In this document: piece by piece, positions 1-34,036 of the stretch
Layout: each line of letters begins with the position of its first letter
How positions within the stretch are numbered: position 1 is the first letter of the stretch
The notes under the pieces: model-generated
Database searches by the model: none
Told to the model about the DNA's origin: nothing
Seen by the model: only the letters and a program-made list of their open reading frames with translations
Position numbers and translations under genes: made by a program
NCBI GenBank assembly: GCA_947174565.1
Contig: CAMWJL010000017.1
Coordinates: forward strand, 1-34,036
Length of the DNA stretch: 34,036 nucleotides
Origin: an uncultured Prevotellaceae bacterium
GTDB taxonomy: Bacteria > Bacteroidota > Bacteroidia > Bacteroidales > Bacteroidaceae
Reading direction: 5' to 3'

Positions 1-1047
1 CAGGGTGAGATTTGTATAAGTGACATCTACCAAGTTGACCAAGAACGTGTTGAGTGCATTCTCCACACGTTCGGGTTGGAAGAACACCTTCTGACATTCC
101 ATGCCAACAGGAAAACGTTCCTCAATCTTCGCAATGGTCTTCTCCACTTGAGCACCCACTTTCAGAATGTCGTAGTCGGCAGAACAAGCAATGCTGATGC
201 CCAACGCTCTCACCCCGTCGTATTCCATCTGATTCCGTGTCGTTGGTTCATACGTCTTCACCACCGTAGCGATGTCCTTGATACGAAACTGGTCTTCGTC
301 ATGCCCCTGAATAAGCATGTTGGCAATGTCATCCACATTGTTAAACTTGTCATCGACAGCCACTCGGATGCGACGGTCGCCATTGTCATAGTAACCAGCA
401 TAGCTCGTTTTGTTCTGATTATTGAGTGTCTGAATCACCTCGGTAGGCATTACTCCAAGGTTTGCCATCTTGTCCTCCCTCAATTCGATGTTGATACATT
501 GGCTTCGCGTGCCATATATCTCTACTCGAGCTACACCGTCCAACTCGCTGACAGCACGCTTGATAAGCTCCGCATAGTTGTTCAGTTCCTTATCACCCTG
601 TCCGTCTCCCGTCAAGGCATAAAACATCCCATACACATCGCCAAAGTCATCCCTCACCTGCGATGCCGAAGCCCCCTGAGGGAGTTTACTTTGGACATTC
701 GCCACCTTTCTGCGCAAAATGTCCCACTGCTGCTCCACCTCCTCGTCGGGCACCGTTGTCTGCAATTCCACAGTGATGAGGCTCAAATCCGCATAGCTCG
801 ACGACTGAAGGTTGTTGAGGGTCGTCATTTCCCGAATGCTCTTCTCCAGCGGGTCAGTCACCTCCAACTCCACCTGATGCGCCGATGCTCCAGGATAGGT
901 TGTCACCACCATCGCCTGTTTCACCTTGATAGCAGGGTCCTCCAGTTTCGGCATGGAGTCATAGGCGAGGATGCCCCCCACCATCAGAATGGCTACCCCT
1001 AAATAAACGAGCTTGCTGTTCTCCAATGCCCACTTGCTAAGATTCAT
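1..1047 (-). CDS. RND-family efflux transporter permease (AcrB-like), N-terminal part; truncated by window start
   Basis: Reverse-strand translation from ATG at 1047: MNLSKWALENSKLVYLGVAILMVGGILAYDSMPKLEDPAIKVKQAMVVTTYPGASAHQVELEVTDPLEKSIREM..., typical RND permease N-terminus; follows the MFP gene. Confidence 0.93.
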   Translation of the reverse strand, partial: MNLSKWALENSKLVYLGVAILMVGGILAYDSMPKLEDPAIKVKQAMVVTTYPGASAHQVELEVTDPLEKSIREMTTLNNLQSSSYADLSLITVELQTTVPDEEVEQQWDILRRKVANVQSKLPQGASASQVRDDFGDVYGMFYALTGDGQGDKELNNYAELIKRAVSELDGVARVEIYGTRSQCINIELREDKMANLGVMPTEVIQTLNNQNKTSYAGYYDNGDRRIRVAVDDKFNNVDDIANMLIQGHDEDQFRIKDIATVVKTYEPTTRNQMEYDGVRALGISIACSADYDILKVGAQVEKTIAKIEERFPVGMECQKVFFQPERVENALNTFLVNLVDVTYTNLTL

Positions 1048-1083
1048 CTTTCTTGCCTCCTCTAAACTTTATGTATCCAACAT

Positions 1084-2181
1084 TCACAACAATCCTCCCA
1101 CATTCGACCTGCTGGGTTTCTCCAGCAGCCGCACCTTCTGTCCATCCGCAAGATGGTGTACTCCAGCAGCCACCACCTGCTCACCGCCTTTCAATCCGCT
1201 GTCCACCAGCATGGTACCATCGCGGTTTATCGTGGTCACATTCACTGTGCGCACCCTCACCGTTCCGCTTTCAGCTTCATACACAAATGCTTGCGTCTTG
1301 TCGCCATTCCTCAGAATCGCTCCCGAAGGCACGCTCACCACATCCGCCGCACCACTTTCATCGTGCAGGGCATACACCATGGTGGTCATTCCCGGCGTGA
1401 TTTTCTTCGGATTCACCGCCTTGGTGAACGCCAAACGCACCACATACAACTGCGACGAATTTGCTTCCTGATTCAGTCTCACCAGTCGCAACGGAAAAGT
1501 CTCTTCGCCCGTCACGTCAAACTTGCAATGGAAGTTGGTAAACTTCTCAATGTTCGCAAAGTCCGATGCACTGATTTTCACCTCCACCTCCGTATCGCCA
1601 CTGCCAAACACACTCACGATGGGCATACCCGCAGTGACCGTCTCCCCCGCCTCGTGATACTTCGTTTGTACATAACCGTCAATCGTGCTGCGCAGCTGCG
1701 TGTCCGCCAGCTTGTTCTTGTGATTAGCCAGTTTCTGTGTGATTTGCTGCAAGCCATAGCGAGCCTTGTCATTGTTGCTTGCCGTGGTATTCCCCTCCGC
1801 ATAGAGTGCCATCACACGTTCAGCGTCCGCCTTAACCTGTTCATATTCAGCCTGTGTGGCAGCCAACTGCACCCGATAGTCGCGGTTGTCCATCACCGCC
1901 ACCACCTGTCCTTTTCTTACATAGTCGCCCTCATCCACCAGCAACTTCTCAATCTGTCCAGACACACGAAAAGCCAGCGTCACCTCCGTGGCAGCCTTTG
2001 TCCTGCCCGTAAATGTCGTGGTGCTCACCTCGTTAGGGTCTTTCACCGTCACCACCTCCACAATGGGAGCCTTGTCTTCGTGTGTCTCCTTAGAGCCACA
2101 TGCACCCATCGCCATGATGACCATTGCTACTAATGCAGCGTTCTTCATGCTATTCATACGATACATTCTCTTTTTGTTCAT
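1084..2181 (-). CDS. RND efflux periplasmic adaptor (membrane fusion protein), lipoprotein signal
   Basis: ORF with lipobox (MAMGACGSK) and HlyD-like biotinyl-lipoyl motif (GQIEKLLVDEGDYVRKGQVVAVMD); upstream of the RND permease. Confidence 0.93.
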   Translation of the reverse strand: MNKKRMYRMNSMKNAALVAMVIMAMGACGSKETHEDKAPIVEVVTVKDPNEVSTTTFTGRTKAATEVTLAFRVSGQIEKLLVDEGDYVRKGQVVAVMDNRDYRVQLAATQAEYEQVKADAERVMALYAEGNTTASNNDKARYGLQQITQKLANHKNKLADTQLRSTIDGYVQTKYHEAGETVTAGMPIVSVFGSGDTEVEVKISASDFANIEKFTNFHCKFDVTGEETFPLRLVRLNQEANSSQLYVVRLAFTKAVNPKKITPGMTTMVYALHDESGAADVVSVPSGAILRNGDKTQAFVYEAESGTVRVRTVNVTTINRDGTMLVDSGLKGGEQVVAAGVHHLADGQKVRLLEKPSRSNVGGLL

Positions 2182-2202
2182 TTTTCTATATAGATACTAC
2201 CT

Positions 2203-2277
2203 CTAAATCGGAGTCGGGGACTTCGGTCAACCGATGTCGGGGACTCCGATTGGTCGATGTCGGGGACATCGATTTAG
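2203..2277. repeat. 23-bp-period GTCGGGGAC tandem/inverted repeat array bounded by CTAAATCG...CGATTTAG
   Basis: GTCGGGGAC at 2213-2221, 2236-2244 and 2259-2267 (exact 23-bp spacing); TCGATGTC-GGG-GACATCGA hairpin 2254-2272; AATCGGAGTC/GACTCCGATT arms 2206-2215 and 2242-2251. Confidence 0.9.
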
Positions 2278-2374
2278 GGGTGCTTTCAGAAGGGTTTTCT
2301 TCCGTGACCGTTCTTGCTGTTCATAGAAGCCCCTGTCGCGTCCCCGTGCTGGAGTATAGACCTATTTCCTGCGG

Positions 2375-2382
2375 CAAAGTTA
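2375..2382 (-). promoter_or_regulatory. Bacteroidetes -7 box TAACTTTG upstream of the efflux operon
   Basis: minus strand reads TAACTTTG (consensus TAnnTTTG). Confidence 0.55.
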
Positions 2383-2517
2383 CAGCATTCTGCGAGAAAG
2401 GATATAGTTGATAAGTACCGCCTTTTGTCCATAACGTAAGGAAAAACGAAGGAAAGTTAGTCGAAAAGTTGCTTGTTTGTTCAAAAAGTAGTTATTTTGT
2501 GGACAAATTATGAAGCC

Positions 2518-3471
2518 ATGAAAGAAGACAGAGTATCCATTTATGAGTTGGAAGGAGGCGAGATTGACATTCTCAACGCTGAACGTTCGGCAGTGAAACT
2601 CACCAAGACAGGGTTGTTCCTCTGCAAAGAAGGGGAAGTGACGCTCACCATCGACGGCACAGAATACCATGTAGAGAAGAACTCCATCCTCGTCTATTTC
2701 TCATACAGTTCGCTGCACATCCTCAGCCACACCCCTGACCTATGCGGAACGCTCATTGGTGCCAATCTGGAAATCATCCAGCCGATGCTCTACAACATCA
2801 CCAACTTCAATGCCCTGTTCGTCATCAAGCAGACACCCTATCAGCACCTCTCCGAACAGCAATACAAGGCACTCTGCCAATACATTACCTTGCTCAAAGA
2901 CATCACGCGCAAAGAGAAACTCTGCACGGAAAACGATACCTGCCAACCCATCAACAAGACCATCGTCGAAATCGCCCGAAAGCAAGCCGAGCTGCTCAGC
3001 TACTCCCTCATGCTCGAGGTGCTCCAGTGCTATGCCCGCATCGCCACCGACAATGCGCCTTTCTCGCGCAAAGACGAAGTATTGCAGAAGTTCATCACGT
3101 TGCTCTATCGGAAGTACCGCTCCGAACACGAAGTTGCCTACTACGCAGAACAGCAGTTCCTCACCACCCGTTATTTCAGCACCATCGTGAAGGAACGTTC
3201 GGGCAAGTCACCCAGCCAATGGATAGCCACCGCCCTGCTGGTCGATGCACGCAATCAGCTCAAAAACACGAACATGACCATCAAGGAGATTTCCGACCTG
3301 CTGTGTTTCCCCAACCAAAGTTATTTCGGGAAGTGGTTCAAGAATCTCACCAATGTCTCTCCACTCGACTTCCGCAAAGGCAGGGCTGCTACGCTTGATG
3401 CCGACCGCGACTTTACGGATGTCATCCAGCGTGGCATCTCTCACATCGCATCGCCTGTACCGAATCAATAA
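2518..3471 (+). CDS. AraC-family transcriptional regulator
   Basis: C-terminal double-HTH AraC signature (ATALLVDARNQLKNTNMTIKEISDLLCFPNQSYFGKWFKNLTNVSPLDFRKG); start chosen at 2518 (ORF opens at 2473). Confidence 0.92.
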   Translation: MKEDRVSIYELEGGEIDILNAERSAVKLTKTGLFLCKEGEVTLTIDGTEYHVEKNSILVYFSYSSLHILSHTPDLCGTLIGANLEIIQPMLYNITNFNALFVIKQTPYQHLSEQQYKALCQYITLLKDITRKEKLCTENDTCQPINKTIVEIARKQAELLSYSLMLEVLQCYARIATDNAPFSRKDEVLQKFITLLYRKYRSEHEVAYYAEQQFLTTRYFSTIVKERSGKSPSQWIATALLVDARNQLKNTNMTIKEISDLLCFPNQSYFGKWFKNLTNVSPLDFRKGRAATLDADRDFTDVIQRGISHIASPVPNQ

Positions 3472-3513
3472 CAACATAAACACAATCCATTCCATTCTCA
3501 TTCCCTCCTTTAC

Positions 3514-5370
3514 ATGAAAACCTTATCTATCGTTCTTTTGTTGAGCCTCTTTCTGATGACTCCCTCCATGGCTCAACCAGCATATTCACCCACCATTCAG
3601 AAAGAGCATTTGGGGCGCGGCCTCGTCTGCTTCAAAGACGGAGACAGCCTTGTCGTTTCGTGGCGACTCTTGGCAAACGAAGAGCATCTGGATTTTGATG
3701 TTTTTGCAAATGGTAAACGACTGAACAGCAGTCATATCAGCAACGCTACCTTCTTCAAAGCACCAGCACCAGCCAAGAAGGTAAAGATACAACTTTCCGC
3801 CATCGACACCCATACGGGAAAGAAGGTTTCTACCTGCTCCACGCTCTATCATCCGCAACTCACAGACTACCTCACCATCCCCCTCACTCCACCAGCTTCA
3901 GGCACCACACCTAACGGACAACCTTACACTTATTCCGCCAATGATGCCAGCGTGGGCGATGTCGATGGCGACGGTGAATACGAAATCATTCTCAAATGGG
4001 ACCCTTCCAATAGCCACGACAACAGCCACGACGGACACACAGGACCTGTCTATATTGATTGCTACAAACTCACAGGTCAATGTCTTTGGCGCATCAATCT
4101 TGGTCGCAACATCCGTGCAGGTGCGCACTACACCCAATTCCTCGTCTATGACTTCGATGGTGACGGACGTTCAGAACTCATCGTGAAGACAGCCGATGGC
4201 ACCACCGACGGTCAAGGGCAAGTCATTGGCGACCCACAGGCAAATTGGGTCACGGACGGATACATCAGCAAGACCATCTCTGGCAAAATGAAGCCTCAGA
4301 AAAGCTACATTTCAGGGCGCATCCTCACAGGTCCTGAATACCTAACCGTCTTTGAGGGCAGCACAGGCAAAGCTCTTGCCACCGTCCCCTTCCAACCCGA
4401 ACGCGGCAACGTAGGCGATTGGGGCGACACCTATGGCAACCGCTGCGACCGATTCCTCGCCGCTGTAGCTTATCTCGACGGCCAGCATCCCAGTGCCGTC
4501 CTATGCCGTGGCTACTACGCCAAATCTTGCCTTGCCGCCTACGATTGGGATGGTCACAACCTCACGCTCCGCTGGCTCTTCAACTCTGAGCAGCACCCTG
4601 GCTATTCAGGTCAAGGCAACCACAACCTCCGCGTAGGCGACGTGGATGGCGACGGCTGCGATGAAATCACCTATGGCTCAATGGCTGTTGACAATGACGG
4701 CAGTGGACTTTACACCCTCCGTATGGGACACGGCGATGCCATCCATCAATACGCTTTTTACCCTGACAGCACCCAACTCCAGATATGGGACGTACACGAG
4801 AACAAGCGCGATGGCTCAGAACTGCGCGATGCTCGCACGGGACGCATCATCTTCCAAGTACCCTCCAACACAGACGTGGGTCGTGGTATGGCTGCCGACA
4901 TCGACCCCACCAACTGGGGGCTCGAAATGTGGTCATCCTCCCAACGTGGCTACTATGATGTCAAAGGTCAGCACCATCATGCCGACATATCTTTCCCACA
5001 AAACAGTGCTGTGTGGTGGGATGGCGACCTCTTGCGCGAACTCCTCGACCGCCATGCCGTGCTCAAATGGAACTGGCAGACGCACACCATCGACATGCTG
5101 AAAGACTTCCGTGCCGAAGGCTGCACCTTCAACAACGGTACTAAGCAGAATCCCTGTCTTTCAGCCGACATCATCGGTGACTGGCGCGAAGAAGTCATCG
5201 TGCGCGACAAACAGAGCACCCAGCTCCGCATCTACTCCACCACCCTCCCCACTTCACACCGTTTCCCCACCTTCATGCTCGACATTCCCTACCGCCTCAG
5301 TGTCGCCACCGAAAATATCGGCTACAACCAACCGCCAGAACCAGGTTTCTACTTTGGCAGCGACAAGTGA
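3514..5370 (+). CDS. Rhamnogalacturonan lyase, PL11 family, secreted
   Basis: Signal peptide; DVDGDGEYEIILKWDPSNSHDNSHDGHTGPVYIDCYKLTG...LGRNIRAGAHYTQFLVYDFDGDG typical of YesW/YesX-type lyases. Confidence 0.93.
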   Translation: MKTLSIVLLLSLFLMTPSMAQPAYSPTIQKEHLGRGLVCFKDGDSLVVSWRLLANEEHLDFDVFANGKRLNSSHISNATFFKAPAPAKKVKIQLSAIDTHTGKKVSTCSTLYHPQLTDYLTIPLTPPASGTTPNGQPYTYSANDASVGDVDGDGEYEIILKWDPSNSHDNSHDGHTGPVYIDCYKLTGQCLWRINLGRNIRAGAHYTQFLVYDFDGDGRSELIVKTADGTTDGQGQVIGDPQANWVTDGYISKTISGKMKPQKSYISGRILTGPEYLTVFEGSTGKALATVPFQPERGNVGDWGDTYGNRCDRFLAAVAYLDGQHPSAVLCRGYYAKSCLAAYDWDGHNLTLRWLFNSEQHPGYSGQGNHNLRVGDVDGDGCDEITYGSMAVDNDGSGLYTLRMGHGDAIHQYAFYPDSTQLQIWDVHENKRDGSELRDARTGRIIFQVPSNTDVGRGMAADIDPTNWGLEMWSSSQRGYYDVKGQHHHADISFPQNSAVWWDGDLLRELLDRHAVLKWNWQTHTIDMLKDFRAEGCTFNNGTKQNPCLSADIIGDWREEVIVRDKQSTQLRIYSTTLPTSHRFPTFMLDIPYRLSVATENIGYNQPPEPGFYFGSDK

Positions 5371-5411
5371 TAACAAATCATGAAAGAGGTGAAAGTTCAC
5401 AAATAAAAAAT

Positions 5412-5439
5412 GGGGAGTGTGCAACGATGCACACTCCCC
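5412..5439. terminator. Bidirectional hairpin terminator between convergent PL11 gene and ppdK
   Basis: GGGGAGTGTGCA-ACGA-TGCACACTCCCC perfect 12-bp stem flanked by A/T runs. Confidence 0.85.
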
Positions 5440-5466
5440 TATTTTGTTCATGCGTTTGAATAATGT

Positions 5467-8187
5467 TTATTCTTCAACTGCTGCCTGCGCGGCTGCCAAA
5501 CGTGCGATTGGCACACGGAATGGCGAGCATGATGCGTAGTTCATGCCAATCTTGGCACAGAACTTCACGGATGATGGTTCGCCACCATGCTCACCACAGA
5601 TACCTGTGCGCATGCCTGGACGAACAGCACGACCTTTCTCTACTGCCATCTTAATCAGCTGACCTACACCCTTTTGGTCGAGCACTTGGAATGGGTCAAC
5701 CTTCAGAATCTTCTTCTCCAAATATACAGGGAGGAACGAAGCGATGTCGTCACGAGAATAACCGAAGGTCATCTGAGTGAGGTCGTTCGTACCGAATGAG
5801 AAGTATTCAGCCTCAGTGGCGATGCGGTCGGCAGTGAGAGCTGCACGTGGAATCTCAATCATCGTACCAATCTCGAATGGAATCTCGATGCCCTCTTCTG
5901 CAAAGACTTCCTTTGCCACCTTCTGAATGATTTCCTTCTGCTGCTTCAACTCGTAGAGGATACCGATGAGTGGCACCATGATTTCAGGATGTGGGTCGAA
6001 GCCTTCCTTCTTCAACTGGCAAGCAGCACCGAGGATGGCGCGTGTCTGCATGGCTGTGATTTCGGGGAATGTGATGCCAAGACGGCAACCACGGTGACCG
6101 AGCATCGGGTTGTTCTCTGCGAGAGAAGAAACACGCTGCTGGATAACCTTCACATCTACGCCCATCTCTTCTGCCATTACCTGCTGCCCCTTCAAATCGT
6201 GTGGAACGAACTCATGAAGTGGTGGGTCAAGCAGACGGATGTTCACATGAAGACCATCCATGGCTTTGAGGATTCCGTAGAAGTCAGACTTCTGATAAGG
6301 CAACAACTTGGCAAGAGCCTTCTCGCGACCTTCCACCGTATCGGAGAGAATCATTTCACGCATAGCGATAATCTTCTGGTCGTCGAAGAACATGTGCTCT
6401 GTACGAGTCAAGCCGATACCCTTAGCACCGAATGCACGAGCCACCTCTGCATCGTGTGGTGTATCTGCATTGGTACGAACCTGCAACTTGGTATATTTGT
6501 CGCAGAGGTCCATGAGTGCCTTGAAGTCGCCGCTGAGTTCGGCTGCTTTTGTCTTAATCTCGCCAGCATAAACCTGACCAGTTGTACCGTTCAGAGAGAT
6601 AAAGTCGCCCTCCTTGTAAGTAACGCCTTCGATTTCAACCGTCTTAGACTTGTAGTCAACATTGATAGCACCTGCACCCGACACGCAGCACTTACCCATA
6701 CCACGAGCCACCACCGCAGCGTGAGAAGTCATACCGCCACGAGCTGTGAGGATACCTTCGGCCGATGCCATACCAGCAAGGTCTTCAGGTGAAGTCTCGA
6801 TACGCACCATGATGACTTTGTGACCATTAGAGTGCCACTCCTGAGCGTCGTCTGCGTGGAACACAATCTGACCACACGCAGCACCGGGCGATGCGGGAAG
6901 ACCCTGAGTGATAACCTTTGCCTTTTTCAAAGCGTCCTTGTCAAACACAGGGTGCAAGAGTTCGTCGAGCTTCTGAGGTTCGCAACGGAGGATAGCAGTC
7001 TTCTCATCAATGAGTCCTTCGCGAACGAGGTCCATGGCAATCTTCACCATAGCTGTACCTGTACGCTTGCCGTTACGCGTCTGGAGGAACCAAAGCTTGC
7101 CTTCCTGCACGGTGAACTCCATATCCTGCATATCCTTGTAGTGCTTCTCCAGCTTGTCTTGAATGTCGTTCAGTTCAGCATAAAGGGCTGGCATAGCCTC
7201 TTCCATAGATGGATACTTGGCAGCACGCTCTTCCTCTGAGATACCTGCACGTTCTGCCCAACGCTGTGAACCAATCTTGGTAATCTGCTGTGGTGTGCGG
7301 ATACCAGCCACCACGTCCTCACCCTGTGCATTGATAAGGTACTCACCATTGAAGAGGTTCTCACCATTACCAGCATCACGAGAGAAGCAAACACCTGTAG
7401 CGGAAGTGTCGCCCATGTTGCCGAACACCATTGCCATTACAGAAACAGCTGTACCCCACTCGTCTGGAATACCTTCCATCTTGCGGTAAAGGATGGCGCG
7501 CTCGTTCATCCAGCTGCGGAACACGGCGCAAATAGCACCCCAAAGCTGAACGATTGGGTCGGCTGGGAAATCCTGACCTGTGCGCTCCTTAATGGCTTTC
7601 TTGAAGAGTTCAACGAGCTTTTTCAAAGACTCCACAGAAAGGTCCTTGTCGAGGGTCACACCCTGCTCTTTCTTCACCTTCTCGATAATCTCCTCGAATG
7701 GGTCGATGTCTTCCTTGTTCACAGGCTTGAGACCCATCACCACGTCACCATACATCTGCACAAAACGACGGTAAGAGTCATAAACGAAATGTGGGTTGTT
7801 GGTCTTCTGAACCATGCCTTCAGCCACTTCGTCGTTCAAACCGAGGTTGAGGATGGTGTCCATCATACCAGGCATAGAAGCACGGGCACCTGAACGAACA
7901 GATACAAGCAGTGGGTTATTCACATCGCCAAACTTGCAGTTCATGAGTTTCTCAACATGAGCCACAGCAGCGTTCACCTCATCCTGAAGAAGTTCCTTGA
8001 TTTTCTCCTCGCCCACTTCATAATACTCATTACAACAATCTGTCGTGATTGTGAAGCCCGGAGGCACAGGCACACCAATGAGGTTCATTTCGGCAAGGTT
8101 AGCACCCTTGCCTCCGAGAGCCTCGCGCATCTGCGCATTACCTTCTGCTTGTCCATTACCGAAGGTGTAAACTCTTTTCTGAGCCAT
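5467..8187 (-). CDS. ppdK: Pyruvate, phosphate dikinase
   Basis: 906 aa full-length; motifs GGKGANLAEM, LTARGGMTSHAAVVARGMGKCCVSG, GICGEHGGEPSSVKFC. Confidence 0.97.
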   Translation of the reverse strand: MAQKRVYTFGNGQAEGNAQMREALGGKGANLAEMNLIGVPVPPGFTITTDCCNEYYEVGEEKIKELLQDEVNAAVAHVEKLMNCKFGDVNNPLLVSVRSGARASMPGMMDTILNLGLNDEVAEGMVQKTNNPHFVYDSYRRFVQMYGDVVMGLKPVNKEDIDPFEEIIEKVKKEQGVTLDKDLSVESLKKLVELFKKAIKERTGQDFPADPIVQLWGAICAVFRSWMNERAILYRKMEGIPDEWGTAVSVMAMVFGNMGDTSATGVCFSRDAGNGENLFNGEYLINAQGEDVVAGIRTPQQITKIGSQRWAERAGISEEERAAKYPSMEEAMPALYAELNDIQDKLEKHYKDMQDMEFTVQEGKLWFLQTRNGKRTGTAMVKIAMDLVREGLIDEKTAILRCEPQKLDELLHPVFDKDALKKAKVITQGLPASPGAACGQIVFHADDAQEWHSNGHKVIMVRIETSPEDLAGMASAEGILTARGGMTSHAAVVARGMGKCCVSGAGAINVDYKSKTVEIEGVTYKEGDFISLNGTTGQVYAGEIKTKAAELSGDFKALMDLCDKYTKLQVRTNADTPHDAEVARAFGAKGIGLTRTEHMFFDDQKIIAMREMILSDTVEGREKALAKLLPYQKSDFYGILKAMDGLHVNIRLLDPPLHEFVPHDLKGQQVMAEEMGVDVKVIQQRVSSLAENNPMLGHRGCRLGITFPEITAMQTRAILGAACQLKKEGFDPHPEIMVPLIGILYELKQQKEIIQKVAKEVFAEEGIEIPFEIGTMIEIPRAALTADRIATEAEYFSFGTNDLTQMTFGYSRDDIASFLPVYLEKKILKVDPFQVLDQKGVGQLIKMAVEKGRAVRPGMRTGICGEHGGEPSSVKFCAKIGMNYASCSPFRVPIARLAAAQAAVEE

Positions 8188-8299
8188 AACTTTTCTTTAG
8201 TTTTGTTAATTATTTAAGGTTGTAAAAATATTATCTTTTCATGCAGTATCAGAAGCCCCACTATTTCTAACGAAACAGGACACTCTGTTGGTTTCTTTG

Positions 8300-8307
8300 C
8301 AAATATA
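8300..8307 (-). promoter_or_regulatory. -7 box TATATTTG upstream of ppdK
   Basis: minus strand TAnnTTTG about 110 bp upstream of start. Confidence 0.5.
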
Positions 8308-8362
8308 TACGTTTTCGCCCAAGTCAACAAAATTTTTCTTGTTTTTTTCTCATTCTGAGCCG

Positions 8363-9430
8363 TTATTTGCCTGTCAACTTGCGAAACAGCTCTTTGTTAA
8401 GCAACGCAATGCGTTGGCTTCGGCTCAGGTTTTCCTGTATGAGCACCTCTGTCTTGCTGTACAAACTTCGTATGTTTTCAGCGATGAAACTCTGCACACG
8501 TTCCTCCACATCGGGGATGCCTTCCTCCTGCGGAGACAGGCACAACAACCCATTGGGTACAAGTTCCACCCGAATGGTCTTGCCCGTCTGCATGGGATCA
8601 CCGTCAAAATGAGCCACACCGTCGGAGGAACGATGGATGGTAAGGTTCTGACACTGGAAGGTCTTGATACGAGAGTTTTGGTCGAGAGTGCCGTTGAAGA
8701 GCTGAATGGCGATTTGAGGGGCTTCTATGGCAGTGAATGGCTCAAGAATGGTTACGTCCATGATGCCATCACGCACCGATGCGGAAGGAGCGATGTAGGC
8801 GTTGTTGCCATACTGCGAAGCATTGGCACACGAAATCAGGAAAGCTTTGCACGTCTCATGCACTTCTTTCCCATCACGCAGGTTCACCATCTCCACCTCG
8901 TAAGTCTCTGGATGATAGTTCAAACTGCTTTTCAAGACGTTTTCCAAATAGGCGACAGGACCTCGTTTGCCCGACTCCGCAAAACGCTGAGAGATGAAAG
9001 CGTCGAAACCAACACCACAGGTACAGAAGAACGGGCGACCGTTCACCACACCGTAATCCATCGTGTGTACCAATCCGCGATTGATAATCTTGATGGCACT
9101 GAGTGGGTCAGTCGGGATGCGCAGATGGCGTGCCAACCCGTTACCTGACCCTGAGGGGATGATAGCCAGTGCTGTCTGCGTGTGTACCAATCCGCCAGCC
9201 ACTTCGTTCACCGTACCATCGCCTCCGATGGCACATACAACATCCACTCCTTGCCGTGCAGCTTCTTTTGCCAATTCGGTGGCATGCCCCACCCGCCTTG
9301 TCTGTACAATCGTATAATCATTGTAGCGACTCTTGTCAAGATACTCTTCTATCAGCTTGATGACGAATCTCTTGCCCGAAGTGCCTGAAATAGGGTTAAC
9401 AATAAACTGTATCGTTTTCTTCTCTGCCAT
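8363..9430 (-). CDS. Diacylglycerol/sphingoid-type lipid kinase (YegS/DagK family)
   Basis: NPISGTSGKR..., GGDGTVNEVAGGL, PSGSGNGLARHLRIP motifs. Confidence 0.92.
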   Translation of the reverse strand: MAEKKTIQFIVNPISGTSGKRFVIKLIEEYLDKSRYNDYTIVQTRRVGHATELAKEAARQGVDVVCAIGGDGTVNEVAGGLVHTQTALAIIPSGSGNGLARHLRIPTDPLSAIKIINRGLVHTMDYGVVNGRPFFCTCGVGFDAFISQRFAESGKRGPVAYLENVLKSSLNYHPETYEVEMVNLRDGKEVHETCKAFLISCANASQYGNNAYIAPSASVRDGIMDVTILEPFTAIEAPQIAIQLFNGTLDQNSRIKTFQCQNLTIHRSSDGVAHFDGDPMQTGKTIRVELVPNGLLCLSPQEEGIPDVEERVQSFIAENIRSLYSKTEVLIQENLSRSQRIALLNKELFRKLTGK

Positions 9431-9537
9431 ATATTCAGAATATGCCTCATGCGACTTTCACGACCTTGCTGCATTATATATAATAATGTGTAACAATGAC
9501 GCACGCAGTAGCATTTTCCCTTTTCTTTTTATTACTG

Positions 9538-9545
9538 CAAAAGTA
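9538..9545 (-). promoter_or_regulatory. -7 box TACTTTTG upstream of lipid kinase
   Basis: minus strand TAnnTTTG about 108 bp upstream. Confidence 0.45.
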
Positions 9546-9641
9546 CGACTTTTTTTCATTTCCAAGCCTCAAAACACCCCATGTTTTTCATTGACATTTA
9601 TTTTTTTCAAAAAACGTAAGGAAGAAAAGTTCTTTTTTTAC

Positions 9642-9649
9642 TAACTTTG
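9642..9649 (+). promoter_or_regulatory. -7 box TAACTTTG upstream of SPT-like gene
   Basis: TAnnTTTG match. Confidence 0.55.
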
Positions 9650-9791
9650 CACCGTTTTGGAGTCATGTATTGACTTAACATGAAAAAAATAACAACAAAA
9701 TAGCATGCACTTTCAGTGTGGAGTCCTGTGTTCTTTCATACACATGAATGTACCCACAACTCCAGCAGACACTGAAACGCACAATCAAACT

Positions 9792-10979
9792 ATGGGTTTA
9801 CTACAAGAAAGAATGCGTAAGTATAGAGAGCCGCAGAAATACATCAATGCGGGGGTCTATCCTTACTTCCGCGAGATTGACAGCCATCAAGACACAGAGG
9901 TCACGATGAGTGGCAAGAAAGTTCTTATGTTTGGTTCCAATTCATACATGGGCCTTACATACGACAAGCGCATCTGTCAGGCTGCTATCAAAGCCATTGA
10001 GAAATACGGCACGGGATGTGCGGGTTCACGTTTTCTGAACGGTACGCTCGACCTCCACATCCAGCTTGAAAGGGAATTGGCCGAATTTGTGGGCAAGGAT
10101 GAAGCACTGGTATATTCCACAGGCTTCACGGTTAATTCAGGTGTTGTCTCTTGCCTCACAGGTCGCAACGACTACATCATCGGTGATGACCGTGACCATG
10201 CCTCCATCGTGGATGGACGCCGACTTTCGTTCTCGCAGTTCTTCCACTACAAGCACAACGACATGGAAGACCTTGAGCACCAGCTCATGCGCTGCGATCC
10301 CGATTCCCTGAAACTGATTGTGATTGACGGTCTCTTCTCGATGGAGGGTGACTTGGCTAAACTGCCAGAAATCATTGCGCTGAAGAAGAAGTATAACGCT
10401 ACGGTGATGGTGGATGAAGCGCATGGCTTGGGTGTGTTTGGCAGACAAGGACGTGGCGTGTGTGACCATTTCGGGTTGACCGACGACGTGGACCTCATCA
10501 TGGGCACATTCTCCAAGAGCCTCGCTTCCATCGGTGGCTTCATCGCTTCCGACAGCGACACCATCAACTGGCTTCGTCACAACAGCCGCACCTACATCTT
10601 CAGTGCCAGCAACACGCCTGCCGCTACGGCTGCCGCATTGGAGGCACTTCACATCCTGCAAGCCGAACCTGAGCGTCAGGAGAACCTCTGGAAAATCACC
10701 AAGTACGCCCTCGAACAATTCAAACAGGCAAATTTCGAGATTGGCGACACGGAAAGCCCTATCATTCCACTTTATGTGCGCGACGCTTTCAAGACGTTCC
10801 AAGTGACCAAGATGGCATTCGACAAAGGTGTGTTCGTCAATTCTGTCGTTCCACCTGCATGCGCACCTCAGGACACGCTCATCCGCGTGGCACTCATGGC
10901 TACCCACACTAAGGAACAGGTTGACCGCTGCGTGGCAATCCTCGTCGATGTGTTCAAGGAGCTGGGCTTGCTGAAATAA
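9792..10979 (+). CDS. spt: Serine palmitoyltransferase-like / alpha-oxoamine synthase (PLP-dependent)
   Basis: MGLLQERMRKYREPQKYINAGVYPYFREIDSHQDTEVTMSGKKVLMFGSNSYMGLT..., VDEAHGLGVFG, GTFSKSLASIGGF Lys motif; ORF opens at 9705 but 9792 is a likely start. Confidence 0.85.
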   Translation: MGLLQERMRKYREPQKYINAGVYPYFREIDSHQDTEVTMSGKKVLMFGSNSYMGLTYDKRICQAAIKAIEKYGTGCAGSRFLNGTLDLHIQLERELAEFVGKDEALVYSTGFTVNSGVVSCLTGRNDYIIGDDRDHASIVDGRRLSFSQFFHYKHNDMEDLEHQLMRCDPDSLKLIVIDGLFSMEGDLAKLPEIIALKKKYNATVMVDEAHGLGVFGRQGRGVCDHFGLTDDVDLIMGTFSKSLASIGGFIASDSDTINWLRHNSRTYIFSASNTPAATAAALEALHILQAEPERQENLWKITKYALEQFKQANFEIGDTESPIIPLYVRDAFKTFQVTKMAFDKGVFVNSVVPPACAPQDTLIRVALMATHTKEQVDRCVAILVDVFKELGLLK

Positions 10980-10999
10980 CACAATCAAACAACAAACGA

Positions 11000-11075
11000 A
11001 AGAATTGAAGAATTGAGGTTGCCAAGCGAGGGTGTGCGTACATCGCGTTAGCAAAAAATCAATTCTTCAATTCTT
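11000..11075. repeat. 17-bp perfect inverted repeat between SPT-like gene and serS
   Basis: AAGAATTGAAGAATTGA (11000-11016) / TCAATTCTTCAATTCTT (11059-11075), 42-nt loop. Confidence 0.85.
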
Positions 11076-11095
11076 CTTTCTTCAATTCCAAAAAC

Positions 11096-12409
11096 ATGCT
11101 GACACTCAAACTCATAACAGAAGAGACCGAACGCGTGATTAAGGGTCTCGAAAAGAAGCACTTTCCTGAGGCGAAAGCCGCTGTGGAGAAGGCGATTGCC
11201 ATCGACAAGCTACGTCGTGAAGCACAGACAAAGCTGGATGCCATCCTTGCCGAAAGCAAGAAATATGCCGCTCAGATTGGGCAGCTGATGAAGGCTGGCA
11301 AGAAAGACGAGGCCGAAGCCGCAAAGGCGGAAGTGGCAAAACTCAAAGCCAGTGCTGCTGAACTCGAAATAGCGAAAGTCAATGCGGAGCAGGAACTCAC
11401 CGCTCACCTCTGCACGATTCCTAATATCCCCTACGACGAAGTGCCCGAAGGTTCTTGTGCCGAGGACAACATGGTGGTGAAATCTTCCCTGCGCGAATGC
11501 AAGCCTGGCGACACCGTGGGCAACTGGGACACCATCCCGTCGAACGGCAATGCCAAACTCCCCCATTGGGAACTTGCCAAGAAATACAACCTCATTGATT
11601 TCGACCTTGGCGTGAAAATCACTGGTGCTGGTTTTCCCGTCTATGTCGGCAAGGGGGCACAGTTGCAACGTGCGCTCATCAACTTCTTCCTCGCAGAAGC
11701 CAGCAAGGCTGGATACACCGAAATCATGCCGCCAACGGTGGTGAATGCCGCCTCGGGATACGGCACTGGACAGCTGCCTGACAAGGAAGGTCAGATGTAC
11801 CACTGCGAGGTGGATGACCTCTACCTGATTCCCACTGCCGAAGTGCCCGTGACGAACATCTACCGCGATGTCATCCTCGACGAGAAAGACCTCCCCATCA
11901 AGAACTGCGCCTACACCCAGTGCTTCCGCCGTGAAGCAGGTTCTTACGGCAAGGATGTGCGCGGCTTGAACCGCCTGCACGAGTTCTCCAAGATTGAGAT
12001 TGTGCGCATCGACACGCCTGAACACTCCAAGGAAAGCCACAAGGAGATGCTCGACCATGTGGAAGGTCTTTTGCAGAAGCTCGAACTCCCCTACCGCATC
12101 CTCCGTCTCTGCGGTGGCGACCAAAGCTTCACGTCTGCCATCTGCTACGACTTTGAAGTTTACAGCGAAGCGCAGGGACGCTGGCTCGAGGTCTCCTCTG
12201 TCAGCAACTTCGACACCTATCAGGCAAACCGCCTCAAGTGCCGCTACCGCAATGCGGACAAGAAAGTGCAGCTCTGCCACACACTCAACGGCTCTGCGCT
12301 CGCACTTCCCCGTATCGTCGCCTCCATTTTGGAAGATAATCAGACACCCGACGGTATCCGCATCCCCAAGGCACTCGTGCCATACACAGGGTTCGAGATG
12401 ATTGATTGA
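11096..12409 (+). CDS. serS: Seryl-tRNA synthetase
   Basis: Coiled-coil N-terminus; class II motifs TAEVPVTNIYRD, YTQCFRREAGSYGKDVRGLNRLHEFSKIEIV, NGSALALPRIVASILEDNQ. Confidence 0.97.
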   Translation: MLTLKLITEETERVIKGLEKKHFPEAKAAVEKAIAIDKLRREAQTKLDAILAESKKYAAQIGQLMKAGKKDEAEAAKAEVAKLKASAAELEIAKVNAEQELTAHLCTIPNIPYDEVPEGSCAEDNMVVKSSLRECKPGDTVGNWDTIPSNGNAKLPHWELAKKYNLIDFDLGVKITGAGFPVYVGKGAQLQRALINFFLAEASKAGYTEIMPPTVVNAASGYGTGQLPDKEGQMYHCEVDDLYLIPTAEVPVTNIYRDVILDEKDLPIKNCAYTQCFRREAGSYGKDVRGLNRLHEFSKIEIVRIDTPEHSKESHKEMLDHVEGLLQKLELPYRILRLCGGDQSFTSAICYDFEVYSEAQGRWLEVSSVSNFDTYQANRLKCRYRNADKKVQLCHTLNGSALALPRIVASILEDNQTPDGIRIPKALVPYTGFEMID

Positions 12410-12448
12410 TTCATTTGCCCCAAGGCAATTTTATAAGAGAGAGAGAGT

Positions 12449-12480
12449 GGAAGCTGCGCAAGTGACTTCCATTCTTTTTT
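12449..12480 (+). terminator. Probable serS terminator (short stem, T-rich tail)
   Basis: GGAAG...CTTCC stem followed by ATTCTTTTTT. Confidence 0.45.
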
Positions 12481-12741
12481 ATTCTCCCTCCAACCTCTTC
12501 AACCATCACGGCTCTAAGGTTTTCAAACACTTTCCCCATCATACCCCATGCTGCTTCATCCGCATTTCTCGCATTCGTTTTTTCACACTCAACATCCGTG
12601 TATCAGCCATGAAACCTTAACGCCCCCTGCACCGCATTTACCCTATACCCGTTCTCCAAGTTACGTTGCGCCCGTCATCGAAATTACGCCTGTAAGTGTG
12701 CCCCTGCCGCCTACCAACCCCCATCCCTTTTTTTGACGCTG

Positions 12742-12749
12742 CAAAGGTA
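12742..12749 (-). promoter_or_regulatory. Orphan minus-strand -7 box TACCTTTG
   Basis: TAnnTTTG match with no long ORF downstream. Confidence 0.3.
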
Positions 12750-12833
12750 CGGCGGCGGCACTGCGGTTCACGAATGTTTCACACAAAAAATCATCGTCCC
12801 GTTTTCTCACACCTTCCTTCCTCCCTTCCCCTG

Positions 12834-12993
12834 CTACAGTGCTACAACGCTACAGTTCTCCAACAGGTATTTCCGACCCTAAAAATACTCTTATATTTAT
12901 ATATATAATATATATATTATATATATAAATATAAAATTTACTTTTGACTTTTTCAACTCCTTGTTTTGGAACTGTAGCACTGTAGCGGTGTAG
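12834..12993. repeat. Symmetric element: octamer array - 44-bp AT palindrome - inverted octamer array
   Basis: CTACAGTG.CTACAACG.CTACAGTT (12834-12857); perfect palindrome 12891-12934; AACTGTAG.CACTGTAG.CGGTGTAG (12970-12993). Confidence 0.92.
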
Positions 12994-13107
12994 CGGAAAC
13001 ATGACTGCACGACAACGCATGAAAGCCTCTTACAGCATGAGCTTCAACTCGTTTCATGCCATTATGACGATTTGTTTCAGGGAAAATGAAAAAACTCATG
13101 AAAATCC

Positions 13108-13138
13108 TTTGCCAATCCAATTTTTTTCACTACATTTG
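13108..13138 (+). promoter_or_regulatory. Full Bacteroidetes promoter TTTG-N19-TACATTTG
   Basis: -33 TTTG 13108-13111 and -7 TACATTTG 13131-13138, upstream of rhodanese gene. Confidence 0.7.
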
Positions 13139-13197
13139 CAATCAACTCCAACCAGCATTGTCCGAAGAACGAACCCGAAGAAAAAATTGAGAAAGAA

Positions 13198-13587
13198 ATG
13201 ATGAAAAATGTGTTAACTTGCCTCCTTGCCATGCTGGGTCTGACATCCGCTTGCGACCAAAAAAACTACGAAGATGCAGATGTAAAAGAGTTTGCCGAAC
13301 TGATTGCCGACTCCAATGTCATCATCCTTGACGTGAGAACTGCCGAGGAATACAAAGAGGGGCATATCCATGGAGCCATCAACATCGACCAATACCCAGA
13401 CGATTTTGTGCAGAAAGCGAAAGCCGCATTACCCATCGGCAAGACGATAGCGATTTATTGCCGAAGCGGTCGTCGCTCCGCCCATGCCGCCACCCTGCTG
13501 GCAGCCGAAGGTTATAAGTGCGTGAATCTCAAAGGCGGCATCATAGCTTGGAGCAGTGACAATATGCCAGTGACAACAGGAATGTGA
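13198..13587 (+). CDS. Rhodanese-like domain protein, exported
   Basis: VIILDVRTAEEYKEGHIHGAINI...IAIYCRSGRRSAHAATLLAAEGYKCVNLKGGIIAW. Confidence 0.92.
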   Translation: MMKNVLTCLLAMLGLTSACDQKNYEDADVKEFAELIADSNVIILDVRTAEEYKEGHIHGAINIDQYPDDFVQKAKAALPIGKTIAIYCRSGRRSAHAATLLAAEGYKCVNLKGGIIAWSSDNMPVTTGM

Positions 13588-13591
13588 AGCC

Positions 13592-14005
13592 ATGGTACAG
13601 CAGGTAGAGATAACATTAAGACCCAAGCCAAGAGGCTTCCATCTGGTGACAGACGAACTGATGCGCCAACTGCCCAAACTGCCCCAAACGGGCATCATCA
13701 ACATCTTCACGAAACACACCAGTTGCGGACTCAGCATCAACGAGAACTGCGACCCCGACGTGCGCACCGACATGGAAACCATCTTCAACCGCCTCGTTCC
13801 CGAGAACCAACCCTACTATGACCACACGCTGGAGGGTTCTGATGACATGCCTGCCCATGCCAAGTCAACCCTGAGCGGTGTCAGCATCACCATCCCCATT
13901 ACCAACGCCCGTCTGAATATGGGAACCTGGCAGGGCATCTATTTCTGCGAATACCGCAATGATGGCGGAGCAAGAAAACTGGTGGCGACAATCATGGGAG
14001 AATGA
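13592..14005 (+). CDS. YjbQ family / secondary thiamine-phosphate synthase-like (UPF0047)
   Basis: GIINIFTKHTSCGLSINENCDPDVRTDME...DDMPAHAKSTLSGVSITIPITNARLNMGTWQGIYFCEYR. Confidence 0.93.
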   Translation: MVQQVEITLRPKPRGFHLVTDELMRQLPKLPQTGIINIFTKHTSCGLSINENCDPDVRTDMETIFNRLVPENQPYYDHTLEGSDDMPAHAKSTLSGVSITIPITNARLNMGTWQGIYFCEYRNDGGARKLVATIMGE

Positions 14006-14015
14006 GGTTATACGC

Positions 14016-14339
14016 TCAATCTTCCGCCACCTTACCCATGCCCTCTTCTTCTCTTGCCTTCACCATGTAGTCGGTTTCATAATAAACGGCATCTTCGGCG
14101 GGAGTGCGTTCACACAATCCTGCATCGGCAAACATGCCCTCAAAACTGAGGTCTTCATCAATATCTGACCAGTGGATGCCCGTGTAGGAGAGATAGAAGT
14201 TCTTCCGCTGTGCTGGCGTGGCATTAGCGAGGCGTTTCCACATGGCGAAAGGATAACTTGCCTGTAAGCCATCTTCCGTCAGTGCATGTACCCTTGTGTC
14301 ATCCACCCACACACGCTGTATTTTGTGCTTCTTTATCAT
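14016..14339 (-). CDS. DUF2442 domain protein
   Basis: Small protein with VHALTEDGLQASYPFAMWKRLANATPAQRKNFYLSYTGIHWSDIDEDLSFEGMF. Confidence 0.8.
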   Translation of the reverse strand: MIKKHKIQRVWVDDTRVHALTEDGLQASYPFAMWKRLANATPAQRKNFYLSYTGIHWSDIDEDLSFEGMFADAGLCERTPAEDAVYYETDYMVKAREEEGMGKVAED

Positions 14340-14435
14340 TCGACATTTTCAGTATTGAAAAAGTTTTGCCAACGGTCGATAATCACTTCCACGTTTTCTT
14401 CAATCACGCCCTCGATGATGGATATATTTGCAAAT
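14336..14435 (-). pseudogene. 3' remnant of DUF4160-like gene (N-terminus missing)
   Basis: Minus frame reads ...ANISIIEGVIEENVEVIIDRWQNFFNTENVE*, resembling a DUF4160 C-terminus; no start and N-terminus absent at the edge of the 130-bp repeat. Confidence 0.5.
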
Positions 14436-14565
14436 ATATGCGCTTTTCCCGAAACGCCCAAAGAAAATGGGAAAAAAGTGGAATGGCGGCATTTTTCACC
14501 TAAAACGCTGATTCCTTGACAAAATGCGTGGCTGTTCGGAGGGAAATTCGTAACTTTGTATCGTT
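14436..14565 (+). repeat. 130-bp direct repeat, left copy (contains promoter)
   Basis: 124/130 identical to 17167-17296 at constant offset 2731, no indels. Confidence 0.96.
14551..14558 (+). promoter_or_regulatory. -7 box TAACTTTG in left repeat, upstream of REase
   Basis: TAnnTTTG match, about 36 nt before ATG 14595. Confidence 0.6.
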
Positions 14566-14594
14566 GTTACACACAAGAACAATTGTAAAAAGAA

Positions 14595-15311
14595 ATGACA
14601 GAAAGTCAAAAAAAGTCAATCATAGAAAGTGGGAAACAGTATTTCCGTGAAATAATCATTCCCAATCATGTAAAAGGATTGGAGAAGTTGAAGTTGAAGG
14701 ACTTCAAAATAAACCCATTCTTGGTGAACTATTTGGCCGCATTCCTGTGTGGCAATACGAAGCCTGATTCTTTGGCAAAAGCATTGGTGTACCCTCGCAT
14801 TCTCGGCACAAGCATCAATACGAGCTTTGGTCAAAATATCCAGGTGTTCATTTCAAGTCTTGCACAGGTAACAGGCTCTGCATCCGGTATTGATGGCATA
14901 GACATTGAGTTTGTGGATGCCATTGATGGACGCAAAAAGTACTGCCAATGCAAAGCGGGGCCACAGACAATCAACAAGGATGACATTGCAACTGTTTTAG
15001 GACACTTCAAACACCTTCATAATAAGGCTCGTTTGGACAGGCTCAATGTACAAATTGACGACATGATTGTGGGTGTGCTGTATGGTGATGAAAGCGAACT
15101 GTCGGCTCATTATAAGATTATCAATTCCCACTATCCCGTGTATTGCGGTGCTGATTTTTGGGAACACCTGACAGGCGATGCTCAATTCTATCATCATTTG
15201 GCAAAAGCATTTGGCGAAGTGGTAGAAGAGGACAATATAGATGGAAGCCATCTGATTATGAGTAAGATTGCTGAAATTGCAAAAGAAATAGAAGAACGGG
15301 GAAGCCTATAA
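14595..15311 (+). CDS. Type II restriction endonuclease, PmeII-like
   Basis: Adjacent to C5-MTase; PD-(D/E)xK-like core GIDGIDIEFVD...KKYCQCKAGPQTINKDD. Confidence 0.8.
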   Translation: MTESQKKSIIESGKQYFREIIIPNHVKGLEKLKLKDFKINPFLVNYLAAFLCGNTKPDSLAKALVYPRILGTSINTSFGQNIQVFISSLAQVTGSASGIDGIDIEFVDAIDGRKKYCQCKAGPQTINKDDIATVLGHFKHLHNKARLDRLNVQIDDMIVGVLYGDESELSAHYKIINSHYPVYCGADFWEHLTGDAQFYHHLAKAFGEVVEEDNIDGSHLIMSKIAEIAKEIEERGSL

Positions 15312-15316
15312 TAGCG

Positions 15317-17062
15317 ATGCCAACATTTTTATCTGCAACAAATTTAGCTGACTTGACAGGAACTTCGCTTGCGACAGCACAAAAGTGGGGCGAAAGTGGC
15401 GTTTATCCTTACCATAGGAATGAGAACGGAAAGATGGGATTCTACATGGAGGACTTGTTAGATGTGAATCCTGTTCGTCAGATGCTTGAAACAAATTGGG
15501 ATGAGGAAGCGAATGTGGTTCCACTTCGCGATTTCACTGCGGTGGAGTTGTTTGCAGGTGCGGGTGGTTTGGCTTTAGGCATGCACATGGCTGGTTTCCG
15601 TCATGTGTTGCTGAATGAGATGGATGCGATGGCTTGCCGAACACTTCGGAAGAATCATCCCGAGTGGAATGTGCTGGAGGGAGACATCCATCAGGTAGAT
15701 TTCACACCACTTCGTGGACAGGTGGATTTCCTTTCGGGCGGTTTCCCATGTCAAGCATTCTCATACGCTGGAAAGAAAGGTGGGTTGAATGACACCCGAG
15801 GCACTCTTTTCTTTGAAATGGCACGTGCTATACGCGAGATTCAACCCAAGGTGTTCATGGGCGAAAATGTGAAAGGACTGCTTTCCCATGACGACGGACA
15901 GACACTAAAGGTCATTCGCAATGCCATAGCGGAACTGGGATATACGTTAGTAGAGCCTCGTGTACTAAAAGCCATCATGTATCAAGTTCCTCAAAAACGT
16001 GAACGACTCATTCTTATTGCCATTCGCAATGACATTGCGGAATATGTGCAGTTCCATTGGCCTAATCCATACAAACGAGTGATGACTTTAAGGGACGCAT
16101 TCTTTCAAGGTGACCTTTTTGACCACGATGTGCCAGTTTCTGACGGTCAAACCTACCCTGCAAAAAAGGCTCGCGTGATGGCAATGGTGCCTGAAGGAGG
16201 CGATTGGCGTGACCTTCCCGTAGAAAAACAGAAGGAATACATGGGCGGCAGTTTTTATTTGGGTGGTGGTAAGACAGGCATGGCCCGACGACTTTCCATG
16301 GATGAGCCTTCATTGACACTAACCTGTGCCCCTGCCCAAAAACAGACAGAGCGTTGCCACCCCACAGAAACCCGTCCATTGACCATACGTGAGTATGCAC
16401 GCATCCAAACATTCCCCGACGATTGGTCGTTTGAAGGAACGATGACTGACCAATACAAGCAGATAGGCAATGCCGTACCTGTCAATCTTGCGTATGCCAT
16501 TGGTCGTTCACTCATTCGCCTCTTCAACGATATTGATGCCGTGCATTCGGAAGAAGGCCACTTTGAAGAAGCCAACCGCATTGCACACGGGATGCTTCCG
16601 CCCGATTTGTTCCCCTTAGACCTTTCCACCGTCAAGATTAACCATCCTGAACAAATTATCTGTAATACCATTAGCCACAAGAAGTTGGTTGACAACAATG
16701 ATTTGGATGACAGCAAGAACGTCCTCGTAAGCTTGGTAACCAATGATAATCTTGACCCGTTTAATCAGCAGAGTGCCAAGATTTATTATACAGGAAAGAA
16801 ATTCCCATCCACGGTGAAACTCAACAAACTCTATTACTTCATGCCATATACCAAAGGGAAGGGAATCCGAGACCTCTATATCATAAAAGTGGCACGCGTC
16901 GGCACAAAACATGAAGTAAGACAAGAATGTGACGAGAATGATTTCCGTCTTGTATTTGAACTCAAATTCGTAAGGCAGTTGTTTGAGGATTACAAACCCA
17001 TCAAGTTGCAGATTTGGCGTACCTTTACCGACACAACCTTGCGAGCTATTTTAGTTCTGTAA
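15317..17062 (+). CDS. DNA (cytosine-5) methyltransferase with N-terminal HTH-like and C-terminal extra domain
   Basis: Motif I FTAVELFAGAGGLALG, IV GGFPCQAFS, VI MGENVKGL, VIII QVPQKRERLILI, IX RPLTIREYARIQTFPDDW, X YKQIGNAVPVNLA. Confidence 0.96.
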   Translation: MPTFLSATNLADLTGTSLATAQKWGESGVYPYHRNENGKMGFYMEDLLDVNPVRQMLETNWDEEANVVPLRDFTAVELFAGAGGLALGMHMAGFRHVLLNEMDAMACRTLRKNHPEWNVLEGDIHQVDFTPLRGQVDFLSGGFPCQAFSYAGKKGGLNDTRGTLFFEMARAIREIQPKVFMGENVKGLLSHDDGQTLKVIRNAIAELGYTLVEPRVLKAIMYQVPQKRERLILIAIRNDIAEYVQFHWPNPYKRVMTLRDAFFQGDLFDHDVPVSDGQTYPAKKARVMAMVPEGGDWRDLPVEKQKEYMGGSFYLGGGKTGMARRLSMDEPSLTLTCAPAQKQTERCHPTETRPLTIREYARIQTFPDDWSFEGTMTDQYKQIGNAVPVNLAYAIGRSLIRLFNDIDAVHSEEGHFEEANRIAHGMLPPDLFPLDLSTVKINHPEQIICNTISHKKLVDNNDLDDSKNVLVSLVTNDNLDPFNQQSAKIYYTGKKFPSTVKLNKLYYFMPYTKGKGIRDLYIIKVARVGTKHEVRQECDENDFRLVFELKFVRQLFEDYKPIKLQIWRTFTDTTLRAILVL

Positions 17063-17166
17063 ACGACAAGAAAACAAGGCTTGTGCTTCTCATCAGTAGA
17101 GGAGCTTGGTATTCCAATGTCTTCTATCTCTTTTCTCCCCCCAAAGGCAGGAGGTGTATTTTTAAG

Positions 17167-17296
17167 ATATGCGCTTTTCCCGAAACGCCCAAAGAAAACG
17201 GAGAAAAAGTGGAATGGAGGCATTTTTCACCTAAAACGCTGATTCCTTGACAAAATGCGTGGCTGTTCGGAGGAAAATTCGTAACTTTGCATCGTT
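17167..17296 (+). repeat. 130-bp direct repeat, right copy (contains promoter)
   Basis: See left copy 14436-14565. Confidence 0.96.
17282..17289 (+). promoter_or_regulatory. -7 box TAACTTTG in right repeat, upstream of gltA-like gene
   Basis: TAnnTTTG match. Confidence 0.6.
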
Positions 17297-17329
17297 TTTT
17301 AGATAAAACAATGATAAAACGATATTATT

Positions 17330-19693
17330 ATGAATAAGATTGTTAAGAAAGAGCAGTTTAGCGAGAAGGTGTTCAAGCTTGTGGTTGAGGCACCACTCAT
17401 CGCTAAGTCTCGCAAGGCAGGTCACTTCGTGATTGTTCGTGTGGGCGAACAGGGCGAACGCATGCCACTCACCATTGCTGACTCCGACGTGGAGGCAGGC
17501 ACTATCACGCTGGTGGTGCAGAAGGTGGGATATTCTTCTACGAAGCTCTGCGACCTGAATGAAGGCGACTACATCACTGACGTGGTGGGTCCTTTGGGTC
17601 AAGCTACACACATCGAGAAGTTCGGCACGGTGGTATGTGCTGGTGGCGGTGTGGGCGTGGCACCTATGCTGCCCATCATCAAGGCTCTGAAAGCTGCTGG
17701 CAACAGGGTTATATCAGTGCTGGCTGGTCGCACAAAGGAACTCATCATCCTTGAGGATGAGGTGCGCAAGCATTCTGACGAGGTTATCATCATGACGGAC
17801 GATGGCTCATACGGTCAGAAAGGTGTGGTGACAGTGGGCATCGAACAGGTGATTCTGCGCGAGAAAGTCGATAAGTGCTTCGCCATCGGTCCTGCCATCA
17901 TGATGAAGTTCTGCTGCTTGTTGACAAAGAAATACAATGTACCTACTGACGTGTCGTTGAACACCATCATGGTCGATGGCACAGGCATGTGTGGTGCTTG
18001 CCGCATCACGGTGGGTGGCAAGACGCGTTTCGTGTGTGTGGATGGTCCTGAGTTTGATGGTCATGAGGTGGATTTCGACGAGATGTTCAAGCGCATGGGT
18101 GCATTCAAGCCACAGGAACTGGAATATATCAAGAAGTTAGAGGAGCATGTGGATTCGGTGGGTAGCAACACGAATACAGCACAGAAAGCAGAGGTGACAG
18201 CTGATGCCTCGGGCATGACGACTGACACTCCCCTTGCCGAACTGACTGACCGCAATGCCCCTTGGCGCAAGGAGTTGGCTGCCAGCATGAAGCCGAAAGA
18301 GCGTGGCGAGATTGAGCGTTGCGTGATGGGCGAACTTGACCCTGTATATCGTGCCACCACTCGCACAGAGGAGGTGAACACTGGTCTTACCATCGAACAG
18401 GCAATGACCGAAGCGAAGCGTTGTCTCGACTGCGTGAAGCCTACATGTATGGAAGGTTGCCCCGTGAGCATCAACATCCCATCGTTTGTGAAGAACATTG
18501 AGCGCGGTCAGTTCCTCGAAGCTGCCAAGGTGCTCAAATCCACTTCCGCCCTGCCAGCCGTGTGTGGTCGTGTATGTCCACAGGAGAAGCAGTGCGAAAG
18601 CAAGTGTATCCACCTGAAACTGGGTCATAAGCCTGTTGCCATCGGCAATTTGGAGCGTTTCGCTGCCGACTTTGAGCGCAACAGCGGCAAAATGACATTG
18701 CCTGAATGTGCTCCGAAGAATGGCAAAAAAGTGGCTATCGTTGGTTCAGGCCCCGCAGGTCTTTCTTGTGCTGGCGACTTGGCCAAGGCAGGTTATGACG
18801 TGACGGTGTTTGAGGCACTGCACGAGATTGGCGGTGTGCTGAAATACGGCATTCCTGAGTTCCGTCTGCCTAATGCCATCGTCGATGTGGAAATCGAGAT
18901 GCTCCGCAAGATAGGTGTGAACTTCGTGAAGGATTGCATCGTGGGCAAGACCATCACCATCCAGCAACTGGAGGAAGAAGGTTACAAGGCTATCTTTGTG
19001 GCTTCAGGTGCAGGTCTTCCAAACTTCATGAACATTCCTGGCGAGAACTCAGTGGGTGTCATGTCATCCAACGAATACCTCACTCGCGTCAACCTGATGG
19101 ATGCCAGCAACCCTGCTTCTGACACGCCTATCGTGAAGGCGAAGAGCGTGATGGTTGTGGGCGGTGGCAACACCGCTATGGACTCTTGCCGCACAGCTAA
19201 GCGTTTGGGCGCCGAGCACGTGTTCATCGCTTACCGTCGCAGCGAGGCAGAAATGCCAGCACGTCTGGAGGAGGTGAAGCATGCCAAGGAAGAAGGCATT
19301 GAGTTCCTCACACTCCACAATCCAATCGAATACATCGCTGACGAGAAGGGTAACGTGACACAAGTGAAACTCCAAGTGATGGAACTGGGCGAACCCGATG
19401 CTTCCGGTCGTCGCTCCCCTATCCCTGTGGAAGGCAAGGTAGTGACTCGCGACATTGACATGGCGATTGTGGCTGTGGGTGTATCTCCCAACCCCATCGT
19501 GCCGAAGTCCGTCAAGGGTCTCGAACTGGGCAGAAAGAACACCATTGCGGTGAACGACAAAATGCAGTCGAACATCCCAACCATCTTCGCAGGTGGCGAC
19601 ATCGTGCGTGGTGGTGCAACGGTCATCCTCGCCATGGGTGATGGTCGCAAAGCGGCAGCCAACATCGACGCAATGCTCAATAGCCAAGATTAA
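17330..19693 (+). CDS. Bifunctional dihydroorotate dehydrogenase B NAD-binding subunit-like / NADPH-dependent glutamate synthase (fused NfnA-NfnB-like)
   Basis: N-terminal ferredoxin reductase-like half with GTGMCGACRITVGG; C-terminal GltD-like half with CLDCVKPTCMEGCPV and dual GxGxxG (VAIVGSGPAGLSCA, VMVVGGGNTAMDS). Confidence 0.95.
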   Translation: MNKIVKKEQFSEKVFKLVVEAPLIAKSRKAGHFVIVRVGEQGERMPLTIADSDVEAGTITLVVQKVGYSSTKLCDLNEGDYITDVVGPLGQATHIEKFGTVVCAGGGVGVAPMLPIIKALKAAGNRVISVLAGRTKELIILEDEVRKHSDEVIIMTDDGSYGQKGVVTVGIEQVILREKVDKCFAIGPAIMMKFCCLLTKKYNVPTDVSLNTIMVDGTGMCGACRITVGGKTRFVCVDGPEFDGHEVDFDEMFKRMGAFKPQELEYIKKLEEHVDSVGSNTNTAQKAEVTADASGMTTDTPLAELTDRNAPWRKELAASMKPKERGEIERCVMGELDPVYRATTRTEEVNTGLTIEQAMTEAKRCLDCVKPTCMEGCPVSINIPSFVKNIERGQFLEAAKVLKSTSALPAVCGRVCPQEKQCESKCIHLKLGHKPVAIGNLERFAADFERNSGKMTLPECAPKNGKKVAIVGSGPAGLSCAGDLAKAGYDVTVFEALHEIGGVLKYGIPEFRLPNAIVDVEIEMLRKIGVNFVKDCIVGKTITIQQLEEEGYKAIFVASGAGLPNFMNIPGENSVGVMSSNEYLTRVNLMDASNPASDTPIVKAKSVMVVGGGNTAMDSCRTAKRLGAEHVFIAYRRSEAEMPARLEEVKHAKEEGIEFLTLHNPIEYIADEKGNVTQVKLQVMELGEPDASGRRSPIPVEGKVVTRDIDMAIVAVGVSPNPIVPKSVKGLELGRKNTIAVNDKMQSNIPTIFAGGDIVRGGATVILAMGDGRKAAANIDAMLNSQD

Positions 19694-19730
19694 GCCGATT
19701 CTCCCGAATTGCAATATTTATCTATATTCA

Positions 19731-19761
19731 AGTGGCAGTTTGTTATCCGCAAACTGCCACT
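19731..19761. terminator. Hairpin terminator of gltA-like gene
   Basis: AGTGGCAGTTTG-TTATCCG-CAAACTGCCACT then TTTTTAG. Confidence 0.88.
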
Positions 19762-19781
19762 TTTTAGTTGGTTACTCACTC

Positions 19782-20027
19782 TTATTTATAACAAATGCCA
19801 CAAGGTTTTCGCCCCTTTGACTGTGCCATACTCAAAGAGACTTCTTTAATCGTTGATTGGCAATTATTCAATCCTCGACACCCTCTTTTGCAGTGATAGC
19901 AATACGCACCATATCCCGTACAGATATAAACCGAGTTGTCACTATGTGCATTGCAGGATGCACATAGTGAGCAACTCAATAAATAGAATGCCAAGAGTGT
20001 TGTAGTGGCATGTGTCATTGTTGTCAT
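19782..20027 (-). CDS. Small exported Cys-rich protein, putative Zn-binding YHxxxxC...C...CxxC domain
   Basis: MTTMTHATTTLLAFYLLSCSLCASCNAHSDNSVYICTGYGAYCYHCKRGCRGLNNCQSTIKEVSLSMAQSKGRKPCGICYK; start overlaps upstream stop (ATGA), supporting coupling; start chosen at 20027 rather than 20117. Confidence 0.72.
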   Translation of the reverse strand: MTTMTHATTTLLAFYLLSCSLCASCNAHSDNSVYICTGYGAYCYHCKRGCRGLNNCQSTIKEVSLSMAQSKGRKPCGICYK

Positions 20028-20881
20028 TCCAAAAATTTGTCTATAACCATCTTGGTATTTGAAGGTACGTCCGTTTCTCCGACATAGTACTTCTGTACAC
20101 CCATGTTCTGTAACCAATCGTTAATGACTTGCTCCATTTTGTCTTGGTCGGTAAGTGAATCGGGATTAAGTTCCAGTATCAATACTTCTAAATTCTCAAG
20201 ACCTTTCCGTCGTGCAATTAAACTTGATTTGGGATTCTTGAGTGTCTGAGATAATATATAGCTGTAAGCATTGCCTTCTTGAATTTTGTTTTGGGCATGA
20301 TAAATGTACCCATCCGTAAGGATGACAAGCACATTTCTATATCCGTCTTTGATGCAATAATTGTCAACGGGCTTGTTAAAGAATCCCCATATATCACAAC
20401 CCTGCCATTTACTTGTTTTGATAGTATAATCATAAATTTGTTCCATCGCTCCATGAAAATCATCAACAAAAGTAGTCAGCATTTTTTTCTTTTCAGCAGG
20501 AGCAGCCGTATTCAAGTCTAACTCTAATTTCTCAGAAAGCAAGGCGATTCTTGAATCATCGGGGATTGGATAGACAAAGACCTTTATCTTGTCTTTACAT
20601 GGCAAAATCTTTTGTTTAACAGCCCTGCTCTTCACGTAATTAGCCAGATATTCAACAATGGCAATGTCTTTGTCTTTTTGTGAAAGAGCCTTGGAATTAT
20701 CTGTACTTGGGTTAATTCGGTCAGACAAGTCAAGATAGATTGACAAATTAAGAGGTTGTGGTTTGTTCACAACGACGGAATTACCGCCATTATCGTCCTT
20801 TTCTTTGTTGGAACAGGAATAATACACAGCAATTACTGCAATAATAACCACACTAAGAATTACGATTACTTTTGTTTTCAT
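20024..20881 (-). CDS. VWA-like domain lipoprotein/membrane-anchored protein
   Basis: N-terminal TM/lipobox (YYSCSNKEK); LSIYLDLSDRIN and NVLVILTDGYIYH resemble VWA MIDAS segments. Confidence 0.75.
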   Translation of the reverse strand: MKTKVIVILSVVIIAVIAVYYSCSNKEKDDNGGNSVVVNKPQPLNLSIYLDLSDRINPSTDNSKALSQKDKDIAIVEYLANYVKSRAVKQKILPCKDKIKVFVYPIPDDSRIALLSEKLELDLNTAAPAEKKKMLTTFVDDFHGAMEQIYDYTIKTSKWQGCDIWGFFNKPVDNYCIKDGYRNVLVILTDGYIYHAQNKIQEGNAYSYILSQTLKNPKSSLIARRKGLENLEVLILELNPDSLTDQDKMEQVINDWLQNMGVQKYYVGETDVPSNTKMVIDKFLE

Positions 20882-20894
20882 TTTATACTCTTTT

Positions 20895-22133
20895 TTAGAT
20901 TGTTATCAATGTATTAAGCGTTTTATTAAATTCGTTGGTGATGTCGTTCTTCTCATCATCTGTTTTCTGCATTGCTGCCATATATCCCTGCCAACCAGCA
21001 AGGAAGTTGTTAAGCTCCATTTTTATTTTGTTGATATCATATCGTGCAATGGTTCCATTCAGTTGGTTTTCCACTTTTGAAATTTCTGCACAAATAGAAG
21101 CGATATTAGCAGTGTTTCCTGCTTGCGCCTCTCTCGTTTCATCCATCCTCCGTTTTATACTTTCGATTTCTTTACATAGTTGTTCGTGGCGTATTGTGTT
21201 CAAATCCAATTGACTAAGAGATCTTACAAAATATCCGAAAGTGAATCCCCATATCAAGTATGCCACAAATCCAAGGCAAATAATAACCCAAAAGTTTGGG
21301 TCATTAGAGGCAAGACTGAATGAATAAGGCGGCAGTGCTGCTAATGACATCAGACGGTCAAGATTATAAATCTTTTCGCAGATAGCATAAGATAAGAGTG
21401 TGTCGAAAATAAAAGCGACTACAATGATAAGAGGAATTTTGATATATTTAAGCCATCCCGTTTCCCCCTCCCAGCGATTCAGTACAAAACCGAATGCAAG
21501 GAAGATGATGGGCATGAGTAAGATGAAAAGTAAAGTTGTCGCCCCTTCTGAGGCAGCGGCAGAAAGTGCCTGCGAATCAAAGATGGCTTCGGATAATTGA
21601 AAATCGCCTTCTGAACCTAAACTAAATTGTTTGAAAAAGGCAGAATAAGCAACAGAACTATAGAATATAAAGAAATACAGGGTGAAAGGGATTAGAATAA
21701 CACCTGAAATAATCAATGTTATCCATGCACTTCTATTGCGTCTTGCTGTATTTCCATCCAACTCAAAAAGTTCTCGTTGTTTTTCTTGTAATTCCTTATC
21801 TAAGGAATTCAATCTTTCCGTATTCTGTTCAAGTTTGTTCGATTCAATTTCTTTATCTCTCTCAAAAGTAATCTTTTTGTTTTGCAAACTCAATCTAAGT
21901 TCGTTTTGTAAACTCTCATCATCTTCTTGTTCTTTCTTCAATCCCGAATAAACAGCTTGAAGATGGGGGGTGAATGCTTGTAATACACCTTGGGAGATAC
22001 CAGCCATACGGAAACCATATTGCTTATACGTTTCTTGCGATTTACGACTTTCACTTGGAGTGGTATCATCACTTGTCATAGGAATGGCATCGCTCTTCAA
22101 CGAGAAAATCTTTTTTATATTTGTGAAATCCAT
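20895..22133 (-). CDS. Uncharacterised membrane protein, about 4 TM helices flanked by coiled coils
   Basis: Four hydrophobic segments; KLEQNTERLNSLDKELQEKQRELFEL and C-terminal coiled-coil stretches. Confidence 0.75.
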   Translation of the reverse strand: MDFTNIKKIFSLKSDAIPMTSDDTTPSESRKSQETYKQYGFRMAGISQGVLQAFTPHLQAVYSGLKKEQEDDESLQNELRLSLQNKKITFERDKEIESNKLEQNTERLNSLDKELQEKQRELFELDGNTARRNRSAWITLIISGVILIPFTLYFFIFYSSVAYSAFFKQFSLGSEGDFQLSEAIFDSQALSAAASEGATTLLFILLMPIIFLAFGFVLNRWEGETGWLKYIKIPLIIVVAFIFDTLLSYAICEKIYNLDRLMSLAALPPYSFSLASNDPNFWVIICLGFVAYLIWGFTFGYFVRSLSQLDLNTIRHEQLCKEIESIKRRMDETREAQAGNTANIASICAEISKVENQLNGTIARYDINKIKMELNNFLAGWQGYMAAMQKTDDEKNDITNEFNKTLNTLITI

Positions 22134-22141
22134 ACTTATCT

Positions 22142-22564
22142 TTAAAATTTTATTTCATTGACAATCTGTTCAATAGTTTTTCCTTCTTTAACGCTTGTTA
22201 GAAAGTACTCCATAATACTTTCCACATTTTCTTCATGAAAACCAAATAGAATAATATACTTGCAAAGCAATGCTTTTTCAGAATCCTCTATGACACCATC
22301 TGACCATGCCATTCGGGTCAAATCATAGAGGTAATGAATCTTGTCTTCCAAGGTCTCTGGCAAGACGGGATTTAGACCTGATGTTACAACAATATTGTTG
22401 ATGACATCTTCCGTTATACCATGCTCCAATCCAATCTTGTACAATAGTTCTTTCTCATGAGGATGAAACTCTGCATCCGAAAGGGCTAAGCAATAAAGAT
22501 TGAAGAAATGCCATTTTTTACTTTCTTCAATACGGCTGTTCGTTTTGTCCAATTCTTTCTCCAT
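22142..22564 (-). CDS. TerB-like (tellurite-resistance TerB family) protein
   Basis: SKKWHFFNLYCLALSDAEFHPHEKELLYKIGLEHGI...LTRMAWSDGVIEDSEKALLCKYIILFGF; paired D/E-rich helical repeats; start at 22564 (MEKELDK). Confidence 0.78.
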   Translation of the reverse strand: MEKELDKTNSRIEESKKWHFFNLYCLALSDAEFHPHEKELLYKIGLEHGITEDVINNIVVTSGLNPVLPETLEDKIHYLYDLTRMAWSDGVIEDSEKALLCKYIILFGFHEENVESIMEYFLTSVKEGKTIEQIVNEIKF

Positions 22565-22571
22565 GGGCTTT

Positions 22572-22599
22572 TTTCTTTTTGTGACACTGCAAAAAGAAA
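22572..22599 (-). promoter_or_regulatory. Hairpin 7 nt upstream of the TerB start codon
   Basis: TTTCTTTTTG-N8-CAAAAAGAAA perfect 10-bp stem. Confidence 0.8.
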
Positions 22600-22740
22600 G
22601 GTGTGTGACTTTCCGATTGCCAATTCCAGGTATCGCCAAACACCTATGCCCATACAACCATGAAGCCCACACCTAACGGTGTAAGCATTCACTTTTATTG
22701 TTGATGAGCAATCTTCTTTTGGCGATTTCGGAATTGCATC
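22600..22740 (-). ncRNA. Candidate structured RNA leader of TerB operon
   Basis: GGTGTGGGCTTC (22662-22673 minus) vs GAAAGTCACACACC (22600-22613 minus), nested GGTTG/CAATC and AGGT/ACCT; alternative ACACC-GTTA-GGTGT hairpin; long-range GCAATTCC..TCGCCAAA / TTTGGCGA..GGAATTG. Confidence 0.5.
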
Positions 22741-22880
22741 AAGTAAAAGCAAACACTTTCTTTTCCTTATGTCAAGTTAAACAATTATGTCATATATATC
22801 TTTTTTTAGTTTATTATGTTTATGTCATTAGAACAATCCCGAATGAATACCTTTGATTCATGTTGATTGTCTTCGGTTTG

Positions 22881-22888
22881 CAAATATA
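22881..22888 (-). promoter_or_regulatory. -7 box TATATTTG upstream of TerB operon
   Basis: minus strand TAnnTTTG about 317 bp upstream of start. Confidence 0.5.
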
Positions 22889-22955
22889 CGATTAACTTTT
22901 CACTTCCAAACTTTCTTTAAGAGAAAAATGTATCTAAACACAGAAAGCACAAAAC

Positions 22956-23693
22956 TCACAGATGTTGTTGCCCACTGAAGTATGCTTCTATTTCAGAGTT
23001 GAGGAGGGCATAGTCACGATTGTAGTCTTTGATGATTTGACCATGTTCGAGAAGAGTGATGCGCGAACAAATATCAAGGGTATGAGTGAGGTTGTGGGAA
23101 GAAACGATGACTGTTGCATGTCGTTCGCGGCTGTAGGTTTCAAGCAAATATTTCATAGCCAGCTGTGAGGTGGGGTCAAGGAAATTAAAAGGTTCGTCAA
23201 GCAACAAAAGCTGGGGATGATGCAGCATGGCACCAATAATGCCAACTTTCTGTTTGTTGCCCATGGAAAGGTTGCGGATAAGGGTGCGCTGTTCGAGCAC
23301 CTCGCCATTCATGAAGCGGTCGAACTGGAGCAGGCGGTCGGTCAAAACAGCGTCAGGAATGTCGGATATTTTAGCGATGAAACGGAAATACTCTTCGGGT
23401 GTGAGATAGTCAATCAAGAATCCTGTATCGACAAAGGCTCCAGTATAAGCCTTCCATGCCTCGCTCTTTGCGGTGTCGCATGAAACATTGCGACCATGAA
23501 TCAGCCCATCCACTGTGACACTTCCCGTATCGGTCTTCAATAAATCGAGAATGACACGGAAAAGAGTGGTTTTCCCTGCTCCATTGTTGCCCACAAGACC
23601 GATGATTTCGCCACTATGAATAGCATAGTGGGCAATGTTGAGCACTTGCTTCTCTCCGAACGATTTAGTTAAGTTTTCGATTGTTAAGTTCAT
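22956..23693 (-). CDS. ABC transporter ATP-binding protein
   Basis: Walker A GLVGNNGAGKTT, signature-like NLSMGNKQKVGI, Walker B LLLLDEPFNFLD. Confidence 0.95.
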   Translation of the reverse strand: MNLTIENLTKSFGEKQVLNIAHYAIHSGEIIGLVGNNGAGKTTLFRVILDLLKTDTGSVTVDGLIHGRNVSCDTAKSEAWKAYTGAFVDTGFLIDYLTPEEYFRFIAKISDIPDAVLTDRLLQFDRFMNGEVLEQRTLIRNLSMGNKQKVGIIGAMLHHPQLLLLDEPFNFLDPTSQLAMKYLLETYSRERHATVIVSSHNLTHTLDICSRITLLEHGQIIKDYNRDYALLNSEIEAYFSGQQHL

Positions 23694-23703
23694 GATGTTT
23701 CTA

Positions 23704-25212
23704 TTATCTGGAACCTCGGAAGCCTTCCATATTCTGATATCTCCGTTGCATAAAACGCTGATACAGATTTTTCAGCCAAAACGGATGAGACACAGTACCA
23801 ACCAACCCTGCGGATGCCATCGCAATGGCGGTGATGTCATCTCCCCAAAGGTTGACCAACAACCACATAATCAGCATGGGTACAAACAGGGCAAAACCCG
23901 ACATGAGCATCTGCACTTTGGTGTCTCGCCCCGAGCGTGTCAATTTTTTGTTGAGATGGATGGTCGAGTCGTTATAGACGGCTAACTGGAACATGAACGG
24001 AAAGACGATGCCTGTGGTGAAGAACAAACACCCTACAGCTGTCATCCACGTCATTTTTCCTTCCATGATAGGCATGAGTGAGAAGAGGAACGGGACAAGC
24101 AACATCAGGCATTGGAAATAGTATTTCGCCTTCAACAATGAGAGCACTGTCTCCTTGTGTACCATAAGCCCGTCAATGTAGTTACCTTCTGGACACATAA
24201 TGGTGGTGAGGGTCATTACTCCCAAGCAGTTGAAACAATAAACACAGATGAAGATGCGCATGAAGGGGAAAGAATCATACAAATCTGAAAAAGAAAAAAG
24301 TGTACATAGCATCAGCATGCAACCAGTACCAATGAGAAACTGCTTACGCACGACTAAATTGCGCAGCGTGGATTTAATCTCCAATTTAAGATATTCACCA
24401 ATAATGCCGAATTTGTCAAGGAAAACCATATTGCGCGTCTTAAAAGACTGAATCACCTCGGCTTTGGCTATCTCCACATAAATCGCCACATACTGCAAGC
24501 GATAGTTGACATAATAAAGAGGCATTACTACTACAGCGAAACCAATCCAACAGAGGATATTCCATTGACAGAAACCACGCATGAGACGAATGGTGGTTTG
24601 GAAGAGCCACGGGGTATGTTCATCGAAGAAAATGCCCCAATATATCAGCAGCACATAAATGAACAGCGGAATAAGGATACTGGGAACATTGCGGTTGACG
24701 AGTGTACGCCAAAACAGATACCAATAACTATTGAGAATGAACATAAGCCACCAACCCAAGATAAAGCCAACAAAACCTACAAAACCATAAAATTGTGGAA
24801 TTGCCATTACTCCAAAAGGCACGAAGAAAAAAGCCCAAAAGAAATTATAAGGTTGTAACCCCATACGGAACAGGAAGGTGTGCAGCATGAGTCCTGTCGG
24901 AATGTTGAGCAACTTGTATTGCTTAATATTCTGAGCAGGTGTTTCCTGCAAGACAAAACGCATGAGAAAATCGACAAGCAGAAACCATATCATGCCACCA
25001 TCAATCCAGTCAAAAGCTTCAAGAGAAGAATGCTCGAAGAGAGTATAGCATGATACACCAAGCACACTCAGATACACCGCCATGAAAGCAATGAAAACAT
25101 AGCCAAAGAGCTTCATCACCATATTCTTCTCGAACATCGGGTGGCGACGCGACTGCAGGTGCTGGTTGTGAGCAAGCACCTTATATAAGAAATATGCCCT
25201 ATAGAGATTCAT
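23704..25212 (-). CDS. DUF5687 family membrane protein (ABC permease-like)
   Basis: Multi-TM protein directly upstream of ABC ATPase. Confidence 0.82.
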   Translation of the reverse strand: MNLYRAYFLYKVLAHNQHLQSRRHPMFEKNMVMKLFGYVFIAFMAVYLSVLGVSCYTLFEHSSLEAFDWIDGGMIWFLLVDFLMRFVLQETPAQNIKQYKLLNIPTGLMLHTFLFRMGLQPYNFFWAFFFVPFGVMAIPQFYGFVGFVGFILGWWLMFILNSYWYLFWRTLVNRNVPSILIPLFIYVLLIYWGIFFDEHTPWLFQTTIRLMRGFCQWNILCWIGFAVVVMPLYYVNYRLQYVAIYVEIAKAEVIQSFKTRNMVFLDKFGIIGEYLKLEIKSTLRNLVVRKQFLIGTGCMLMLCTLFSFSDLYDSFPFMRIFICVYCFNCLGVMTLTTIMCPEGNYIDGLMVHKETVLSLLKAKYYFQCLMLLVPFLFSLMPIMEGKMTWMTAVGCLFFTTGIVFPFMFQLAVYNDSTIHLNKKLTRSGRDTKVQMLMSGFALFVPMLIMWLLVNLWGDDITAIAMASAGLVGTVSHPFWLKNLYQRFMQRRYQNMEGFRGSR

Positions 25213-25230
25213 GACAGAATCCTTAGAGGA

Positions 25231-25836
25231 CTATCGAAGGTCAACAACTTCTGCCTTGGGATAGTTCTTCTTGTTGAACTGGAATGTGGATGCCTGATAC
25301 TTCTGATTCTTCAAGAAGGAATTGCAGTAAATGACCGTCGTTGCTCCTTTTGAAGTAGTGAGTTGGATGCTACTGGGCAAATGAGTGGATTTGTTGATAC
25401 GAATTACTACCCACTTGTAGGCACTGGATTCTTCACCACTCAGAACCACCTCGTCTTCCTTACCCGTGCTATTCCCCATGCGAGCTGTGTAACCATGCTT
25501 GTAGAATGTCAAGAAGGCATAAGGATTCATCTTAGCGACTTCTTCCACGGTGGGAGTCGTCACATTCACTTCTTCATTCTTCTTGATGTAACTCCACATC
25601 GTTTTGCCATCGAACCATGTGATTCGACCTGCCATATTCACTACAAACTTTTGCCCTTGCAACTTAATGTAGCCAGTCGAAGAAGTTCCATTGGCTTCAT
25701 AAGTAAAGCCAATCTTTGTGTTACCAGCAGCTTTCAATGTTGCTGCCGTCTTGTCAAGTATCTTGCCTGCCTCCTGCCCTTGAACAGAGATACAGATGGC
25801 AACCAAACAAGCGAATACAAATACGAGTCTTTTCAT
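25231..25836 (-). CDS. LolA-like outer-membrane lipoprotein carrier protein
   Basis: Signal peptide; GYIKLQGQKFVVNMAGRITWFDGKTMWSYIKKNEEVNVTTP. Confidence 0.88.
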   Translation of the reverse strand: MKRLVFVFACLVAICISVQGQEAGKILDKTAATLKAAGNTKIGFTYEANGTSSTGYIKLQGQKFVVNMAGRITWFDGKTMWSYIKKNEEVNVTTPTVEEVAKMNPYAFLTFYKHGYTARMGNSTGKEDEVVLSGEESSAYKWVVIRINKSTHLPSSIQLTTSKGATTVIYCNSFLKNQKYQASTFQFNKKNYPKAEVVDLR

Positions 25837-25865
25837 TTCTATCAAAATTATTTCATTTACATTTC

Positions 25866-28487
25866 TTATCCCAAAGTCTTGAGCAAACCTTCAAGTGTAA
25901 GAGTATCTTTGATGAGAACCTCACGAGGTTTACTACCTATTTGTGCCCCCACAACACCCATCTTCTCCAACTGATCCATAATCTTGCCTGCACGATTGTA
26001 ACCAATGGAAAAGTTGCGTTGAATCATCGAGGTGGAACCACTTTGATTGCTGACCACAAACCGAGCAACATCACTAAACATCGGGTCAAGATGTCCTTTA
26101 TCCACAGAACCCATTCCTGCTCCACCATCGCCCTCTGCATCAACAACTTCTGGCAGATACATCGGATGAAGGAATCCTTGTTGAGCCGCAATGAAATGGC
26201 AGATGTCATTCACTTCGGGCGTATCGACAAAAGCACACTGCACACGTACAGGTTCACCACCTTGTAGATAGAGCATATCACCCTTGCCAATCAACTGATT
26301 AGCGCCTCCACGGTCAAGAATCACACGCGAATCCATCATTGATGACACTTTGAAGGCAATACGTGTTGGGAAGTTCGTTTTAATAGCACCGCTAATAATG
26401 CTGGCTTGTGGACGCTGTGTCGCAATAATCATGTGGATGCCGACAGCACGAGCCAACTGCGCAATACGGCAAATCGGAAGTTCAACCTCCTTGCCCGCTG
26501 TCATAATAAGGTCACCAAACTCATCGACAATCACGACAATGTAAGGCATATATTCGTGACCATGCTCTGGATTCAGTTGGCGGTTCTTGAATTTCTCGTT
26601 ATACTCCTTGATATTACGCACATGGGCACGCTTCAAGAGGTCGTAACGCGAATCCATCAATTGACACAGCGAATTGAGAGTCTTCACCACCTTCTGTACA
26701 TCAGTGATGATACAATCTTCTTCTTCTTCAAGACGTGCCAAAAAGTGGTTCTCTATAGGGCTGTATATACTAAACTCCACCTTCTTCGGGTCAACCATCA
26801 CGATTTTCAGTTCCGATGGATGATTCTTATAGAGTAATGATGTCACAATAGCATTCAAACCGACCGATTTACCCTGACCAGTTGCACCTGCCACCAAAAG
26901 GTGGGGGGCTTTTGCCAAGTCGAACATGAACACCTCGTTGCTAATGGTCTTTCCCACTGCACAAGGCAACTCCATCTTGCTCTCCTGATACACACGGCTA
27001 TTGATAACACTCTCCATCGACACGATAGTCTTCTTCTTATTCGGCACCTCTATACCAATCGTTCCCTTGCCTGGGATTGGCGCAATGATGCGAATACCTT
27101 CTGCAGCCAATGACAAAGCTATATCATCTTCGAGGTTGCGAATCTTACTGATACGTGTTCCCTCTGCTGGAACTATCTCATAAAGTGTGATGGTAGGACC
27201 TATTGTTGCTTTGATACTGGAAATTTCAACACCAAAATTCTTCAAAACATGAATGATACGGTCCTTGTTTGCATTCTGCTCAATCATATCAATCTGAGGA
27301 CCTTGGTCATCAGCCTTTCTCAACAGGTCAAGCGTAGGGTACTTATAAAACTCCAAATCTAACTTGGGGTCATAAGGAGTATTGATATCACCACGCACAA
27401 TGTCGCCATCGCCCTTATCCGTTTCATTGACTTCTACAATCAATCCACCTTCATCAATTCCATTTCCTTCATCCACACAAGGCTCTGATGGTAATGTGGA
27501 GACAGGAGTATTTTCGAGGGAAACGTGCATCACATCATCTTCACCATTAGGTATATCATCGACAATCTCTGTTACAGGATTTGTATATGAACTCTCTACA
27601 GGCACATTCGTCTCTGTCTCATCAGGATTATCGAAATCAAGTACAGTAGTAGGATTTTCATTTTCCTCATCCCTCGCTGTTTTTACCGAAGTAACGCGTT
27701 CCTTTGTTTCCTCGGTCTTGTCATCCTTTCCATCAAGCACAGCCCCATCATTCTCATAAGCATATTTATCTCCCCCCTCTTCGTCATCCCGTCCTACAAA
27801 ATGTTTCAAGCGCTCTGAATTTATCTTCTTCAACACATTCATTCTGAATGCTTTACGGATAATCTCAATGGTTTTAGCACTAAGATAAACCAAATACAAT
27901 ACAGCCGTAATCGCCAACACAGCCAATAAGCCAGGAGTACCAACAACCTGCGTAAGAATACTCACAACATTGATACCATGATTACCACCCAACTTGATAA
28001 ACGAGCCCTCGAATGCAGGAAACAAGTAACCAAATGCAGCCAAGAATACACTCAACCACAACATTAAAAGAGTGAAAAGAATGAATTTACGAAGCAATGT
28101 GAACTTGAAACTACGCATCAACCTCAAACCAAGCATGACTGTATAAGGCAGCATGATGAAAGAAGCCAAGCCAAACAAATCATTCAAGAAAAAATAGGCA
28201 ACAATCGCTCCCAACGAGCCACATGCGTTTTTGTATTGCAAAGTTTTATTAAACGGGTCAGCACCTTGTTCCAAAAGACTGTAATCCGCCTCACCTGTCA
28301 ACAAATAAGAAATGAAGGCTACAAACATAAAAAGAGCCATCAACACCAAACATAATCCTACAACGAAAGAGAAAATCTCCCCCTTACCAAACCCTGTAAA
28401 GAAATCGCCTGTTGTCAATTTCTCTTGTTGTACCGCACCGTTAGTGGCTTTCCTGCCATTACGCGAAGCCTTTCTATTTGTAGCCAT
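25866..28487 (-). CDS. ftsK: DNA translocase FtsK/SpoIIIE
   Basis: N-terminal 4-TM, ATPase VAGATGQGKSVGLNAI, IVVIVDEFGDLIMTAGKEVE, C-terminal gamma/winged-helix; start 28487 because 28530-28537 (minus TATCTTTG) looks like the promoter. Confidence 0.96.
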   Translation of the reverse strand: MATNRKASRNGRKATNGAVQQEKLTTGDFFTGFGKGEIFSFVVGLCLVLMALFMFVAFISYLLTGEADYSLLEQGADPFNKTLQYKNACGSLGAIVAYFFLNDLFGLASFIMLPYTVMLGLRLMRSFKFTLLRKFILFTLLMLWLSVFLAAFGYLFPAFEGSFIKLGGNHGINVVSILTQVVGTPGLLAVLAITAVLYLVYLSAKTIEIIRKAFRMNVLKKINSERLKHFVGRDDEEGGDKYAYENDGAVLDGKDDKTEETKERVTSVKTARDEENENPTTVLDFDNPDETETNVPVESSYTNPVTEIVDDIPNGEDDVMHVSLENTPVSTLPSEPCVDEGNGIDEGGLIVEVNETDKGDGDIVRGDINTPYDPKLDLEFYKYPTLDLLRKADDQGPQIDMIEQNANKDRIIHVLKNFGVEISSIKATIGPTITLYEIVPAEGTRISKIRNLEDDIALSLAAEGIRIIAPIPGKGTIGIEVPNKKKTIVSMESVINSRVYQESKMELPCAVGKTISNEVFMFDLAKAPHLLVAGATGQGKSVGLNAIVTSLLYKNHPSELKIVMVDPKKVEFSIYSPIENHFLARLEEEEDCIITDVQKVVKTLNSLCQLMDSRYDLLKRAHVRNIKEYNEKFKNRQLNPEHGHEYMPYIVVIVDEFGDLIMTAGKEVELPICRIAQLARAVGIHMIIATQRPQASIISGAIKTNFPTRIAFKVSSMMDSRVILDRGGANQLIGKGDMLYLQGGEPVRVQCAFVDTPEVNDICHFIAAQQGFLHPMYLPEVVDAEGDGGAGMGSVDKGHLDPMFSDVARFVVSNQSGSTSMIQRNFSIGYNRAGKIMDQLEKMGVVGAQIGSKPREVLIKDTLTLEGLLKTLG

Positions 28488-28590
28488 CAAAAGGTTTTCT
28501 TTATCTATCAGAAGGTTGTGAAAAACGTGCAAAGATAATTATTTTCAGATATATTTACAACATTTGCCCGATTTAATCGAAACTTGTCTC

Positions 28591-29871
28591 CTATTTATAC
28601 TTTTCCAATGCTCGCAACTCCCTACCCTTATTCAATTTGAAATAAGTTTCTCGAAGCCCCGACAACCACAAATCACGATTTTCCTCATCGAACTTCCTCG
28701 CCTTTTCAAATGCTGCACAAGATTTCTCGTACAATCCAGTAATAGCCTTCTTCGTTGTTGTGTAACTCGGGTCGGATAATGGCATATTAAAATGCACATA
28801 AGCTTCTTGTGCCTCATGCAGATAAATATTTCCTAATGCTGAATACGATTCTGCATCATCAGCCTTAATCTCCACACATCGTTCAAATGAAGCCAATGCT
28901 GCATCATATTGTCCCAACAGCATCTGTTCCTTTCCCATCATATACCAATAGTCACGTGTATTAGGATACAACTGAGTCATTCTCTGAACTTTACACAATG
29001 CTTCGTCAAATTGTTCTGTATCATTATAATATTTTACCAATGCCATCAAAAAGTAGTTCACATCTGGGTATGCATCAAAACCTTGTTCCAGCAATGCCAG
29101 CATGGCAACATCGTCATGCAATTCGGCAGCAGCTTTTGAACCTATCTCCAGTAGTCGTGCTCGTACACTCTCATCACCCAAACTTTCTGGCAAATAGACC
29201 ATCGTAGCAGCATTGTTTCCTGACGCATAAGCACTTAAAACAGCCAGCACGGCTACTTCTGTTTGGTCATCATTCCAGTCAGCAGCCTCTTTCGTAGTCG
29301 ATAGAAATTCCGATGACTTTGCCCTTGCATACATATCAAAAAAGCGGAAAGCTTGGGCATAATTCTTTTTCCGATAGTGGAACTTACCAGCATTCAGCAA
29401 GTTCTTCATATAAGGCAGCACCAGAAGTCCCGCCCCTGCACGTAACTTTGGTTCTGCCTTTTTACCCATCGCACGCCTTTCATGTAGCCGTGCTTGCTCC
29501 ACACTATCACACTTCAACCCCATGGCATAGAGGTCATACATATAATTAAAGTATCTAACAGTATCGGGATTGGATTTAAGATAAATCTTTCTATTTTCGA
29601 TTCCAATCAGTTCGTTTAACGCATCCATATTGTATCGATACAGTTGTGGATCGGCAGCAGCTTCCGTATAAGTTACTATCGCATTTTCTATTACCTGTCG
29701 CGCTTTGGTATAATTTTTTTCCTTCATACAAGTACGATAGGACTTCATCACAGCCGATTTCTTATACAACGTAGCAGACTTTTGGGTATCTCCACTTGAT
29801 TGACCACTAACCATGGCAGGACTCCATGCCAGCACCGACAACAGCATTAGCAATATAGAATATCTCTTCAT
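28591..29871 (-). CDS. Tetratricopeptide repeat protein, secreted
   Basis: Signal peptide MKRYSILLMLLSVLAWSPAMVSGQ; TPR-like repeats (YWYMMGKEQMLLGQYDAALASFERCVEIKADDAESYSALGNIY); start 29871. Confidence 0.85.
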   Translation of the reverse strand: MKRYSILLMLLSVLAWSPAMVSGQSSGDTQKSATLYKKSAVMKSYRTCMKEKNYTKARQVIENAIVTYTEAAADPQLYRYNMDALNELIGIENRKIYLKSNPDTVRYFNYMYDLYAMGLKCDSVEQARLHERRAMGKKAEPKLRAGAGLLVLPYMKNLLNAGKFHYRKKNYAQAFRFFDMYARAKSSEFLSTTKEAADWNDDQTEVAVLAVLSAYASGNNAATMVYLPESLGDESVRARLLEIGSKAAAELHDDVAMLALLEQGFDAYPDVNYFLMALVKYYNDTEQFDEALCKVQRMTQLYPNTRDYWYMMGKEQMLLGQYDAALASFERCVEIKADDAESYSALGNIYLHEAQEAYVHFNMPLSDPSYTTTKKAITGLYEKSCAAFEKARKFDEENRDLWLSGLRETYFKLNKGRELRALEKYK

Positions 29872-29888
29872 TTTTTGTATGAATGGAA

Positions 29889-29919
29889 ATTGCATCATCC
29901 CATTATGGGATGATGCAAT
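29889..29919. terminator. Palindromic hairpin between glgP and TPR gene
   Basis: ATTGCATCATCCCAT-T-ATGGGATGATGCAAT, 15-bp arms. Confidence 0.6.
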
Positions 29920-29973
29920 CGTTACACAATAAAATTCTGTTTATCTGTCAATTAAACTTACTTTCAAAACGGA

Positions 29974-32541
29974 TTAGTTAAACCACTTCACATAGCAGAA
30001 GTCTTGGCGATGTGGCAGGTCTGCGTTCTTTGGATACATACGATATGCAACCTTAAAACTACCTGCACTCGGGATGACGTGAGTACCCTCGAACGTATAG
30101 AGATTACCCTCACGCTTCGTCACTGTGAGTGGCTCGATTTGGCTGATGTATTCACGACCATCCTCATCGCAGAAGATAGTAACAAGCTCAAAGCCAACAA
30201 CATCATCTAGTCCTTGTTCATCAATGACATACTTAAACTTATACTTCTTTCCTGAAAGCACGTCACCCTTCAGCATGTCTTCTTCCTTCTCAAACGAAAC
30301 AATCTTGATGTCGTCCCAACGCGAAGCCACAAGTTCCTTCCATGCTACAATATCTTTTGCTTTCTTGTAGTTGTCTGCAAAGAGTACTTTACGACGCTCT
30401 GCCAATGGGCAATAGAACTTTGTGAAATAGTCATCAAGCTGACGTTTCATCGTGTAGTGAGGAGCAATCTGAGCAATAGAGTTCTTCACTGTCTGAATCC
30501 AACCCTCTGAATAGCCCTTCGAGTTGCGAGCATAGTAGAGAGGCAGAATCTCGTTCTCAAGGAGTGAATAGATGGTAGCCGCATCAAGTTGGTCTTGCTG
30601 TTCCTGATTTTGGAATGTTCGCTTCTCTGTGAGCGCCCATCCTGCACCCTCACGATAGCCTTCAAGCCACCAACCGTCAAGCACGGAGAGATTGACAACA
30701 CCATTCATCAATGCCTTTTCGCCTGATGTACCAGAAGCTTCCAATGGACGTGTAGGTGTATTCATCCAAATATCTACACCTGTCACGAGACGACGAGCGA
30801 GCTTCATGTCGTAGTTCTCAAGGAAGATAATCTTGCCAAGGAATTCTGGACGGCGGCTAATCTCGTAAATCTTCTTGATAAGACCCTGACCTGCACCATC
30901 AGCGGGGTGTGCCTTACCAGCAAAGAGAAACTGCACTGGATAGTTAGGGTTATTGACAATCTTAGCCAAACGATCAAGGTCGCTGAAAAGAAGATGCGCA
31001 CGCTTGTAAGTGGCAAAACGACGAGCAAAACCAATGGTCAGCGCATTAGGATTGATTTTCTCAACAATAGACACAATACGTGATGGGTCTCCCTGATGCT
31101 TCAACCAATCTTCTTTGAAAGCCTTCTTGATGTAGTCAATCAACTTAGCTTTCAATGCCAAACGGGTGTTCCAGATTTCCTGATCTGGGACATTATAAAT
31201 AGCTTCCCAAATCTTTTCGTTCGATTGGTCACTGAGGAAAGACTTGTCAAAGGCTTTTGCATACACACTCTTCCACTCTGAAGCCGTCCAAGTTGGCATG
31301 TGAACACCATTAGTCACATAGCCCACATTGTCAAGTTCCTCGGGGAAGTAGCCCTTCCAAATTCCATTGAACATATCCTTAGACACTTTGCCATGAAGCC
31401 AGCTCACTCCGTTCACCCATGAGCATGTGTTACAAGCAAATGTCGACATACAGAAGCGTTCACACTTATCGTCAGGGTTCACACGACCCATACCCATGAA
31501 ATCATCCCAACTGATGCCCAGCTTCGCAGGATACTGTCCCATATACTTACCAAAGAGAGACTCGTCGAAGTAATCGTGACCAGCAGGCACAGGAGTGTGT
31601 ACTGTATAGAGAGAAGAAGTACGAACAACCTCCAATGCTTCGTTGAAGCTCATACCGCTTTCCACATATTCAACCAAACGCTGTACATTAGCCAAGGCTG
31701 CATGTCCCTCGTTGCAGTGGATGATGTCCTTCTTGATACCTAACTTATTGAGCAACAGCACACCACCAATACCGAGCAGAATCTCCTGCTTCAAACGGTT
31801 CTCCCAGTCACCACCATACAAAGCGTGTGTGATAGAGCGGTCATAATCCGAGTTCATATCGTTATCGGTGTCAAGCAGATAGAGCTTTACACGACCAACA
31901 TTTACACGCCATACAAGTGCGTGAACAGTATAGTTGTTATAAGGAACATCAACCACCACTTGATTGCCGTCTGCGTCAAGTTCACGCTCAATAGGCAGCG
32001 TTGGGAACACCTGTGCCTCATAGTTAGCCACCTGTTGACCTTCCATCGAAAGTGTCTGAGTAAAGTAGCCATAACGATAGAGGAAACCAACAGCACAGAA
32101 GTCGATATTAGAGTCAGATGCCTCCTTCACATAGTCACCAGCAAGGATGCCAAGACCACCTGAATAGATTTTCAGCACATGGCTCAAACCATACTCCATA
32201 CAGAGGTAAGCCACCGAAGGGCGTGTGCTGTCAGGCTTCACGTCCATATAGGCACGGAACTCCTTGTAAATCTTATTTATACGGTTAACAATATTCTTGT
32301 CAGCTGCAATTGCTTCCAGCTTTTCATAGTTCATACGGCCAAGAAAGAGCGCAGGGTTCTGCTGGACATTGTGCCAAAGTTCTGGATCCATATCATAAAA
32401 GAGATGACCCACTTCGTTGTTCCATGACCACCACATGTTGTGAGCAATCTCGTTCAGCGGCTCAAGAGCTGCTGGCACAGAGGAACTCACGCTGATTTCA
32501 CGCCAATTGGGATTGTTTGCGTTACTTGCCTTAATTCTCAT
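29974..32541 (-). CDS. glgP: Alpha-glucan (glycogen/maltodextrin) phosphorylase
   Basis: [32 protein letters not shown]..., [49 protein letters not shown]. Confidence 0.96.
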
Positions 32542-32568
32542 AATGTTATAAATTGATTTTATAATTTA

Positions 32569-34036
32569 TCATTTAGTGCAGCGCTCATCACGTTTCGCAA
32601 GCGCTTTGTTGTATGCCTTGTAATAATATTTGATGAAATGTTTCCACAATGCCTTTCCTGCCACCTTCTCTGCATTTTTACGCGCAACATTGACTTGCTC
32701 CTGGTTCATCTGTGAGAAGTGCAGGATAGTGTCGCGAATGGTGTTACTTACTTCATCAAAATTATAATCAGAACGATGCACGGTCTTCACACCGTCTTCA
32801 ATCTCACTAACCCCACCCTTCAAGCTGTTTGCCCAAAGACCAAAACCAGCCAAATCGGTCGTAATGCACGGCACATGGAATGCGACAGATTCTGTTGGCG
32901 TATATCCCCAAGGCTCGTAGTATGAAGGGAACACCGTCAAATCGTTGCCTATCAGTAGGTCATAGTAGTGCATGTTGAAGATGCCGTCATGACCATCCAA
33001 ATAACATGGAACAAAAATGACCTTCACTTTGTCTTCTGAACGGTTATACATGTCGAGCCAGTTCATCTGTCCCAGCACCTTGTCATTGTCTTGTTCATGA
33101 AGCACATGAGTGATGCGCGGGTCACCAATGGCACCAGCTTCAACTGCGCAGTGCTTTTTATCGGAAAGAGCCATTTTCAAGTCTTCACGTGCCTCTTTCA
33201 TCCACGCTGGTACCATCACAAATGCCAATACGTTCTTTTCCAAACGGTTGTCCCAACGTAAGCGATTCAAGGCATCAACATACACATTGATACCTTTGTT
33301 CTGATACTCGTATCTACCGCCTGTACTTATGATAATCGTGTCATCCCCCAACTGAGTGCCCATCAGCGTGTTCGCTACTTTAAGCAGAGTCTTCCGAGCA
33401 ACCTTACGCGCCTCGTTAAACTTTGTGGCTGGTGCAGGCACGAAATCATTCTCAAAGCCGTTCATCAGAATCTCATCAGCGGGCTTGTCAAGCAGTTCTG
33501 CACATTCCTTCCCTGTGATTTCACTCACAGTTGTGAAACAATCCACATGCCACGCAGCCTGTTTCTCCACCGAATGCTTCGCTTCCACATTCAATTCCGC
33601 AGCCATTTGGTCACCGTTGTAAGCAGAAAGATAATCGTACAGCGGCTTATTGTTACCTGCGATAGAACGTCCAATCGTAGTGGCATGAGTGGTAAAAATC
33701 GTAGCAACCTCTGGCACATACTTCTTCACATAGAGTGCAGCCAAACAAGTTTGCCATTCATGGGCTTGGAACACAACATTGTCTTCCTTCGTCAGACCGA
33801 AGAACTTATAATAACTTTCCACAACCTTGCCAGCAGCCCATGAGAACATAAGACTTTCGTCATAATCACCATAAGCATGCAGCGAGTTGACTTGGAAATT
33901 CTCCCATGCCCATCCAAATATCTCATTACGCTGTTCAAAGAAAGGCTTGAAATCCACCAAAATAGCTATCGGCTCTCCAGGAATCTGCCAACGTCCCAAA
34001 CGCATTGAAACGCCATCATATTCCAACGCATGCTTT
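32569..34036 (-). CDS. Glycogen synthase (GT3-like/Bacteroidetes type), truncated by window end
   Basis: HEWQTCLAALYVKKYVPEVATIFTTHATTIGRSIAG, VFPSYYEPWGYTPTESVAFHVPCITTDLAGFG; upstream of glgP. Confidence 0.92.
   Translation of the reverse strand, partial: KHALEYDGVSMRLGRWQIPGEPIAILVDFKPFFEQRNEIFGWAWENFQVNSLHAYGDYDESLMFSWAAGKVVESYYKFFGLTKEDNVVFQAHEWQTCLAALYVKKYVPEVATIFTTHATTIGRSIAGNNKPLYDYLSAYNGDQMAAELNVEAKHSVEKQAAWHVDCFTTVSEITGKECAELLDKPADEILMNGFENDFVPAPATKFNEARKVARKTLLKVANTLMGTQLGDDTIIISTGGRYEYQNKGINVYVDALNRLRWDNRLEKNVLAFVMVPAWMKEAREDLKMALSDKKHCAVEAGAIGDPRITHVLHEQDNDKVLGQMNWLDMYNRSEDKVKVIFVPCYLDGHDGIFNMHYYDLLIGNDLTVFPSYYEPWGYTPTESVAFHVPCITTDLAGFGLWANSLKGGVSEIEDGVKTVHRSDYNFDEVSNTIRDTILHFSQMNQEQVNVARKNAEKVAGKALWKHFIKYYYKAYNKALAKRDERCTK

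What the first reader, a model, noticed from the sequence alone, without database searches (positions are those of the whole stretch)
19782..22564. Compact TerB / 4-TM coiled-coil / VWA / Cys-rich four-gene operon of unknown function
Seen: four minus-strand genes with 8-bp and 13-bp gaps and a 4-nt ATGA overlap, so clearly co-transcribed. Domains: TerB-like cytosolic protein, membrane protein with coiled coils on both sides of four TM helices, VWA-like membrane-anchored protein, exported Cys-rich protein with a YHxxxxC...C...CxxC pattern. Established: TerB and VWA domains co-occur in Ter-type membrane-linked stress/defence modules. Inference: an envelope-spanning sensing or defence module related to Ter systems but lacking TerC/TerD/TerY-kinase components, possibly undescribed.
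Basis: partly seen in the sequence, partly recalled or inferred. Interest (0 to 1): 0.72.

Follow-up and report, generated by a model that had tools for sequence, protein, structure and literature searches.

The report
TerB membrane operon with RNA leader
Four co-transcribed gut-bacterial genes form a mobile cassette whose membrane-protein pair also appears inside type III CRISPR immune loci and which is headed by a conserved folded RNA, absent from Rfam, that also precedes cargo genes on viral contigs; this points to a defence-type envelope system with its own RNA switch.

Summary
The four genes and their spacing are real. TerB holds up at family level; the 4-TM coiled-coil protein (P2) and the exported Cys-rich protein (P4) hold up; the VWA assignment of P3 rests on motifs only. 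Genome surveys show that the core is the P2-P3 pair, not TerB: adjacent or fused in 40 of 41 Bacteroidota loci. TerB joined it probably once (25 loci). P4, DUF4236, Excalibur and nuclease genes recur beside it. Diverged branches sit in or near type III CRISPR-Cas loci, beside Cas1/CPP-B or the ring nuclease Csx20, and some P2 proteins carry a fused PLD-like domain. P2 has an Asp inside TM3 that is invariant in 34 of 34 sequences. The operon is 37% G+C in surroundings of 44-57%, so it looks transferred. Just outside the reported coordinates lies a structured RNA leader (22572-22773, minus), found at the head of 8 Bacteroidales TerB operons and on 19 viral contigs, often just upstream of cargo genes; covariation is strong (45 of 48 pairs) and Rfam has no match. 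Best reading: a horizontally spread anti-invader membrane module under an RNA leader. Function is inferred, not shown.

The parts
22881..22910 (-). Bacteroides-type promoter-like site: TTTG (22910-22907), 18 nt, TATATTTG (22888-22881)
   Evidence: Read from the sequence; TATATTTG is kept in L005. Match to a known consensus, not tested.
22572..22773 (-). Conserved structured leader RNA, a long imperfect hairpin ending 7 nt before the TerB start codon
   Evidence: Conserved in L004, L005, L006; fold z -4.5; covariation; model hits at the head of eight TerB operons and on 19 viral contigs; no Rfam match.
22142..22564 (-). P1, cytosolic TerB-family protein, 140 aa
   Evidence: Pfam TerB 23.9 bits, 18 of 19 homologues hit TerB, acidic motif residues D30, E37, D89, E96 invariant.
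20895..22133 (-). P2, 412-aa membrane protein: cytosolic coiled coil, four TM helices, cytosolic coiled coil; no named family
   Evidence: TM scan, model, family alignment, no Pfam, NCBIfam or PADLOC match over a curated cut-off.
21402..21404 (-). Codon of Asp244 of P2, inside TM3, invariant in 34 of 34 sequences
20024..20881 (-). P3, 285-aa membrane- or lipid-anchored periplasmic protein with VWA-like motifs (DLSDR, GxD, TDG)
   Evidence: the fold itself is unproven.
19782..20027 (-). P4, 81-aa exported Cys-rich protein, YHxxxxCRGLxxC...CxxC
   Evidence: weak match to phrog_27962.

Best explanation
The operon is a horizontally spreading anti-invader (defence-type) envelope cassette of Bacteroidota. 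Shown: P2 and P3 are a near-obligate pair, TerB and P4 are clade-specific partners, and the operon starts with a conserved structured RNA. Inferred mechanism: P2 oligomerises in the inner membrane with its coiled coils in the cytosol. TerB docks on that cytosolic part as the signal input of this clade; other branches appear to be tied to type III CRISPR signalling instead. P3 caps P2 in the periplasm. On activation the polar TM core around Asp244 opens or couples an ion flux, while exported partners (P4, nucleases, Excalibur proteins) act in the envelope; the net effect would be growth arrest or destruction of incoming DNA. The leader RNA acts in cis as an attenuator-like switch that keeps the cassette low until a signal arrives, as it may also do for cargo genes on viral contigs.
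For: Pair adjacent or fused in 40 of 41 loci. Diverged branches in or beside type III CRISPR loci. PLD-like domain fused to P2 and nuclease genes nearby. DUF4236: 9 of 12 hits lie beside the pair; P4: 11 of 13 strong hits. Invariant intramembrane Asp. Patchy spread and 37% G+C in richer hosts. TerB is part of proven anti-phage systems (PMC10250203, PMC10952713). The same leader RNA precedes genes on viral contigs, one of them HSDR_N-like.
Against: No phage challenge exists. The window genome has no Cas1 and the TerB clade itself is not CRISPR-linked. PADLOC has no match to P2, P3 or P4. Nuclease neighbours were not tested against a background rate. The VWA fold and ion flux are unproven. The pair is nearly absent from plasmids and absent from phages searched.
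Confidence: 0.45

Rival explanations
1. An envelope or metal stress module of Ter type: TerB and the metal-ion-like motifs of P3 sense metal or envelope damage and the module stabilises the membrane; links to CRISPR are secondary recruitment.
For: TerB with conserved acidic residues; D-x-S and TDG motifs in P3; P4 has a Cys/His pattern that could bind metal.
Against: TerB is missing from 13 or more loci of the family; no TerC/TerD/TerY in the operon; CRISPR and nuclease contexts are not explained.
Confidence: 0.25
2. A module for handling extracellular or incoming DNA (uptake, scavenging or clearance), in which exported nucleases and P4 act on DNA and P2-P3 gate it.
For: Endonuclease_NS, SNase, Exo_endo_phos and HNH genes beside the pair in several loci; a DprA-like gene two genes upstream in L056.
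Against: The window operon itself has no nuclease gene; neighbours vary from locus to locus; no competence genes are linked consistently.
Confidence: 0.12
3. The leader RNA is not a cis regulator of this operon but an independent element: a small RNA gene, or a mobile RNA-coding element that inserts next to cargo genes.
For: The same fold precedes unrelated genes on viral contigs; in L006 the RNA ends about 150 nt away from TerB.
Against: In the P2-P3 loci it is found only at operon heads on the sense strand; in the window its last hairpin runs up to the start codon.
Confidence: 0.2
4. Chance neighbours: the genes are co-transcribed but do not work together.
For: P4 is missing from most loci and TerB from over a third.
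Against: Repeated co-occurrence across many genera, a P2-P3 fusion, and tight operon spacing.
Confidence: 0.04

Closest known systems
Shango and Bunzi anti-phage systems (TerB-containing; PMC10250203, PMC10952713)
   Same: A TerB-domain protein in a compact operon.
   Different: Shango has an ATPase and a helicase; this operon has neither. P2 and P3 have no PADLOC model. Bunzi's partner was not compared directly.
Ter stress-response systems (TerB with TerC, TerD, TerY-P)
   Same: TerB and a VWA-like protein in one operon.
   Different: No TerC, TerD, kinase, phosphatase or MoxR gene; the VWA-like protein is predicted periplasmic and is not TerY-like.
Membrane effectors of type III CRISPR (Cam1, Csx23; PMC10808066, PMC11014256 by title and abstract)
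   Same: Membrane protein encoded beside type III CRISPR genes and, in two loci, next to the cA4 ring nuclease Csx20.
   Different: No CARF or SAVED domain recognised in P2 or P3; the TerB clade, including the window, has no CRISPR link.
vWA-related and transmembrane genes near CRISPR loci (Altae-Tran 2023, PMC10910872)
   Same: A vWA-like gene with a transmembrane gene at CRISPR loci.
   Different: Identity with P2-P3 could not be checked (only the text was readable); TerB and the RNA leader are not mentioned in the passages found.

Membership tests
TerB family (PF05099) | Match to the Pfam TerB profile | tested here: met
   18 of 19 family members match, best E 1e-9; the window protein itself is 0.5 bit under the cut-off.
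VWA domain with MIDAS site | DxSxS...T...D metal site and VWA fold | tested here: inconclusive
   Motifs are DxSxR...GxD...TDG; profile comparison not significant; structure model failed.
Ter stress-response system | TerC, TerD or TerY with kinase and phosphatase beside TerB | tested here: not met
   None among the operon genes by Pfam or NCBIfam; nor seen in the listed window ORFs (by eye).
Shango / Bunzi | Partner genes of those systems (ATPase and helicase for Shango; the Bunzi partner) | tested here: not met
   No PADLOC model for P2, P3 or P4; P1 hits only PDC-S48 weakly. Bunzi's partner was not compared directly.
Type III CRISPR accessory effector | Encoded in a type III CRISPR-Cas locus | tested here: not met
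   Not met for the window: no Cas1 in its genome. Met for diverged relatives L067, L069, L085 and L051.
Type III CRISPR accessory effector | Binds cyclic oligoadenylate or another Cas10 product | not testable with these tools
   No CARF or SAVED domain match in P2 or P3.
Known Rfam RNA family | Match over the gathering score of an Rfam 15 model | tested here: not met
   Best match IR_84, E 0.86, 22.5 bits against 51; no match at the RNA on five viral contigs.

The most novel reading that the evidence does not exclude
Two new things meet here: (1) P2-P3 is an undescribed membrane effector pair, used by some type III CRISPR systems (a candidate for ring-nuclease loci with no known effector) and by a stand-alone TerB system; (2) a structured RNA family absent from Rfam serves as a mobile leader switch in front of defence-type and viral-contig cargo genes in Bacteroidota, including this operon.
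Probability: 0.3. Interest if true: 0.88.

Novelty: new variant of a known kind. Interest (0 to 1): 0.7.

Why it matters
If P2-P3 is an effector shared by CRISPR and non-CRISPR defence, it is a candidate for type III loci that carry a ring nuclease but no known effector (31 such cases in PMC12409355). The RNA leader is the more unexpected part: one fold, with compensatory changes in almost every pair, precedes unrelated cargo genes on viral contigs and in host cassettes. That would make the regulation of accessory and defence genes in gut phages directly testable, and the RNA would be a search handle for finding such genes.

Tried and rejected
AlphaFold of P3 from three sequences failed (pLDDT 37), and P2 gave only generic coiled-coil matches in the PDB, so no structural claim rests on them; only window sequences and the search for related loci proteins were used there, as the tool demands, hence the shallow alignments. 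hhalign of P3 against BatA/BatB/DUF58-type VWA proteins was not significant (the first run held wrong ORFs and was redone). PDB search with the P4 profile gave only antibody noise. Viral-contig scans for P2 and P3 found nothing; phages none for P2, plasmids one. First literature searches with short terms gave noise. A MotA/ExbB/Zorya-type stator was considered for P2 and dropped because its TM2-TM3 loop is short. A simple repeat or MITE was considered for the leader: it occurs once in the window and, in P2-P3 loci, only at operon heads, but a mobile element cannot be excluded on viral contigs.

Full report
Observation. The four minus-strand genes lie exactly as described: TerB (P1) 22142-22564, 412-aa membrane protein (P2) 20895-22133, 285-aa protein (P3) 20024-20881, 81-aa Cys-rich protein (P4) 19782-20027, with 8 and 13 nt gaps and an ATGA overlap. 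TerB is supported for the family (18 of 19 homologues; PDB 2ou3 and 2h5n), although the window protein is half a bit under the Pfam cut-off. P2 has four TM helices joined to long helices on both sides. P3 shows DLSDR, GxD and TDG motifs in 30 homologues, which fit a VWA-like site with Arg in place of the second Ser; neither profile comparison nor structure prediction proves the fold. P4 has an export signal and the stated Cys/His pattern.

Core of the module. I fetched 41 loci with P2 or P3 relatives. P2 and P3 are adjacent in the same order, or fused, in 40; the last is cut by a contig end. In Runella plasmid pSP2_2 they are one 704-aa protein. Frequency: P2 in 14 of 394 genomes of the order and 18 of 299 sampled from the phylum; P3 in 15 of 395 of the class. 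One plasmid, no phage and no viral contig holds a relative. Phyla other than Bacteroidota were reached only through the phage, plasmid, viral and one genome-contig scan. TerB stands directly upstream in 25 loci. In a maximum-likelihood tree of P3, TerB-linked rows need one change (shuffled mean 7.2), with modest support 76/52, so TerB was probably added once.

Partners. P4: of 13 strong hits over 43 genomes, 11 lie 9 bp to 2.6 kb from P2-P3; nine of these were seeds of the profile, so the independent part is two of four (G513, G1018). DUF4236, a Pfam family not built from these loci: 9 of 12 hits in 39 genomes lie beside P2-P3, and only one hit is in a genome without the pair. Also seen: Excalibur, DUF6804, Endonuclease_NS, HNH, HSDR_N, SNase and Exo_endo_phos. 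In three diverged loci (L051, L087, L088) P2 itself starts with a PLD-like domain. No background rate was measured for nuclease neighbours, so that part is suggestive.

CRISPR. Several diverged branches lie in or beside type III CRISPR-Cas loci: L067 (Csm6/NE0113, Card1-like, RT-Cas1, Cas2, Cas6, with Cas10/Csm1 and Csm3 in L115), L069 (type III-B with CPP-B), L085 (Cas1, CPP-B, Cas2, 47-repeat array), and L051 (23-repeat array, with Cas10-like, Csx20-like and Cas1 genes within about 26 kb). Csx20-family genes are next to the pair in L066 (E 5e-25) and L056 (below the curated cut-off, but 44% identical to the one in the Runella locus). In the tree the CRISPR-linked rows need three changes. Csx20 is a confirmed cA4 ring nuclease, and 31 ring-nuclease loci have no known effector (PMC12409355). 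vWA-related and transmembrane genes near CRISPR loci were already noted in bulk (PMC10910872), so the association is not wholly new. The window genome has no Cas1.

Chemistry of P2. Asp244 lies inside TM3 and is invariant in 34 of 34 sequences, as are G40, Y153, F157, G288 and G380. A fully conserved buried acid suggests ion or proton movement; this is inference.

Mobility. The operon is 37% G+C against 44-54% around it, and in L006 37% against 57%, as expected of transferred DNA. A probable restriction-modification pair lies 2.7 kb beyond its 3' end.

RNA leader. Between a Bacteroides-type promoter and the TerB start lies a 200-nt element conserved in L004, L005 and L006 (71-89% identity). 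It folds far better than shuffles (z -4.5, -7.06, -4.8). On a sequence-only MAFFT alignment of four, 13 of 67 pairs show double compensatory changes, none of 500 shuffles reaches this, and sliding the partners removes it. A covariance model of those four found, in 730 kb, only three further places, all at the head of TerB operons on the sense strand (L041, L042, L044); in L042 part of a helix is swapped end for end. A second model added L040. A 16-nt core was then used to scan viral contigs: of 39 contigs with the 16-mer, 19 carry the whole fold, some of them near-copies, so the 16-mer alone does not make a hit. There the RNA mostly sits tens of bp upstream of a gene on the same strand: an HSDR_N-like nuclease behind prophage lysis genes (L149), a small gene followed by a DUF262-like gene (L140), lipoproteins and small membrane proteins (these names are by eye). 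Covariation over 23 rows touches 45 of 48 pairs, with two cautions: that alignment was fitted to the structure, and one row (L052, E 0.48) is probably chance. Rfam has no match; candidate lists outside Rfam, such as PMC8040213, were not checked. The model finds nothing in the Flavobacteria or CRISPR-linked loci.

Reading. The best-supported account is a transferred anti-invader membrane cassette with a TerB input in this clade and an RNA leader that controls it. Shown: operon, pairing, partners, contexts, RNA fold. Inferred: topology beyond TM positions, ion movement, signal, defence role and cis regulation. Main rivals are a Ter-type stress module and a DNA-handling module.

Noticed in passing
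L144, L150, L149, L140, L139, L135, L127, L159, L133, L137, L136, L154, L128, L148, L156, L157, L153, L141, L155: The same structured RNA lies on viral contigs, mostly upstream of small cargo genes. It may be a wide family of leader RNAs and deserves its own survey.
   Followed up: partly
window 14595-17062, + strand: Probable restriction-modification pair: a 238-aa gene and a 581-aa cytosine-5 methyltransferase (motifs FPCQAFS, ENVKG read by eye), lower in G+C (45%) than the left flank.
   Followed up: no
L087:7638-8857: Two TerD-like proteins (by eye) lie a few kb from a PLD-fused P2-P3 locus, so a classical Ter gene may neighbour the module there.
   Followed up: no
L052, L053, L055, L064 upstream of TerB; L059:10007: DUF6804-type small membrane proteins sit directly beside the operon (Pfam match tested for L052); possible further subunit.
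   Followed up: partly
L041:8498-9595: A 365-aa lipoprotein-like gene sits between the leader RNA and TerB, so the operon head can take up extra genes.
   Followed up: no
L067:5108-6001 and L066:5526-6179: Unknown proteins directly downstream of P3 in CRISPR-linked loci, with no NCBIfam match; possible further partners.
   Followed up: no
G002:C10 (about 99 kb and 152 kb): A close relative of the window organism carries the operon and, about 53 kb away on the same contig, a Csx20-like gene next to Cas1.
   Followed up: no
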